This document shows positions 1-53,141 of a stretch of 53,141 bases of DNA, one piece after another (within the stretch, counting starts at the first letter, position 1; every line of letters begins with the position of its first letter). The notes under the pieces are model-generated. The model was not told where the DNA came from and searched no databases. It worked only from the letters and a program-made list of their open reading frames with translations. The DNA comes from a virus, in the IMG/VR virus record IMGVR_UViG_3300046692_000164, positions 1-53,141 of that record; one strand, given 5' to 3'. The position numbers and the translations under genes were made by a program.

Positions 1-127
1 CCCAATGCGGGCACGACAGCGTATTCGAATAGCCTGCTCGGACAGTCCAACTGATGGTCAAGATCGGTCTAGCCCGGAAGAAGGGTGAAAGAAGCCCAAG
101 GCCTGTGGCTATGGAAGGCGCGGTCGC
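1..127. repeat. Terminal direct repeat, left copy
   Basis: These 127 bases recur exactly at 53015-53141. The gene preceding the portal runs through the joint without interruption. This is what an assembler leaves at the ends of a circular or circularly permuted molecule, and 127 is a common maximum assembly k-mer. The unit genome is therefore 53,014 bp. A true short terminal repeat is less likely because the ends fall inside a coding region. Confidence 0.95.
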
Positions 128-617
128 TTTTGTTCCTCTCACGCGAGGAAAGATTGCCGTCATTGACGCCGAAGATGCTCCATTCATCTCTGAAATGACA
201 TGGAGCGCAATGACCACTGGTTACGCTCGGGCCGCCTATACGAATAGCACGGGGGCTACCGAGAGCATCTTCATGCACAGAAAGATCATTGGCGCTTTGC
301 CCCACCAGTTTGTTGACCACATTGATGGGGACAAGTTGAACAACCGCAAAAGCAATCTACGCCTTTGCACTCATGCTGAAAATATGGCCAACCGTTCAGC
401 CCAAAAGAACAATAGCGCTGGTTTTAAGGGTGTCTCCCTTTGCCGTAATACTGGGCGCTACCGTGCAATCATCACAGTTAACGGCAAGAAGCATCGGCTT
501 GGCCGCTTTGATAGTGCTGCTGAGGCAGCAATCGCCTATGATGCTGCTGCCATAAAGCTCCTTGGTGAATTTGCTTTCACAAACGATGCATCATTGGGGC
601 GGCGATTAAATGGATGA
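54..617 (+). CDS. HNH homing endonuclease with AP2 DNA-binding domain
   Basis: 187 aa. The HNH nuclease core VDHIDGDKLNNR lies at about residues 87-98, followed by NLRLC. An AP2-type DNA-binding domain fills residues 122-176 (GFKGVSL, then RYRAIITVNGKKHRLGRF, then AAIAYD). This HNH plus AP2 layout is typical of free-standing phage homing endonucleases that cut at a target and spread by repair. It sits between the terminase-proximal small gene and the portal gene; its start overlaps the upstream stop (TGATG) and its end overlaps the portal start by 8 bp. Homologues usually begin near Met20 (base 111), but no ribosome binding site is visible there, so the start is uncertain. It is probably a selfish insertion. 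Confidence 0.85.
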   Translation: MVKIGLARKKGERSPRPVAMEGAVAFVPLTRGKIAVIDAEDAPFISEMTWSAMTTGYARAAYTNSTGATESIFMHRKIIGALPHQFVDHIDGDKLNNRKSNLRLCTHAENMANRSAQKNNSAGFKGVSLCRNTGRYRAIITVNGKKHRLGRFDSAAEAAIAYDAAAIKLLGEFAFTNDASLGRRLNG

Positions 618-2250
618 TGCAAGGGCTAAGGAACTGTGTCGAATTGGCAATGCGCTGTTCACAAAAAAACAGCCTTGGGATTCGCTGGCGCAGGATATCG
701 CCGACAATTATTATCCGATGCGCTCGGACTTCACGCGCGAGCTGACCCTTGGCGATGACTTCAGCACGAACCTGATGGAAAGCTATCCGGTTCAGGCCCG
801 CGAAACGCTCGGCAATGCACCGTCTGCCATGCTTCGGCAAGGCGATTGGTTCGAGATTAAGACTGGACGGGAAGAGATTGACGACGCTCCGGGCCCGGCG
901 CGCTGGCTGGAATATGCCACCAAGCGCTATCGCCGGCTGGTTTATGACCGCCGTGCCAAATTCACGGCTGCCACGATCGAGGTCGATCATGACTGGGTTG
1001 CGTTCGGCAATGGTGTCATATCGGTCGAGGAAAGCCCGACGCGCGATCACATGCTCTTCCGCGCCTGGCATCCGAAGAACTGCGCATGGATGATCAATGA
1101 GGTCGGCACGGTCGACCATCTCCAGCGCAAGATGAAGAAGACCGCCCGCAATCTGGTGAAGGTCTACAAGGACAAGGTCCATTCGGACATCAAGAGGGCC
1201 GCCACAGAGGAGCCGTCGAAGGAGTTCAACTGCCGCCACATCGTCATGCCGACGGATGAAATCTACGGCGACGACAAGGTGATGCGCCGCAAGTACGCCA
1301 AGTTCCCGTTCCTCTCGATCTACATGGACATGGACCATGAGCAGATCCTCGGGGAGGCTGGCCTTCCGGTATTCAATTACGTCGTGCCACGCTGGCGCAC
1401 ACTGTCGAACTTCCCGCAAGGATTCTCGCCGGCCACGATCAACTCGCTGCCCGATGGCCGCATGATCCAGCAGATGGCCCGCATCATCCTTGAACAGGGT
1501 GAGAAGGCCGTCGATCCGCCGATGGTTGCCAAGGGCGCGATGTTCCGCGATGCGGTCAACATGTATGCCGGCGGCATGACTTATGTGGATCTCGAAGACA
1601 CCGATGATATCCGCAAGGTGCTTCAGACCATCGAATCCGGGAACATCGCACAAGGCCTCGAACTGAAGAACGATGTCCGCAGCATGATCGCCGAGGCTTT
1701 CCTGCTGAACAAGCTGTTCCTTCCCGACACACGGGAAATGACAGCCTATGAGACCAGCCAGCGCGTGGCGGAATTCCGCCGTGCAGCACTGCCGTTCTTC
1801 GGCCCGATCGAAAGCGAGTATCACTTGCCGCTGCTTGATGCTGGCTTCCAGATCGCCTTGCATAATCGCCAGTTCGAAATCGGAGAGATGCCGGATGAGT
1901 TGCAGGGCCAGGAGGTGACATTCACCTTCGAAAGCCCGCTCAACACGGCAGAGGGCAGGGCGCTTGTCTCCGCCTTCCAGGAGAGCGTTCAGATCATCGC
2001 AGCCGGCGCTCAGTACGATCAGACGCTGCCGGCCACCATGGATCTGCAGAAGATGACCAAGGATGCCGTCAAGGGCACCGGAGCGCCAGCAGACTGGTTC
2101 AAGGACGAAGAGCAGGCCGCTGCCGCTCAAGACCAGCAGAAGCAGGTTCAGGGCATCACACAGGCGGCCTCGGCGCTCAACGACGCATCCATGGTCGGCA
2201 AGAACGTTGCCGACGCCAGCGTGGCGCTTCAGCAGGCAGGCTTGCAGTAA
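610..2250 (+). CDS. Portal (head-to-tail connector) protein
   Basis: 546 aa, the usual size for podovirus portals. Twelve copies normally form the ring at the capsid vertex through which DNA is packaged and the tail attaches. The N-terminal stretch with WDSLAQDIADNYYPMRSDF, the run ETLGNAPSAMLRQGDWFEI, and the later SNFPQGFSPATINSLPDGR are characteristic of the head-to-tail connecting protein family. The C-terminus is Ala/Gln-rich and probably helical. It follows terminase and precedes scaffold and capsid, as expected. Its start lies inside the last codons of the HNH gene, so translation may be coupled. Confidence 0.93.
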   Translation: MDDARAKELCRIGNALFTKKQPWDSLAQDIADNYYPMRSDFTRELTLGDDFSTNLMESYPVQARETLGNAPSAMLRQGDWFEIKTGREEIDDAPGPARWLEYATKRYRRLVYDRRAKFTAATIEVDHDWVAFGNGVISVEESPTRDHMLFRAWHPKNCAWMINEVGTVDHLQRKMKKTARNLVKVYKDKVHSDIKRAATEEPSKEFNCRHIVMPTDEIYGDDKVMRRKYAKFPFLSIYMDMDHEQILGEAGLPVFNYVVPRWRTLSNFPQGFSPATINSLPDGRMIQQMARIILEQGEKAVDPPMVAKGAMFRDAVNMYAGGMTYVDLEDTDDIRKVLQTIESGNIAQGLELKNDVRSMIAEAFLLNKLFLPDTREMTAYETSQRVAEFRRAALPFFGPIESEYHLPLLDAGFQIALHNRQFEIGEMPDELQGQEVTFTFESPLNTAEGRALVSAFQESVQIIAAGAQYDQTLPATMDLQKMTKDAVKGTGAPADWFKDEEQAAAAQDQQKQVQGITQAASALNDASMVGKNVADASVALQQAGLQ

Positions 2251-2275
2251 CCAACCGACATAGGAGGCAAAGACT

Positions 2276-2554
2276 ATGTCCATCTCGAAAGTAAAGGTCG
2301 ATGAACGGCACGAGCGGTTGATGCTTGCGATTGGTGAGACAATCCAGCGCTTCACGCAGCAATCGCCGATGACGCATGAAATGATCGTCGGCTGCATGGC
2401 CTTCTCCCTCGGCGCTGCAATCGGTCAGGCAAAGACCAGAGGCGAGCGCTTCCAGCTTCGCAAGATGGCGGATGCCAATGTCGATCTGGGAACACAGGCG
2501 ATCACCGGCAGCGCGGCGTCGTCCCGGCTCATCTTCCCGGATCATGTCGCATGA
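2276..2554 (+). CDS. Conserved small head-region protein, unknown function
   Basis: 92 aa, no recognised domain. A strong ribosome binding site (AGGAGG) lies about 9 bases upstream of the ATG. It sits between portal and scaffold genes and its stop overlaps the next start as ATGA, so it belongs to the head-assembly operon. The middle contains a hydrophobic helix (MIVGCMAFSLGAAIGQA). A role in head assembly is only a positional inference. Confidence 0.75.
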   Translation: MSISKVKVDERHERLMLAIGETIQRFTQQSPMTHEMIVGCMAFSLGAAIGQAKTRGERFQLRKMADANVDLGTQAITGSAASSRLIFPDHVA

Positions 2555-2841
2555 AGTCGATAGCGCCAGCCGCTTATGACCGCGGGGTACTTTATGCCGC
2601 GCGCGCGCTATTCGATGGCAAAGCCAATGAAGGCCAGCAGAAGCGGTTCATGGAATGGCTGCTGTTCAATGCCTGCCATATAGGCATGCCGAGCTTCATG
2701 CCCACCGAACGGGAAACCTCCTTCATGGAAGGACAGCGCTCTATCGGACTTCAGATCGCCAAGCTGCGCGAGCCTGAGGCTTTGAAGCTGATCGAAGGCA
2801 AGTCGAGAGCAGAGAGAAAACCAGAGGCAAAGAATGACTGA
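2551..2841 (+). CDS. Small head-region protein, unknown function
   Basis: 96 aa, starts in an ATGA overlap with the previous gene and overlaps the scaffold start by 8 bp. It has a charged, Lys/Arg-rich C-terminus and no recognised domain. Tight coupling on both sides supports it being a real gene of the portal-scaffold-capsid block. Confidence 0.72.
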   Translation: MKSIAPAAYDRGVLYAARALFDGKANEGQQKRFMEWLLFNACHIGMPSFMPTERETSFMEGQRSIGLQIAKLREPEALKLIEGKSRAERKPEAKND

Positions 2842-3784
2842 GGCAACAGCGAATATCGATGAAGTCGTGGTCGACAAGACCACCGACACGACGACTGACA
2901 CCACGGCGACTGATACAACGACCGCCGACACGACGGCAACCGACAAGGTCGCTGACACCACTACGGCTGACACGACCACGACGGAAGGGACCGAGACCGA
3001 TGAGAAGGTCGCCGCTCTCCCGGATAACTGGCGCGAGCTCGCCGCCGGCGACAATGAGGATCAGCTCAAGCTTCTGAAGCGCTACGGCTCCCTGGCTGGC
3101 GTCGTCAAGGCATTGCAGGAAGCCCAAACCACCATCCGCTCCGGCAAGATCAAGCGCGATATGCCTGATCCCAAGGACGAAAAGGCCATGGCGGAATGGC
3201 GCAAGGATCAGGGCATTCCCGATACGGCCGAGGGCTACAAGCTTCCGGAGCCGGTCACCAAGCGTCTTGTGGATGCAGACAAGCCGGTGCTGTCGAGCTT
3301 CACCGAGTTCGCCCACGCCAAGAATGCACCGCCGGCATTCGTCGAGATGGCTGCCGAGTGGTATGTCGACATGGCCGAAAAGGCGGCTGAAGCCCAAGGC
3401 CAGCAGGACAATACGGCCCGAGAGACAGCGGAAGACGCGCTTCGGGATTCATGGTCCCGCGATGAATACAAAGGCAACATGCAGCTTGCCAAGCGCTTCA
3501 TGTCCGGAGCCGGTGATATCGGCGATGCATGGACGGAAGCACGGCTGCCAGACGGCCGACGTCTTGGTGACATCCCTGGCTTCGTCCAGTGGGCATCGGA
3601 CCAGGGCCGAAACTCCTTCGGCGACGTGGTGTTCGCGTCCAGCGATGCAGAGAGCAAGCATTCTAGCCGCAAGGCAGAGATCGAGAAGATCCGCGATACC
3701 GACTTCGATCGGTACGAGAGCGAAAAGTTGAACGTCGAATATCGCGAGATCCTCGAACGCGACCTCAAGCGCGGCAAGCGCTGA
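2834..3784 (+). CDS. Scaffold / capsid assembly protein
   Basis: 316 aa, immediately upstream of the major capsid gene. Residues about 15-55 are a low-complexity Thr/Asp/Ala tract built from repeated TTDTT and TADTT units, probably disordered. The rest is acidic and helical with a strongly basic C-terminus (ILERDLKRGKR), a pattern common in scaffold proteins that contact capsid through a basic tail. The motif LPDNWRELAAGDNEDQLKLL followed by a GYKLPEP element matches the podovirus scaffold-like family. The scaffold role is inferred from family resemblance and position. Confidence 0.82.
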   Translation: MTEATANIDEVVVDKTTDTTTDTTATDTTTADTTATDKVADTTTADTTTTEGTETDEKVAALPDNWRELAAGDNEDQLKLLKRYGSLAGVVKALQEAQTTIRSGKIKRDMPDPKDEKAMAEWRKDQGIPDTAEGYKLPEPVTKRLVDADKPVLSSFTEFAHAKNAPPAFVEMAAEWYVDMAEKAAEAQGQQDNTARETAEDALRDSWSRDEYKGNMQLAKRFMSGAGDIGDAWTEARLPDGRRLGDIPGFVQWASDQGRNSFGDVVFASSDAESKHSSRKAEIEKIRDTDFDRYESEKLNVEYREILERDLKRGKR

Positions 3785-3813
3785 ACCAATTCTGGCATCA
3801 CAGTCAGTGTCCG

Positions 3814-3835
3814 CCCGCTTTCGAGCGGGTTTTTT
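3814..3835 (+). terminator. Rho-independent terminator after scaffold gene
   Basis: A perfect 6-bp stem CCCGCT/AGCGGG with a TTCG tetraloop is followed by six T residues. It separates the portal-scaffold transcript from the capsid leader and may help set different expression levels. Confidence 0.9.
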
Positions 3836-3848
3836 AATGCCTGCATGA

Positions 3849-3870
3849 CGGCCACCCCGGCAACGGCCCC
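3849..3870 (+). repeat. 22-bp direct repeat, copy 1, capsid leader
   Basis: This unit recurs without mismatch at 3922-3943, 73 bp downstream. Both copies lie in the 179-base stretch between the scaffold terminator and the capsid start, which holds no gene. Each copy begins and nearly ends with GGCC, so it can form a small hairpin. Function unknown. Confidence 0.85.
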
Positions 3871-3921
3871 CGACTGCAGTTTCCAGCATATCCGCCAAGC
3901 GTGAAAGCCCCGGTTCGACAG

Positions 3922-3943
3922 CGGCCACCCCGGCAACGGCCCC
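3922..3943 (+). repeat. 22-bp direct repeat, copy 2, capsid leader
   Basis: Exact second copy of 3849-3870. The remaining leader down to the capsid start at 4015 shows only the ribosome binding site (AAAGGAAGAG). Confidence 0.85.
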
Positions 3944-4014
3944 GCATGTCCATCGGCCTCCCTCGCACTGCTCCGGCTCCAGTCCCTCCCTTAACTCGTT
4001 GAAAGGAAGAGATC

Positions 4015-4851
4015 ATGAGCATCGAAGCTGCAATGATCCAATTCAAGAAGGACTTGGTCGCACAGTTTGAGCAGAAAGTTTCTGCGCTCAAAATGTCCAC
4101 GACCAAGGAAAGCGTCATCTCCGGCAACCAGGCAACGTTCCTTGTCGCCGGCTCTGGCACTGACACCGCCGTTACTCGCGGCACCAACGGTCAGATTCCA
4201 TACGGCAACCCGACCAACAACCAGTACACTGCAACGCTGGTTGAGAAGCACGCTCCCTACGAGCTGACCGGCTTCAACGTCTTCGCCTCTCAGGGCGATC
4301 AGATCTCGGTGATGCGCAATTCATCGATCGCGGTCATCAACCGGGATATCGATCTGACGATCTTGGGCGAACTCGCCAACGCCACCCAGCACTTCGGGAC
4401 AGGCACTGCCTCGCTGAACACCGTTCTCGGTGCACAGGCGATCCTCGGCAACAACGACGTCAATGTCGATGAAGTCGATAACATGTTCGCCGTCATCACT
4501 CCGGCCTTTCGTGCCTACCTCATGCAGACCACGGAATTCTCTTCCGGTGACTTCGTCGAGGTGAAGGCGTTCGGCATGCCGGTGCGCAAGATGTGGCAGT
4601 GGGCCGGCATCAACTGGATCGTTTCCAGCCGCATCACCGGCAACGGGACGGCATCCGAGCTTTGCTACATGTATCACCGCAACGCCATCGGCTACGCGGT
4701 TAACGTGGGCGAAGAAAAGATCGCCGTCGGCTACGACGAGAAGCAGGACACTTCGTGGTCCCGCGCCACCGTCTTCCACGGTCCTAAGATCCTCCAGAGC
4801 AACGGCATCGTTCAGATGGTGCACGATGGCTCTGCCTATGTAGCCTCGTAA
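4015..4851 (+). CDS. Major capsid protein
   Basis: 278 aa. It lies after the scaffold gene, has a strong ribosome binding site (GAAAGGAAGAG) and its own leader. The sequence has the look of short podovirus capsid proteins: an N-terminal helix (residues 1-25), then beta-rich sequence with NQATFLVAGSGTDTAVTRG, a central INRDIDLTILGELANAT segment, and a C-terminal segment with NAIGYAVNVGEEKIAVGYDEKQD. Many such proteins are annotated simply as phage capsid protein. No prohead protease gene is seen nearby. The call rests on position, length and family look. Confidence 0.87.
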   Translation: MSIEAAMIQFKKDLVAQFEQKVSALKMSTTKESVISGNQATFLVAGSGTDTAVTRGTNGQIPYGNPTNNQYTATLVEKHAPYELTGFNVFASQGDQISVMRNSSIAVINRDIDLTILGELANATQHFGTGTASLNTVLGAQAILGNNDVNVDEVDNMFAVITPAFRAYLMQTTEFSSGDFVEVKAFGMPVRKMWQWAGINWIVSSRITGNGTASELCYMYHRNAIGYAVNVGEEKIAVGYDEKQDTSWSRATVFHGPKILQSNGIVQMVHDGSAYVAS

Positions 4852-4863
4852 GGAGACCCGAAC

Positions 4864-5133
4864 ATGGCTTATATAAGCGACAACCTCGCACTTCTCGATA
4901 CCCAGATTGGCGGCTACCAGCCGCGTGTCTGGCGTTACACGACCGCAGCCGATGCCGACGCAACCATCGTCGGCGCCGGTTATTTCTCGGACGGCTATGC
5001 CAAGGGCATGCGCGTGGGCGACATCGTCCATGTCATCGCCACGACCGGCCCGAAGTACAAGCTCTACCAGTGCACTGCGTCGGTGAAGGCCACCGGCCTC
5101 GCGACTGTGACGGCTCCCGTAGCCATCACCTGA
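4864..5133 (+). CDS. Small capsid-associated protein, possible decoration protein
   Basis: 89 aa, 12 bases after the capsid stop, with AGGAGACC as ribosome binding site. It is beta-rich (RVWRYTTAADADATIVGAGYF, then GMRVGDIVHVIATTGPKYKLYQC) and lacks membrane segments. Small beta-rich proteins directly downstream of capsid are often decoration or head-fibre components, but no diagnostic motif is visible, so this is a positional guess. Confidence 0.75.
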   Translation: MAYISDNLALLDTQIGGYQPRVWRYTTAADADATIVGAGYFSDGYAKGMRVGDIVHVIATTGPKYKLYQCTASVKATGLATVTAPVAIT

Positions 5134-5143
5134 TGTCGACCAT

Positions 5144-5219
5144 CGCGACTTCGGTCGCGGTGTCTTGCCTCCACCGCTGATCGGATGCGAGCGGCAGCAA
5201 TCCTCCTGTTGCCGCTCGC
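5144..5219 (+). other. Two strong hairpins in the capsid-tail gap
   Basis: The 129-base gap between 5133 and 5263 holds a perfect 6-bp stem CGCGAC/GTCGCG with a TTCG loop (5144-5159) and a longer imperfect stem at 5187-5219 (arms GCGAGCGGCA and TTGCCGCTCGC). Neither is followed by a T run, so they are not standard intrinsic terminators. They may stabilise the capsid mRNA end or attenuate transcription. Confidence 0.6.
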
Positions 5220-5262
5220 TGTCTGATCGTCGTGGGCTACCCTCCAACTGTCAGAGGCAAAC

Positions 5263-5727
5263 ATGACAAAAACCCTTCACCCTACCAAAATGCGCCATGC
5301 AGCGGACTATGTTCGCACACAACATCATGTCGTTCTCGACCCCGGCCACAGCATCGAAGATATTCTTCGTCCATCCTATTGGGCGCACCATGTCGAGCGC
5401 GTGCGTATTCATGACCTAATCGACGTAATCGGCGAGACCTTTGACCTTCAACTCCGCGTGACTGGCAAGGGGGTTGGCTTCGTCGAAACCCGTATGCTGC
5501 GCAAGTGGGAGTCCGAGGAGCCCGTCGCGAAGCTTTCGCCCGAGGAAATCGCGGCGATCGAGCGTTTGATCCCGGATGGCTACCATATCGACCACACCCC
5601 CAAGACCGGCTGGCGGGCAAAGCTGATCGACGGCGGCGCGGAAGTCAGCCGCAATCACAAGTCCAAGGTCGAAGCCATCCAGTCGGCCATCGCGCATTCG
5701 CAGCGTGCACAGGGACTTGCCGCGTGA
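5263..5727 (+). CDS. Conserved hypothetical protein between capsid and tail genes
   Basis: 154 aa, no recognised enzyme motif. The first half is His-rich (MRHAADYVRTQHHVVLDPGH); the second half ends in a helical Lys/Arg/Ala segment (KSKVEAIQSAIAHSQRAQ). Its stop overlaps the GTG start of the next gene (GTGA). It lies in the head-to-tail joining position, where head-completion proteins are common, but function cannot be read from the sequence. Confidence 0.75.
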   Translation: MTKTLHPTKMRHAADYVRTQHHVVLDPGHSIEDILRPSYWAHHVERVRIHDLIDVIGETFDLQLRVTGKGVGFVETRMLRKWESEEPVAKLSPEEIAAIERLIPDGYHIDHTPKTGWRAKLIDGGAEVSRNHKSKVEAIQSAIAHSQRAQGLAA

Positions 5728-6020
5728 GCGGATGCCGGATCGGCCGCGTCAAGCTTAAAGCCGGCGGCGAAATCCATAAGCTGCCGGTCCCTGAGCGCGA
5801 TGAAGTTCAACGGAACATCGTCAGTCGTGCCGCGATGATCGCTGGCTTCTACGAGCCGGGCGAACTCGTGGGCTACGTCGTGTTCGGCTGGGGCCGAGAT
5901 GGAACGTCCAGTGTCGCTTATCTCATTGATGAGAACGCAATGGTTGGCGTCAGAATGCTGCCATCATTTGTAGCAGACGCCGTCCGTGAAAAGGCAATCG
6001 AAGTTGGAGATTGGGGCTGA
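5724..6020 (+). CDS. Small conserved protein upstream of tail tube gene
   Basis: 98 aa, using a GTG start at 5724 that overlaps the preceding stop. The open frame extends further upstream, but there it only shadows the previous gene. The protein looks like a compact alpha/beta fold (RVKLKAGGEIHKLPVPERDE, then GYVVFGWGRDGTSSVAYL). Its stop overlaps the next ATG as TGATG. Function unknown; translationally coupled on both sides. Confidence 0.72.
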   Translation: MSGCRIGRVKLKAGGEIHKLPVPERDEVQRNIVSRAAMIAGFYEPGELVGYVVFGWGRDGTSSVAYLIDENAMVGVRMLPSFVADAVREKAIEVGDWG

Positions 6021-6640
6021 TGGCAGACCGGCTTGCAATTTACCGCGGCGCCCTTCGGCTCCTCGGGCCATCAAACCTTGCGTCTCTGACCGAGGACAGG
6101 CCCGAAAAGCACGCCTTGGATGCTGCATGGGACGATGCCGTCAACTTCATGCTTGAGCAAGGCCTATGGCACTTCGCGATCCGGGCGGCTCAGATGCAGC
6201 CTGACGAGGATGTCGAGCCGCTGTTTGGCTTCGACTATACCTATTCCAAGCCGGAAGACTGGGTGCGAACCGTCTCGATTTCCTATGAGCCGGCCTATCG
6301 CGAGGGCATCCGTGAATTCGAGGATGAGACACAATACTGGCACACGTCCTACAGCGCGATCTATGTCCGCTATATCTCGAATGACGAGGCATATGGCTGG
6401 AACATCGGGGCTTGGCGCCAGCACTTCGCCAAGGCGCTTGAGGCCTATCTCGCCTTTGAGTGCGGACTCCCGATCTCGTCCGACAAGGGCAACCGCAACG
6501 ATCTCCATAACCTGTTCAAGTCTCGGCTTCAGGACGCCAAGACCAAGGACGCTGTGGATGAGCGCGTGAGAGAAAAGCCGCCCGGTTGCTGGACGCGCTC
6601 GCGAAGCCAAGGATATCCGGGAGACCGTCGTCGTGGCTAA
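6020..6640 (+). CDS. Tail tubular protein A-like (gp11-type)
   Basis: 206 aa from the ATG at 6020, which overlaps the previous stop (an in-frame ATG at 6011 is an alternative). The protein follows the TtpA family pattern: an N-terminal helix (DRLAIYRGALRLLGPSNLAS), DDAVNFMLEQGLWHFAIRAA, and FDYTYSKPEDWVRTVSIS. TtpA forms the dodecameric gatekeeper ring beneath the portal in T7-like phages. The end of the gene overlaps the GTG start of TtpB by 8 bp. The arrangement portal-capsid-TtpA-TtpB supports a short-tailed virion. Confidence 0.88.
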   Translation: MADRLAIYRGALRLLGPSNLASLTEDRPEKHALDAAWDDAVNFMLEQGLWHFAIRAAQMQPDEDVEPLFGFDYTYSKPEDWVRTVSISYEPAYREGIREFEDETQYWHTSYSAIYVRYISNDEAYGWNIGAWRQHFAKALEAYLAFECGLPISSDKGNRNDLHNLFKSRLQDAKTKDAVDERVREKPPGCWTRSRSQGYPGDRRRG

Positions 6641-9344
6641 GCAGAATATCTATGCGCAATCGTTCAATACCGGCGTGCAGGACAAGACCGCATTGCCGCG
6701 CACCGATCTGGAGCGCATGAGGCTTGCCGCCGAGATCCAGACAAATTTCCTTTGCAAGGCTACAGGTCCTGCTTTCATGCGCCCCGGCCTCGGATATATC
6801 GGATCGGCGCTCGGCAGCGGTGAATGCTTGCTGAAACCATTCGTGTTTGGCGCAACGGATGCGGCCCTCTTGGCATTTTCGAATAATAGCCTGAGCATCA
6901 TCCTTGATGACGAACCGCTTACTCGCGTCTCTGTTTCGAGCACGATTACCAATGGTGACTTTTCATCCGCAACGGGATGGAACACGGTCGGCAGCAATGG
7001 CGGGCAAGCGACGATATCGGGCGGCGTGCTGACGCTAAACGCTGTTTTCGTCAATGCTACGGCTATGTGCAACCAGACGGTAGCAACGGCTTCTCCAGGC
7101 ATCGAACATGCCCTACGGATTTTCGTCTCACATGGACCTGTGCAATTCAGGTGCGGTGTTGCGGTTGGTGGACAGGATCTTATACCAGAAACTACGCTAC
7201 CTACCGGCTATCATTCGCTTGCCTTTACTCCTCCCTCGACGGCCTATTCAATTCGATTCTCCTCCACGAATATCTATGACTCTGTGGTCGATAGCATCGT
7301 GGTGGAGGGAAGTGGGATAATGGCGCTTCCCTCCCCGTGGACAACAGGGGATTTGGGCAATATACGCATCAGCCAATCCGCAGACGTATGCTTCATTGCG
7401 TGCAATGGCGTTTCTCCTCGACGTATCGAGAGACGCGGCAGACGGTCGTGGTCGGTTGCTTTCTATCTGTCGGATGACGGCCCATTCGTTGCCCCTACAA
7501 CACAGACGATCCGTCTTACGACCGATGGGCTTAATGGAAACGCCAATCTGTTTTCCGACACCCCATTTTTCAATACGGGGCATGTTGGCGGAATTTTTAG
7601 GCTGGATCAGTCCGGACAATACATTCAGCAATCGCTTTCCTCCGAGGATTCATTCTCGGACCCGATCCGTGTGACGGGTGTCAACAACACCTCTGCCGGC
7701 GGGGAGAATGATCGAGACTTTCTCTACACCATCGCAGGGACATGGTCCGGCACTATCAGCCTTCAGCGGTCATTTGACAGTGCTACTACGGGGTTCAAGG
7801 AAGTCGATACAGAGACGACAAATGTCACCGACAAGAGCTATTCCGATGATGATGATAACTCGATCTATTGGTATCGTCTCGGCTTTGCTGAAGGGAATTT
7901 CACCAGTGGAGCGGCGCTTGTCGCCCTTGGATATGATGGTGGCGGTGGATATGGCATAGGCCGCGTAACGGCATATATTGGCCCTACACAGGTTTCCATC
8001 GAAATTCTCAAACCCTTTCTGAAAAAAGGGCCGACACGCGATTGGCGGGAAGGTGAGTGGTCTAGCGATAATGGGTGGCCTTCTGCCGTCACGTTATCGG
8101 ATGGCCGTCTGTGGTGGTCAGGTGACGACCGCCTGTGGGGTTCTGTCTCGGATGCATTCGCGAGCTTCAATGAAGAAGTTGAAGGTGATAGCGGTCCAAT
8201 TGCCAGATCCATTGCCACTGGTGGGGTGAACGCTACGCAATGGTTGCTATCGCTACAGCGATTGCTAGCCGGCACCGAGGGTGTTGTGGCAACGGTCAAA
8301 TCTTCGTCACTAGACGAACCGCTGACGCCATCCAACCTTGGCGTCAAAGATTCCTCCACGACTGGAGCGGCGGCGATCGATCCAGCGAAAATCGATACGC
8401 GCGGCATATTTGTAGAGCGGTCTGGCACAGCGCTTCTGGAACTCACATTCGACGGCGGAAGCGCTGATTATGTAGCGAGTGAGATCAGCAAGCTAACAAC
8501 TGATATCTTTGCCTCTGGCATTAAGCAGCTCGCTGTTCAGCGCCGGCCTGATACGCGTATCTGGATAGTTCTCAATGATGGTAGCGCTGTTTGCTTTGTC
8601 TATGAAGCCGATGACAAGGTTGCGGCGTTCATACCGATTACTACGGATGGATTGATAGAAAGTGTCGCGGTGCTACCGGCGCTGACACAGGACCGCGTTT
8701 ATTTCTGTGTCAATCGTACAATCAGTGGATCAAGCGTTCGATATATCGAGAAGATGGCGATGGATTCCGAGGTTAAGCCAGCCACGCTCTGCAAGGTCAT
8801 GGATGCCTTCAAGACCGGCGTGAATTCTCCGGCCTCAACCACGGTCAATGTCGGTATGCATTTGGTCGGCGCCAGCGTGGTTGTCTGGGCCGATGGTGCA
8901 CCGCTTGAAACATCACCCGGTGTCCCGGCGACATTCACCGTGAACGGAAGTGGCAATATCACCGTGCCGTCTGCCGTCACGAACTGGGTGGCCGGCTTGC
9001 CATATACCGCTCAATATAAATCAGCCAGGCTAGCATATGGTGCTCAGAACACTGCTATGCTCCAAAAGAAGACGGTCGACAGCCTGGGGATGATTCTCAC
9101 GGATTTTGTGAGATCAGGGATTAAGATCGGCAGCTCTTTCGATGAACACCTTTACCCTCTGCCGCAGATGGCAGATGGTAAGATACAGCCCAACGTGGTT
9201 CTGAGCACGATAAGGGATGAGGAATCATTCCCATTCCCAGGATCATGGGATACCGATTCTCGGGTATGCATTGAGGTTTCCAGCCCATATACGGCGACCT
9301 TACTGGGGCTGGTCATGGGGATAACGACAAATGAAAAGAACTAG
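6633..9344 (+). CDS. Tail tubular protein B-like (gp12-type nozzle protein)
   Basis: 903 aa, GTG start. The start MAKQNIYAQSFNTGVQDKTA and the following GPAFMRPGLGYIG and LLKPFVFGATDAALLAF are hallmarks of the TtpB family, which forms the hexameric nozzle of podovirus tails. Later motifs (DGRLWWSGDDRLWGSVSDAF, KQLAVQRRPDTRIWIVLNDG and MTGVNSPASTTVNVG-like beta segments) also fit. It is rich in Ser/Thr/Gly beta sequence and looks lower in GC than the head genes. A broken HNH gene lies convergently just after its stop. Confidence 0.9.
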   Translation: MAKQNIYAQSFNTGVQDKTALPRTDLERMRLAAEIQTNFLCKATGPAFMRPGLGYIGSALGSGECLLKPFVFGATDAALLAFSNNSLSIILDDEPLTRVSVSSTITNGDFSSATGWNTVGSNGGQATISGGVLTLNAVFVNATAMCNQTVATASPGIEHALRIFVSHGPVQFRCGVAVGGQDLIPETTLPTGYHSLAFTPPSTAYSIRFSSTNIYDSVVDSIVVEGSGIMALPSPWTTGDLGNIRISQSADVCFIACNGVSPRRIERRGRRSWSVAFYLSDDGPFVAPTTQTIRLTTDGLNGNANLFSDTPFFNTGHVGGIFRLDQSGQYIQQSLSSEDSFSDPIRVTGVNNTSAGGENDRDFLYTIAGTWSGTISLQRSFDSATTGFKEVDTETTNVTDKSYSDDDDNSIYWYRLGFAEGNFTSGAALVALGYDGGGGYGIGRVTAYIGPTQVSIEILKPFLKKGPTRDWREGEWSSDNGWPSAVTLSDGRLWWSGDDRLWGSVSDAFASFNEEVEGDSGPIARSIATGGVNATQWLLSLQRLLAGTEGVVATVKSSSLDEPLTPSNLGVKDSSTTGAAAIDPAKIDTRGIFVERSGTALLELTFDGGSADYVASEISKLTTDIFASGIKQLAVQRRPDTRIWIVLNDGSAVCFVYEADDKVAAFIPITTDGLIESVAVLPALTQDRVYFCVNRTISGSSVRYIEKMAMDSEVKPATLCKVMDAFKTGVNSPASTTVNVGMHLVGASVVVWADGAPLETSPGVPATFTVNGSGNITVPSAVTNWVAGLPYTAQYKSARLAYGAQNTAMLQKKTVDSLGMILTDFVRSGIKIGSSFDEHLYPLPQMADGKIQPNVVLSTIRDEESFPFPGSWDTDSRVCIEVSSPYTATLLGLVMGITTNEKN

Positions 9345-10048
9345 AGACTACTCCATATAAGCCCTCGTTTGATAGCTGAGATAGTCGTTTGTTGCACTCC
9401 AAAGATAAGGGCAATATCTGATTGTTTCATAGTTCCGATGAGGGATCGTATGGTCAGAACATCATCCTTCTTGAGCTTTGAGTTACCCACGGCTTCCCCC
9501 ATTAAAAGTGTGCCGTGAGCAATTTTATCAGCTTCATTATCTTTCTTAGTCTTCCAAATGAGATGGGTAGGGCTTACTCATCCTAGACGCCCGTTACCAC
9601 ATTTGTGAGAAGCTTCTAAAGTGTGGTCTATTGGGTTGCCGTGGACAAGAGCGCACATGTAGCGATGAGCGCCAGTAGAAACACCTTCATGTTTCACGCG
9701 TCCATAGCCCTTTCTGTCTCTGGAGAAAGGCCAAATGAGGCAAGCGTCGAGAGAATACATCATGTTTGCTTTGAGCCAAGCCAACCCGACACCTGATGCA
9801 GTACGCACCTGAGTCTCCGGATCGCCGTGCCGCACCCACCGAGCGTGGTGCTTTTGGCAGAAGCCGCGGTTGTAAGCTTTGGCATCGCAACTGGTAACTT
9901 CGCAGATGACATTCTTCGGACGTCTCGCAGGGGAGCCGGCCACTGGGTCGCCATATCGTCTTAGGCGAGTGTAGTGAGCGGCACACAGATCAACGCAAAA
10001 GATGATCTTGCTGCACTCTGGAATCGAGCATAAACCTGAATTAGCCAT
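9341..10048 (-). pseudogene. HNH homing endonuclease interrupted by one TGA codon
   Basis: Reading leftward from the ATG at 10048 (ribosome binding site CAGGAGGTCGAA), the frame encodes 156 residues and stops at a TGA at 9578-9580. The same frame then continues for 78 codons to a TAG at 9341. The N-terminal part has Cys/His clusters (CSIPECSK, CVDLCAAHY, CEVTSCDAK, GFCQKHHARWVRHGD). The HNH motif HKCGNGRLG ends exactly at the TGA; family members normally read a Cys there (GC-V-N-P-x-H-L), and the downstream frame continues VSPTHLIW, then HGTLLMGEAVGNSKL and a helix-turn-helix SDIALIFGVQQTTISAIKRG. The gene is thus a full-length homing endonuclease broken by one nonsense codon or a base-call error. 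Confidence 0.85.
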
Positions 10049-10145
10049 TTCGACCTCCTGTAAGGTTGGCTTGGTTAGAACCCGTCGCGGTGGTGAGACA
10101 CCCGACGGGTTCGCTGATTCTACCAAAGAGGTAGTCACATATCAA

Positions 10146-10511
10146 ATGCCGCTTCAGATTATTCAGGTCGACGCTTCCACGGCTCAAGCCATGGAGGGGA
10201 TCAAGATCGATCTTCCGGCCGTGGCCTATGTCGCGATCGATGATGGCGAAGTCGTCTGTTCATACGGTCTTGCATGGGGCGGCGGCCGGTGCTGGGCATG
10301 GCTTCGCCTTGAAAACGGCAAGCCTTCCTATGCACTGACTGTCGTGAGGCGGTTCAAGCGGCTCATGCTGAAAGCCCAGCAACTCGGCGAGCGCGAGGTC
10401 TACACCCCGCGTGACGCTCACTATCAGACATCGGAGAAGCTTTTGCGGTTCCTAGGGTTTCAGATGCACGGCATCGAAGAAGGGCATGAGGTGTGGAAAT
10501 GGCAGCTCTAG
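10146..10511 (+). CDS. GNAT-like / gp13-type small virion-region protein
   Basis: 121 aa from the ATG at 10146, preceded by AGAGGT at some distance; the frame is open further upstream but there it only mirrors the HNH gene. The C-terminal half resembles the end of an acetyltransferase (GNAT) fold: a helix followed by LLRFLGFQMHGIEEGHEVWKW. Proteins of this type occur in podoviruses between the tail tube genes and the internal virion genes (T7 gp13 position). Whether it is catalytic cannot be judged; the acetyl-CoA loop motif is not obvious. Confidence 0.7.
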   Translation: MPLQIIQVDASTAQAMEGIKIDLPAVAYVAIDDGEVVCSYGLAWGGGRCWAWLRLENGKPSYALTVVRRFKRLMLKAQQLGEREVYTPRDAHYQTSEKLLRFLGFQMHGIEEGHEVWKWQL

Positions 10512-10951
10512 CAGCAATCGGCTCTATCGTCTCAGCAGTCGGCACCGTTGCAAGCGGGGTTGCCGCCAAGAAGGACAGCGACTTCCAGGCGATGCAGCTC
10601 GACGCCAAGTCAAAGGAAGAGATGGCATCTTCCCAGCGTGAGGCGGCGCAATCCACGGATCAGGCAACGCTTGCCAACTCGCGAGCGCAGGCTCTCGCGG
10701 CTTCATCGGGCGGCGGTGCTGGCTCGGATGCTCCGACCATCGTCAAGCTCATGTCAGACACGGCAGGGCAGGGCGAACTCAATGCAAATACTCAGCTTTA
10801 CACCGGCTATTCCCGCGCCGCTGGGTTGACTGACCAAGCGGCCGCTGCCCGCCGTTCTGGAAAGGCATCGCTTCTCGGCGGTATTCTTGGTGGGTTCGGA
10901 CAGGCCGCCGGCGGAATCAGCAAGGCCGTCACCAGTGGAGCATTCGGTTAA
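10499..10951 (+). CDS. Small internal virion protein (gp14-like)
   Basis: 150 aa from the ATG at 10499, overlapping the previous gene by 13 bp. It starts with an Ala/Gly-rich hydrophobic helix (LAAIGSIVSAVGTVASGVAA), then a Gln/Ala/Ser-rich helical region, and ends with a glycine-rich segment (LLGGILGGFGQAAGGISKA). This matches the small ejected internal protein (gp14-type) that forms the outer-membrane part of the DNA-ejection channel in T7-like phages. The assignment is from composition and position. Confidence 0.75.
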   Translation: MAALAAIGSIVSAVGTVASGVAAKKDSDFQAMQLDAKSKEEMASSQREAAQSTDQATLANSRAQALAASSGGGAGSDAPTIVKLMSDTAGQGELNANTQLYTGYSRAAGLTDQAAAARRSGKASLLGGILGGFGQAAGGISKAVTSGAFG

Positions 10952-13900
10952 TGGCGGTCCTTCCAACCAAGTTTAACCTGTCGCAGCCGTCCACCTTCGT
11001 CAGTGGTCGCCCTATCGCCACGCAGGACACGACCGCGATCGGCAGAGGTATAGCCAGTCTCGGGCAAAGCGTTGCGTCGATTGGTGATGATATCCAGCGC
11101 CAGCAGGATACGGTCGATATATCGCGGGCTGAAGCCGCCAAGGCTCAGGGCCTGATCGATACTACGAACAAGTTCACCGATGATCCAGACTATTCGACGT
11201 TCAAGGACCGCGCGCCGAAGGACACGTCGGACGTCGTCAGCAACGCTGCGAACCTCATCCGCAATCCGCAGATGCGTGAGAAGTGGAAGCTTCAGGCCGG
11301 GACAGATGCCGCGCGCGTCAACGATGCTATCGGCGACAAGGCGCGGACGCTTGGCAAGCAGGCCAACACAGTCGCCTTTGACGATAGCCTCGAGACCCAG
11401 CGCCGGATCTATGTCGACCCAACGTCGACAGATGAACAGAGGGCGGCCGCGCGTTCCGCTATTGAAGGGTCCATCGAGACCGGCCTAAAGACTGGCTTGC
11501 TGACCCCTGACGCGGCCGACGCGCGCAAGAAGCAGTACGTCGAGGGCGCCGACACCAACCGCCTAAAGCTGCTGGCCGACACCAACCCGGCAGAGGTGGC
11601 AAGCTGGGGCATGAACGGCAACCCCGTTCACGGCGCCATGATGCAGGTCGAAAGCGGTGGCAATCCGAATGCTGTTTCCGCCAAGGGTGCCGCAGGCCTT
11701 ATGCAGGTCACGCCAGGCACTGGAACTGAAATAGCTCAGGAACTCGGCGATGCCAATTTCCCAGCCAATGGCACTGATGCGCAGAAGATCGAGTATCTGA
11801 AGAACCCGGATGTCAGCAAGAAGTATGGCACCTATTACTATGACAAGCAGCTTCAGAAATATGGCGGTGATGAGCAAGCCGCGCTGATTGCCTACAATGG
11901 CGGTCCCGCGCGCGCCGATGCGTGGCTTGCTGCCGGCCGTGACGATTCCGCTATCCCGAAAGAGACTGCAGATTATTACAAGAAGGTCCTGGCTGGAACC
12001 GGCGCTGGCTCGCCGTCAGTTCCCGGCCGCACCATGGCCGATACCGGGCCTTCGGCATCGCGTGATTTTCTCACAAGCATTTCCAGCCATGGCGCTCATT
12101 CGATCGACAGCATGCAGGAAGGCTTTGGCAATAAGCTTTCTAGCCTCATTCAATCGGCGCCACCGGAAATCCGCAAAGGCCTAGGCATCTACTCCGGTTC
12201 ACGCACGCCGGAAGAGCAGGCACAGATCATCAGTTCCAATGCTGGCAAGTATGGGATCGACAAGGCCGCATGGGATAGTGACGTTGCTTCGATGGGGCCG
12301 ATTGCCGCCGGGCAGAAGTGGGCCAGCCAGTTCAAATCTTCCGGCATGTCCGCGTTTATCGCGAAGCCTGGCGGCTCGAACCATCAGAACGGCACGGCAG
12401 CAGATCTTTCCTACAACGGTCAGTCGCTCAAGGATGCGCCGCCAAACGTCGTGAATTGGCTTCATCAGAATGCTGCCGCCTATGGGCTGAAATTCCCGCT
12501 CGGCAATGAGAACTGGCATATCGAGGATTCGTCGACGCGCGGTGGCGCTGGCGGCGCTCCGGCTGCGCCTGTTTCGACGGCGCCGGATTGGGTCAAGCGC
12601 ATCTCGCCTGAAGATCAGCAGGTAGCTTATCAGCTCGCCACGACGAAGCTGAAACAAAATCAGGTCGAAGCGCGCGGCAATATCGAAACCGTTATCCAGA
12701 ACGCGCCATCCGCCATTCAGAACACCGGGACATATTCAGGCACCACACCAACGCAACAGCAGTTCGTTGACGCCTACGGCCCACAGGAAGGCCCGCAGAA
12801 ATACGATTCCTTCACGGCATCGCTCGATGTCGCGCAGTCGTCCTATAACTTCCGCACGATGTCTTCGGACGATATCCAGAAGGCTGTTCAGGCGGCCATC
12901 CCGACTTCATCCGGCAATGATGCAGCGCTTGAGAGCAAGAAGTACGATGCCCTGTCGCAGGCTGCTAGTCAGACGCTAGCCGCCCGCAAGGCCGATCCGG
13001 CTACCTACACCATGCAGGCTTTCCCAAGCGTACAGCAGGCATGGGCGGATGCGCAGACCAGCGGCAACTATCAGTCTGCCATGGCTGCCACGGCAGCGGC
13101 GCAGCAGCAAATGGGCATGACGAAGTTTGAGCTTCTGCCGAAGAGTGTTGCCGATCAGTCCGTGGCGTCCTTCAAGAACCCAGATGCCACCGATCAGCAG
13201 CGCCTTGGCGCGGTGACGGGCCTGATCCTCTCGACGCCGGATCAAGGCCAGAGGCAAGCCGTCTTCAAGCAATTGGTGGATGCTGGCCTTCCGGCAATGA
13301 CAGAAGGCGTGGTCGAGGCGGCGGCGCGCGGTGACCAGGGCGCGGCTAATCGCCTCCTGCAAGCCGCCCTTGTCGATCCTGCCAAGCTTCCGAAGAGCGG
13401 CGAAATCAAGCCGACCGACATCGATGACGCGCTCTATTCAACCATCTGGGCTCCGGGCCAGATCGGTGATGCGTCCTATGGCGTTGGCTATGGCGATGCA
13501 TCTTCGCTTGAGCGGGCGCAGCGCGGCGGTGATCTGATGAAGAAGGCCGTTCAGGTTCGCATCTCTCAGGGTCAGGATCTGCAATCAGCTGTAGCCGGGG
13601 CGAGCAAGGATCTGTTTGGCGACAACAAGGTCTATAATGGATCTGGTGGCATCACCGCGAACCTTCCGGTTCCGTCTGATACAGACACGTCATTGCTCAC
13701 CGCTGGTCTTTCAGCGTCCAAGACATCGTTCAAGGCAGCGCTTGATCAGCAAAGGGAAAGGATTGTCGCAGGTTCGACTTCCACACTAGCTGATGGCGGG
13801 CGCACAGTTCTCGACGCGACCGTTCAAAATCGCATGGATGACATCCTTGAGAACGGCGTCTTCGTCCCGGCTGGGAATGGAGTTGGCTTGCGTGATCCCT

Positions 13901-14661
13901 ATACCGGCGCCTTCGTGACGGGGAGCAATGGGCAGCCATTGACGCTTTCAATTGACAAGGTGCTCGACATGGGCCGCACTAATCCGATCGGCGGCAATGA
14001 ACCGGGAACCCGCTATTCGTCCGGTCAAGCGAACGCAGGCATGGTTCAACCGGCGGCGGTGCAGCAGTACCTCAAGGGCGGCAGCGTCAACAGCAACGAT
14101 GTCTCTCCGGAAGCAAGCCGGTGGATGAGCGGTCAGCCGGTTGACGCGCAGCCTGATGTAAAAAAAAACTCAACCCCTGACCAAGGCTCCCCCGACCTAA
14201 GCAATCTGAGTTCGGTGGAGCGCGGGTTTCTAGGCGCACTTTCGACGGCGGAAAGCGCGGGCATCGGCGGAACGAAGCTCAAGCTTTACAACGACATTAT
14301 CCAGCGCGGTCGAACCGCACCGATCACTGAAAACGATCTTCAGCCTGACGAGCAGGAAAAGCTCAAGGCCCTTGTCCTCAAGCAGGGCAAGACCGAAGGC
14401 AAGATCGATTACAAGGACTATGTCGGCAGCGGCATGCCCGAGGATATTCTTGGTGGCTTTCGCTACAAGGTCGACAATGGCGAGGTGCACATCACCGATA
14501 CCTACGACTTCAACAAAGCCAAGGGCGGAAGCTGGGATGACAACTCGCTGGTCCAAGCTCTGGCGGCATTCGCCAGCCCGAAGAACCTTGCCGCAGCTAT
14601 CGGGCGCAAGATCGCGCCAGATTCAAAGCCTGGCGTTCCAGTGAAGATAATCCTCAAATGA
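10951..14661 (+). CDS. Large internal virion protein with transglycosylase and M15-type peptidase domains
   Basis: 1236 aa; the ATG overlaps the previous TAA. Residues about 226-335 are a soluble lytic transglycosylase (SLT) domain: catalytic Glu in MMQVESGGNPNAVS (about 233), GAAGLMQVTPGTG, and AYNGGPARA (about 314). Residues about 405-525 look like a D-Ala-D-Ala carboxypeptidase/M15 metallopeptidase: GIYSGSRTPEEQ, GGSNHQNGTAADLSYNG with the first His and the Asp zinc ligands, and ENWHIED with the third ligand. The remaining 700 residues are helical and Ala/Gln-rich. Such proteins are ejected with DNA and open the peptidoglycan during entry. Having both a glycan-strand and a peptide-cutting domain in one ejected protein is notable. 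Confidence 0.88.
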   Translation: MAVLPTKFNLSQPSTFVSGRPIATQDTTAIGRGIASLGQSVASIGDDIQRQQDTVDISRAEAAKAQGLIDTTNKFTDDPDYSTFKDRAPKDTSDVVSNAANLIRNPQMREKWKLQAGTDAARVNDAIGDKARTLGKQANTVAFDDSLETQRRIYVDPTSTDEQRAAARSAIEGSIETGLKTGLLTPDAADARKKQYVEGADTNRLKLLADTNPAEVASWGMNGNPVHGAMMQVESGGNPNAVSAKGAAGLMQVTPGTGTEIAQELGDANFPANGTDAQKIEYLKNPDVSKKYGTYYYDKQLQKYGGDEQAALIAYNGGPARADAWLAAGRDDSAIPKETADYYKKVLAGTGAGSPSVPGRTMADTGPSASRDFLTSISSHGAHSIDSMQEGFGNKLSSLIQSAPPEIRKGLGIYSGSRTPEEQAQIISSNAGKYGIDKAAWDSDVASMGPIAAGQKWASQFKSSGMSAFIAKPGGSNHQNGTAADLSYNGQSLKDAPPNVVNWLHQNAAAYGLKFPLGNENWHIEDSSTRGGAGGAPAAPVSTAPDWVKRISPEDQQVAYQLATTKLKQNQVEARGNIETVIQNAPSAIQNTGTYSGTTPTQQQFVDAYGPQEGPQKYDSFTASLDVAQSSYNFRTMSSDDIQKAVQAAIPTSSGNDAALESKKYDALSQAASQTLAARKADPATYTMQAFPSVQQAWADAQTSGNYQSAMAATAAAQQQMGMTKFELLPKSVADQSVASFKNPDATDQQRLGAVTGLILSTPDQGQRQAVFKQLVDAGLPAMTEGVVEAAARGDQGAANRLLQAALVDPAKLPKSGEIKPTDIDDALYSTIWAPGQIGDASYGVGYGDASSLERAQRGGDLMKKAVQVRISQGQDLQSAVAGASKDLFGDNKVYNGSGGITANLPVPSDTDTSLLTAGLSASKTSFKAALDQQRERIVAGSTSTLADGGRTVLDATVQNRMDDILENGVFVPAGNGVGLRDPYTGAFVTGSNGQPLTLSIDKVLDMGRTNPIGGNEPGTRYSSGQANAGMVQPAAVQQYLKGGSVNSNDVSPEASRWMSGQPVDAQPDVKKNSTPDQGSPDLSNLSSVERGFLGALSTAESAGIGGTKLKLYNDIIQRGRTAPITENDLQPDEQEKLKALVLKQGKTEGKIDYKDYVGSGMPEDILGGFRYKVDNGEVHITDTYDFNKAKGGSWDDNSLVQALAAFASPKNLAAAIGRKIAPDSKPGVPVKIILK

Positions 14662-14674
14662 TCGGGGCATCCTT

Positions 14675-16423
14675 TTGAGCTTTCAGTTCATCTCGAATCC
14701 TACCGGCGCAAGTCTCAGCGATACGGACTTCGTGACATCGGCGCTCGATCAGCCGATGTCGGCAGGCTCGACATTCTGGGATCAGGCCAAGGGCGGCGCG
14801 CTGGAAAGCTTCGGGCTTGGCACCGCTGCCCGCAGCCTGTCGATACCAGAGGCCGCGCCCGCCGATGATGGTGGTGCAGTCTCTGGCGTTCTCGGCGCCA
14901 TCAATCGCGCTATCGATCCCGCCGTGCTCATCAGGCGCGCGGCCGGCACGACCTATGACGGTTCAGAACCGCTGACAAAGGATCAATACGAAACCTCGCC
15001 ATCGTTCCGCAAGGACATCCCATATCAGCAGGGCATGACGCCGGATCGCGCCGCGGCACTTGCCGAGATGGATGACCGCCGCAAGGTCAGGGATTTCTAC
15101 GGCCAGAAGCGCCCGGTGACATCGTTCATTGGTAATCTGGCTGGATCGGCCATCGACCCGCTCAATTACATCCCCGTGGCCGGGGAAGCTGTCGTGGGCG
15201 CCAATGTAGCGCGCTTCGGCCAGGTAGGAGGCCGAGCAGTATCCGGCGCTATAGATGCCGCAGGTAACGCAGCTCTTGGTGCATTGGTCACGGCGCCGAC
15301 AAGAACCGAGCTTGGCGACGATACCTCATGGCAATCGACTGTCTCGCAGATCGCCATGGCCGGCCTTATCGGCGGTGCGTTCGGTGCGCTGCATGGCAAG
15401 TTCGGCCGGGACGTATCGCCAACTCTCAAGGCAGAGGCAGAGGATCGCCTTTCCACGCTGAACAATGTGCAGACCTCGCGGGTAGCATTGAACGATGCCA
15501 TCGACGGCATGATCAATAATTCCGAGGTCAACCTGTCGCCAGCCAGTTCAGACATGGTAGCGCGGGTTGCGGATCAGGATCTGCCAAAGGTTGTCATCAA
15601 TCGCATGGCGCGCGAGGCCGAGCCGGGGACGTTCGATCGCCTCGATGCGCTGAACAAGACGCATGAGATCAATCAGACAGAGATAGCCCGGCTTCAGTCT
15701 CAGTCGCTCGACAATGAGAAGTATGGCCAGACGCGCGGGCAAATGATCCAGGCCGATCAGATGGCCGAGCGCTTACAGTCCGCAGAGCAAGCCGTTGCTA
15801 ATGCCCCGAATGATGCGGAGCGCGCGGCGGCAACTGTCCGGCGCGATGCAGCCCGCCAAGAGCTTCGCGACCATCTCTCCGGCATAGACGATAATGTCGT
15901 GAAGGAAATCGAGAACATCGATGACAGCCTTGCGGCTCGACTCGCGGTAGCCGAGCCGGTTGCAACAGAACGGGCAAAGCTTCAGCAGAGAGCTGATCAG
16001 CTTTTCGCTCAGAAGCGTGATGAGTTTTGGCAGAACCGCTTTGCCCAGCCAGATCAGCCGGTGATGACGGATGCCACACCAACGCCGGGAACCGAGCAGC
16101 CCATAGACCCCACATCGCGCGCCACAAGCGCGATATCGCGTCCATCGGTAGACAACGCCTCACCGCCCATCGAAAGCGACCCTGCAGTTGTTCAAGCTGC
16201 AAAGCGCATTGCGCGACCAGAAGCCAACCGTGAGATGGCCGAACAGTTTCGCGTCAACCCAGAGACCGGAGATTTTCCAGAGATGGCCGATATCGAACAG
16301 CTTCGCGCATCGGGCCGACTGACGGAAGATGACCTGGCTGCTCTCGATACCGCCGATGAGACGGTGAAATCCGCAAACGCTTACAGCGAAGCGCTCAAGT
16401 CCTTCGCAGGATGCACGATCTGA
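14675..16423 (+). CDS. Internal virion / ejection protein
   Basis: 582 aa. The frame opens with a TTG at 14675, 13 bases after the previous stop; the next in-frame ATG is at 14756 (Met28), so the start is uncertain. There are Gly/Ala-rich hydrophobic stretches at about 150-245 (IGNLAGSAIDPLNYIPVAGEA, then AMAGLIGGAFGALHG), possibly membrane-inserting, followed by long charged coiled-coil sequence and a Pro/Thr-rich linker near 470-510. This composition fits a second ejected core protein acting in the trans-envelope channel. No enzymatic domain is recognised. Confidence 0.75.
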   Translation: MSFQFISNPTGASLSDTDFVTSALDQPMSAGSTFWDQAKGGALESFGLGTAARSLSIPEAAPADDGGAVSGVLGAINRAIDPAVLIRRAAGTTYDGSEPLTKDQYETSPSFRKDIPYQQGMTPDRAAALAEMDDRRKVRDFYGQKRPVTSFIGNLAGSAIDPLNYIPVAGEAVVGANVARFGQVGGRAVSGAIDAAGNAALGALVTAPTRTELGDDTSWQSTVSQIAMAGLIGGAFGALHGKFGRDVSPTLKAEAEDRLSTLNNVQTSRVALNDAIDGMINNSEVNLSPASSDMVARVADQDLPKVVINRMAREAEPGTFDRLDALNKTHEINQTEIARLQSQSLDNEKYGQTRGQMIQADQMAERLQSAEQAVANAPNDAERAAATVRRDAARQELRDHLSGIDDNVVKEIENIDDSLAARLAVAEPVATERAKLQQRADQLFAQKRDEFWQNRFAQPDQPVMTDATPTPGTEQPIDPTSRATSAISRPSVDNASPPIESDPAVVQAAKRIARPEANREMAEQFRVNPETGDFPEMADIEQLRASGRLTEDDLAALDTADETVKSANAYSEALKSFAGCTI

Positions 16424-18975
16424 TGGCTGATGATTTCAAGAATTCCGCATGCTATGGCGCGGCCAAGGAAGCGGCGAAGGTTGCCGGGGAAGAACTGAGC
16501 GATCGCGACCTTGCCGCCGCATACAGGGCGGCCATGGAAGAGCGAGCCAAGCTCAAGGCGGCCGGCATCACCGATAATGTCGAGGATCGAATAAAGGCCA
16601 AAGCCGAAGACATCGCTGAGAAGACAAGGATCGCTGCCGCGCTTCAAAAGCGCCATGCCGCCTTGAACATTCTCGCAAGGGACAGGCTCGACAGCACCAT
16701 TGAGGCTTTCAAGGCAGCAGGTCTTTCGCCTCGCGATGCGCTTCTCGCCGTCATGGAAGGCTCTCAGCAGGGCGTTGCCGGTGCGCGTGACTCGGTGTTT
16801 GCCCGTCGTCTCGGCTATGAGGCCCGCTATGTCGGCGGCATGATGTCGGAAATCCAGAAGGATCGTCCGCATCTCATCCATACCTTGGCCGACAAGCGGC
16901 TATCTGATGACGTCTTTCGCGAGATGGGCGAACTCAAGGAAGGTGGCAAGCCCGGGATCACTGGAAACGACGACGCCAAATATCTGGCTGGTGTCTTTGC
17001 CAAGCACATCGAGGCCAGCCGCACGGAGCTGAACAAGTTCGGCGCATCGATCGGCAAGCTCGATGGCTGGGCAGGCGCTCAGGTCCATGATGATCTCAAG
17101 ATGATCCAGGCCGGCAAGGAAGCGTGGATCGCCCGTACCGCGCCGCTGCTCGATCTCAATCGGACCTTCCCTGATGCATCGTCGGCCAACGAGGTAAAGA
17201 AGATCCTCGGCGATATCTACGATACGGTCATCACTGGCATTCCGAACAAAGCCACGGCAAAGGAAATGGGCCAACGGGTCAACCCGGCCAATCTGGCGAA
17301 GTCGCTCGGAAAGACCCGTGTGCTGCATTTCAAGGACGCAGAGAACGCCATCGCCTATCGGGATGCCTTCGGCTATGGCAATTCGATCTATGGCATTATG
17401 GCCCATCAGCGCCGCGCCGCAAGCATGGCAGCTCAGATGGACACCTTCGGGCCAAACCCCGAAATCATGTTCAATAGCCTTGTCGATGCGGAACGACGCA
17501 AGCTTCGCGATGACGACAGCCTGTCACCTGAGCAAAAGGTCAAGGCCATCCAGAAGCTGACGACAGACGCCGGGCCGCTCAAGGGCGCCTTTGATGTCAT
17601 GTCTGGTATCATCTCTCGCCCTGGCAATGTTACTGCGGCCAAGGTAGCCGGTGATATCCGCGCCGTTCAAAGCATGGCGAAGCTTGGGAGTGCCGTTCTG
17701 ACGGCCATGCCGACCGATGTCGTCGGTGCAGCATCTGCCTCAATGTTTCGGGGTGATGGCTTCTTCAACGGCATGGTCAAGCAGATTGATGGCATCTTCA
17801 AGGGTAGGCCAAAGGGCGAGCAAGCCGAAATCTCCTATCTCTTTGGGGAGGGATTCGACAGCATGCTCGGCGAGGTGATCTCGCATGGACTCGCGAATGA
17901 TGGCCCAATCGGCAAGATGAGCAAGCTTACCGAGCAGTTCTTCAAATGGTCGGGTCTCAATTGGTGGACCGATGTCGGCAGATCAGTGGTCGGTCGCACT
18001 GTCGCTGCCGAGATCGGCATGCGGGCTGACAAGGCATTCTCGGAGCTGCCGGCGAACTTCTCGCATATCCTCGGGCTGCATGGCATTGATGAGGGCAAAT
18101 GGACCGCCATCAGGCAGGCCACGCGGCGCGAAGTCAATGGCAGCAGCTACATCACGCCGGACGCCATTCGTGATCTCCCCGATGAGGCTGTGTCTCATCT
18201 GATTGGGCAGGGGTCGAAGACGGCAGATGACGCCAGGAGAGAGCTTGAGCTTTCCTTGCTCCGCTACGTGGCAGACGAGACGAACTATGCCATCGTCGAG
18301 ACAGACGCCGCCAGCCGGCGCATCGCATCGCTTGGCACGCGGCCCGGAACATTTGCGGGTGAAGCGGCTCGCTTTGTCATGCAGTTCAAGGGATTCCCGA
18401 TCGCATTCTCTCAGCGTGTCCTTGGCAGAGCGCTATTCGGCGGGCGAGGGGCGACGAAGTACGAGCGCATCATGAACAATGCCCCCCACATCGGGGCTCT
18501 CATCGCAGGCCTTACGGTGGCCGGCTACATGGCAATGACGATGAAGGACGCCGCCAAGGGCTATTGGCCGCCACGTAATCCGCTCGATCCGAAGGTGATG
18601 ACTGCGGCTCTGACGCAGGGCGGCGCGCTCGGCATCTATGGCGACTTCCTGTTCGGCCAAGCCAACCGCTTCGGCTCTGGCGCTTTGGAGACGTTCTCCG
18701 GACCGTTCATCGGCACGCTTAGCGATCTGATCAATGTCCCGCTCAAGGCACGCACGGCACTTGAGCAAGGCAAGCGACCTCAGATTGCCGGTGATGTGCT
18801 GAACCTTGCTCTTCAAAACACGCCATGGATCAATCTCAGCTACGCCCGGCCGGTACTGGACATCCTGTTTCTGAATGCTTTGAGGAATTGGGCAAGTCCT
18901 GGCTACGTCAATCGACAGCAGCGTGGCAGGCTCAAAGATTATGGGCAGCGCTCGCTATTACCAGCCACGCTATAA
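16411..18975 (+). CDS. Large internal core protein
   Basis: Up to 854 aa. It starts at ATG 16411 or at ATG 16423, which overlaps the previous stop as TGATG like several neighbours; I favour 16423. The N-terminal third is helical (KNSACYGAAKEAAKVAGEEL, then RDLAAAYRAAMEERAKL). The C-terminal part has aromatic helices and a hydrophobic segment (HIGALIAGLTVAGYMAMTM). Its place as third large protein after the transglycosylase protein corresponds to the internal core/ejection set of podoviruses. Its last 44 bases overlap a convergent minus-strand gene. No catalytic motif recognised. Confidence 0.75.
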   Translation: MHDLMADDFKNSACYGAAKEAAKVAGEELSDRDLAAAYRAAMEERAKLKAAGITDNVEDRIKAKAEDIAEKTRIAAALQKRHAALNILARDRLDSTIEAFKAAGLSPRDALLAVMEGSQQGVAGARDSVFARRLGYEARYVGGMMSEIQKDRPHLIHTLADKRLSDDVFREMGELKEGGKPGITGNDDAKYLAGVFAKHIEASRTELNKFGASIGKLDGWAGAQVHDDLKMIQAGKEAWIARTAPLLDLNRTFPDASSANEVKKILGDIYDTVITGIPNKATAKEMGQRVNPANLAKSLGKTRVLHFKDAENAIAYRDAFGYGNSIYGIMAHQRRAASMAAQMDTFGPNPEIMFNSLVDAERRKLRDDDSLSPEQKVKAIQKLTTDAGPLKGAFDVMSGIISRPGNVTAAKVAGDIRAVQSMAKLGSAVLTAMPTDVVGAASASMFRGDGFFNGMVKQIDGIFKGRPKGEQAEISYLFGEGFDSMLGEVISHGLANDGPIGKMSKLTEQFFKWSGLNWWTDVGRSVVGRTVAAEIGMRADKAFSELPANFSHILGLHGIDEGKWTAIRQATRREVNGSSYITPDAIRDLPDEAVSHLIGQGSKTADDARRELELSLLRYVADETNYAIVETDAASRRIASLGTRPGTFAGEAARFVMQFKGFPIAFSQRVLGRALFGGRGATKYERIMNNAPHIGALIAGLTVAGYMAMTMKDAAKGYWPPRNPLDPKVMTAALTQGGALGIYGDFLFGQANRFGSGALETFSGPFIGTLSDLINVPLKARTALEQGKRPQIAGDVLNLALQNTPWINLSYARPVLDILFLNALRNWASPGYVNRQQRGRLKDYGQRSLLPATL

Positions 18976-19213
18976 AGGCAGCGCATAGGATCATGGCGCC
19001 CCATGTGATGGCGGTTCTGGATATCAGATCCTTAGCGCCTTCCTTGCCGGCGAAGATGAAGCCGACCGTGCCGAGAAAGACCATGATCCACAGCAGCCCG
19101 ATAGGCAGGGCAAGCGAAGGCGATGGGTTGCTCTTGATGAAAATGCCGCCAATGAGCCCGAGGCCAAGAACGGCACAGAGGAATTGGAAGAACTGGCGGG
19201 CGTCTTTGCTCAA
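18932..19213 (-). CDS. Three-helix membrane protein, minus strand
   Basis: 93 aa, TTG start that overlaps the stop of the upstream minus-strand gene (TTGA), so the two are coupled. Three hydrophobic helices are visible: FLCAVLGLGLIGGIFI, LPIGLLWIMVFLGTVGFIF and AITWGAMILCAAFIAWLVIA. It runs against the late operon, between the internal core protein and the tail spike, and its 3' end overlaps the former. Such inverted membrane genes are often expressed from the prophage (superinfection exclusion or envelope change), but no family is recognised; a holin-like protein is an alternative. Confidence 0.65.
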   Translation of the reverse strand: MSKDARQFFQFLCAVLGLGLIGGIFIKSNPSPSLALPIGLLWIMVFLGTVGFIFAGKEGAKDLISRTAITWGAMILCAAFIAWLVIASAAHNL

Positions 19214-19404
19214 GATCGGCTCATCCTTTTAAGGAACAAAGCTACCGCCGCTAGGGCCACTACGGCGATGAGAACGGCACCCGTCCAAAACATCTGATCA
19301 TTCGCGCGCTCTTGCTTATCAGCGGCTTGGTGAAGCGATGACGCAAGAAGTTGCTCGTCGGTCAGGGCTGACCCATTCGGGCCGGGAATAAACTTAAACG
19401 CCAC
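19210..19404 (-). CDS. Small single-pass membrane protein, minus strand
   Basis: 64 aa from a GTG at 19402-19404 with GGAGG six bases upstream; the frame is open further upstream but there it shadows the tail spike. It has a soluble N-terminus (FKFIPGPNGSALTDEQLLAS), one transmembrane helix (WTGAVLIAVVALAAVALFL) and a basic tail (KRMSRS), suggesting N-out or anchor topology. It is the first gene of a two-gene minus-strand unit with the three-helix protein. Function unknown; a membrane partner pair acting in the lysogen is plausible. Confidence 0.65.
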   Translation of the reverse strand: MAFKFIPGPNGSALTDEQLLASSLHQAADKQERANDQMFWTGAVLIAVVALAAVALFLKRMSRS

Positions 19405-19480
19405 GTCGGCCTCCAAAACACACCGAAGATTAAAACTCCACCCAACCCGGAAAAGCAAGGCTTTCCCGAGAGGATCCCCT

Positions 19481-21757
19481 ATGACTTCGATCGCCATTGA
19501 CCGTACCGACGGCCTATCTTCCTCCACAGCTATCAAAGGCCCATGCCGAGTTGCCACTACGGCCAACATTGCGCTCTATGGCGAGCAGACTATTGACGGT
19601 ATTGCGGTCGTTACTGGTGATCGGGTCCTCGTCAAGAACCAGACGGCTGGCTACGAGAACGGCCTTTATGTCGCCGACACCGGCCAATGGCGCCGATCGA
19701 AGGATTTCAACAAGACGAGGGATGTCGTTACCGGGACGCAGGTCCTGATCGTCAACGGCGATCTCGATGATAACGTTCTCTACGCTGTTACGACCGCCAA
19801 TCCTGTTGTGGTTGGTACGACTAATATCCAGTTCGAGTTGATCCATCTCACGGACTCTGCCGCTGCCGAAGCCGCGAAGGTAGCGGCACAAGCCGCACAG
19901 GCTGCGGCCGAGGCCGCGGCGGCAGAGGCTGAAGCTGCGGCAGCTACCATTCTACCTGGCACCATTCCTGTTGCTGATCGAACGGCAATGGCTGCACTCA
20001 ATACCTCGGTATGGACTTCAGCGGCCCTCAAGGAAAGCGGTCGTGAAGGAGTTTGGCGCTGGGTTCTGGGCGACTTTACAACGTTGACAGGCATCGATAC
20101 CAGCCAGGGCATTTATTGCGCATCTTCAAGTATTCCGGTCACCACGGGCTGCTGGGTGCGCAATACCGATGGCGAGGTGTGGGCAAACTGGTTTGGACTT
20201 GCGCCAGGCAATATCGGATCTGTCAACAATACTGCTTTCTTGGCGGCTTGCAATTTAGCGAAGCAGACATGGGGTAAGCTTCATGTCAGAGACGGAAGTT
20301 TTACGTTCTCTGGAACTCTCAATGTTGCTATTAATGGCAATGGGTATGCATTGCACATCGAAGGCCAGGGCAATGGTAAGACGCGCTTCCTGTTCCCGGC
20401 CGGTGATGGCCTTTATATTACTCGCTCAAATGGCAACTGGTGGTATTTTGGTGACGCAACAAAGCCGACGAATACTGCGACGATTGCAGGTATAGATTTC
20501 ATTGCTACTGGCGGGACCAATGGCGTAGCAGCCGGCGCAGCCTTGACTATGTACGGCAATGACATTGTAGGGCGCCAGACCCCATCGTTTCGTGTTCATG
20601 ATTGCATGTTTGCCTCAGATAGCCCCAATTATTGTTGGTCAGTCGGCATTCAGACGCTTTCGGCAAGCGACGTAGAAATCAATTATTGCCAATGGTACGG
20701 ATCGCCGGCGTTCCCAACGATAGGGAAGTTCATCTGGTTTCGGGCTATTGCATCGGGCCAGGATGCGTCGCCATACCACGTTACAAATTGCTATGCTTAT
20801 TACTTCCAGATAGCAGTTCAGGGCGAAAGCTATATTGAAGGCATCCATGTTTCTGATTGTGATTTTGTCTCAGGTACATATGGAATATTTTACGAGTGCA
20901 CGTCCTCAGACGAATCACAATTGGTTATGCATGGCTGCCATATAAATACTACGAATAATGCGATATATCTTAAAAGGGTAGCTGATAGCCAGATCACGGG
21001 TAATCTTCTGTGGACGTCAGGATCAGGTAATGCCGTTATCAACTGCATCGACGCACATTCTCAGACCATAATTGGAAATGAGATTGCAGCTACCGACAGT
21101 AATGTCAGCGTCGGAACAGGTATATCAATAACAGCAGTAACGTATGGGGCTAGTACCAATCTGTTGCGCGCCTCTGTGATTGACGCGAACGTTATCCAAT
21201 ATTGCGCATCGGGTATCGTTCTCGCTTCTACCATCCGTAATTACAAGGTGGGCGCGGGCAACAGGTTTGCCGGATGCACGATCGATGTTCAGGATCAGGC
21301 CAACTTGAATTTTGTCGGCGACTCCGTCTTCAAAAACACGACAGCAGTTGCTACCGCCGCTAATACGACCGCCACTAACCTTATGTCGGTAACTATCCCA
21401 TCCGAATATATGCATGCTGGCAAGCGCATAAGAATAAAAGCTTATGGACGGACCGCAGCTAACGCCAATGGCAAGACGGTTCTTCTTACAGGAGCAACTA
21501 TAAGCATGGGCGGTTTCACAACAACCACGTCAGGTGCAAGCTGGGAGTTGGAGGCAACGATTGATATCATATCGTCGACTTCGCAGAAGGCCACGCTAAA
21601 GGGTACCGTCGGGGCGACAACAATCACATCAGCGGTAACCCTCCCAAGCAACAATCTTGCAAGCGGCTTGGCAATTGCCGTAAATGCTACAAACGCTGTT
21701 GCCGCGGCGAATGACATTATTTGCGAGGCCATGAACGTGGAGATTATCGACCGGTGA
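19481..21757 (+). CDS. Tail spike / tail fibre protein with beta-helix body
   Basis: 758 aa, ribosome binding site GAGAGGA. Residues 1-125 form the common tail-fibre N-terminal module (VATTANIALYGEQTIDGIAV, GDRVLVKNQTAGYENGLYV, and RDVVTGTQVLIVNGDL). Residues about 127-150 are an Ala-rich coiled coil. Residues about 230-600 have repeating short beta strands with NCYAYYFQIAVQGESYIEG and SDCDFVSGTYGIFYEC, the look of a right-handed parallel beta-helix as in capsule- or LPS-degrading spikes. The last 120 residues are probably a trimerisation or carbohydrate-binding domain. It should recognise, and perhaps depolymerise, a host surface polysaccharide. The stop touches the convergent methyltransferase gene. 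Confidence 0.88.
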   Translation: MTSIAIDRTDGLSSSTAIKGPCRVATTANIALYGEQTIDGIAVVTGDRVLVKNQTAGYENGLYVADTGQWRRSKDFNKTRDVVTGTQVLIVNGDLDDNVLYAVTTANPVVVGTTNIQFELIHLTDSAAAEAAKVAAQAAQAAAEAAAAEAEAAAATILPGTIPVADRTAMAALNTSVWTSAALKESGREGVWRWVLGDFTTLTGIDTSQGIYCASSSIPVTTGCWVRNTDGEVWANWFGLAPGNIGSVNNTAFLAACNLAKQTWGKLHVRDGSFTFSGTLNVAINGNGYALHIEGQGNGKTRFLFPAGDGLYITRSNGNWWYFGDATKPTNTATIAGIDFIATGGTNGVAAGAALTMYGNDIVGRQTPSFRVHDCMFASDSPNYCWSVGIQTLSASDVEINYCQWYGSPAFPTIGKFIWFRAIASGQDASPYHVTNCYAYYFQIAVQGESYIEGIHVSDCDFVSGTYGIFYECTSSDESQLVMHGCHINTTNNAIYLKRVADSQITGNLLWTSGSGNAVINCIDAHSQTIIGNEIAATDSNVSVGTGISITAVTYGASTNLLRASVIDANVIQYCASGIVLASTIRNYKVGAGNRFAGCTIDVQDQANLNFVGDSVFKNTTAVATAANTTATNLMSVTIPSEYMHAGKRIRIKAYGRTAANANGKTVLLTGATISMGGFTTTTSGASWELEATIDIISSTSQKATLKGTVGATTITSAVTLPSNNLASGLAIAVNATNAVAAANDIICEAMNVEIIDR

Positions 21758-22564
21758 TTACCCGGGCTTGCGGGCGCGAAGGATTGTTGCGCTCGCAAGC
21801 TCGAATTGCGCAGCCTTCGGGAGATTTGCCGCCCACGGTTTATCCCGAAGGTTCCATGGGGAATCGATCAAGTCTTTCACTTTGAGATTTTCGAAAGCTG
21901 CGCGGTCCTCATCCGGAAGCTGCTTAGCCCAACGTTCCAGAATCCATGTCAGTGAAAATATCGGGCCGGTGGAACCGAGGACGTCTTGCTCGATAACCTC
22001 CAGGGGATCGAACAGAGACCTAAGACCCTGATGGCTCATGTTGTAATAGTGGTGCGGATAGCCGTGAAGAGGCTGCAAGAATGGCACGGCGCAGTAAAGT
22101 TCTCCGCCCGGCTTTAGAACACGCATAATCTCCGCAGCGCAACGGAATGGGTATTTGACGTGTTCCAGCACCGCAATGGAGATAATCGCGTCGAACGTAT
22201 TATCTTTGAATGGTAGCTCTTCGCCGACACCTACAACATCAGTGGAATCATAATCAACGATCTCGAAGTTGACGACGTTGTCAAAATAAATGTCTCGCTT
22301 GCCGGCTCCACAGTCGAGGACAAGACCATCCTTATATTTCTCAACAAGACCTAGCCCGTGGTGATCATACCCCATTGCCGAGACGGCATTGGTATCAACG
22401 ATACCGGAAAGATCGCGCAATTCTTTGGAAAGATAATTATATACGCCGGCACTAATAGTATGCGGCATATCATTACGCAGGAACGGTTTCAGCTTTTCCA
22501 TCTTAACGGGCCGTCCATTTCGAATATCCGTTAAGCGCGCGTTCTCAGTTACATCCATTTCCAC
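21758..22564 (-). CDS. SAM-dependent methyltransferase (class I), accessory
   Basis: 268 aa on the minus strand, its stop directly abutting the tail spike stop. A Methyltransf_11-type core is clear: motif I VLDCGAGKRD, motif II region VVGVGEELPFKDNTFDAII, SIAVLEHVKYPFRCA, and EIMRVLKPGGELYCAVPF, then HGYPHHYYNMSHQGLRSLF, a pattern seen in methyltransferases near glycan-synthesis genes. The GC content looks lower than in neighbours. It may methylate a surface glycan of the lysogen or host and so alter the receptor read by the adjacent spike; that is inference. It has no partner genes on its strand. Confidence 0.85.
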   Translation of the reverse strand: MEMDVTENARLTDIRNGRPVKMEKLKPFLRNDMPHTISAGVYNYLSKELRDLSGIVDTNAVSAMGYDHHGLGLVEKYKDGLVLDCGAGKRDIYFDNVVNFEIVDYDSTDVVGVGEELPFKDNTFDAIISIAVLEHVKYPFRCAAEIMRVLKPGGELYCAVPFLQPLHGYPHHYYNMSHQGLRSLFDPLEVIEQDVLGSTGPIFSLTWILERWAKQLPDEDRAAFENLKVKDLIDSPWNLRDKPWAANLPKAAQFELASATILRARKPG

Positions 22565-22683
22565 AACCCCAACATGTAAACGGCGACAATACTACAGATT
22601 GTATCGCTGTGACAAGAGTCGCTTCTTGTTATCCCCGACGCTCTCCGGGTGCTTTCGCGCGTCTAACCGTTCAAGGAAACCCC

Positions 22684-22923
22684 ATGAAACTCAAACTCGT
22701 CCCTGAAGCGGGTCGGGTGCTTCGTCGCGCCTGGTCCATAAGGCTGATTGCTGCAGCCGGCATTCTCTCCGGCTGTGAGATTGCCCTCCCGATCATCGAC
22801 CAGGTCGTCACGATCCCGCGCGGCATCTTCGCGGCGCTGTCCGGAATCGTGACCTGTGGTGCGCTGATCTCCCGCTTTGTTGCTCAAGAAAATCTGAAAG
22901 GTAATCCCGATGCCGATCAATAA
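22684..22923 (+). CDS. Putative holin
   Basis: 79 aa from the ATG at 22684 (AAGGAAACCCC upstream). It has a charged start (MKLKLVPEAGRVLRRAWSIR), then two hydrophobic helices (LIAAAGILSGCEIALPII and GIFAALSGIVTCGALISRFV) joined by a short turn, and a polar tail. Two-helix proteins of this size directly upstream of a phage lysozyme in alphaproteobacterial phages are usually holins. The stop overlaps the lysozyme start by 14 bp. With a SAR-type lysozyme downstream, a pinholin-like role is possible. Confidence 0.8.
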   Translation: MKLKLVPEAGRVLRRAWSIRLIAAAGILSGCEIALPIIDQVVTIPRGIFAALSGIVTCGALISRFVAQENLKGNPDADQ

Positions 22924-23530
22924 GATTGTCGCCACGAAACGCGGGAAGGCTGCGATTGCGGCTGCCATCATCGCAGCGGCTGCCGGCGGCTGGCACAGTT
23001 TCCGCAATACCTCGCCGACGGTTCTTCCCCCGGCCGTAATCCTTGCGACCGACAAACTGATATTGCCGTGGGAGGGCATGGTGCTCGCCTCTCATTGGGA
23101 CCGGTTCGCGAAGATCTACGACATTTGCGGCGGCATCACCCGTATCGACGGCAAGCCTGTCACAGCGAACATGCGCTTCACCAAGACCGAATGTGAAGCC
23201 ATGACGCGCGAGCAAATCTACAATGATTATTACCTCCCGTTGGTCAGGGGCGTTCCCGGTTTCATCAGTTTTCCCGTCGGCGTCCAGGCAGCGATGCTCT
23301 CCGGCGCCTACAATTTCGGTGTGGGCTCAGTTGCTTCTAAGAAGGGCATGGCTGGCTCGACTGCGACGCGCTTCCATATGGCTGGTCAATACCGCAAGGG
23401 CTGCGAAGCCCAGACCTTATTCAACAAGGCGGGCGGCGTTATCGTTGATGGCATCGTGAACAGGCGCGAGATGGGCGACGCTCAACGAGCTGGCGAGGCC
23501 GAGATCTGCGTATCGGGGTTGCCACAATGA
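22910..23530 (+). CDS. Endolysin: GH24-type lysozyme with N-terminal SAR/anchor helix
   Basis: 206 aa. Residues 13-28 form a weakly hydrophobic Ala/Gly-rich helix (AAIAAAIIAAAAGGW), typical of signal-arrest-release endolysins exported by Sec and later freed into the periplasm. The lysozyme core starts at about 45: Glu55 in PWEG, Asp64 in HWDRFAKIYDICGG, and later LSGAYNFGVGS and FNKAGGV-type elements. Glu55 and Asp64 have the canonical spacing of T4-like lysozymes; the usual Thr appears replaced by Asp71 (YDIC), though alignment by eye is uncertain there. It cleaves peptidoglycan at lysis. Overlaps the holin upstream and the i-spanin downstream. Confidence 0.9.
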   Translation: MPINKIVATKRGKAAIAAAIIAAAAGGWHSFRNTSPTVLPPAVILATDKLILPWEGMVLASHWDRFAKIYDICGGITRIDGKPVTANMRFTKTECEAMTREQIYNDYYLPLVRGVPGFISFPVGVQAAMLSGAYNFGVGSVASKKGMAGSTATRFHMAGQYRKGCEAQTLFNKAGGVIVDGIVNRREMGDAQRAGEAEICVSGLPQ

Positions 23531-23913
23531 TCTCCATCCTCGCGAAACTGCTTGGCGGCAGTGAACTTGCGGCATGGGCCGTGATTGCTCTGATCGCCGT
23601 CGGCGCGTTCGGCGGGACGTATGCTTATGGCGATCACTGCGGCTACGGCCGGGCTGAGCTGAAATACACGGCGCAGATTGCCCAAATGAAGGCCGACGCC
23701 GCACGGGCGCGCGCTGATGAGATCGAGCGCCAGGACGCGGCGAACAACGCCGCCAAGGCCACAGAGGCGCAGCGCATCGCAGAGATGCAGGCCGACAACC
23801 AATCCCTACAAGATCAAATTAAGGAACTCAGGAATGAGGCTCATCAAGATCCCGATGCTGGTAAGCCTGCTCTTCGCGCTCCCAGCGTGCAACGCGTCAA
23901 CAAGGTACGTTAG
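23527..23913 (+). CDS. Inner-membrane spanin (Rz-like)
   Basis: 128 aa starting in an ATGA overlap with the endolysin stop. An N-terminal transmembrane helix (ELAAWAVIALIAVGAFGGTYAYG, about residues 13-35) is followed by a long charged coiled coil (about 45-115). This is the topology of the i-spanin, which pairs with an outer-membrane lipoprotein to fuse the membranes in the last step of lysis. The o-spanin gene starts inside its 3' end in another frame. Confidence 0.85.
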   Translation: MISILAKLLGGSELAAWAVIALIAVGAFGGTYAYGDHCGYGRAELKYTAQIAQMKADAARARADEIERQDAANNAAKATEAQRIAEMQADNQSLQDQIKELRNEAHQDPDAGKPALRAPSVQRVNKVR

Positions 23914-24127
23914 CCCACCGCCGGCGCCTCGGTTGGTCCAGCCGGATTCGGCTTTGACCAAAGATTGCGATCGGCCGATCGATATCGGCGACAAAGCGCT
24001 GACGCAGGAGGAGACGGAAGGCTTCTGGATCGATGACCGCAAGGCACTCATTGAATGCCGGCGCGGCAAGGGTGCGCTGCGGGACTTCTACGCCGATCGA
24101 GACGGTCGATTGAGCGCGCCGAAATGA
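23834..24127 (+). CDS. Outer-membrane spanin lipoprotein (Rz1-like), overlapping Rz
   Basis: 97 aa from the ATG at 23834 (AAGGAACTCAGGA upstream). A lipoprotein signal MRLIKIPMLVSLLFALPAC ends in the lipobox Leu-Pro-Ala-Cys, and a Pro-rich stretch (PPPAPRLVQP) follows, both hallmarks of Rz1. It overlaps the last 80 bases of the i-spanin in a different frame, the overlapped type of spanin arrangement. The mature part is longer than classical Rz1 and continues with an acidic domain. Confidence 0.87.
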   Translation: MRLIKIPMLVSLLFALPACNASTRYVSPPPAPRLVQPDSALTKDCDRPIDIGDKALTQEETEGFWIDDRKALIECRRGKGALRDFYADRDGRLSAPK

Positions 24128-24198
24128 TGGCGGCTTCCCTGCCGCTGGCATGGCTTTCCATTTAGATAATGTCCGTCACCTGGTCATAAGGCATTTCC

Positions 24199-24627
24199 AT
24201 GGCATCTTTGAACGACGTGATGCTTACCCTTGGAAAACTACTTGAAGGGCAAGAGCGATCTCGCGATGCGATCGAAATGCTCCGAGACGACTTTCAGGAT
24301 GAGAAGAAAAACGCGCACGAAAGCCGCTCAGTTATCCACCGCAGGCTGGATGAACAGGGCTTCAAGCTTTCCCATTTGGAAACGACCGTCGCGATCAGTG
24401 GAGAGGTGGACGCACAATTGCGGGATCAGATAGCGGCGCTTAAAATTGTGGTGGAAAAAAACCACCGAGAGGTCGCCCCTGCTATAGAGGAGTGGAGGCG
24501 CATGAAGACGCTGGGTATCGGTGTCAGCGGCCTGATAGCTTTTGCCGGCTTGACGATCGGCGGCGTCCTGGCGTGGGCTGGAGATGCGGCGATAGCCGCT
24601 ATTCGCCATTGGTTGAAACTTGGCTGA
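24199..24627 (+). CDS. DUF1515-like coiled-coil membrane protein
   Basis: 142 aa. The start SLNDVMLTLGKLLEGQERS, a middle coiled coil with SVIHRRLDEQGFKLSHLE, and a C-terminal hydrophobic segment (GIGVSGLIAFAGLTIGGVLAWAGDAAIAA) match the Rhizobiales DUF1515 family by eye. It follows the spanin genes, so it may be a late or lysis-associated membrane protein; function unknown. The 71-base gap before it shows no clear promoter. It is convergent with the zinc-ribbon gene downstream, 18 bases away. Confidence 0.75.
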   Translation: MASLNDVMLTLGKLLEGQERSRDAIEMLRDDFQDEKKNAHESRSVIHRRLDEQGFKLSHLETTVAISGEVDAQLRDQIAALKIVVEKNHREVAPAIEEWRRMKTLGIGVSGLIAFAGLTIGGVLAWAGDAAIAAIRHWLKLG

Positions 24628-24645
24628 CCGCGTCAGCTTCCCTGC

Positions 24646-25110
24646 TCATCGCTTCATTCTCCCCACGGTCAACCGCGCGCCCTTGTGCCCACATAGGCAT
24701 CGCATACGCAATTCCAGCGGTTTGATCTCCGTTCCCCCGCCAAACCTTCCGATTAGAGCCCATCGGGCCAGATCGCGTTTTCTCCCGCATCCAAGGCATC
24801 TCGCGATCAGACCTTCGTTTTCGGCCAGGTCGGATAACTTGGTAATCGGCTGACGCTCGACCGCTGGCGCCGGCGGCTGGCGAGATGATGCGGCATAGCG
24901 AAGGCTGCATCGATCTGAGTACGTGTTCTCGACCCGACGACATTCCAGCATCGTCGCCAGCGTCTTCAGCAGCCCCGGCATGTCCTCATCACCGCACTTG
25001 TCGATCAGCCAGTCGCCATCGAAGGTGTTCTTCTGCTGGCAGACATCGCATTCCGTCTCTACCTGCCTTCCCCGAAAATCGAATAACGTGAGCGTGCCGA
25101 AGCTATTCAT
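24646..25110 (-). CDS. Zinc-ribbon protein next to attP
   Basis: 154 aa on the minus strand, ribosome binding site GGGAGGGAGCC. Two metal-binding-looking elements are visible: CDVC near residue 21 and CLGCGRKRDLARW near 105 with CLC near 138. The protein lies between the lysis cassette and attP; after integration it would be at the prophage edge. Small Cys-rich proteins in this position occur in Rhizobiales prophages. Function not assignable. Confidence 0.72.
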   Translation of the reverse strand: MNSFGTLTLFDFRGRQVETECDVCQQKNTFDGDWLIDKCGDEDMPGLLKTLATMLECRRVENTYSDRCSLRYAASSRQPPAPAVERQPITKLSDLAENEGLIARCLGCGRKRDLARWALIGRFGGGTEIKPLELRMRCLCGHKGARLTVGRMKR

Positions 25111-25224
25111 GGCTCCCTCCCATGGCTTTTGGTGTTCTGATTATGTTCTGGCGGGGTGGAGAGTCAAGGCCGTGAACAGAACGTGTCCGTCGATCATGGG
25201 TGGCACCTGAACGAGATAGAAACA

Positions 25225-25235
25225 GAGTGACACGG
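25225..25235 (+). repeat. attP arm inverted repeat, left
   Basis: GAGTGACACGG here is the exact reverse complement of CCGTGTCACTC at 25336-25346. The pair is nearly centred on the tRNA-derived core (25264-25310). On the right side two further TGTCA-type units follow (25349-25354, 25358-25362). These are candidate arm-type integrase binding sites. Confidence 0.65.
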
Positions 25236-25263
25236 CGGCATAGAAAAGGTTGAGGGTTCTGGA

Positions 25264-25310
25264 AGCCTTCCAAGCTGAATACGCGGGTTCGATTCCCGCT
25301 ACCCGCTCCA
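25264..25310 (+). other. attP: attP core: 3' half of a tRNA-Gly(TCC) gene
   Basis: This segment reads as the anticodon loop CTTCCAA, the T-arm GCGGG-TTCGATT-CCCGC and the acceptor end TACCCGC-T-CCA of a bacterial tRNA-Gly. No 5' half precedes it, so it is not a gene in the phage. Phages that integrate into tRNA genes carry exactly such a 3' fragment so that the host gene is restored. The integrase gene ends 50 bases away. The host site should be a tRNA-Gly(TCC) gene whose 3' end matches this segment. Confidence 0.88.
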
Positions 25311-25335
25311 AGGTTTTCAACCACTTAGCTATTCC

Positions 25336-25346
25336 CCGTGTCACTC
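25336..25346 (+). repeat. attP arm inverted repeat, right
   Basis: CCGTGTCACTC, exact reverse complement of 25225-25235. It is followed directly by ATGTCACGG and CGTGTCAG, giving a short run of TGTCA units leading into the integrase stop. Confidence 0.65.
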
Positions 25347-25360
25347 CATGTCACGGCGTG

Positions 25361-26530
25361 TCAGTCGGTCTTTTTGGCCCGGCTTTCCACTCTAGCCCCC
25401 GCAATGCGGCGGCTGCTCTCCAATCCATCGCCGCGGCTATACCGGCGAGTGGTCTTTGTCGTGGTATGGGTCGCAAGATCTCGGGCATCTTCAAGCGATC
25501 CCGTTGCCTCGACCGTCTCGGAAACTGCTCCGGCTCTCGAATCCATCGACCAAACGTTCGATGGGACGCCGGCGGCATCCCGCACCTTGCGGAATTTTTC
25601 CGTATAGCGATTCTCCCAATATGGTTTTCCATGGTCCTCGTCTAAAACGACAGGACCAATATCGGGGATTTTGAACGCCTTCAGCGCCTCCTCCACAAGA
25701 GGGTAGCTGTTTAGATCCCGCGCCACCGCAGCGCCGGTCTTGCTAGTCTTGAGCGACAAGATCATGCCTTTTGAGATCGACTTGGCCATCAAGCCGTTCC
25801 AGCGGAACTCTCCACCTTCAGGCACAGGCGCCCACTCTCCGATGATATCGATTCGGCGTAGAGCCGTTTCGAACTTCAGCGCCTCTACAAAGCCGATCGA
25901 TGGGCATTCCAATTCTGCGCTTTTCTTCACGATAGCCAGGCACTGATCATAGGTCATCGCGATTTCGCGCGGTGGCGGCTGTTCAAACCTCATGTCGGAT
26001 AGAATGGCGCGGGCCTGAGCGCAGCCGTGGAGGCGTTCTCCGGCCCCGTAGGAGATAATCACCCGGAGTAGCTTGATCGCGCCTGCTGCCCTCCTGTGTC
26101 CTTTCTTGCGCCAATCAGAATACCAACGCTTGAAGTCCGAGGCGACGAGCTTATCGACCCGGCGTTTCCCGACACTTTTATCTAGGACGCGCAAGCTCGG
26201 TTCATAGTCTCGGATTCGGGTGGAATGCTTGACGGTGTGAAGCGAGCTCGTCGTGTCTTGCCGATAGCAGTTGATCAGCGTGGATATCGTGCCGTCAAAT
26301 TCTGCAGGCGTGTTGAGGAGGCGGATTTCCTCTTTGAGCTGTTGCGTCAGGCGCTGGCACTCGGCCACCATCTCCTCGTCGGTTATCCCGTCGGGGAGGC
26401 GTATCGTGGAAAGGCTTGATGATGAGCCCTTCACCGCTCTATGCGGGTTCCAGTAGTGGACGGTCTCGCCATCCTTTTTCACCCGGTACTGGTATCCGGG
26501 TCTATCAGTCCTCAAAGTTCTCTTCTCCAT
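25361..26530 (-). CDS. int: Tyrosine integrase
   Basis: 389 aa from the ATG at 26530, which overlaps the upstream small gene by 26 bp; 31 further upstream codons are open but shadow that gene. The C-terminal catalytic domain shows the first Arg in ALRRIDIIGEW, a Lys in LKTSKTG, the second box as DSRAGAVSE (Asp in place of the usual His, followed by the conserved Arg), ATHTTTKTTRRY with the late His, and the nucleophilic Tyr in RRYSRG. The Asp variant is common in Rhizobiales integrases. It catalyses attP x attB recombination. It lies at the end of the leftward operon, next to attP. Confidence 0.92.
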   Translation of the reverse strand: MEKRTLRTDRPGYQYRVKKDGETVHYWNPHRAVKGSSSSLSTIRLPDGITDEEMVAECQRLTQQLKEEIRLLNTPAEFDGTISTLINCYRQDTTSSLHTVKHSTRIRDYEPSLRVLDKSVGKRRVDKLVASDFKRWYSDWRKKGHRRAAGAIKLLRVIISYGAGERLHGCAQARAILSDMRFEQPPPREIAMTYDQCLAIVKKSAELECPSIGFVEALKFETALRRIDIIGEWAPVPEGGEFRWNGLMAKSISKGMILSLKTSKTGAAVARDLNSYPLVEEALKAFKIPDIGPVVLDEDHGKPYWENRYTEKFRKVRDAAGVPSNVWSMDSRAGAVSETVEATGSLEDARDLATHTTTKTTRRYSRGDGLESSRRIAGARVESRAKKTD

Positions 26531-26720
26531 CTGGGGCGAGATTGCCCAGAGGAAGGATGCGAGGCCTTCCGGCGTTCGCGTCAATGTAGTCGACCTTGTG
26601 GATACCGGGGATAACGGTAACAACCAGAGAACGGATGTCGATTTGCACCGCAGCGCCTTGCCGATCGGCGGCGCGGATGATGCGTTCTATGTCGGCTTGG
26701 CGGAAAGCTACTCTGGTCAT
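26505..26720 (-). CDS. Small protein preceding integrase, candidate excision/DNA-binding factor
   Basis: 71 aa from the ATG at 26720 (GGAGG four to five bases upstream). It starts MTRVAFRQADIERIIRAADR and continues with VQIDIRSLVVTVIPG. Similar short proteins, with FRQADV-type starts, accompany integrases in Rhizobiales prophages. An excisionase-like role is possible from position only; no clear helix-turn-helix is visible. Coupled to both neighbours by overlap. Confidence 0.75.
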   Translation of the reverse strand: MTRVAFRQADIERIIRAADRQGAAVQIDIRSLVVTVIPGIHKVDYIDANAGRPRILPLGNLAPDGEENFED

Positions 26721-26941
26721 TCTGCCTCCTTGCCGATGTTGGCTATTTGTTCTTGCAAAGGATTGGGGGAGGATTCCACCTGACGCCACGTTGGCATGAC
26801 GGACTGCAAATGCGACTTATGAGGCTCTGGGCAGATCCACCAGCCAAGAGATGAAAGCCGCCTGAATAGCCACCAGCGCAGCGGCCTGAAAGCCATAATA
26901 TCAGCAACACCTTGGCAGAACGCGGCTTGCGATATTTTCAT
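26717..26941 (-). CDS. Small Trp-rich protein, unknown
   Basis: 74 aa, excellent ribosome binding site (GGAGGTGGTAAA) and ATGA overlap with the next gene. The region AFRPLRWWLFRRLSSLGWWICPEPH is basic and Trp-rich, suggesting membrane or nucleic-acid contact. No family recognised. Confidence 0.68.
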   Translation of the reverse strand: MKISQAAFCQGVADIMAFRPLRWWLFRRLSSLGWWICPEPHKSHLQSVMPTWRQVESSPNPLQEQIANIGKEAE

Positions 26942-27366
26942 TTTACCACCTCCAGCATCAACCGAGCCTTTTTGTATCGTTCCCGCCTGGATGGTCCATT
27001 CGGATCGGACGGTACGGCACGCTTCGGATCGAGATTGTCTGCGATGTCCGCAAGCTTCACGCGCCGTGCGATTGGATTCACGGACAGTCTGGCGATGAAG
27101 TCGAAATAGTCCTCACCGATGCGCCGGGTAAGAGCCTGGACGGCGTCCCTGACATCAACGGAGAATTTATGCGCCCGGAGATCGTCGGCCGACAGATCGG
27201 TGTCTTCGAGAACATCATGGAGAACCGCGACGATCTTATCTGTTCGATCTTCCATCGACATCATGACCCGGATCGGATGCAGGATATATGGGAAGCCACC
27301 CTTGTCGGTCTGGCCGGCGTGCCAGTAGGCGGCGAGTTGGATGGCTTTGGAGAGCATGTCAGCCAT
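26938..27366 (-). CDS. HD-domain hydrolase, Mesh1/RelA-SpoT hydrolase-like
   Basis: 142 aa from the ATG at 27366 (AGGAGGTGGGAA). The signature of the (p)ppGpp-hydrolase HD family is present: HAGQTDKGGFPYILHPIRV with metal ligand His30, AVLHDVLEDT with His50-Asp51 and catalytic-type Glu54-Asp55, and VKLADIADNL with Asp107 and Asn111. Mesh1-like enzymes of this compact size remove the 3' diphosphate of (p)ppGpp; some instead act on NADPH. No synthetase domain is attached. A phage copy could lower the stringent-response alarmone during infection. Metal and catalytic residues are all in place; substrate is inference. Confidence 0.87.
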   Translation of the reverse strand: MADMLSKAIQLAAYWHAGQTDKGGFPYILHPIRVMMSMEDRTDKIVAVLHDVLEDTDLSADDLRAHKFSVDVRDAVQALTRRIGEDYFDFIARLSVNPIARRVKLADIADNLDPKRAVPSDPNGPSRRERYKKARLMLEVVK

Positions 27367-27721
27367 TTCCCACCTCCTGCGCTTTGTCGTAGGCAGCGAT
27401 AGCTGATCTATTCTCCGACAGTACAGATGCGATGTACGCCAGCGTTCCATGCTCTCGGATTCGAGCGTACGCCTCGGCCACGCGCTCAGACTTACATTCG
27501 TCCGGCGCGTATATGTGAAGCCAGTCCTCGATCGCTAAATTGGACACTTCCAACGCCTTTGCCATCTCGTCGCACATGGCCTTGTCTGCATTAAGGTCGG
27601 ACAGGGCAACGAGAGGAATGTCACACTCTGTCCGGTTCTTCGGCGCAGCGTTGTCGAACTGAGCTGCGCTCCAAAGAGCATTTGGCCTCGCGCTACAGGC
27701 ATATGCCACGATCTTGCTCAT
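27359..27721 (-). CDS. Hypothetical protein of early left operon
   Basis: 120 aa, overlaps the upstream gene by 4 and the HD gene by 8 bases. Sequence is mixed alpha/beta with IVAYACSARPNALWSAAQFD at the start and a helical acidic second half. No recognised motif. Kept as real because of the continuous overlap chain. Confidence 0.68.
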   Translation of the reverse strand: MSKIVAYACSARPNALWSAAQFDNAAPKNRTECDIPLVALSDLNADKAMCDEMAKALEVSNLAIEDWLHIYAPDECKSERVAEAYARIREHGTLAYIASVLSENRSAIAAYDKAQEVGNG

Positions 27722-28017
27722 AGTTCATTCTCCCTTCCAGCAGTTGGGAGAGCGGCCCCGAGCTTTTTCAGCTCTAGATATGCGCTTATTAGCTCATCCC
27801 GGTTTTGAAAGCCGGTTTGGCGCTCAATGAGAGAATCCTGCATATCAAGCGTATGCTGGTCACCGCCAAAGACAGTGATCTCGGCGAATTGCTCGACGCC
27901 GACGAGATTCATTCGAAAAATATGTTTGATCGACATGACGCCTTCCCCAGACGGGACATAGACGTTCATCTCGCCGGGCATCTCCAAAAGTGCGTCTCGA
28001 AGTTCGCTGACTCTCAT
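27718..28017 (-). CDS. Hypothetical protein of early left operon
   Basis: 99 aa with the start MRVSELRDALLEMPGEMNVYVPSGEG, a short helix-strand pattern seen in many small phage proteins that begin with a LI(R/D)-ALxxxPxDxxV element. Function unknown. ATGA overlaps on both sides. Confidence 0.68.
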   Translation of the reverse strand: MRVSELRDALLEMPGEMNVYVPSGEGVMSIKHIFRMNLVGVEQFAEITVFGGDQHTLDMQDSLIERQTGFQNRDELISAYLELKKLGAALPTAGRENEL

Positions 28018-28322
28018 AGCTTATCGCTCCCTTCTTCAGATCGGGAGATAGGAGCGTGGAGGGGGACGACGGATGAATCCGTCACCCCGTTTCGGAACAA
28101 GTCAACGACGGTAGCACCAAGCTCCAATTGCTTCAGCTCAAGCTCTGTTGCATATCCAACTGGCTCGCGCTGGCACACCACCCCGCCGATGGATGAGAGA
28201 TAGGCGGAGATGGCGATTTCGGCCTCGCGCAATTCAAGATGGATCGGCTTGTAGTCTTCATCTTCGCCGAGGATGGTTGCTTTGCAGGCTGTCGCAAGAG
28301 CCTTATCGTGTGGTGTGGTCAT
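28014..28322 (-). CDS. Hypothetical protein of early left operon
   Basis: 102 aa; contains EAEIAISAYLSSIGG, then REPVGYATELELKQL, a text common in phage-encoded conserved hypotheticals. ATGA overlaps with both neighbours. No functional motif. Confidence 0.67.
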   Translation of the reverse strand: MTTPHDKALATACKATILGEDEDYKPIHLELREAEIAISAYLSSIGGVVCQREPVGYATELELKQLELGATVVDLFRNGVTDSSVVPLHAPISRSEEGSDKL

Positions 28323-28489
28323 TGGGAGGGCTCTCGACTGGCTGGGTTAGCTGATTGGCAGGAAGATTGGGCAGCAACGACAGAGTTGAACCCAAGGACT
28401 ACTTGGCCTGCAGCTTTGCCAACTTTGTCACCCGAGCCAAACAGGATGAATATGAAGAGCATGAAGACGACATATCCGACGTTATTCAT
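28319..28489 (-). CDS. Small single-pass membrane protein
   Basis: 56 aa from the ATG at 28489 (AGGAGGGGAAATCCC). The N-terminus VGYVVFMLFIFILFG is one membrane helix; the rest is polar. It overlaps its upstream neighbour by 8 and its downstream neighbour by 4 bases. Function unknown; early small membrane proteins can be inhibitors of host or superinfecting-phage functions. Confidence 0.65.
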   Translation of the reverse strand: MNNVGYVVFMLFIFILFGSGDKVGKAAGQVVLGFNSVVAAQSSCQSANPASREPSQ

Positions 28490-28694
28490 GGGATTTCCCC
28501 TCCTGTGCCTCTGAGAGGGCGGCGCGGCCGGCATCTCGCTCCTTGATCAGCTCCTCGCGCTCTTTCCTGCATTGGCGCTCGATCCATTTGAAGAACCGAT
28601 AGAACAAACCCCCGTGTGGCGCGAACTGAGCGGAGCGAGCGGCATCACGCTCAACTTCGCCGTATTCGTAAATGTCGCGATCGATCTTTTTCAT
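28482..28694 (-). CDS. Small charged protein, unknown
   Basis: 70 aa, highly charged: DRDIYEYGEVERDAARSA, then ERQCRKEREELIKERDAG. No recognised domain; overlaps both neighbours. Confidence 0.65.
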   Translation of the reverse strand: MKKIDRDIYEYGEVERDAARSAQFAPHGGLFYRFFKWIERQCRKEREELIKERDAGRAALSEAQEGKSHE

Positions 28695-29428
28695 GGGCGC
28701 TCTCCCGACTTAGAAAAGAGGGCGGCGCGGCGATTTTTGTCATTCCGATCCTTGTCTGCTTGGAAGCCTGCACGGATTGAAAAGCAAGGATCTTCGGCTT
28801 TGGAAAAAGCCGCCTCGGCATTGCTGAAATCAAGCGTCGTGAGAACTGCTTCGCGCTCCGGACGCCCATGCAAGGTAGCGACCACCGCTACCGCATCGTC
28901 TACCCCATCTGAGCCGATCGCTACCGCGAAGTTTCTGGCGGCATTCGAAAACGGCTTCAACGCTTCCCGCAACCGCTCGTTCTCCGCCCTAAGCGCGGCT
29001 ATCTCGCGAGAATATGCTTCGTCAGCCTGTCTGATCCCTTCGAGGTATTCCCCGAAGGCTTGGGCGAGATCAACTGAACCGTCATCTTCGATGGGGTCGT
29101 ATCCGTTTGCCTGAAGGGTTTTGAGGATTGATGACGCCCACTCCGGCCATGGTGCTTGTAGCGCATCGGCCAATTCATCTTCAAGGCGCGCATTCTCTTC
29201 TTGAAGCGCGGCTATCTCGGGCGTGGGGGCGTTAAGAGCGACTCCATGTTCAGCGCGGAGACCGATGACAGATTTTGCGTAGGTGATTAGGTCTTCACGA
29301 TCTTCATCATTGCTGGAAATCACGGCAGACCTTATGCGTCGGATTTCAGTATCCACGAGCAGGTCAAGTGCCTCAATTGGGCTTGACATTTCATCTCGAA
29401 TTTTTCGGGCTGTCTTTTCATCGATCAT
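28691..29428 (-). CDS. Coiled-coil phage protein (Ea22-like look)
   Basis: 245 aa from the ATG at 29428; the upstream eight codons shadow the previous gene. Two heptad regions are visible: EIAALQEENARLEDELADAL and EIAALRAENERLREALKPF, followed by NAARNFAV. Proteins with such repeated IAALRAENERL elements are very common in early operons of Rhizobiales phages and have no established role. Confidence 0.7.
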   Translation of the reverse strand: MIDEKTARKIRDEMSSPIEALDLLVDTEIRRIRSAVISSNDEDREDLITYAKSVIGLRAEHGVALNAPTPEIAALQEENARLEDELADALQAPWPEWASSILKTLQANGYDPIEDDGSVDLAQAFGEYLEGIRQADEAYSREIAALRAENERLREALKPFSNAARNFAVAIGSDGVDDAVAVVATLHGRPEREAVLTTLDFSNAEAAFSKAEDPCFSIRAGFQADKDRNDKNRRAALFSKSGERP

Positions 29429-30131
29429 CAGGGGTATCCTCAACGGCCACATATCGGCTGGTTTGTCTCATCTGATAGAAACGGCCACGGCTCATGTATT
29501 CATTGTAGACGTTGGAGCAACGGTTGCAGTGCCAGTTCACGAAGTCGAATCCTTCCGACCATCCGCCGCCCCAATCGAAGAGCGTGCCGTTGCCGCAGGG
29601 GCAAGGGCGAGACGCGCGTCTATCCCAAGTCGAGGCGTCGTTAGTAGAAGGTTCATAGTTGATGGGACCTCCTGAAGTCACGTAAGCGGGGCCTAGGACA
29701 TCCAAGCTTGGGTCAGGAATTTCACCAGCAAGTGCTTTTTCAATGATAGGCAGGCAGCGGTGCGGATAATCCTTCCATCCATCCCAAACACGGTATGATG
29801 CCCTGGTGCTGAGGCCATTCTTGCGCAAGACAGACATTGCCCACTCGCCCGCCGAATGCCAAACATACCGGACGCCCGTCGAGTTTTGCCCGCGTCCGAC
29901 TCCGCAAGTTTCACCGCATACTGTGAGTTTTCTGCCATGACCAAAACGAGGGACGAAGCGCCCGTGTTCATGAGCATCGACCAGCCGATAGCCAGCCTCG
30001 ATGCGAGCCTTGCAGATCTTAGACCACGTCGGCCCGCGAAAGGAGTGCTTGAAGTCCGCTACGATGGCAGCCTGAAGCTCGTCTGCTGTTGATGCCGCCT
30101 GTATGCCGCCCAGATAATCGGTCAGTTTCAT
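29418..30131 (-). CDS. Hypothetical protein with C-terminal zinc-binding element
   Basis: 237 aa. The C-terminal part has CPCGNGTLFDWGGGW followed 20 residues later by HCNRCSN, a likely four-Cys zinc site. The N-terminal two thirds show no known fold by eye. The start at 30131 abuts the stop of the upstream gene (30132). Confidence 0.68.
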   Translation of the reverse strand: MKLTDYLGGIQAASTADELQAAIVADFKHSFRGPTWSKICKARIEAGYRLVDAHEHGRFVPRFGHGRKLTVCGETCGVGRGQNSTGVRYVWHSAGEWAMSVLRKNGLSTRASYRVWDGWKDYPHRCLPIIEKALAGEIPDPSLDVLGPAYVTSGGPINYEPSTNDASTWDRRASRPCPCGNGTLFDWGGGWSEGFDFVNWHCNRCSNVYNEYMSRGRFYQMRQTSRYVAVEDTPDDR

Positions 30132-31175
30132 CTACTCGCCATCCGTAGCTGTGGTGGATAGGGCGGCGCGGATATCGCGAGCGTCTTTTTCAAGCCAAGA
30201 GAAACGGGGGCTTTCGCCGTGTTCTTCAATGGCTTCTCGGATGTGCCTTTCCAGTGAGGCAAGCGATGTCTCAATGGTCTTGCGCCTCGGATAGAGCTTC
30301 CCATTCACGCACCAATACGGTTCGTCGCTACCACCCAAACTTGCCTCAGGTACGGGGTCGCTTTGGGAGGTGGAGAGAGCGTTATCGCAGAGGTCTTTCA
30401 CAATCCGGAATAAAGAGGACTGCGCTTCCGACGTGGCTTTGAACTCCTGATCGGTATTGAGCTGCCAATTCCCCCTTAAACGCTCGGCGCGCACTAGTTC
30501 TAGTCGCGCATTATACGCGGCTACCGCATCCACATGCACTTTCCTCGCGGCAACAATCATGTCGAAAGCACGTGCCTTCACGTCCACCGGCTCTTGCACT
30601 GCTGCGGGTGGGGGTGGGGCGGCGGCTAGCATGGCCTTATACACATCTACCGACATACGCCCGGCGTAGCCCTGAGCGACCGCCGCCGGTATTCGCTCGG
30701 CACCGGCCCCAGACATTGCGTCAAGTCCCCACGTCGGTTCTTTCGGAACCAACTGCCAGCCATCCGGTACCGCACTCTCATGCCGTTCAGCATCTGAGGG
30801 GGAGGCGGGAATGGCGCCAGCTTCTTGCAATGCAGCTATCACCTTATCGGCTACCGGATCACATCCACACATCGGCCAATTGCAATCGGCAGGATCATTT
30901 CCGCCAGCAGTCCCTTGCTTTCGTGCCGCGCATGTCCATACGGCGCCGACGGCAGCGCGCCTATTCCAGTTTTCTTCAAGGATAGCCATCCGCTCTTCAT
31001 CGGATAGTTCACTGGTATCGCTGCGGCAGATCATCATGTCAGCGTTGCAGGCGGTGCAGTAGATGGCCGCGCCATGATCAAGCCTGCCGCCCGGATATGT
31101 GGAATATCCGCGCATATAGTCCTTCTCGGCAGGTGATCCACAAAACGCGCAATTCTTGATTTCACTTATCGGCAT
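30132..31175 (-). CDS. Protein with Lar-like zinc N-terminus and long variable C-terminus
   Basis: 347 aa from the second of two close ATGs (31175; the first is at 31181), with AGGAG seven bases upstream. The first 75 residues resemble restriction-alleviation (Lar) / Com-type zinc modules: IKNCAFCGSPAEKDY, then IYCTACNADMMI and EENWNRRA. A second Cys cluster (CNWPMCGCDP) follows. The C-terminal 200 residues are helical and unassigned. In lambda-type phages Lar modulates type I restriction; here that is only a resemblance. Confidence 0.72.
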   Translation of the reverse strand: MPISEIKNCAFCGSPAEKDYMRGYSTYPGGRLDHGAAIYCTACNADMMICRSDTSELSDEERMAILEENWNRRAAVGAVWTCAARKQGTAGGNDPADCNWPMCGCDPVADKVIAALQEAGAIPASPSDAERHESAVPDGWQLVPKEPTWGLDAMSGAGAERIPAAVAQGYAGRMSVDVYKAMLAAAPPPPAAVQEPVDVKARAFDMIVAARKVHVDAVAAYNARLELVRAERLRGNWQLNTDQEFKATSEAQSSLFRIVKDLCDNALSTSQSDPVPEASLGGSDEPYWCVNGKLYPRRKTIETSLASLERHIREAIEEHGESPRFSWLEKDARDIRAALSTTATDGE

Positions 31176-31620
31176 TGTCATTCTCCTGAGAGAGCTTGGC
31201 GCGGAGGGCTGCCGTGCAAATACACAGCGCAATATGATCGTCGGGCCGTTCAGACGTGGCGACGCCGAGGACTTCCTTCCGGGCTCCATAACCACGAATA
31301 AATTCGGTCACGGAATAGTTTTCACCGTGTTCGGTTCGGACGCGCCACCCCGGCAACACGTCGTTCGCAAGAGCTATGGCCGCGTCGATAGATGCCGTTA
31401 CTGATGACCATCCGTCGTGATAGCCTTCCTTGCCTTCGGCTTTGCGTGCTGCAGTCCACCACAGAAAATCGTTCGGCTCTTCGAAGGCGGCATAAGTCCA
31501 ATCGACGCATGTCTTTGCTAGCCATGGCGAAACCACATGGAAATGGATTAGGCGATCAAGTTCCCGATCCTGCCCCTCGGCTTTCTCTAGCGCTGCAATC
31601 AGCTCTTCAAGCTTTCCCAT
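31162..31620 (-). CDS. Conserved phage hypothetical protein
   Basis: 152 aa starting MGKLEELIAALEKAEGQDREL and containing YHDGWSSVTASIDAAIAL and a terminal LCICTAALRAKL. Proteins with this order of elements are frequent in phages of Rhizobiales; function unknown. Overlaps neighbours by 14 bases on both sides. Confidence 0.7.
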   Translation of the reverse strand: MGKLEELIAALEKAEGQDRELDRLIHFHVVSPWLAKTCVDWTYAAFEEPNDFLWWTAARKAEGKEGYHDGWSSVTASIDAAIALANDVLPGWRVRTEHGENYSVTEFIRGYGARKEVLGVATSERPDDHIALCICTAALRAKLSQENDNADK

Positions 31621-32335
31621 GGGAAGAGCCCTCCATTTTGGAGAGGATCGAGGCGTTGATGACCCGGCTCATCTCGACGTTGATGCCCTTGAATTCCCAA
31701 TATCCGGAAAACTCAATGCGACCCTCGTCGCCGATCTGGTCTGGCACGTCGATAAACTCAGCCCAAACGTGCTCGCCGATGGCAAACCCAAGACGTTCAG
31801 CCTCGACCAGAATAGCTTCTGCCTGATCATCGATATCGTCGCCGACAGGCTCAAAGGATCGTGGATAGCTTGGCAAGACGTGAGAGCCATGCTCATTGCG
31901 ACCGTCAAGAAACAGAACGCAGAAGGGTTGCTCAATCACCTTCACGGCCTCGGCAAGTTTGGCCTCAGCCTTCCGCGCCCTCTCTTCCTCACCCGCTGCA
32001 ATCGTGACTTGTAGATCACGGCTTGCCTTGATGTTCGCTATTTGCTGCTCAAGCTCTGCTATGCGGGAGTCGGCGGTGGATTGGAGTTCTGCATCCGCAA
32101 GAGCTGAGAGGATGACGCGCATGTTGACTGGAGAAGCGGCGGCGATATAGGCAAGATCGGCTTGCCAATTCGTTAGGCCAAAACGGCTCTCGTCAACCTG
32201 AGCGACGACGCGCACATTTGCCGTCCCCACACAACCTTTCACGTATGTCTCAGGCCGTTGGTATGCCCATGGTCCCGGCGTCACAGCCTCCATGGCCTTC
32301 GTGATCTGGTCGGATAGTTCCTTGGCGGTGGTCAT
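31607..32335 (-). CDS. Conserved phage protein of unknown function
   Basis: 242 aa from the ATG at 32335 (GAGAGGAACAGCC). The N-terminus resembles ead/Ea22-type phage proteins (AMEAVTPGPWAYQR, then DLAYIAAASPVNMRVILSAL). A coiled coil (about 85-125) is followed by an acidic domain (GDDIDDQAEAILVEAERLGF). Function unknown. Confidence 0.7.
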   Translation of the reverse strand: MTTAKELSDQITKAMEAVTPGPWAYQRPETYVKGCVGTANVRVVAQVDESRFGLTNWQADLAYIAAASPVNMRVILSALADAELQSTADSRIAELEQQIANIKASRDLQVTIAAGEEERARKAEAKLAEAVKVIEQPFCVLFLDGRNEHGSHVLPSYPRSFEPVGDDIDDQAEAILVEAERLGFAIGEHVWAEFIDVPDQIGDEGRIEFSGYWEFKGINVEMSRVINASILSKMEGSSHGKA

Positions 32336-32736
32336 GGCTGTTCCTCTCGGTAGAGCTGGCGCGGCGCCAAAGGCTGCTTCGTCTGGCGCTTCTCGGATTT
32401 CTCGGTTCGTGGGAAGCCGGCAGACTTGATCTTGCCGGTCGGGCGCGTGATGCCGAGGTGCTTCTTGCGGATAGCGGCGACCTTCGCCTTTTCGGCGACG
32501 TCCTGAGCTGTTTTGGCAATATGGCACTTGCGATGAGCAGGCTTGAGGTTGGATTCCTTGTTCTCGCCGCCGTTGATCAGCGCTACGACATGATCAAGAT
32601 CCCACTTCTTGCCGTCGATCTCGCAGCCGCAAAGATGGCAACGGTTGCCTTCTCGGGCCATGATGCGGTCGCGGACAGTGCCAGGCGCGCGGTGATCGTC
32701 GGACTTCCCGATCCATTCTGACACAGCGCGACTCAT
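32332..32736 (-). CDS. HNH nuclease-family protein
   Basis: 134 aa. HNH motif: NRCHLCGCEI, then WDLDHVVALINGGENKESNL and HRKCHIAKT. The basic C-terminus (RKKHLGITRPTGKIKSAGFP) could bind DNA. In contrast to the AP2-type HNH genes it is embedded by ATGA overlaps in the operon, so it is more likely a resident phage gene (recombination or host DNA attack) than a mobile insert. Confidence 0.82.
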   Translation of the reverse strand: MSRAVSEWIGKSDDHRAPGTVRDRIMAREGNRCHLCGCEIDGKKWDLDHVVALINGGENKESNLKPAHRKCHIAKTAQDVAEKAKVAAIRKKHLGITRPTGKIKSAGFPRTEKSEKRQTKQPLAPRQLYREEQP

Positions 32737-33086
32737 GACAGAAAATCCTCCAAATCAATCTGAGGAGCTTTTCGCCGCCGAGTGATCCGGGCATTCTTGG
32801 CATGGTGCGGCGCATCCCAACGCAAATGACAGCGCTGGCATAATGCGCGGCAACGCCCCGGATCGCCGTGACTCTCATCGTGATCCATGTGGGCGATGGT
32901 CAGGACGACCTTGCTGCCGGTCACAGGATGAGGCTTGCCGTTCTCGGCTCGGCAATCCGGATGCATCGGCGTGCCCTCGCAGCGATTGTCGGCGCGATCA
33001 AGGAGAGATGCACGGAAGGCCTTCCATTCCTTCGAATGGGTTCCGCCGCCGGGATAGAGCTTCATGCGTTCTTTGCTGATCGGCAT
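32733..33086 (-). CDS. Second HNH-like protein
   Basis: 117 aa from the ATG at 33086, which overlaps the upstream stop as TGATG. An HNH-like layout with ADNRCEGTPMHPDCRAENG, TIAHMDHDESHGDPGRC and LCQRCHLRWDAPHH is visible; the central motif has HMDHD in place of the usual DH. Two adjacent HNH genes in one operon are unusual and may work together or have duplicated. Confidence 0.78.
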   Translation of the reverse strand: MPISKERMKLYPGGGTHSKEWKAFRASLLDRADNRCEGTPMHPDCRAENGKPHPVTGSKVVLTIAHMDHDESHGDPGRCRALCQRCHLRWDAPHHAKNARITRRRKAPQIDLEDFLS

Positions 33087-33436
33087 CACGCGTCCTCCAG
33101 CATATATTTCTGGACGCGCTTGATGGTCTTGCCCTTCACCCGAATGACGCGGATTACTCGCGCCCGGTCGCAGGCAAAGGAAAACCCTTCCGACTTGGCG
33201 TCAGGGTCTTCCTGAAGCTCGCCGATCGGCTCAACCTCGTAGACCTTGCCATGACCAGACGGATGCATGCAGGCGTAGAGCAGGGCGCCTTCCTGTAAGG
33301 TGCAGACATAGACCTTCGAGCGGTCGCAAACTGCGTGGCCGCCAAAGCGGGCGAGTGATGGGACTTTTGTCTGGATGGGTGGCAACACCAAGTCGCCAAC
33401 CTTCAACTGTCCGTAGCCGCCGTGGAAATAGGTCAT
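33086..33436 (-). CDS. Arr-like (rifampin ADP-ribosyltransferase fold) protein
   Basis: 116 aa from the ATG at 33436 with GGAGGCGGGG upstream. The order TYFHGGYGQLKVGDLVLPP, VYVCTLQEGALLYA, VYEVEPIGELQEDPD and ARVIRVIRVKG matches the Arr family of rifampin ADP-ribosyltransferases, including the catalytic His-Tyr-Asp set (His5, Tyr43, Asp77 here). Arr enzymes transfer ADP-ribose from NAD+ to a small molecule; phage members could instead modify a host protein or nucleic acid. Length is slightly below that of Arr. The fold call is good; the target is unknown. Confidence 0.78.
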   Translation of the reverse strand: MTYFHGGYGQLKVGDLVLPPIQTKVPSLARFGGHAVCDRSKVYVCTLQEGALLYACMHPSGHGKVYEVEPIGELQEDPDAKSEGFSFACDRARVIRVIRVKGKTIKRVQKYMLEDA

Positions 33437-33612
33437 CCCCGCCTCCAATACCAAGGCAGGACCCGCTCAATCAGAGATTTGCGGCTAGCGCGCTTCTTCG
33501 CCTCGATCTCCCGATTAAGCCGCTCTATCACTTCGTTACGGCGATCGATGAAGGCCAGTGTCGTGGGGAGGGCTCTAGGATGCGCCCGGCAGTGGTCGTC
33601 GGCGGTCCTCAT
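33433..33612 (-). CDS. Very small basic protein
   Basis: 59 aa from the ATG at 33612, which overlaps the previous stop as ATGA; ribosome binding site GAGGGTTTCAGC. Strongly basic (IERLNREIEAKKRASRKSLI, ending PWYWRRG). Function unknown. Confidence 0.6.
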   Translation of the reverse strand: MRTADDHCRAHPRALPTTLAFIDRRNEVIERLNREIEAKKRASRKSLIERVLPWYWRRG

Positions 33613-34043
33613 GCTGAAACCCTCACTCTGGACAACCTGACAAACTCTCCGAACTTCAAACTCGGATAGATGTCGGCGACGTTGAGAAAACGCTGGTATC
33701 GAGCTTGGGCGCGAGATTTGGCCGGGATCGTATCGCTGAACCCGTTGAACTCGACGACGAATGAGCGCCACGGCTTGCCCATATGGACTGCCTGTTCTGC
33801 GAGGTGATCGCGAAGAGCGGCCCGGCCGGCATCAGTCACTGAGAAATATGCCATGCCGCGTTGCACGCCGGACAACTCCCAATTCTCGGAAGTGCCGAAT
33901 TCCTTGGCAAGCTGACTATCCACGTCGGTGGCAAAATAGTTGCGATAGGATTCCCGCATCGGGTCGACGGGCCGACCGAGAGCATGGTCGATGTGATCGA
34001 ATGCCTTATCCTTGAGGTAGCGGTTAACGCTCGGGTTTTTCAT
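33609..34043 (-). CDS. Hypothetical protein
   Basis: 144 aa, with an element GVQRGMAYFSVTDAGRAALRDHL that looks like the recognition helix and wing of a small DNA-binding or phage conserved protein, followed by a region with SFVVEFNGFSDTIPAKSRAQARYQ. No firm assignment. Confidence 0.68.
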   Translation of the reverse strand: MKNPSVNRYLKDKAFDHIDHALGRPVDPMRESYRNYFATDVDSQLAKEFGTSENWELSGVQRGMAYFSVTDAGRAALRDHLAEQAVHMGKPWRSFVVEFNGFSDTIPAKSRAQARYQRFLNVADIYPSLKFGEFVRLSRVRVSA

Positions 34044-34462
34044 GCCGCCACTCCCTTCACGTCTTCCGGAGTGATACCGAACTCAGATGCGATGAACGCA
34101 ATCGCCTCGCGCAGAAACTCGCCGAACGTCGGCTCATCCATGTTTTCGAAGGCGATCGACGAAGGCACTTTCACGATGTAGCCGCCCATGATGATGTCAT
34201 CGGTGAAACCGGTCCGAAGCTTCACCATCTGGTGGAGAGCCTTTTCGGTCGGCGCGCAGCCGGTTGCCTTCACGACTTCCCGTAGGAACGCCCAATAGAA
34301 GCGGAGACGGTCTGGAACGCGGCCGGTGCGTAGATCGACGCGGATCCTCTGGCCGTCGGGAAACTGGCGGATCATATCGCGATCCATTTCCATTTCGCCG
34401 ATAAGGCGGTCTCCCTGGCGAATGACATAAAGAGGTGCGTTTTCGGAGGGTTTTTTCGCCAT
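34040..34462 (-). CDS. DUF1367-like protein of recombination module
   Basis: 140 aa from the ATG at 34462 (AGGGTG eight bases upstream; a GTG at 34471 is an alternative). RLRFYWAFLREVVKATG, KALHQMVKLRTGF, VKVPSSIAFENMDEPTFGEF and LREAIAFIAS fit the DUF1367 family, which is commonly linked to ssDNA-annealing and replication genes in phages. Exact biochemical role unknown. Confidence 0.78.
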   Translation of the reverse strand: MAKKPSENAPLYVIRQGDRLIGEMEMDRDMIRQFPDGQRIRVDLRTGRVPDRLRFYWAFLREVVKATGCAPTEKALHQMVKLRTGFTDDIIMGGYIVKVPSSIAFENMDEPTFGEFLREAIAFIASEFGITPEDVKGVAA

Positions 34463-34467
34463 GTCGA

Positions 34468-35130
34468 TCACCCTACCATCAGCAAAGCTGCAGTCTCGTC
34501 GATCGGCTGCGGATCGTATCTGCGGCGAAGCTCGACGACCTTCCCGCGAACCTCGTTGAGGAAGGCGATCACCTCGCGCTCAAGCTCGGCAATCATGGCG
34601 TCGTCACGCTCAACCCGTCGGCAGAAGAACCTCATGGATTCCGGCATACGCGGGTCGTAGGAAACGAAATCGCACCACTTCCGGCCGGTACATCCCATTT
34701 GCCACATCATCTGAGTGATGTACTTGCCTGGCACCGCGCCGCCGATCAGCGTTTCAATGTGCGTGGCAGTGTTGGGGCACTTGATCTCAATCAGGCCCTC
34801 GTCGCCGACCAAGCCGTCAGGAGATGCGCCGGTCTCGCCGATTGTGGGGTGAGGAACAAAGCCAATCTCGACGACAGAGGCCACGCAGTTAAACTCATAT
34901 GCGGCGCGCGCTTCCGGCTCTGTCTCAGTGCCCAAAATCATTGCGGCATTGGTGAAGCCTTCGGTCGGAAGGCCCGTCAGGCGCTCGGTAATGAGTTGGG
35001 CTGCATAGTTGGCGCGGGTGGCGGCATAGCCGGTCTTAGTCTTGGCGATGACATCGGCTACGCGAGATGCCGTTACCCGTCCTAGCCGCACCTGATGCCA
35101 TGCCGCTGTTCCTTGGACTATTTCTTCCAT
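34468..35130 (-). CDS. YqaJ / lambda-type 5'-3' recombination exonuclease
   Basis: 220 aa from the ATG at 35130 (GGAGGCTTGATC). The restriction-endonuclease-fold core is clear: WHQVRLGRVTASRVADVIA at the start, then MILGTETEPEARAAYE, the metal ligands in GASPDGLVGDEGLIEIKCP (Asp, then Glu-x-Lys), and QMMWQMGCTGRKWCDFVSYD. It resects dsDNA ends to leave a 3' tail for the ERF annealing protein encoded upstream in the same operon. Together they form a phage recombination pair. Confidence 0.9.
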   Translation of the reverse strand: MEEIVQGTAAWHQVRLGRVTASRVADVIAKTKTGYAATRANYAAQLITERLTGLPTEGFTNAAMILGTETEPEARAAYEFNCVASVVEIGFVPHPTIGETGASPDGLVGDEGLIEIKCPNTATHIETLIGGAVPGKYITQMMWQMGCTGRKWCDFVSYDPRMPESMRFFCRRVERDDAMIAELEREVIAFLNEVRGKVVELRRRYDPQPIDETAALLMVG

Positions 35131-35132
35131 GA

Positions 35133-35714
35133 TCAAGCCTCCAAAGATTTCAGGTGGAAATAGACGCGCCGGCAGCCGACAACGTCGACCATCGCATCGT
35201 GCGCACCGTCGAGGTCTTCGTTGAAGAAATGGCGGATGCATTCTTCAAGCTTCGGAGCTTTCGGCTTATTGAAGCCGGCGGCGAGCATCCGTTCGGTCGG
35301 TGGAAGATTGATGATCGGCGTCGCAGCCTCCATCGTGCAGAACAATGGCTTGCGGAGCGGCATGACGCGTTCATAGTGCCGAGCGATTGCCGCCTCGACG
35401 ATGCCACGGTCGAATTTAATGTTGTGGGCGCAGATGAGATCGGCGCGCTGATAGAGGTGCGTGAAGGCAGAGAGCGAAAATTCTGCGCTGACACCGAACT
35501 GAGCTGCGCGCTCCGGCGTAATGCCATGAACGTTCGATGCCTGGACAGGAATGTCTACGCCGTTGTCGACAATGAAGGAAAACCCAGAGACAGGCTTGCC
35601 GTCATCCTCGCAAAGCTCGGCGGCAAGCTGCACTATATACGGCTGATCGGGATGATCGACCGGAATCCGATCCTGAAAGAAGCCAGTCGTTTCGGTGTCG
35701 AAGAACAGTATCAC
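35133..35714 (-). CDS. DnaQ-like 3'-5' exonuclease
   Basis: 193 aa. DEDD-type exonuclease motifs: FFDTETTG (Asp6, Glu8), NVHGITPERAAQFG, LICAHNIKFDRGIVEAA, and DGAHDAMVDVVGCRRVYF with the last His and Asp. It lies between the ERF and YqaJ-type genes, suggesting end processing during recombination or repair. Start overlaps the ERF gene by 4 bp. Confidence 0.88.
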   Translation of the reverse strand: MILFFDTETTGFFQDRIPVDHPDQPYIVQLAAELCEDDGKPVSGFSFIVDNGVDIPVQASNVHGITPERAAQFGVSAEFSLSAFTHLYQRADLICAHNIKFDRGIVEAAIARHYERVMPLRKPLFCTMEAATPIINLPPTERMLAAGFNKPKAPKLEECIRHFFNEDLDGAHDAMVDVVGCRRVYFHLKSLEA

Positions 35715-36526
35715 TTCTGTTCCTCCTTGCGCTGCGCGATAATAGCGATGCGACGACGCAGAGAGCCGATCACGTCGGAGTATGTTGACAACGGCAAATC
35801 AGAGACATCTTTGATTTTGTAGTGCTGGCAAAAGTATTCTTCCGTCGTTTCGGACTTGGCGATTAGATCCTTGATCACAGAAACCTGCGCGTCGGTGATC
35901 TTTTGAACTTCGTCGGGATCTTTGGGCGGGCGATTGCCGTCCCGATCATCACCGGTCGAGATATTGAAGAGCATGCAGAGTAGATAGCGTCTTCCATAGG
36001 TGGCCGTGCTGCCGAACGCCTGAGTGCCGGTCTTGTTGACGCCGCCCTTAGCCCCAGCTCCATCGACGGGGATTGCGCCAATGCCGTTACGGACATAGCC
36101 GCCAGAGTGGGAGATTTCCCACTTGATCAGCAGCTCGCCCTCGGCATTGTAGCCGTCGGGCTGAAACGAGACGCCGAAGCCATGGTCGTAGATGATCGGC
36201 ATGGCCTGATCTTCGATTGCGGCTAGATCGGCATAGTTTGAGTTGGTGTGGTTGTTACGCTTATTCTTCGTGACGACCGGCAATTCTTTTTGGCAAGCAG
36301 ACATGGCCGCGAAATAGGCGGTCTTGGCCTCATACTCGCGGTCCTCGCGAAGCTGGTCGCGCTGACGGTCTTCCATCTGATATTTCATCTCGAGCATCTT
36401 CTCGAGGCGTTCGATCGGGACGTTCGGGTCCATGGCGATGCGCTCGATCATGGCGACCATGGGTGCATCGTTGGCCGGGATGAGCTTCTGCTCTTGCTGC
36501 TCTTCGTGCTTTGCCAGCGCGGTCAT
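35711..36526 (-). CDS. ERF-family ssDNA-annealing protein
   Basis: 271 aa. The ERF core spans about residues 75-190: FAAMSACQKELPVVTKNKRN, YADLAAIEDQAMPIIYDHGF, and TQAFGSTATYGRRYLLCMLF with the conserved GSxxTYxRRY motif, followed by GDDRDGN. ERF proteins form rings on ssDNA and anneal complementary strands. The N-terminal 70 residues are helical and Met/Glu-rich, and the C-terminus looks like a small helical domain. The partner exonuclease is downstream. Confidence 0.92.
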   Translation of the reverse strand: MTALAKHEEQQEQKLIPANDAPMVAMIERIAMDPNVPIERLEKMLEMKYQMEDRQRDQLREDREYEAKTAYFAAMSACQKELPVVTKNKRNNHTNSNYADLAAIEDQAMPIIYDHGFGVSFQPDGYNAEGELLIKWEISHSGGYVRNGIGAIPVDGAGAKGGVNKTGTQAFGSTATYGRRYLLCMLFNISTGDDRDGNRPPKDPDEVQKITDAQVSVIKDLIAKSETTEEYFCQHYKIKDVSDLPLSTYSDVIGSLRRRIAIIAQRKEEQK

Positions 36527-36536
36527 GGACTTCTCC

Positions 36537-37622
36537 TCAATATTTCAGGGTGACGTTGGGAATCTGGCCCTTGGCCAAAGCGATGACGACAAGCATGGCC
36601 TGCTTGTCCGAAATGCCAGCCGCATCGGTTAGCGCGGACATGACCAGATTGTTGACCGACTTCCGGTGCTCGTAATCCTGATCGCGGCGACGTTGCTCTG
36701 CTTCCTCGGTAGCCTTCTCGTCTTCGATGCGCTTGCGTTCGGCTTCAGCTTTCCGATCAGCCTCGGCCTTTGCATCTGCGATATCGCGTTCTGCCTTGGC
36801 CTTGGCCTCTTCAGAACGGCGCTCAGCATCGGCGATAGCCTGTGCAGCTTCTTGGGCGGCCTTGTCGGCGGCGTCCTTTGCAGCTTGGGCGATATCGGCC
36901 TGGCGCTTCTCTTCCGCCAGTCGTTCGGCCTCGACGCGCTCGGCTTCGGCCTTCGCTGCTTGTTCAGCGGCAAGACGTTCGGCTTCCTTCCGGTCGCTTT
37001 CAGCCTTGGCGGCGCGAAGCTCTTCCAGCTCGCGGGCATCAGCTTCGGATTTTTCAGCGGCGACGATCAACCGGGCTAGAGCCGCGCCGGCGTCTTCCTT
37101 TGCGATAGCCGCGCGATCCTCGAATTCCTCCCAAGACGCATCGACGACAGTCATCTCGACGGCTAGCTTCGCTTCGCGAAGCTCGGCAGATGAATGGCCA
37201 GCCGGCGTCGAGATGAACGCCAGTAACGCATCAAGCGCGGCCTGATGCTTCTCGATCCGCGCAGCCTCGACAGTTTCCCAATCGGTGAGGGGCTTACGGA
37301 ACTTGGTCTGCAGCGCAACAAGGCGCTCTTCGATCTTGTTCCGGGTAAGGTCCACCTTCTTCTTGTTCAGCCGCCATTCCTCGGTCAGGGCAAATCCCTG
37401 CTTATCGAGCGCGACTTTCGTCTTGGCGATCTTGTGGGCGAGCGACTTGATTTCGTCCCGGCCTTTCCTCGTCGAGACATCATGCTTATGCTCGTTGACC
37501 TTTTTCAGGATCGCGTCATAGAGCTTGTCGAATTCCTTCTCGTCGGTGAACGTCTTGACGTTCGGGACCGCCGGCAGAGTGATGATCAGATCGGTCGAGC
37601 CGGTTTCTACTACTTGGTCCAT
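36537..37622 (-). CDS. Long coiled-coil protein of recombination module (DUF1351-like look)
   Basis: 361 aa. A helical N-terminal domain (residues about 25-130, with LAHKIAKTKVALDKQG and FRKPLTDWE) is followed by a very long Ala/Glu/Lys coiled coil (about 195-315, built on AERLAAEQAAKAEAERVEAE-like repeats) and a small C-terminal domain (NNLVMSALTDAAGISDKQAM). Proteins of this make-up sit directly upstream of ERF/RecT genes in many phages, role unknown. The repetitive coiled coil makes shadow frames long on the other strand. Confidence 0.78.
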   Translation of the reverse strand: MDQVVETGSTDLIITLPAVPNVKTFTDEKEFDKLYDAILKKVNEHKHDVSTRKGRDEIKSLAHKIAKTKVALDKQGFALTEEWRLNKKKVDLTRNKIEERLVALQTKFRKPLTDWETVEAARIEKHQAALDALLAFISTPAGHSSAELREAKLAVEMTVVDASWEEFEDRAAIAKEDAGAALARLIVAAEKSEADARELEELRAAKAESDRKEAERLAAEQAAKAEAERVEAERLAEEKRQADIAQAAKDAADKAAQEAAQAIADAERRSEEAKAKAERDIADAKAEADRKAEAERKRIEDEKATEEAEQRRRDQDYEHRKSVNNLVMSALTDAAGISDKQAMLVVIALAKGQIPNVTLKY

Positions 37623-37846
37623 TGGACGGACGCCTCCTGATTTTTAAGATCCTGCTTCCGATAAGCTTCGTTCGCGCTCGAAAGCGCCCCGTAGCTGATC
37701 GAGATCATGAAGAGGGTGAGCATCGCCATGGCGAAGAACTGCTCTTTGGCGGTGAAGGTGATGAGAGGGGCAGCCTTGACAGGTGCAGCACGGCACTCGG
37801 TTGCGGCGCATGGGCATTCAGTGCCTCGAAGATGGCAATGGATCAC
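37610..37846 (-). CDS. Small membrane protein
   Basis: 78 aa, GTG start in a GTGA overlap with the previous stop. One clear transmembrane helix (EQFFAMAMLTLFMISISYGAL) with a short Cys-containing N-terminus and a polar C-terminus that overlaps the next gene by 13 bp. Function unknown. Confidence 0.65.
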   Translation of the reverse strand: MIHCHLRGTECPCAATECRAAPVKAAPLITFTAKEQFFAMAMLTLFMISISYGALSSANEAYRKQDLKNQEASVQWTK

Positions 37847-38160
37847 GTGGCACCGCCGATCTCTGCGGGAATCTTTTCGTAGAAGTCCGGGTCACACTGG
37901 CTCATGATGTCATCGAAGTCGTAATCGCAGACTTCGCAGAACTCGCGAGCAGCCAAGAGTGTGACATTGCCGACGCCGTCGCAGGTGCAGCAAGGTCCAC
38001 CGGACCTCACTTTGTGCTTGGCATTGTGGCCGCACACAGGGCACCCGAGACGACCAAGTTCGCCGCCGATCGCGGTGATGAAGCCATGATCTGGATTATG
38101 GCAAGTTTCCTTGCCGTCACCGAAGCAGTCTGGGCAGGTGAATAGCCGCGTCATGGTCAT
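37843..38160 (-). CDS. Cys-rich zinc-finger protein (DnaJ-type repeats)
   Basis: 105 aa from the ATG at 38160 (ATGA overlap; another ATG at 38154). Paired motifs CPDCFGDGKETC, CPVCGH, CCTCDGVGN and CEVCDYD resemble DnaJ-type zinc-finger repeats. The earlier part of the open frame shadows the next gene. A nucleic-acid or protein-binding zinc protein is likely; target unknown. Confidence 0.72.
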   Translation of the reverse strand: MTMTRLFTCPDCFGDGKETCHNPDHGFITAIGGELGRLGCPVCGHNAKHKVRSGGPCCTCDGVGNVTLLAAREFCEVCDYDFDDIMSQCDPDFYEKIPAEIGGAT

Positions 38161-38546
38161 TCCGCCGCAACAGAGTGAACGGAGCCGCGAGGGCTGATCT
38201 CGGGAACGCGAACCATGGGCATGCCGTGGCGACGGCGAAGGGCCGGAACGAAGTCGGAAACCTGACCGGAGACGGCGTCGGTCCATTCCAGAGCCGCATG
38301 CTTTCCGTGCGTGGTGCGATCATCTTCGATCTGCTTCACGATCAAGGTGAAGAGCGTTTCATTGAAGACGTTGGCGCTGTTGATGCGGCTGGGACGGGTG
38401 AGGACCTGACCGCCGTGCAGGACGATCTCCGACACGTAAAATTCACCGTCATCCTCACAGGCGCTCGTAAGCGTTGCCGTGCCGTAGGCGAGGAGACCAT
38501 CGCCGGAGATCTGCATTTCCTCGAAATCGTATTGGACTGTGGTCAT
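38157..38546 (-). CDS. First gene of leftward early operon, unknown
   Basis: 129 aa, first coding region after PL; its ATG lies about 30 bases after the predicted transcription start. The protein is beta-rich at the start (VQYDFEEMQISGDGLLAYG) and then mixed. Position in the operon is that of immediate-early genes; function not recognisable. Confidence 0.7.
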   Translation of the reverse strand: MTTVQYDFEEMQISGDGLLAYGTATLTSACEDDGEFYVSEIVLHGGQVLTRPSRINSANVFNETLFTLIVKQIEDDRTTHGKHAALEWTDAVSGQVSDFVPALRRRHGMPMVRVPEISPRGSVHSVAAE

Positions 38547-38584
38547 CGTCTCGTCCTCATCGCCGATTGGCTTGGTATGAGGGT

Positions 38585-38613
38585 GTTGTACAGTTAAACT
38601 AACGAACGCGCAA
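38585..38613 (-). promoter_or_regulatory. Predicted leftward early promoter PL
   Basis: On the minus strand, -35 TTGCGC (38608-38613), a 17-nt spacer, and -10 TACAAC (38585-38590). The spacer contains operator O1 in the same register as O3 in PR. It is placed to drive the overlapping gene chain from 38546 down to the integrase. Confidence 0.65.
38587..38603. promoter_or_regulatory. Repressor operator O1 (in PL)
   Basis: TGTACAGTTAAACTAAC. The dyad AGTT-A-AACT is its centre. Repeated with one change at 38631 and, inverted with one change, at 39445. It overlaps the PL spacer and -10. Confidence 0.75.
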
Positions 38614-38630
38614 TAGGCCGAGAGAAAAAA

Positions 38631-38647
38631 TGTGCAGTTAAACTAAC
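38631..38647. promoter_or_regulatory. Repressor operator O2
   Basis: TGTGCAGTTAAACTAAC, one base different from O1, 44 bp upstream of it relative to PL transcription. No -35/-10 pair fits around it, so it probably serves cooperative binding with O1. Confidence 0.7.
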
Positions 38648-38695
38648 TTTAGTTGAGCCAGATGTCGAATCAAGGCTATCCCACAAACACGAAAA

Positions 38696-38728
38696 AGCCC
38701 GCTCAAGCGACCTTTGCTTGGGCGGGCT
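38696..38728 (-). terminator. Terminator of the repressor transcript
   Basis: On the minus strand a GC-rich 13-bp stem with one mismatch (AGCCCGCCCAAGC against GCTTGAGCGGGCT) is followed by a T run. It lies 20 bases past the repressor stop and before PL. It may also stop read-through on the plus strand, which has a shorter T tract. Confidence 0.85.
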
Positions 38729-38748
38729 ATTTTCGGGTTATTGCCTGT

Positions 38749-39387
38749 TTATCTATTGAAGCGCAGAGGCGACCACTTCGCTATGATTATATCGCTAATC
38801 CTGATTTCCGTGTCGCTGTCGCCTGATATGACAATATCTTCCTGCCAGCGATCATCATAGCTCTCAGGCCTTAGGATGCCTTCGCCATCGATGTACAGAA
38901 AACGCTTGGCTGTGTACTCGTAACGGCCATGCTGCTCACGGACGACGACGACCAGGTCGCCGTTGCTTGGCACAAGACCAGCCTCAAGCACATTGACGCA
39001 ATGAATGAACTCTCCATCCGCGACAACTCGGTTCACAGAGTTTCCCGAGACCTTATAGAGGCGCTGGGCGCTCGCAGGATAGTCGGGGTGAGGAGCGACA
39101 GGCACGCCGAAGGGAACGAACTCCAGGCTCTCTTCTTTCCAAAGCCCTGCGGCAACTTCACCAACCACTCTCAAGCCTATGCTGTCATCGCCAATGCCGC
39201 TTTCGAGCCACTTAAGCGGCTTGTTCGTTGCCTTGGCGATAGCGATCAACGTCGTATGGCGCGGGCGGACATCTCCTGATTCCCATTGGGCGACAGCCCC
39301 GCGTGTCTTCCCCACAGCTTCCGCAAGTTCGTCCTGCGTCAATCCTGCGTCTTTGCGTGATTTGAATATGCGTGCGTTCAGTTCCAT
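38749..39387 (-). CDS. CI-like repressor: HTH plus S24 (LexA-type) peptidase
   Basis: 212 aa from Met at 39387 (in-frame ATG at 39441 gives 18 more residues and lies just downstream of operator O3; neither has a good ribosome binding site). Residues about 1-66 are an XRE helix-turn-helix (DAGLTQDELAEAVGKTRGAV, AQWESG). Then VVGEVAAGLW offers an Ala-Gly cleavage site, KVSGNSVNRVVADGEF holds the catalytic Ser, and YTAKRFLYIDG the Lys. It should keep lysogeny by binding O1-O3 and self-cleave when RecA is activated, so the phage is probably SOS-inducible. Confidence 0.9.
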   Translation of the reverse strand: MELNARIFKSRKDAGLTQDELAEAVGKTRGAVAQWESGDVRPRHTTLIAIAKATNKPLKWLESGIGDDSIGLRVVGEVAAGLWKEESLEFVPFGVPVAPHPDYPASAQRLYKVSGNSVNRVVADGEFIHCVNVLEAGLVPSNGDLVVVVREQHGRYEYTAKRFLYIDGEGILRPESYDDRWQEDIVISGDSDTEIRISDIIIAKWSPLRFNR

Positions 39388-39434
39388 GAAGCTATGATAT
39401 CGCGCCGCCTCGGCGCAATCTTCGATAGTCTCGC

Positions 39435-39463
39435 TTGACATGATGTTAGTTAAACTGTACATC
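39435..39463 (+). promoter_or_regulatory. Predicted rightward early promoter PR
   Basis: A consensus -35 TTGACA (39435-39440), a 17-nt spacer and -10 TACATC (39458-39463) point to the Cro-like gene at 39493. Operator O3 fills the spacer exactly as O1 does in PL, so repressor binding would exclude polymerase. Confidence 0.72.
39445..39461. promoter_or_regulatory. Repressor operator O3 (in PR)
   Basis: GTTAGTTAAACTGTACA, the inverted copy of O1 with one base change at the centre. It lies between the divergent repressor and Cro-like genes, overlapping PR; repressor bound here could also control its own transcription. Confidence 0.75.
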
Positions 39464-39492
39464 ATGCTAACCCTACAACGCGAGCATTTAAG

Positions 39493-39693
39493 ATGAAGAC
39501 TGGCATGGAGGCCGTAAAGGAAAGTGTCCCTTCCTTGGCCCATTTGGCAAGAGAGATCGGCGTGACGCGCGGCGCAGTGGCGCAGTGGGACCGGGTTCCA
39601 GCTGAGCGGATTGCCGATGTCGCCCGCGTCACAAAGCTTTCCTTTGATATCATCCGCCCTGACCTTTTTGCAGTCACACAGGGTGCAGCATGA
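39493..39693 (+). CDS. YdaS/Cro-like DNA-binding protein
   Basis: 66 aa (a second ATG is at 39505). A single helix-turn-helix SLAHLAREIGVTRGAVAQWD and the ending VPAERIADVARVTKLSFDIIRPDLF follow the YdaS/Cro family. It is divergent from the repressor and first in the rightward operon, the position of Cro. Expected to bind the same operators and tip the switch to lysis. Its stop overlaps the next start as ATGA. Confidence 0.88.
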   Translation: MKTGMEAVKESVPSLAHLAREIGVTRGAVAQWDRVPAERIADVARVTKLSFDIIRPDLFAVTQGAA

Positions 39694-40412
39694 CCGCCGA
39701 CGGGCAGATCAAATCCTTCTTCCAGCGTTGGGAAAATCTCGAAGCCGAAAAGAAGCAGGTCGCCGACCTGATGAAAGACCTGTTCATCGAAGCGAAGGGT
39801 ATCGGCTATCAGCCGAAGGCAATGCGCGCCGCGTTCCGCCTCAAGACCAAGCAAGATCTGGATAGTCCAGCTGATGCCGAGTTCGAGGCTGTCGTCGACA
39901 TCTACCTCGACGCCCTGAATAGCTCCGCGCGGAATGCGCGCCTGCGCACACGAGAAAAGATTGAAGAATTTGACCAGACTACGGGTGAATTCCTCGAAGA
40001 TGAACAGCCTGAAACGGCAACGACGCAGCGGGTTTACGGCCACTCCCAGCATGAGGGCGAGAATGCTCAAGCAACAGTGCGCAACGAGGTCGTAACAGTT
40101 GTCGGTACCGAGAGCGGAACCGTCTCCAATTCCGAGATTGCTACGGCCTCTCAAGGCGAAGCCGAAGCCCCCAGCGTCGAGCGCGTAAGTCCAGCCGAGA
40201 CCAACACAGGCAGCGCCGCCGCCAACACAGGAGGCGATCATGAAGTAGCTAATACCCAATCGTTCGCCGCACAGGCCGGTGCACCGTTCAGTAAAACTGC
40301 ACCGGCCAAACTTCTGAGACCTCATTGCCGAACCCCGAAGAACTGCGGGAGCGGCACGGTTGACCATTGCCACTCGTGCAAGGTCGCGATGCGGGAAAGG
40401 GAAATGGCATGA
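39690..40412 (+). CDS. GapR-like (DUF2312) protein with long C-terminal extension
   Basis: 240 aa. Residues 1-80 match the GapR family of alphaproteobacterial DNA-binding proteins that sense overtwisted DNA: IKSFFQRWENLEAEKKQVAD, LFIEAKGIGYQPKAMRAAFR and VDIYLDALN. GapR itself is about 90 residues; here about 150 residues follow, low-complexity and Ser/Thr/Glu-rich (100-205), and end in a Cys motif (PHCRTPKNCGSG, then HCHSCKV). It is second in the early operon, suggesting a role in phage replication or interference with host GapR; inference. Confidence 0.82.
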   Translation: MTADGQIKSFFQRWENLEAEKKQVADLMKDLFIEAKGIGYQPKAMRAAFRLKTKQDLDSPADAEFEAVVDIYLDALNSSARNARLRTREKIEEFDQTTGEFLEDEQPETATTQRVYGHSQHEGENAQATVRNEVVTVVGTESGTVSNSEIATASQGEAEAPSVERVSPAETNTGSAAANTGGDHEVANTQSFAAQAGAPFSKTAPAKLLRPHCRTPKNCGSGTVDHCHSCKVAMREREMA

Positions 40413-40714
40413 CTTTTTCAATCTCACAATCTCGCGTTTCTCGTTCCGAACTCGACAGCTTGATGTCCGACTTCATCGCCAAGGGCGGTCAGCCACGTCA
40501 GTATCCGCGCGGCTTCACTTCGGACTGGATGTATCTTCAGAGCATCATGGCCCGATTTGGCTACGAGCTTCGCTGCGACCGGCGCTGGTATGTCCTGAGA
40601 CCATTGAGGTCGAGAGGAAGCCCGAAACGGATCACCAGAACTGAAGTCCTCGCGGCCATCGACAAGATCCTCGTCGACAACGGCATGCAGCCTTTCCTTC
40701 GGAGGGAAGCATGA
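40409..40714 (+). CDS. Hypothetical protein of early right operon
   Basis: 101 aa from the ATG at 40409 (ATGA overlap). It begins MTFSISQSRVSRSELDSLMS and contains FTSDWMYLQSIMARFGYELR; basic overall. The open frame upstream of 40409 shadows the previous gene. No domain recognised. Confidence 0.68.
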   Translation: MTFSISQSRVSRSELDSLMSDFIAKGGQPRQYPRGFTSDWMYLQSIMARFGYELRCDRRWYVLRPLRSRGSPKRITRTEVLAAIDKILVDNGMQPFLRREA

Positions 40715-40872
40715 CCAGCACCGCGCCGGACCGAAAACCAATCCCAAGCCATTACATCGGTTGCCCCAAATGCTGGAAGCCGCTGTCGATCGCTGAGCAG
40801 ATCGAGCGGCACTGCGAAGAATGCACAATGGACGTTCAGCCGGAAGAAATCCGAAATCGGAGGGCAGCATGA
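40711..40872 (+). CDS. 53-aa zinc-finger-like protein
   Basis: Short gene in ATGA overlaps on both sides, with GGAGGGAAGC upstream. Two CxxC pairs (GCPKCWKPL and HCEECTMD) form a likely zinc ribbon. Function unknown; conserved spacing of Cys residues and perfect coupling support a real gene. Confidence 0.7.
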   Translation: MTSTAPDRKPIPSHYIGCPKCWKPLSIAEQIERHCEECTMDVQPEEIRNRRAA

Positions 40873-40997
40873 GCGGGACAATGTTTGAAGCGTCACTCGT
40901 CGCCGTGGTCGTCATCTGCTTCATCGCCACGTTCCTCTGCGCCTGCGCTTGCGGTCTGTCTGGTCGCATCAGCCGTGAACAAGGGGACGGCGAATGA
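40869..40997 (+). CDS. 42-aa membrane peptide
   Basis: Begins in an ATGA overlap with the zinc-finger gene and ends in an ATGA overlap with the next. One hydrophobic, Cys-rich helix (SLVAVVVICFIATFLCACAC) and a polar tail (GRISREQGDGE). Function unknown. Confidence 0.65.
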   Translation: MSGTMFEASLVAVVVICFIATFLCACACGLSGRISREQGDGE

Positions 40998-41185
40998 GCT
41001 TCTTCCTCCTAGGCCTTCAATACTGCGCCGGAGCGTTTGGCATTCTCGTGGTGGCGGTCGTCCTTGGCAGCATCGCCTATTGGCTCTTCCGTCTCGTCTA
41101 CGGCCCGAGCCACGGAAGTCAGTCGGATGACGAAGCCGGCGCGCCCGAGGGCGATAGCCGCCAGTTCCGACGCGAGGATTATTGA
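40994..41185 (+). CDS. 63-aa membrane protein
   Basis: One long hydrophobic helix (GAFGILVVAVVLGSIAYWLF) followed by a polar C-terminus rich in Asp, Glu, Ser and Arg. Two adjacent tiny membrane genes (with 40869-40997) suggest a paired function, for example in superinfection exclusion; no family recognised. Last gene before the antisense gene region. Confidence 0.67.
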   Translation: MSFFLLGLQYCAGAFGILVVAVVLGSIAYWLFRLVYGPSHGSQSDDEAGAPEGDSRQFRREDY

Positions 41186-41224
41186 ATTTCAATTGAGCGC
41201 GTCCCCCTCCCAAGCTCCGCGCGC

Positions 41225-41521
41225 TCAAGACTGGTCCAGATCTTCCTCCTCCGGGGTCTGGACCAGGACATTTATCCTCGGTCGAGCGCGGCCAAGCCTC
41301 ATTACGACGGCGGCAACTGCGCTCCCAAGGCACTGAAATGAGGCTGGCGACGACAGCGGATCGTCGCCAGCAGCAAGATCGACCATGGCGGCGCGTCGAT
41401 CTCGCGGAAATGGAATTACCTGGCTCGCCGATGCGGCGGACTGAGACGAGGCGGATAACTCACCCGTCGCACGCGGGAAGCGGTCTGCCTCGTCTCCATC
41501 AATTTGAGTGCCTTTGGTCAT
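41225..41521 (-). CDS. DUF6074-like protein, antisense within right operon
   Basis: 98 aa from an ATG at 41521 with GGAG eight bases upstream. The element SQVIPFPRDRRAAMVDLA is the mark of a small Rhizobiales family (DUF6074-like), whose members carry V-(I/L)-P-F-P followed by a basic residue and are frequent in phages. No convincing plus-strand gene fills 41186-41570, so this may be the true content, transcribed against the operon. Its last bases form one arm of a perfect 10-bp inverted repeat (41231-41240 / 41257-41266). Confidence 0.55.
   Translation of the reverse strand: MTKGTQIDGDEADRFPRATGELSASSQSAASASQVIPFPRDRRAAMVDLAAGDDPLSSPASFQCLGSAVAAVVMRLGRARPRINVLVQTPEEEDLDQS
41231..41266. repeat. 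10-bp inverted repeat
   Basis: CTGGTCCAGA and TCTGGACCAG separated by 16 bases. It can form a strong hairpin on either strand in the region between right-operon genes; no T run follows on either side. Possible transcript-processing or attenuation site. Confidence 0.6.
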
Positions 41522-41600
41522 CAGTAAGCTCCGTGAACAAGAGCAATTGACCATAGGAGCCGTCGGAATAATGCGCAGAAACAATAGGAAAAATCCGATT

Positions 41601-41948
41601 ATGAGTACCGTCGATTTTTGCCAGTCAGCTTTACGGGATCACATATCGCCGCCGCAACAAGGCAGCGTGAAGACCCGCATTATCAAAGCCGCCCGCAAAC
41701 TCGGATGGTCTCCATCTCGGACACGAGACGTTTGGTACGCCGACCCGCGGGTATCCATCAGTGCAGAAGAATTGCGGGAAATCGAGGAAACGGCGGGGAT
41801 CAGATATGGGCGAGAAGAAGCAAGAGAACTCGATGCGGCAATCGGCCGGGCCACTGCGCTCTTGGTGGAGATGCAAGCGCATAGCCCTCGGACGCTCGCT
41901 CATGCGCTCATCGAGGCAGCTCGCATATTGGCTGGCTCCGGAGCTTAA
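41601..41948 (+). CDS. Putative DNA-binding protein
   Basis: 115 aa from the ATG at 41601; an in-frame ATG at 41571 with AGGAG 12 bases upstream would add ten residues. Residues about 22-60 (VKTRIIKAARKLGWSPSRTR, then DVWYADPRVSIS) look like a helix-turn-helix, and the C-terminal half is helical. Possibly a transcription factor of the early operon; family not recognised. Confidence 0.65.
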   Translation: MSTVDFCQSALRDHISPPQQGSVKTRIIKAARKLGWSPSRTRDVWYADPRVSISAEELREIEETAGIRYGREEARELDAAIGRATALLVEMQAHSPRTLAHALIEAARILAGSGA

Positions 41949-41963
41949 GGACGAATTGAAATC

Positions 41964-42497
41964 ATGACCGTAGACCGTCTAAGCGAAATCGATTGGCCTT
42001 TGCATCTGACTTATGAGCATACCACAGGCGTATTCTTGTGGTTGCAAAGAGAAGTCAGATCTAAGCACGACAAAGCCTTCAATTCGAGATTTTCTGGTTG
42101 TGAGGCGGGGTCTATATCGCGAGATGGTTACAGGGTAATTCGGGTTAAAGGGCAGTCTTATCTGTCACACCGTATTGCTTGGATTATGCATTTTGGTGTC
42201 GTTCCGTCGCATGGAATTGATCACATTAATGGTAATCGCTCGGACAATAGGATTTTAAATCTTAGGGACGTTCCCCAGTCCTTAAACCTCAAGAATCTTC
42301 GCATATCAGAGAAAAACAAAAGCGGGCATCCGGGTGTTTATTTCAGCCGACGCGACAATGTCTGGCACGCGCAAATCTACGAGCGTGGGAAGCCGATCTA
42401 TCTCGGACACTCAAAAGACTTTGATGCTGCCGTGACGCTTCGGAAGAATGCCGAGGCAGATCTTGGATATCACCCGAACCATGGACGGCCCGCATGA
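41964..42497 (+). CDS. HNH homing endonuclease with AP2-like C-terminus
   Basis: 177 aa. HNH core IDHINGNRSDNRILNLRDV at residues 85-103, preceded by YLSHRIAWIMHFG. Residues 121-165 (GHPGVYFSRRDNVWHAQIYE, then IYLGHSKDFDAA) form an AP2-like DNA-binding unit. The gene looks distinctly lower in GC than its neighbours, which fits recent arrival of a mobile homing gene. Same general architecture as the gene at 54-617 but clearly divergent. Confidence 0.85.
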   Translation: MTVDRLSEIDWPLHLTYEHTTGVFLWLQREVRSKHDKAFNSRFSGCEAGSISRDGYRVIRVKGQSYLSHRIAWIMHFGVVPSHGIDHINGNRSDNRILNLRDVPQSLNLKNLRISEKNKSGHPGVYFSRRDNVWHAQIYERGKPIYLGHSKDFDAAVTLRKNAEADLGYHPNHGRPA

Positions 42498-42709
42498 TGC
42501 GGCAGATCTCAATGACCGAACCCACCGAAATGATCTCCTGGTTAGACAAGCGCATAGCCAGCGCCATGACCTGGCTCGACGACCACGGCCGTCAGAGCAA
42601 GCGTCCTCGTCCTGAAGGCGAGATCTCCGCCAAGGAATACGACATCGCTCGGTTTGAGGAGATCAAGGCGGCATATGTGAAGGCGCTCGCGAAGAGGGAT
42701 GCGGCATGA
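42494..42709 (+). CDS. Small hypothetical protein
   Basis: 71 aa with ATGA overlaps on both sides; alternative ATG at 42512. A helical protein with EMISWLDKRIASAMTWLDDH and a charged tail ending AYVKALAKRDAA. Function unknown. Confidence 0.65.
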   Translation: MMRQISMTEPTEMISWLDKRIASAMTWLDDHGRQSKRPRPEGEISAKEYDIARFEEIKAAYVKALAKRDAA

Positions 42710-43365
42710 TCCAGAACACCTCTTCTGCTGTCATGCAGCAGCGCAGCGAACCTCACGACAGCCTCGACGACTTCCCGACACAGCCATGGGCAACACGGGC
42801 GCTATGCGAGCACGTTCTGGTCGGATGCCATCTGACTAGCAAGACTGTCTGGGAACCTGCCTGCAATCGCATGCACATGGCCGAGCCCCTTGGGGAGTAT
42901 TTTCGGTACGTCGCATCAAGCGATGTGCACGACTACGGCATAGAGCCGGACACGAACGGTTTCCCGTTTCGGCACGATTTCCTCTTCATGGGTCCGTCTC
43001 CTATCGTCAACTCGGATTGGATCATCAGCAATCCGCCCTTCCGCCTTGCCGAGCAGTTTATTGCCAAGGCGCGCGATCTGGCAACCGAAGGCGTGGCCAT
43101 GATCGTCCGCACGTCTTTTCTGGAGGGCGTTGGGCGATACCAGAACCTATTCAGCAAGAACCCGCCATCTATCGTCGCTCAGTTCTCCGAGCGTGTCCCG
43201 ATGGTCAAGGGCCGACTGACCGCGACCGGATCGACTGCAACGTCTTATTGCTGGCTCATCTGGATTAAGGGCGTCAGCACCACGAAACTTGTTTGGATTC
43301 CGCCGTGTCGCAAGAAGCTTGAGCGGCCGGAAGACTATGCAGCCTATCGCGAGGTGGCAGCATGA
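42706..43365 (+). CDS. N6-adenine DNA methylase-like protein
   Basis: 219 aa. The SAM-binding site looks like TVWEPACNRMHMAEPLGEYF (motif I, EPACNR) and the catalytic motif like DWIISNPPF (NPPF). The target-recognition part is short, so it may be an orphan or atypical methylase. Phage orphan methylases can protect phage DNA from restriction or change gene expression. The EPAC-N-R in place of EPAAGR is a deviation but seen in phage versions. Confidence 0.82.
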   Translation: MIQNTSSAVMQQRSEPHDSLDDFPTQPWATRALCEHVLVGCHLTSKTVWEPACNRMHMAEPLGEYFRYVASSDVHDYGIEPDTNGFPFRHDFLFMGPSPIVNSDWIISNPPFRLAEQFIAKARDLATEGVAMIVRTSFLEGVGRYQNLFSKNPPSIVAQFSERVPMVKGRLTATGSTATSYCWLIWIKGVSTTKLVWIPPCRKKLERPEDYAAYREVAA

Positions 43366-43550
43366 CGTTCGCTGAAGCCTTCAACCTAATAGGCCCTGAT
43401 GTTGAAGCAATAGCCCAAGAGCTTGGCATTGATCCGTCTGAAGCCGACCGCCTAATCAACGAAAAGCTGAACAAGCGATACGAGAACCGGATTCGCAATG
43501 AGCGAGTGCGTTCCGAGCTGCGCGACATTCGTGCGAGGAGGCAGGTATGA
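43362..43550 (+). CDS. Small hypothetical protein
   Basis: 62 aa, ATGA overlaps at both ends. FNLIGPDVEAIAQELGIDPSE could be part of a helix-turn-helix; the C-terminus is strongly Arg-rich (NRIRNERVRSELRDIRARRQ). Function unknown; possibly a nucleic-acid-binding protein. Confidence 0.65.
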   Translation: MTFAEAFNLIGPDVEAIAQELGIDPSEADRLINEKLNKRYENRIRNERVRSELRDIRARRQV

Positions 43551-44353
43551 CAGACGCCGCGTTATTTCAGCCTGATCTCCAGCCGCTAGGCAAGGTCACG
43601 TCATCGGATGTCAAGAAGGCGATCAGCGATGTCTTCGCGCCGCCAGCTTATCAAACGTTCTTCGAGGTATCGAACGCAACCGGGTACGGCATCAAGAGCT
43701 ATGCCGACGCGATTGCTATGGGCGTTTGGCCTTCGACCGGCCATGAGATCCACGGCTTCGAGGTGAAGGTCAGCCGATCGGACTTCCTCAACGAGATGAA
43801 GAACCCTGAGAAGGCCATGCCTATCATGCAGTATTGCCATCGGTGGTCGCTCGTATGCCCGGCCAATATGGTGAAGCCAGATGAGGTCCCGGCGACTTGG
43901 GGCATTTACTGGTTCAAGGATGGCGTCATTCGGAAGGCACGGCAAGCACCTTTGCTCGAAGCCAAACCGCTGACCGCCGGCTTTGTCGCAGCACTAGTTC
44001 GCCGCGCAGGGCAACTCGATACAGCCTCCATCAACAAGGCCGTGGCCGAAGCCCGTGAACGCTGGGATCGGGATAAGAAGCAGGATATCGAGGACGAGGT
44101 ACGGCGCCGCAGCGGTAGCCGTGACGCTGCCCTGAAGCTACTCCATGCCATGGAGGCTGCATACGGACACAATCTGGATAGCTGGGATGTCGAGGCACTT
44201 TGCAAGGCCGTCGCCATCACCGCGAAACTGGGGCTGCATGAGAGCTGGTCCAGCCCGATTTCCATGTTGGCGATGATCGAGGATTCTGGCAACCGCATTC
44301 GCAAGGTGTTGTCAGAGGCTGGCGTCGAACTTCCGAAGAGGAAGAACGCATGA
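43547..44353 (+). CDS. MmcB-like / PD-(D/E)XK nuclease-family protein
   Basis: 268 aa. Region 60-130 contains HEIHGFEVKVSRSDFLNEMK with an Glu-x-Lys pair and YCHRWSLVCPANMVKPDEVP, then WGIYWF. The same order is found in MmcB-like DNA repair proteins and related phage nuclease-fold proteins of alphaproteobacteria. The C-terminal half is helical. It lies beside the DUF1064 gene, so the pair may process DNA. Catalytic activity not certain. Confidence 0.72.
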   Translation: MTDAALFQPDLQPLGKVTSSDVKKAISDVFAPPAYQTFFEVSNATGYGIKSYADAIAMGVWPSTGHEIHGFEVKVSRSDFLNEMKNPEKAMPIMQYCHRWSLVCPANMVKPDEVPATWGIYWFKDGVIRKARQAPLLEAKPLTAGFVAALVRRAGQLDTASINKAVAEARERWDRDKKQDIEDEVRRRSGSRDAALKLLHAMEAAYGHNLDSWDVEALCKAVAITAKLGLHESWSSPISMLAMIEDSGNRIRKVLSEAGVELPKRKNA

Positions 44354-44724
44354 GCGAAGTCATGACCCGCGAGGAGTATCAGGCCGCCATCGCCAAGCCG
44401 AAGCGCGGGAATAAATTCGGCGCCAAGCGGACGGTAGTTGACGGCATCACCTTCGACAGCAAGCGCGAGGCGGAAGTCTATTCCGACCTGAAGCTGCTTG
44501 AGCGCGCCGGCAGGATATCCGGCTTCGAGCGCCAGCGTAAATTCAACCTGATCGTCAATGGAGAAATCATCGGCACATACCGGGCCGACTTCGCCTTCAT
44601 CGACCACGACCAAGATGGAAGGTTTAGGGCGATCGATGTGAAGGGGTTTGATACTCCATTAAGCGCTTGGAAACGGAAACATGTGGCCGCTTTGTATGGG
44701 ATTGAAGTCGAGGTGGTTCGATGA
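44350..44724 (+). CDS. DUF1064 endonuclease-like protein
   Basis: 124 aa; ATGA start overlap (second Met at 44362). The family core is clear: NKFGAKRTVVDGITFDSKREAE, YSDLKLLERAGRISGFERQ and YRADFAFID, then AIDVKGFDTPLSAWKRKHV. Glu, Asp and the Asp-x-Lys motif correspond to the PD-(D/E)XK site. DUF1064 proteins are thought to act like Holliday-junction or repair nucleases in phages. Confidence 0.87.
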   Translation: MSEVMTREEYQAAIAKPKRGNKFGAKRTVVDGITFDSKREAEVYSDLKLLERAGRISGFERQRKFNLIVNGEIIGTYRADFAFIDHDQDGRFRAIDVKGFDTPLSAWKRKHVAALYGIEVEVVR

Positions 44725-45158
44725 CCGATGCACCTTGCATGAAAATCAACGTGAATTCTTTCCTGGCTGACACCCTGCATCTCTCAACTAAAGAGGTCGG
44801 TGAATATGCGCTGATGTTAATTTCTGGCTGGCAGCGGCCAACGCGGAACATGCCGACAATCAAGCAGCTCAGGTCTCTCAATCTAACGAAAATCCAGTGT
44901 AGCCGCCACATTCGATACGACCTTCACCCAAGCAATTGGCCTGAAGGTGATTGGGCATCAGTTCGCGAGGCAGTTTTCCTTCGCGATGGCATGGTCTGCG
45001 CGTACTGCCGCACGACCGAAGGCCCATTCGATGTCGATCACATTTTCCCGAAATCTCGTGGTGGCCGAAATACCAGTTCCAATCTCACTATCGCGTGCGC
45101 CTCCTGTAACCGCAGCAAGGGCGCCAGAACACCGGAAGAATGGATGTCTAGCCGATGA
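44721..45158 (+). CDS. DUF1376-like fragment fused to HNH nuclease
   Basis: 145 aa. Residues about 6-40 (MKINVNSFLADTLHLSTKEV, then GEYALMLISGWQRP) resemble the beginning of DUF1376 replication proteins. After a divergent bridge, residues 75-143 form an HNH nuclease: RDGMVCAYCRTTEGPFDVDH, FPKSRGGRNTSSNL and CASCNRSKG. It reads as an HNH domain that replaced the rest of a replication gene. Overlaps both neighbours by 4 bp and is still in frame, so it is probably expressed. Confidence 0.75.
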   Translation: MTDAPCMKINVNSFLADTLHLSTKEVGEYALMLISGWQRPTRNMPTIKQLRSLNLTKIQCSRHIRYDLHPSNWPEGDWASVREAVFLRDGMVCAYCRTTEGPFDVDHIFPKSRGGRNTSSNLTIACASCNRSKGARTPEEWMSSR

Positions 45159-45688
45159 GCCGTATCAGATCAATTCACCCTGGATTCTTCACAGATGAGC
45201 GTCTGGTTTCAGTCACCCCAGAGGCTCGCCTATTGTTCCTGGGCATCGGCGTAGAAGCTGACGACAAGGGCATATTCGAATGGAAGCCCGTGACGCTGAA
45301 AATGCGTCTTTTCCCCGCCGACAACTTTGATGTCGCCGCGCTTCTGGTCGACCTTGAACGCGAGGGAGTTATCCTTTCCTACGAAATTGACGGCCGTAAG
45401 TACGGAGCAATTCGGAATTTCCGTAAGCATCAGCGCCCAAAAACTCCGAATGACGTCCATCCTATCACACCTGATATCTCCAATTACGTTGGCTTAGGCG
45501 TCAACGCTTCGGAAAAACCAGACGCTGATAATGGCGCTTTTCCCCTAAAAGGAGAAAAGCCAATTCAGATGGAGGATGGAGGAGGGAAGAGGAAGGAAGA
45601 AAAACCGAAAAATGGTTTTTCTTCTAGCGCTAGCGCGCCGAAAAAATCAGATCTCGAAATAATCAGGGGGAAGTTCATCGATGCATGA
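45155..45688 (+). CDS. Replication initiator-like protein
   Basis: 177 aa. The N-terminal 110 residues (RIRSIHPGFFTDERLVSVTP, LFLGIGVEADDKGIFEWKP, LKMRLFPADNFDVAALLVDL and YGAIRNFRKHQRPKTPND) match the winged-helix domain of phage replication proteins in Rhizobiales. The C-terminal 60 residues are low-complexity and contain an 11-bp inverted repeat at the DNA level. Such proteins bind the phage origin or load helicase; the exact step is unknown. Confidence 0.82.
   Translation: MSRIRSIHPGFFTDERLVSVTPEARLLFLGIGVEADDKGIFEWKPVTLKMRLFPADNFDVAALLVDLEREGVILSYEIDGRKYGAIRNFRKHQRPKTPNDVHPITPDISNYVGLGVNASEKPDADNGAFPLKGEKPIQMEDGGGKRKEEKPKNGFSSSASAPKKSDLEIIRGKFIDA
45596..45624. repeat. 11-bp inverted repeat inside replication gene
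   Basis: GAAGAAAAACC and GGTTTTTCTTC, seven bases apart, perfectly complementary. It lies in the low-complexity 3' part of the replication gene and resembles an A/T-rich terminator hairpin; a 10-bp palindrome CTAGCGCTAG follows at 45624-45633. Confidence 0.75.
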
Positions 45689-46322
45689 CCTCGTTTCCGA
45701 AGATATCTTCGATCGCCTTCCAGAGCGATATCGCCGTAGGGCCAGAGAGATCGCTCAGCGTGTTAGCGAGATCGATCGGCTGATGGAGCGTTGCAAGCCT
45801 ATCGCCATCCGAGACGCTGCGATCCGCCTTCGCGGTCAACTCCGCCCGCAGCCAGGTATCGAGATCGGAGACTTCGCCGAGGAGTTCCGCCAGGCATGCG
45901 CCGATCTTCCGGAATGGGCCGTATCTGAGGCCACGAACGATTTCCTTGGCGGCCGGGTCGAGAACCACACCGGCCAGTTCATGCCGACATGTGCGGAGTT
46001 TGCCAAGCATGCCCGGTCGATCACCGCCCCGTTCTGGGGTGAACGGTTGGGCCTGCGCCGGGAAGCTCAGAAGCTCTTCGACAGAGCCGAGGACGAGCGC
46101 CGCCGCATGCAGATCGCTATCGAGCGAGCCAAGCCAGGACACCGCGAATGGGTTCGGAAGCTTGCAAAGTCCGTCACGGCAGGGGCACCGGTGATCACCA
46201 GCCGCAAGCAGGCTTCGACTGACCCGGAGACGCAGGCAAAGCTCGATGCTCTCAAGGCAAAGCGTCCCGAGACGATATCGAAACTCCCACAAACCAGCAT
46301 GGTACGAGGATCCAAGCGATGA
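45681..46322 (+). CDS. Replication-region protein, unknown
   Basis: 213 aa, 8-bp overlap with the initiator-like gene. Helical, with LPEWAVSEATNDFLGGRVEN, FMPTCAEFAKHARSI and a basic C-terminus. Proteins with this FMPT-AE motif often follow the replication initiator in Rhizobiales phages and may load the helicase; not shown by any clear motif (no Walker A). Confidence 0.72.
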   Translation: MHDLVSEDIFDRLPERYRRRAREIAQRVSEIDRLMERCKPIAIRDAAIRLRGQLRPQPGIEIGDFAEEFRQACADLPEWAVSEATNDFLGGRVENHTGQFMPTCAEFAKHARSITAPFWGERLGLRREAQKLFDRAEDERRRMQIAIERAKPGHREWVRKLAKSVTAGAPVITSRKQASTDPETQAKLDALKAKRPETISKLPQTSMVRGSKR

Positions 46323-46798
46323 ACATCCAGTTTGAAACCAAGCACTACCAGACCGGCGCCGAGATGATCGAGGAGGCCAAGGCGCGCCGCAAGCGGTTCG
46401 AGATTGCGGGACGGCTGGCTAAGATGAAAAAGCTCGCGCCGGTGCAGGCTTCTGAGCCGGTAGAGATCCGCTTCGTCGCCCCCAAGATCCCGCTCTGGGA
46501 TCAGTTCAGCTTGAACTTCGACGCTCACGTCACTGAATGGCACATGCGGAAGGTAAACCCGCCGCTGACCTATCTCAAGGACCGGTGCGCCGAACTCGGG
46601 TGGTCATTCACGGTGATCATCGGCCCGCAGCGCCGGGACAAGGTTGTAGAGGTTCGCCATCAGCTCATGTGGGAGATATCCGATCGGTTCACGATCAGCC
46701 TTCCGCAGATCGGGCGCATGTTCGGTGGCCGCGATCATACGACAGCGCTTTACGCGATCCGCAAGGTTGAAGCACGGATGGCGGAGACCCGCGCATGA
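46319..46798 (+). CDS. Stand-alone DnaA domain IV-like DNA-binding protein
   Basis: 159 aa. Residues about 105-155 carry the DnaA signature: VVEVRHQLMWEISDRFTISL, then PQIGRMFGGRDHTTALYAIR, a near-exact copy of the helix-turn-helix that reads DnaA boxes. The AAA+ ATPase domain of DnaA is absent, and the N-terminal 100 residues are unassigned. It could bind DnaA boxes in phage or host origins, either to recruit host factors to the phage or to compete with host DnaA. Confidence 0.88.
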   Translation: MNIQFETKHYQTGAEMIEEAKARRKRFEIAGRLAKMKKLAPVQASEPVEIRFVAPKIPLWDQFSLNFDAHVTEWHMRKVNPPLTYLKDRCAELGWSFTVIIGPQRRDKVVEVRHQLMWEISDRFTISLPQIGRMFGGRDHTTALYAIRKVEARMAETRA

Positions 46799-47088
46799 CC
46801 AATCGATACGCAGCATATCCGCACAAGCTCCCGAGCGGACGGTATTGGGCCATGACGCGCCTATGCCGGGATGCTCATCCGTCGCCAATCATGGGCGCCG
46901 GCAATAAGCCGAAGGTGTTCGGCAGCAAAGGCGAGGCTGCCGAAGAATGCCTCAAGCACATGCTGGCATTTATGAACGGACGGGAGATCCGCGGCGAAGT
47001 GTTCGACGGGCCGTCGGTCAAGGAGGCGAAGTTCGCGATGGCTGACAAGCTGTTTCGCAAAGAGGCGGTTATGGAGATGGCGCGATGA
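46795..47088 (+). CDS. Hypothetical protein
   Basis: 97 aa, ATGA overlaps at both ends. Contains YPHKLPSGRYWAMTRLCRD and FGSKGEAAEECLKHMLAFMN; no family recognised. Belongs to the rightward operon after the DnaA-like gene. Confidence 0.67.
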   Translation: MTNRYAAYPHKLPSGRYWAMTRLCRDAHPSPIMGAGNKPKVFGSKGEAAEECLKHMLAFMNGREIRGEVFDGPSVKEAKFAMADKLFRKEAVMEMAR

Positions 47089-47342
47089 GCCTATCCGATA
47101 ACGGTCCAAGTGCGGGGCGATCTGCCATCTACGGATACCAGGGGTATGTCCATGGGCACGTATTGGCTTCGGTCACCATATCAAGCCACCTCCAGGCCGC
47201 CTTGATGCAGTCGATCCTTATTGAGGCCATGAAGCAGTATGCGGGCCGACCGCAGGAAACCCTGCTGGCTAAATGGAATAACGATCTCACCAGAACCATT
47301 CGCCAAGCTGAGGCTGAGCGCTGGACGGGTTGGAACAACTGA
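47085..47342 (+). CDS. Hypothetical protein
   Basis: 85 aa, ATGA overlap with the preceding gene; GYQGYVHGHVLASVTISSHL and a C-terminal charged helix. No family recognised. Confidence 0.62.
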   Translation: MSLSDNGPSAGRSAIYGYQGYVHGHVLASVTISSHLQAALMQSILIEAMKQYAGRPQETLLAKWNNDLTRTIRQAEAERWTGWNN

Positions 47343-47370
47343 GCGGCGGCTCGAACACGAGGGCAATGAA

Positions 47371-47931
47371 ATGGCGAGACGAGGACGAAAAGAGAAGTTG
47401 GGCGGTGTGACCTTGGCCGAGATCGGTCACCTGCAGACCAAGCCAGTGCTACACGAGGTCGACAACCCGCTCCACAATCCAGCGCACGACGGCGAGGCTT
47501 GGAACCCGAAGCGGATATTGAGCGCTATCAACCTCAAGGAAAGCGCGCTGGTGACGCTTGAGCAGCGCAAGCTCATCAATCCGGCGCAGGTGAGGGCAGG
47601 CGAACGCTTCCGCGTCATATGGGAAGCTCTTGGCGGCGCTGGCGCGGGATCGTTCGATTATACCCGGGAGCCGGTCGACGGCGGTGGCCCGCGATCTGCG
47701 CTTTCCGATAAGCAGATCCAGGCAGGAATTGACCTAGCTGATTGCCGGCGTGTCCTTGGCATCGGGTACGATATTATGGTCAAGGTTTGCGGGGAAGGGC
47801 GTGCTGTCGCCGAGCTGACCCAGAGCAAGAACCTCCAGCGAGCCTATATAGAAATGCTAAAGCAGGGGATGACTGCGCTTGCCATTCACTTCGGGTATGA
47901 AAACCATGGGAAACTGCGAAAGCAGGCTTGA
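47371..47931 (+). CDS. DUF6456-like protein, possible late regulator
   Basis: 186 aa from the ATG at 47371 (GAGGGCAATGAA); the frame upstream shadows the previous gene. Region 75-186 (AGERFRVIWEALGGAGAGSF, LADCRRVLGIGYDIMVKVCG, IHFGY) fits the DUF6456 family of alphaproteobacteria. It is the last gene of the early right operon, followed by a terminator, the position where antiterminators (Q-like) lie in temperate phages. The regulatory role is a positional inference. Confidence 0.75.
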   Translation: MARRGRKEKLGGVTLAEIGHLQTKPVLHEVDNPLHNPAHDGEAWNPKRILSAINLKESALVTLEQRKLINPAQVRAGERFRVIWEALGGAGAGSFDYTREPVDGGGPRSALSDKQIQAGIDLADCRRVLGIGYDIMVKVCGEGRAVAELTQSKNLQRAYIEMLKQGMTALAIHFGYENHGKLRKQA

Positions 47932-47946
47932 AGGGGATTCCCTTCA
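47929..47946 (+). other. 7-bp hairpin at the stop codon of the DUF6456-like gene
   Basis: TGAAGGG-GATT-CCCTTCA, a perfect stem that includes the TGA stop. No T run follows; it may be an mRNA end structure or part of a regulatory leader for the late operon. Confidence 0.55.
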
Positions 47947-48006
47947 GGTTCCGAATCAAGTATAGGAAATGCATAGTGGTGAATTGCGCAAGGCGACCAC
48001 CAAATC

Positions 48007-48029
48007 AAGCCGCCTTCGGGCGGTTTTTT
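48007..48029 (+). terminator. Rho-independent terminator before the tRNA-like gene
   Basis: CCGCC-TTCG-GGCGG stem followed by six T residues. It ends the early right operon only four bases before the tRNA-Gly-like sequence, so the tRNA and the late genes need read-through, antitermination or an own promoter. Confidence 0.9.
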
Positions 48030-48033
48030 GTTC

Positions 48034-48104
48034 GCTGCGATCCTCAAGGTGAGGTCTTAGCCTTCCAAGCTAATAAGCCCGGTTCGATTCCGGGTCGCCG
48101 CTCC
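48034..48104 (+). tRNA. tRNA-Gly(TCC)-like gene
   Basis: A cloverleaf can be drawn: acceptor GCTGCGA/TCGCCGC (one T-C mismatch), T8, D arm CCTC-AAGGT-GAGG with the GG pair, anticodon arm TTAGC-CTTCCAA-GCTAA with anticodon TCC, T arm CCCGG-TTCGATT-CCGGG, discriminator T and CC followed by G, not A. The D arm region is short by two bases and one extra base precedes the anticodon stem. It differs from the attP tRNA fragment except around the anticodon. It may be a working phage tRNA or a decaying one. Confidence 0.65.
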
Positions 48105-48193
48105 GAATCGGGAAACGCAGCGTGTTGCCGGCAAGAGGATCGCTGCGTAGGTGTCTTGCTCACCTACCCGACCAATTCAGTTTAGCGCCAGAG

Positions 48194-48236
48194 AGCCCGT
48201 CACCGGATTGTCACCCGGTCGGCGGGTTTTCTTTTT
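48194..48236 (+). terminator. Long-stem terminator before the secreted protein gene
   Basis: A 13-bp stem with one bulge (arms AGCCCGTCACCGG and CCGGTCGGCGGGTT) around an 8-nt loop is followed by TTTTCTTTTT. The loop and part of the stem resemble a tRNA-Asp anticodon arm, but no cloverleaf fits. The region between the tRNA and here (48105-48193) also holds a small perfect hairpin GTAGGTG/CACCTAC and no gene. Confidence 0.75.
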
Positions 48237-48258
48237 CAACCAGCAGAAAGGAAACAGC

Positions 48259-48570
48259 ATGCGTTTTGTTCGAAGTATCCTCTGCGCTGGCCTCGCCATG
48301 ATGGCGGTCGGCCTATGCGCAGCAATGCCGGCATCCGCCGCAGTCCCGATGGAGGCCCATGCGATCATCCAGCCGCTTGCGGCCAAGGAATACCCTGCGC
48401 CGGCCATCGCTATCGTCCAGGAAGATGTCGCCATGCTGCCAAGCGTGATGCCGGCGATCGAAGGCGATGGAGGCGACCGAAGTTCGATCTTCGCCAGCAT
48501 CCATTCTCTTGCCAGCACGTCCGCGCCCGCCAATACCTACCAGCATATCGACCCCGACATCGCTGGCTGA
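48259..48570 (+). CDS. Secreted protein, unknown
   Basis: 103 aa from the ATG at 48259 (AAAGGAAACAGC). A clear Sec signal peptide (MRFVRSILCAGLAMMAVGLC, cleavage after Ala-Ser-Ala near residue 27) leads to a short acidic mature part without Cys. It lies between two terminators as a single-gene unit, suggesting separate regulation. It may be a prophage-expressed envelope or periplasmic factor. Confidence 0.7.
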   Translation: MRFVRSILCAGLAMMAVGLCAAMPASAAVPMEAHAIIQPLAAKEYPAPAIAIVQEDVAMLPSVMPAIEGDGGDRSSIFASIHSLASTSAPANTYQHIDPDIAG

Positions 48571-48596
48571 CACCAATAGCTGAAAGACCATATCGA

Positions 48597-48626
48597 AGAG
48601 CTGGGCAAAGTCCCGGCTCTTTATTC
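48597..48626 (+). terminator. Probable terminator after secreted protein gene
   Basis: AGAGCTGGG pairs with CCCGGCTCT (one G-T pair) around a 6-nt loop, followed by TTATT. The gap up to 48773 further contains AT-rich TATAAC and TATAGT elements that could be -10 boxes of a promoter for the next gene, but no good -35 pair at standard spacing is visible. Confidence 0.65.
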
Positions 48627-48773
48627 CCGATGTTCATTTCTGCTTCCTCATTCGAGGGCGAAGAAATCAACACCCCTCCGCAGTTGTTATACCAAACGAC
48701 CGCTTTGCTATAACTCGGCCAAGCCAGATTATAGTTTCAGGCCGGGCGGTGAGTTTTCTATTTGGAGAGAGCC

Positions 48774-49226
48774 ATGCAAATGAACATCGCCAAAGATTGG
48801 TTCATGCGCCAAGCAGCTCTTGAAGGTGACCATGAAATTGGTGCCGGCACTCACGCTTGCAACTGCATTGGCCCGCAGAACGGCCAACCAGTCTGCCCGT
48901 GCGCGATGCGTTCTGTCACGATCGAGAATGGTCGCTACGTTGATCGCCGCGACCTAGGGCCAGCACCATCCGCGCTCGGCGGTTCCCGAGCTAAAAAAGG
49001 AGAAGCACCCATCTGCACTGCAAAGTTTAAACTGGTCAGCCGCGTCGAAAATCAGGCCGGCTTCACGCTGACGTTCGAGCCAGTCACATCCGGCAGCCCG
49101 GAGAACGATCAGTTCTTCAAGTACACCCCTTGGGGCAAGCTTGAGCTTGGAACGATCAATCCCGAAGCCGCGCGGGCCTTCAATGTCGGCGGCGAATATC
49201 TTCTGCCGTTCGTACCGGCCGCCTAA
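48774..49226 (+). CDS. Hypothetical protein with N-terminal Cys cluster
   Basis: 150 aa from the ATG at 48774 (GGAGAGAGCC). HACNCIGPQNGQPVCPCAMR near residue 28 suggests metal binding. The second half is beta-rich (FTLTFEPVTSGSPENDQFFK). A good terminator follows, so it is transcribed as a short unit. Function unknown. Confidence 0.68.
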   Translation: MQMNIAKDWFMRQAALEGDHEIGAGTHACNCIGPQNGQPVCPCAMRSVTIENGRYVDRRDLGPAPSALGGSRAKKGEAPICTAKFKLVSRVENQAGFTLTFEPVTSGSPENDQFFKYTPWGKLELGTINPEAARAFNVGGEYLLPFVPAA

Positions 49227-49232
49227 TCTTTC

Positions 49233-49266
49233 AGCCCGAACGGCATAACTGCTGGTCGGGCTTTTT
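49233..49266 (+). terminator. Rho-independent terminator
   Basis: AGCCCGA and TCGGGCT pair across a 16-nt loop, followed by TTTT. Ends the 48774-49226 unit. Confidence 0.75.
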
Positions 49267-49303
49267 GATTCCAGAGTGAAACTCAGATTGAAAGGCAAGA
49301 ACG

Positions 49304-49627
49304 ATGTCCAAGGATGAACAGCAGATTGAAGCCGAGATCCAGGCCAAGGGCTTGAACGCTCCGCGTCTGACGCCGGCGCTGATCGATGGCACTATCGTCT
49401 CCGAACAATATCACGTCTTCGCCGGCACGACGCTGACCGTCTGCGCGCTCACGCTTCGCAATGGCTACATCGTCACCGGCGAGAGCGCGGCTGCGTCGCC
49501 CGAGAACTTCAATCAGGAAATCGGTCGCAAGATCAGCCGCGAGAACGCCCGGGATAAGATCTGGGCGCTGGAAGGCTACCTGCTGCGCGAGCACCTCGCT
49601 CGAAACGTCAATGCAGTGGAGCAATAG
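49304..49627 (+). CDS. Phage Gp49-like family protein
   Basis: 107 aa. LTPALIDGTIVSEQYHVFAG and TLTVCALTLRNGYIVTGESA, then NFNQEIGRKISRENARDKIW, match the Gp49 (N4) / gene 66 (Sf6) family found near the ends of phage structural modules. Its function is not known. It is followed after three bases by a 45-aa gene. Confidence 0.87.
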   Translation: MSKDEQQIEAEIQAKGLNAPRLTPALIDGTIVSEQYHVFAGTTLTVCALTLRNGYIVTGESAAASPENFNQEIGRKISRENARDKIWALEGYLLREHLARNVNAVEQ

Positions 49628-49630
49628 CCC

Positions 49631-49768
49631 ATGCCTGACAAGCAACTCACCACCGCCAAGAAGAAGATCGAAGCGGCAAAGAAGGCCAAGCCGACAAACA
49701 AGCGGGAATGGCAGCGCGTTATCAACGCCGCGACCTCCGTCCTCAAGTCGGCCGGCATCAAGGTTTAA
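49631..49768 (+). CDS. 45-aa basic protein
   Basis: Short gene right after the Gp49-like stop, with 12 Lys residues (TTAKKKIEAAKKAKPTNKRE) and a C-terminal helix ending in SAGIKV. No separate ribosome binding site, so probably coupled to its neighbour. The next gene's start has AAGGAGATCACCAC overlapping this stop. Confidence 0.62.
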   Translation: MPDKQLTTAKKKIEAAKKAKPTNKREWQRVINAATSVLKSAGIKV

Positions 49769-49780
49769 GGAGATCACCAC

Positions 49781-50044
49781 ATGGCAGCCAACCCAATATC
49801 CCGCGCATCGGTCGAATGGATTGGCCCGGCGGCTAGCTCTTTCGATATCACGCCCCATGCGACGAACACCTTCACCGGGACGCGCAAGGTCATCTGCGCC
49901 GCTGGCGGCACGCTTGCTGTCCGGTTTGCCAATGATACGGCCGACCGTTCCCTGACCCTGCTGTCTGGCGTGGAATACAACATCTCGATCGTCGCTGTTC
50001 GCGCCACAGGCACGACGGCGACAGGCATCGTTGGCATGTACTAG
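49781..50044 (+). CDS. Spike-base-like small structural protein
   Basis: 87 aa, strong ribosome binding site (AAGGAGATC). Beta-rich sequence with RKVICAAGGTLAVRFANDTA and VEYNISIVAVRATGTTATGI. The VRATGTTAT ending is the usual ending of the small phage spike base proteins of Rhodobacter GTA type (Rcc01079-like). It may join the head or tail spike; position before terminase is unusual for a structural gene but the genome is circular. Confidence 0.72.
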   Translation: MAANPISRASVEWIGPAASSFDITPHATNTFTGTRKVICAAGGTLAVRFANDTADRSLTLLSGVEYNISIVAVRATGTTATGIVGMY

Positions 50045-50094
50045 CGACTTCTCCCCAAGCAACAAGCGAATAGCAATCACAAAGGAGCAGTAAA

Positions 50095-50487
50095 ATGGCT
50101 TATCACTCCCTCTATGGCCGCAAGCTCGGCATCGACGAAAACGGCGTTCTTCGCAGCCAGGGCGCGCTTGCAATCGACGAAGGCACGAAGACGGCAACCG
50201 CTGTCGCTGGCGCCGTCACGCTGTCCAAGCTCTCCGGCAAGATCACGACGGAAGCTCTGTCGACGGCAGCGGCAGCAACCTACACCCTGACGCTGACCAA
50301 TACGAAGCTGCTGGCTTCGGATTTGATCTTCGTCTCCGTTGCCAATGGCACCAACGCTGTTGGCACGCCAGCGGTAGCCACGGCCAAGTGCGCCGCTGGG
50401 TCGGCCAGCATCGTCATCCAGAACATCCATGCATCAGTGGCGCTTAGCGGCACGCTGATCATCAGCTTCACCGTCCAGAAGGCATAA
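50095..50487 (+). CDS. Beta-rich head decoration-like protein
   Basis: 130 aa, ribosome binding site AAAGGAGC. Low-complexity Ala/Thr/Ser beta sequence (LDEG-type start, TLTLTNTKLLASDLIFVSVA, SGTLIISFTVQKA). Resembles small phage fibre or decoration proteins by composition. Lies between the spike-base-like and terminase genes. Structural role is inferred. Confidence 0.7.
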   Translation: MAYHSLYGRKLGIDENGVLRSQGALAIDEGTKTATAVAGAVTLSKLSGKITTEALSTAAAATYTLTLTNTKLLASDLIFVSVANGTNAVGTPAVATAKCAAGSASIVIQNIHASVALSGTLIISFTVQKA

Positions 50488-50492
50488 CACGG

Positions 50493-50600
50493 ATGATAAC
50501 GATCATGAGCAGCACATTCGTTCTCCTCGCGCTGCTCATGCTCTCCTCATGCCAGACATACCAGCCGCCCGGCAATGACCTGTGGCTGACAGTTCACTGA
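50493..50600 (+). CDS. 35-aa lipoprotein
   Basis: Short gene after the decoration-like gene. The signal MSSTFVLLALLMLSSC (start at the second Met) ends in the lipobox Leu-Ser-Ser-Cys; QTYQPPGNDLW follows. Such tiny lipoproteins occur as conserved phage genes or as o-spanin-like proteins, but the Rz1 role is already filled at 23834. It may be an exclusion factor. It overlaps the open frame upstream of the terminase start. Confidence 0.6.
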   Translation: MITIMSSTFVLLALLMLSSCQTYQPPGNDLWLTVH

Positions 50601-50620
50601 AGCTTGGAGGCAACAAGCTT

Positions 50621-51271
50621 ATGTCACGCCAAAGCCATGACGCTTCTACCGAGGAGTGGGAGAACGAGCTTACCGCAAAGCAGCGTGCCTTCGTCAGGGA
50701 ATACCTGATCGATCTGAACGCGACGCAGGCCGCAATCAGGGCTGGATACAGCGCAAAGACGGCAGCATCTCAAGGCGAACGTTTGTTGAGAAATGTTGAA
50801 GTCCAGCGCGCCATATCAGCGGCGATGAAAATTCGAGCTGATCGGACCGATATTACCGCAGATCGCGTCATCAAAGAGCTCGCCAAGATCGGGTTCGCCG
50901 ACATTCGCAAGGCGATCAAGTGGCAAGGCACGCTGGTCACGGAAGAAGACAATCCTGATGGCGGCGACACGTTGGTCATCAAGAACGTCGTCACAAACAA
51001 CGTGATGTTGATCTCAAGCGATGACATCGATGACGAAACGGCGGGCGCAATCTCCGAGATCAGCCAGAATTCCAATGGCGGGATCAAGCTGAAGCTCCAC
51101 GACAAACGCGCTGCCCTGGTCGATCTCGGCAAGCATCTCGGCATCTTCACCGAAAAGGTCGAGGTAACCGGCAAGGATGGCGGCCCGATCAAAACGGAAT
51201 CCACATCCGACCGCGATCTGGCAAAGGCTGTAGCTCTTCTTCTCGCCAAGGGCATGAATGCAAACGGTTGA
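50621..51271 (+). CDS. Terminase small subunit
   Basis: 216 aa from the ATG at 50621 (GGAGG about 12 bases upstream; a GTG at 50582 is open but overlaps the lipoprotein gene). The N-terminal helix-turn-helix domain LTAKQRAFVREYLIDLNATQ, AAIRAGYSAKTAASQGERLL is the Terminase_2 signature, followed by ADRVIKELAKIGFADIRKAI. It binds the packaging site and hands DNA to the large subunit, whose start overlaps its end by 14 bp. Confidence 0.92.
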   Translation: MSRQSHDASTEEWENELTAKQRAFVREYLIDLNATQAAIRAGYSAKTAASQGERLLRNVEVQRAISAAMKIRADRTDITADRVIKELAKIGFADIRKAIKWQGTLVTEEDNPDGGDTLVIKNVVTNNVMLISSDDIDDETAGAISEISQNSNGGIKLKLHDKRAALVDLGKHLGIFTEKVEVTGKDGGPIKTESTSDRDLAKAVALLLAKGMNANG

Positions 51272-52841
51272 GCTAAGCCAGCTTGAGGCTGTTATTGCGA
51301 ACCTGACGGGCGAGCAGCGCAAGGAGCTTGAGGCTCTGGCTGCGGTGGAACTGGATAGGCCGTTCCTTCCGAACCCCGGCCCGCAGACGACAGCGATGCT
51401 CAGCGAGGCTGACATCCTGCTTTACGGCGGCCAGGCAGGCGGCGGCAAGACGGCATTGGAGATCGGTGCTTACTTCACCGGCCACTTCAATGGGCTGATC
51501 CTTCGCCGCGAAGCCGTCCAGCTCGACGGCCTGATAGAGTTCTGCAAGGAAGTCGGAGAGCCGCACTACGGTAAGTTCGTCGGCGGCAACGAGAACGTCT
51601 TCAAGCGCAATGACGGCGGCAGGCTGAAGTTCGCCGGGCTCAACCAGCCGGACGATTGGCGCAAGCACGCTGGCAACGCGAAGGACTATCTAGCCTTTGA
51701 CGAGGCAGGCGAGTTTCTAAAGGAGCAGGTATTTTCCCTGATCGGCTGGCTTCGTTCGACAAGGGAAGGGCAGCGATGCCGCGTTATCCTCGGGTCGAAC
51801 CCACCTCGAGGCGGTGACGGCGAATGGATGATCGTTGAGTTCGCCCCCTGGCTGGACCCGTCATTCCCGAACAAAGCCCTTCCCGGTGAACTTCGCTGGG
51901 CAATCGTTGTCGCAAGCGAAACGGAATGGGTCGACGGCCCCGGCATGTATGAGCGCAATGGTGAAGAATACGAGGCGATGTCTCGCACCTTCATCCCGGC
52001 CAGTCTGAACGACAATCCATATCTCAAGGACACAGGATACCGCGCCAAGCTTCAGTCATTGCCGGAGCCGCTTCGTTCGCAGCTCCTCTATGGTGACTTC
52101 AATGCTGGACGAGCCGATCACGAATGGCAGGTAATCCCGTCCGAATGGATCAGGCAGGCGCAGATCAGGTGGATTTCATCGCCGCCGATCAACACGCCAA
52201 TGACTGCTGTCGCGGCTGACGTTGCCCAAGGCGGATCAGACAAGACGCAGATCCAGGCGCGATACGATTTCTGGTACAGCCAGTTCAAGAGCTTCGATGG
52301 CAAGGACACACCAGACGGCCCTACCGTCGCGGCGGAGATTGTCAAGGTCATGCGCGACCGCTGCCGTGTCGTGGTCGACGCTGGCGGCGGCTATGGTGGC
52401 GATACGCTGACGCAGCTCGCCCATGCTGATGTCGATTGCTACGGCTTCAAGGGAAGCCAGATAGCATCGGGCGCAAGCCGAGACGGGATGTTCCGTTTCT
52501 ATAATCTGAGGGCGCAAGTCGTCTGGCAGTTCCGCGAGCAACTCGATCCTGAATACGGATCGAACGTTGCGTTGCCGCCAGATCCTGAACTCGCCGCGGA
52601 TCTTGCCGCATATCGCTACGAGGTCAAGCCGAACAAGAAGACCGGCGGCGACATTCTCGTTGGTCCAAAGGAAGAAATGCGGGAGCGGCTGGGTCGATCG
52701 CCTGACAAGGGTGACACGACCATCATGCTTTCCGCCTCTGGGCTTGGCGGCCTCAAGCGACCAAAGGCGGCTCAAGAGCGCCGTGATCATATTCGTCCCG
52801 TGGTCAATCTCGGGCATGCAAAGCACAAAGCAAGGAGATAG
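51258..52841 (+). CDS. Terminase large subunit
   Basis: 527 aa. ATPase domain: Walker A GQAGGGKT at residues 58-65, Walker B in YLAFDEAGEF near 150, and a coupling motif in VILGSNPPRGGDGEW. Nuclease domain: first Asp in AVAADVAQGGSDKT, second in VVVDAGGGYGGD and a later acidic site near residue 480. It pumps and cuts phage DNA at the portal. The start lies within the small subunit's last codons. The packaging mode (cos or headful) cannot be told from the sequence. Confidence 0.94.
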   Translation: MQTVELSQLEAVIANLTGEQRKELEALAAVELDRPFLPNPGPQTTAMLSEADILLYGGQAGGGKTALEIGAYFTGHFNGLILRREAVQLDGLIEFCKEVGEPHYGKFVGGNENVFKRNDGGRLKFAGLNQPDDWRKHAGNAKDYLAFDEAGEFLKEQVFSLIGWLRSTREGQRCRVILGSNPPRGGDGEWMIVEFAPWLDPSFPNKALPGELRWAIVVASETEWVDGPGMYERNGEEYEAMSRTFIPASLNDNPYLKDTGYRAKLQSLPEPLRSQLLYGDFNAGRADHEWQVIPSEWIRQAQIRWISSPPINTPMTAVAADVAQGGSDKTQIQARYDFWYSQFKSFDGKDTPDGPTVAAEIVKVMRDRCRVVVDAGGGYGGDTLTQLAHADVDCYGFKGSQIASGASRDGMFRFYNLRAQVVWQFREQLDPEYGSNVALPPDPELAADLAAYRYEVKPNKKTGGDILVGPKEEMRERLGRSPDKGDTTIMLSASGLGGLKRPKAAQERRDHIRPVVNLGHAKHKARR

Positions 52842-52843
52842 CC

Positions 52844-53068
52844 ATGGGCGGTCTATTCGGTGGCTCCACGCCAAAGCCTACGCCTGTCCAGCCTATGCCG
52901 GACACTGAAGACCCGGCGGTCAAGGAAGCTCAGAAGCGCGCAGCCGCAGCGGTTCAGCAGCGGTCCGGCCGCACGTCCACGGTTCTCACCACGCCGACCA
53001 CGCGCTCCACTGCGCCCAATGCGGGCACGACAGCGTATTCGAATAGCCTGCTCGGACAGTCCAACTGA
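52844..53068 (+). CDS. Small protein between terminase and portal
   Basis: 74 aa, start MGGLFGGSTPKPTPVQPMPD, then DPAVKEAQKRAAAAVQQRSG and a Ser/Thr-rich tail. Short proteins with MGGLFGG-type starts and a QQRSGR-TS element sit between terminase and portal in many podoviruses; role unknown. The stop is part of the TGATG start of the HNH-AP2 gene (53067, equal to base 54 on the circle). The first 54 bases of the window repeat its end. Confidence 0.82.
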   Translation: MGGLFGGSTPKPTPVQPMPDTEDPAVKEAQKRAAAAVQQRSGRTSTVLTTPTTRSTAPNAGTTAYSNSLLGQSN

Positions 53069-53141
53069 TGGTCAAGATCGGTCTAGCCCGGAAGAAGGGT
53101 GAAAGAAGCCCAAGGCCTGTGGCTATGGAAGGCGCGGTCGC
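53015..53141. repeat. Terminal direct repeat, right copy
   Basis: Exact second copy of bases 1-127. It contains the end of the small protein gene 52844-53068 and a second copy of the start of the HNH-AP2 gene at 53067, whose remainder is at 54-617. Annotate the gene only once. Confidence 0.95.

What the first reader, a model, noticed from the sequence alone, without database searches (positions are those of the whole stretch)
33086..33436. Phage-encoded Arr-like ADP-ribosyltransferase with full His-Tyr-Asp set
A 116-aa protein in the early left operon keeps the three catalytic residues of rifampin ADP-ribosyltransferases. Early phage ADP-ribosyltransferases usually modify host RNA polymerase or other host factors, but this small-molecule type is not classically a phage weapon. 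It could be a takeover enzyme, an anti-defence factor (NAD+ or nucleotide signal chemistry) or give lysogens antibiotic tolerance.
Basis: partly seen in the sequence, partly recalled or inferred. Interest (0 to 1): 0.75.

Follow-up and report, generated by a model that had tools for sequence, protein, structure and literature searches.

The report
Rhizobial phage Arr-like ADP-ribosyltransferase gene
A temperate phage of root-nodule-type bacteria carries a small, intact enzyme gene of the same fold and active site as the rifampin-inactivating enzyme Arr, but without Arr's drug-binding parts, so it probably tags some other target in the infected cell; relatives in phages were already reported in 2022.

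Summary
Window 33086-33436 (minus strand) is a real 116-aa gene, 4-bp-overlapped with its neighbours, under purifying selection (dN/dS about 0.03-0.25), and matching Pfam Arr-ms (1.2e-7, above its cut-off). AlphaFold gives an ART fold (pLDDT 86, pTM 0.81); the only significant PDB matches are the three Arr entries (2hw2, E 3e-6, TM 0.64). H5, Y43 and D77 align with Arr H19, Y49 and D84 and are kept in 65, 64 and 62 of 65 relatives.

It is not a rifampin Arr by the tests available: 27.9 bits against NCBIfam's cut-off of 130. It belongs to a separate, mostly phage-borne clade (PHROG 17296, 'HGG' not 'HGT') lacking Arr's rifampin-binding motifs. No ADP-ribosyl hydrolase or fixed partner accompanies it. 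It is an accessory gene in the NinB-HNH interval of a temperate phage's leftward operon.

Iyer et al. 2022 already reported this family in related phage PBC5 (62% identical). So: a new member of a known kind. Added here: evidence against rifamycin as substrate, and four distant viruses with the domain inserted inside a DUF5131 protein. The true substrate is unknown; host- or defence-directed ADP-ribosylation is the best guess.

The parts
33086..33436 (-). Arr-like ADP-ribosyltransferase (ART), 116 aa; PHROG 17296; catalytic-set residues H5, Y43, D77
33433..33612 (-). small 59-aa ORF overlapping the ART start by 4 bp; no family; similar small ORF beside the ART in L021 and L022
33609..34043 (-). 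144-aa upstream gene, PHROG 13561, unknown function
34040..34471 (-). NinB/Orf-type recombination mediator (PHROG 319)
34468..35241 (-). RecE/YqaJ-type exonuclease (PHROG 149)
35133..35714 (-). DnaQ-like exonuclease (PHROG 192)
35711..36526 (-). Erf-like single-strand annealing protein (PHROG 155)
32733..33089 (-). HNH endonuclease (PHROG 1571), overlapping the ART stop by 4 bp
32332..32736 (-). HNH endonuclease (PF01844, PHROG 333)
38749..39543 (-). CI-type repressor (HTH_3 plus PHROG 4), start of the leftward region
25361..26623 (-). divergent tyrosine integrase-like ORF (PHROG 1, E 1.2e-5), far end of the leftward region; Pfam integrase not reached

Best explanation
The gene makes an active-looking NAD+-dependent mono-ADP-ribosyltransferase of the Arr-like (H-Y-D) type (fold and residues shown by prediction and alignment; activity inferred). 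It belongs to a mobile, phage-borne clade distinct from rifampin-resistance Arr, so its acceptor is most likely not a rifamycin. It sits as an interchangeable accessory gene in the recombination/nin-type part of a temperate phage's leftward operon and has no antitoxin or ADP-ribosyl hydrolase beside it. The most likely use is to ADP-ribosylate a host component or a host defence molecule during infection or after induction. The target and the timing are inferred.
For: Arr-ms profile hit and triad; ART fold with Arr as the only significant PDB matches. Purifying selection. Rifampin-binding motifs absent: SN[YF] 1/65 vs 14/14 Arr, DPN[VL]TDKK 0/65 vs 14/14, PGNPT 0/65 vs 14/14, HGT 2/65 vs 14/14. 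Separate from Arr with 100/100 support and a long branch of 2.26. Rare and mobile: 3 of 151 Rhizobiaceae genomes, 5 of 57 loci with a related Erf gene, always downstream of it in the NinB-HNH region. Neighbours vary; ADP-ribosylglycohydrolase in 1 of 33 and Macro in 0 of 33 ART-bearing virus records. Precedent for stand-alone small phage ARTs as counter-defence: AcrIF11 (PMC12421852).
Against: No target, activity or expression data. Being an accessory gene fits several other roles. AcrIF11 is a precedent for the logic only: no AcrIF11 entry was among the significant sequence or fold matches. Small-molecule modification of a non-rifamycin compound is not excluded.
Confidence: 0.5

Rival explanations
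1. It is a rifamycin (or related antibiotic) ADP-ribosyltransferase that protects lysogens, as suggested for PBC5 by Iyer et al. 2022.
For: Pfam Arr-ms above cut-off; closest solved structures are rifampin-bound Arr; published suggestion; most ART-bearing records carry an integrase, i.e. are temperate (20 of 33).
Against: NCBIfam rifampin_ARR 27.9 bits vs cut-off 130, while a genuine Arr scores 169. The rifampin loop DPNVTDKK-PGNPT, the SN[YF] motif and the C-terminal strand that supplies A139/I141 in Arr-ms are missing (residue roles). A Streptomyces genome carries both a true Arr and a member of this clade.
Confidence: 0.12
2. It works with DUF5131 (Gp37/Gp68, putative metal-cluster enzyme) and the PHROG 874 protein in a modification pathway acting on nucleotides or nucleic acid.
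For: In four viral contigs a family member is inserted inside a full-length DUF5131 protein. In L065 and L066 a PHROG 874 gene lies directly upstream of the fusion, and in many Sinorhizobium phages directly upstream of the ART. PHROG 874 or DUF5131 within 3 kb upstream in 15 of 27 ART-bearing locus groups vs 8 of 41 control loci, Fisher p 0.004.
Against: The window and its nearest relatives (L021-L024) have neither gene near the ART. The test was post hoc, not corrected for relatedness, and the controls were not matched by host. Four fusions may be one event. The fold of the fusion could not be predicted (pLDDT 36).
Confidence: 0.17
3. It is a toxin or superinfection-exclusion NADase/ART that arrests the cell.
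For: Some small ARTs in phages are toxin-antitoxin or other toxin components (PMC9503650).
Against: No conserved antitoxin or immunity gene beside it and no Macro or hydrolase partner. That survey found ARTs with NADase activity under-represented in viruses.
Confidence: 0.13
4. It is a catalytically dead ART remnant kept for a binding role.
For: Three actinobacterial relatives lose the Asp; Arr in M. smegmatis has non-catalytic roles (PMC3138739).
Against: Triad intact in the window and in all alphaproteobacterial-phage members; strong purifying selection.
Confidence: 0.05

Closest known systems
PBC5 orf74 (Sinorhizobium phage PBC5), phage named as a bearer of the rifampin-ART family by Iyer et al. 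2022 (PMC9503650)
   Same: 62% identical over 98% of the protein, same triad, similar phage type and genome region
   Different: ordinary sequence divergence; flanking genes differ
Arr / Arr-ms rifampin ADP-ribosyltransferase (PF12120, 2hw2)
   Same: fold (TM 0.64), H-Y-D residues, [VIL]-Y-x-V-x-P strand
   Different: HGG instead of HGT, no SN[YF], no DPN[VL]TDKK-PGNPT loop, no C-terminal strand; separate clade
Streptomyces phage TurkishDelight gp70, annotated ADP-ribosyltransferase
   Same: same 'HGG' family, 42% identical over 78%
   Different: actinobacterial branch of the family
AcrIF11, phage and plasmid ART that blocks type I-F CRISPR (PMC12421852)
   Same: small stand-alone ART on mobile elements
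   Different: no AcrIF11 among significant sequence or fold matches; no evidence of a CRISPR target here

Membership tests
ADP-ribosyltransferase superfamily, Arr-like (H-Y-[D/E]) clade | ART fold | tested here: met
   AlphaFold model pLDDT 86, pTM 0.81; only significant PDB matches are Arr
ADP-ribosyltransferase superfamily, Arr-like (H-Y-[D/E]) clade | His, Tyr and acidic residue at the NAD+ site | tested here: met
   H5, Y43, D77; kept in 65, 64 and 62 of 65 relatives
ADP-ribosyltransferase superfamily, Arr-like (H-Y-[D/E]) clade | NAD+-dependent ADP-ribose transfer | not testable with these tools
   needs purified protein
Rifampin ADP-ribosyltransferase (Arr, NF033144) | score above the curated equivalog cut-off | tested here: not met
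   27.9 bits vs 130; genuine Arr in the same genome as L014 scores 169 bits
Rifampin ADP-ribosyltransferase (Arr, NF033144) | HGT and SN[YF] motifs | tested here: not met
   HGG; SN[YF] absent; Arr 14/14 for both (motifs from PMC6092378)
Rifampin ADP-ribosyltransferase (Arr, NF033144) | rifampin-binding loop DPN[VL]TDKK..PGNPT | tested here: not met
   0/65 in the family, 14/14 in Arr
Rifampin ADP-ribosyltransferase (Arr, NF033144) | C-terminal helix motif M[RK][DE]xL and following strand | tested here: inconclusive
   protein ends after a helix at residue 115, no following strand; the loosened helix pattern does not separate the groups (25/65 vs 8/14)
Pfam PF12120 Arr-ms | score above gathering cut-off | tested here: met
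   32.3 vs 25 bits
PHROG 17296 | profile match over full length | tested here: met
   4.5e-32, residues 3-113
ART toxin-antitoxin pair | conserved adjacent antitoxin or ADP-ribose-removing gene | tested here: not met
   neighbours vary; ARG 1/33, Macro 0/33
AcrIF11 | sequence or fold match to AcrIF11 | tested here: not met
   not among significant PDB sequence or fold hits

The most novel reading that the evidence does not exclude
The phage 'HGG' ARTs are not antibiotic-resistance enzymes but one step of an undescribed phage modification pathway together with DUF5131 (putative metal-cluster enzyme) and PHROG 874, acting on nucleotides, nucleic acid or a host factor. In some viruses the ART is built into DUF5131.
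Probability: 0.15. Interest if true: 0.75.

Novelty: new member of a known kind. Interest (0 to 1): 0.38.

Why it matters
Phage Arr-like ARTs have been interpreted in the literature as probable rifamycin-resistance enzymes and would be flagged as such by a Pfam scan. The missing drug-binding parts argue that this label is wrong for the whole phage clade, which makes the substrate a well-posed open question. If the target is a host or defence molecule, it adds a compact enzyme (116 aa) to the set of phage counter-measures; the DUF5131 insertions give a concrete lead to what it works with.

Tried and rejected
Rifampin Arr membership: rejected. Toxin-antitoxin pair: no conserved partner; no co-encoded ADP-ribosylglycohydrolase (1/33, and that one in a DUF5131-fusion virus) or Macro domain (0/33). 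AcrIF11 relative: not found. ART as a core gene of this phage group: rejected, 5 of 57 Erf loci. Fold of the ART-in-DUF5131 fusion: failed, pLDDT 36 with 4 sequences. Literature on DUF5131/Gp37 function: nothing useful held. Pfam on ten neighbouring proteins gave only DUF968 and an RNase T exonuclease. NADAR partners were not searched.

Full report
OBSERVATION. The ORF at 33086-33436 reads on the minus strand as a 116-aa protein beginning MTYFHGGYGQLKVGD. It is one link in a chain of genes that overlap by 4 bp (34043-33609, 33612-33433, 33436-33086, 33089-32733, 32736-32332). Against close relatives it shows far fewer non-synonymous than synonymous changes (dN/dS about 0.03 for L021 and L022, 0.11 for L023, 0.16-0.25 for more distant relatives). 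It is a real gene.

IDENTITY. Pfam Arr-ms matches at 1.2e-7, 32.3 bits over a cut-off of 25; PHROG 17296, unknown function, at 4.5e-32. The family profile aligns with a genuine Streptomyces Arr at 95% probability. The AlphaFold model from 46 sequences has pLDDT 86 and pTM 0.81. Its only PDB matches with E <= 0.001 are 2hw2, 9iaf and 9iba, all Arr. Viral fold matches include another predicted 'Ms Rifampin ADP-ribosyl transferase' and several unnamed small phage proteins. H5, Y43 and D77 align with Arr-ms H19, Y49 and D84, the catalytic set according to PMC6092378. Over 65 family sequences H is kept in 65, Y in 64 and D in 62; the three without D are L018, L020 and L077, a Streptomyces-type branch.

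NOT A RIFAMPIN ARR. NCBIfam's rifampin_ARR model gives 27.9 bits against a cut-off of 130, whereas a true Streptomyces Arr gives 169. PMC6092378 names the parts that bind rifampin. I compared 14 genuine Arr proteins with the phage family. SN[YF] is in 14/14 Arr and 1/65 phage; DPN[VL]TDKK in 14/14 and 0/65; PGNPT in 14/14 and 0/65; HGT in 14/14 and 2/65, replaced by HGG in 63/65. The window protein ends after the last helix, so the Arr strand carrying A139 and I141 is missing. The loosened helix motif was not discriminating. A tree puts Arr on one side of a fully supported long branch (100/100, length 2.26) and all alphaproteobacterial-phage members together (100/100). One Streptomyces genome has both a true Arr and a member of this clade. 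The Arr label therefore fits the fold and chemistry, not the substrate.

SETTING. The window is an IMG/VR virus record. A CI-type repressor (38749-39543) and a divergent integrase-like ORF (25361-26623, below Pfam detection) lie at the two ends of a leftward gene block: PHROG 1376, Erf, DnaQ-like exonuclease, RecE-type exonuclease, NinB, PHROG 13561, a 59-aa ORF, the ART, two HNH nucleases. 20 of 33 ART-bearing records have an integrase match, and PBC5 is temperate (PMC12429752). The ART is accessory: 3 of 151 Rhizobiaceae genomes, 5 of 57 viral loci with a related Erf gene, each time downstream of the exonuclease/NinB genes and, where the locus extends far enough, mostly followed by an HNH gene. 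Immediate neighbours vary. An ADP-ribosylglycohydrolase occurs in 1 of 33 ART-bearing records and a Macro domain in none, which argues against a toxin-antitoxin reading.

A SIDE LEAD. In L065, L066, L072 and L073 a family member is inserted inside a full-length DUF5131 (Gp37/Gp68) protein; in L066 it lies between '..EPLLGPVDLRPWL' and 'IDWVIVGGETGP..'. Both parts of L066 score independently (PHROG 2045 at 7.7e-107 and PHROG 17296 at 1.7e-22). DUF5131 carries a C-x6-C-x2-C-Y cysteine motif that suggests a metal-cluster enzyme (my inference). Upstream of the fusion in L065 and L066, and directly upstream of the ART in many Sinorhizobium phages, is PHROG 874. PHROG 874 or DUF5131 lies within 3 kb upstream in 15 of 27 ART-bearing locus groups against 8 of 41 Erf loci without ART (Fisher p 0.004). 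This test was post hoc, not corrected for relatedness, and the window itself has neither gene nearby, so it is a lead rather than a result. The fusion could not be folded.

HOW IT MOST LIKELY WORKS. Shown by computation: ART fold, intact triad, selection, mobility, missing rifampin site. Inferred: it uses NAD+ to ADP-ribosylate a target other than rifamycin, during infection or induction, to the benefit of the phage. A host component or defence molecule is the most likely target (about 0.5). A pathway with DUF5131/PHROG 874 (0.17), a toxin or NADase (0.13), rifamycin resistance (0.12) and a dead remnant (0.05) are the rivals.

KNOWN OR NEW. Iyer et al. 2022 (PMC9503650, section 3.7.4) reported rifampin-ART-family proteins in phage PBC5 and in Microbacterium and Gordonia phages. 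They proposed antibiotic resistance or action on immunity compounds. The only PBC5 match to the window protein is orf74, 62% identical. The window gene is thus a new member of a described kind.

Noticed in passing
L065 7407-8639, L066 1868-3067, L072 4810-5985, L073 7440-8606: ART domain inserted inside a full-length DUF5131 (Gp37/Gp68) protein in four viral contigs; possible functional partnership.
   Followed up: partly
L066 6259-7233: ADP-ribosylglycohydrolase (PF03747, 3.1e-74) 3.2 kb downstream of the ART-DUF5131 fusion, the only such co-occurrence in 33 records.
   Followed up: partly
L025, L050, L052 and others, directly upstream of the ART; L066 1515-1871: PHROG 874 protein of unknown function recurrently overlaps the start of the ART or of the ART-DUF5131 fusion by 4 bp.
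   Followed up: partly
L008 3866-4846 (Mycobacteroides abscessus plasmid 2): Related ART domain fused to a C-terminal region, next to PPE and type VII secretion-target genes and a VapC pair.
   Followed up: no
L018, L020, L077: Streptomyces-type branch of the family that has lost the catalytic Asp (Ser in its place).
   Followed up: no
window 26938-27450 (-): Metal-dependent phosphohydrolase (PHROG 990, 2.4e-47), possibly a nucleotide or alarmone hydrolase, in the same leftward block.
   Followed up: no
window 41964-42497 (+) and 54-617 (+): Two HNH endonucleases of the same PHROG 99 family in one phage, plus further HNH genes at 32332-32736, 32733-33089 and 44721-45158: unusually many.
   Followed up: no
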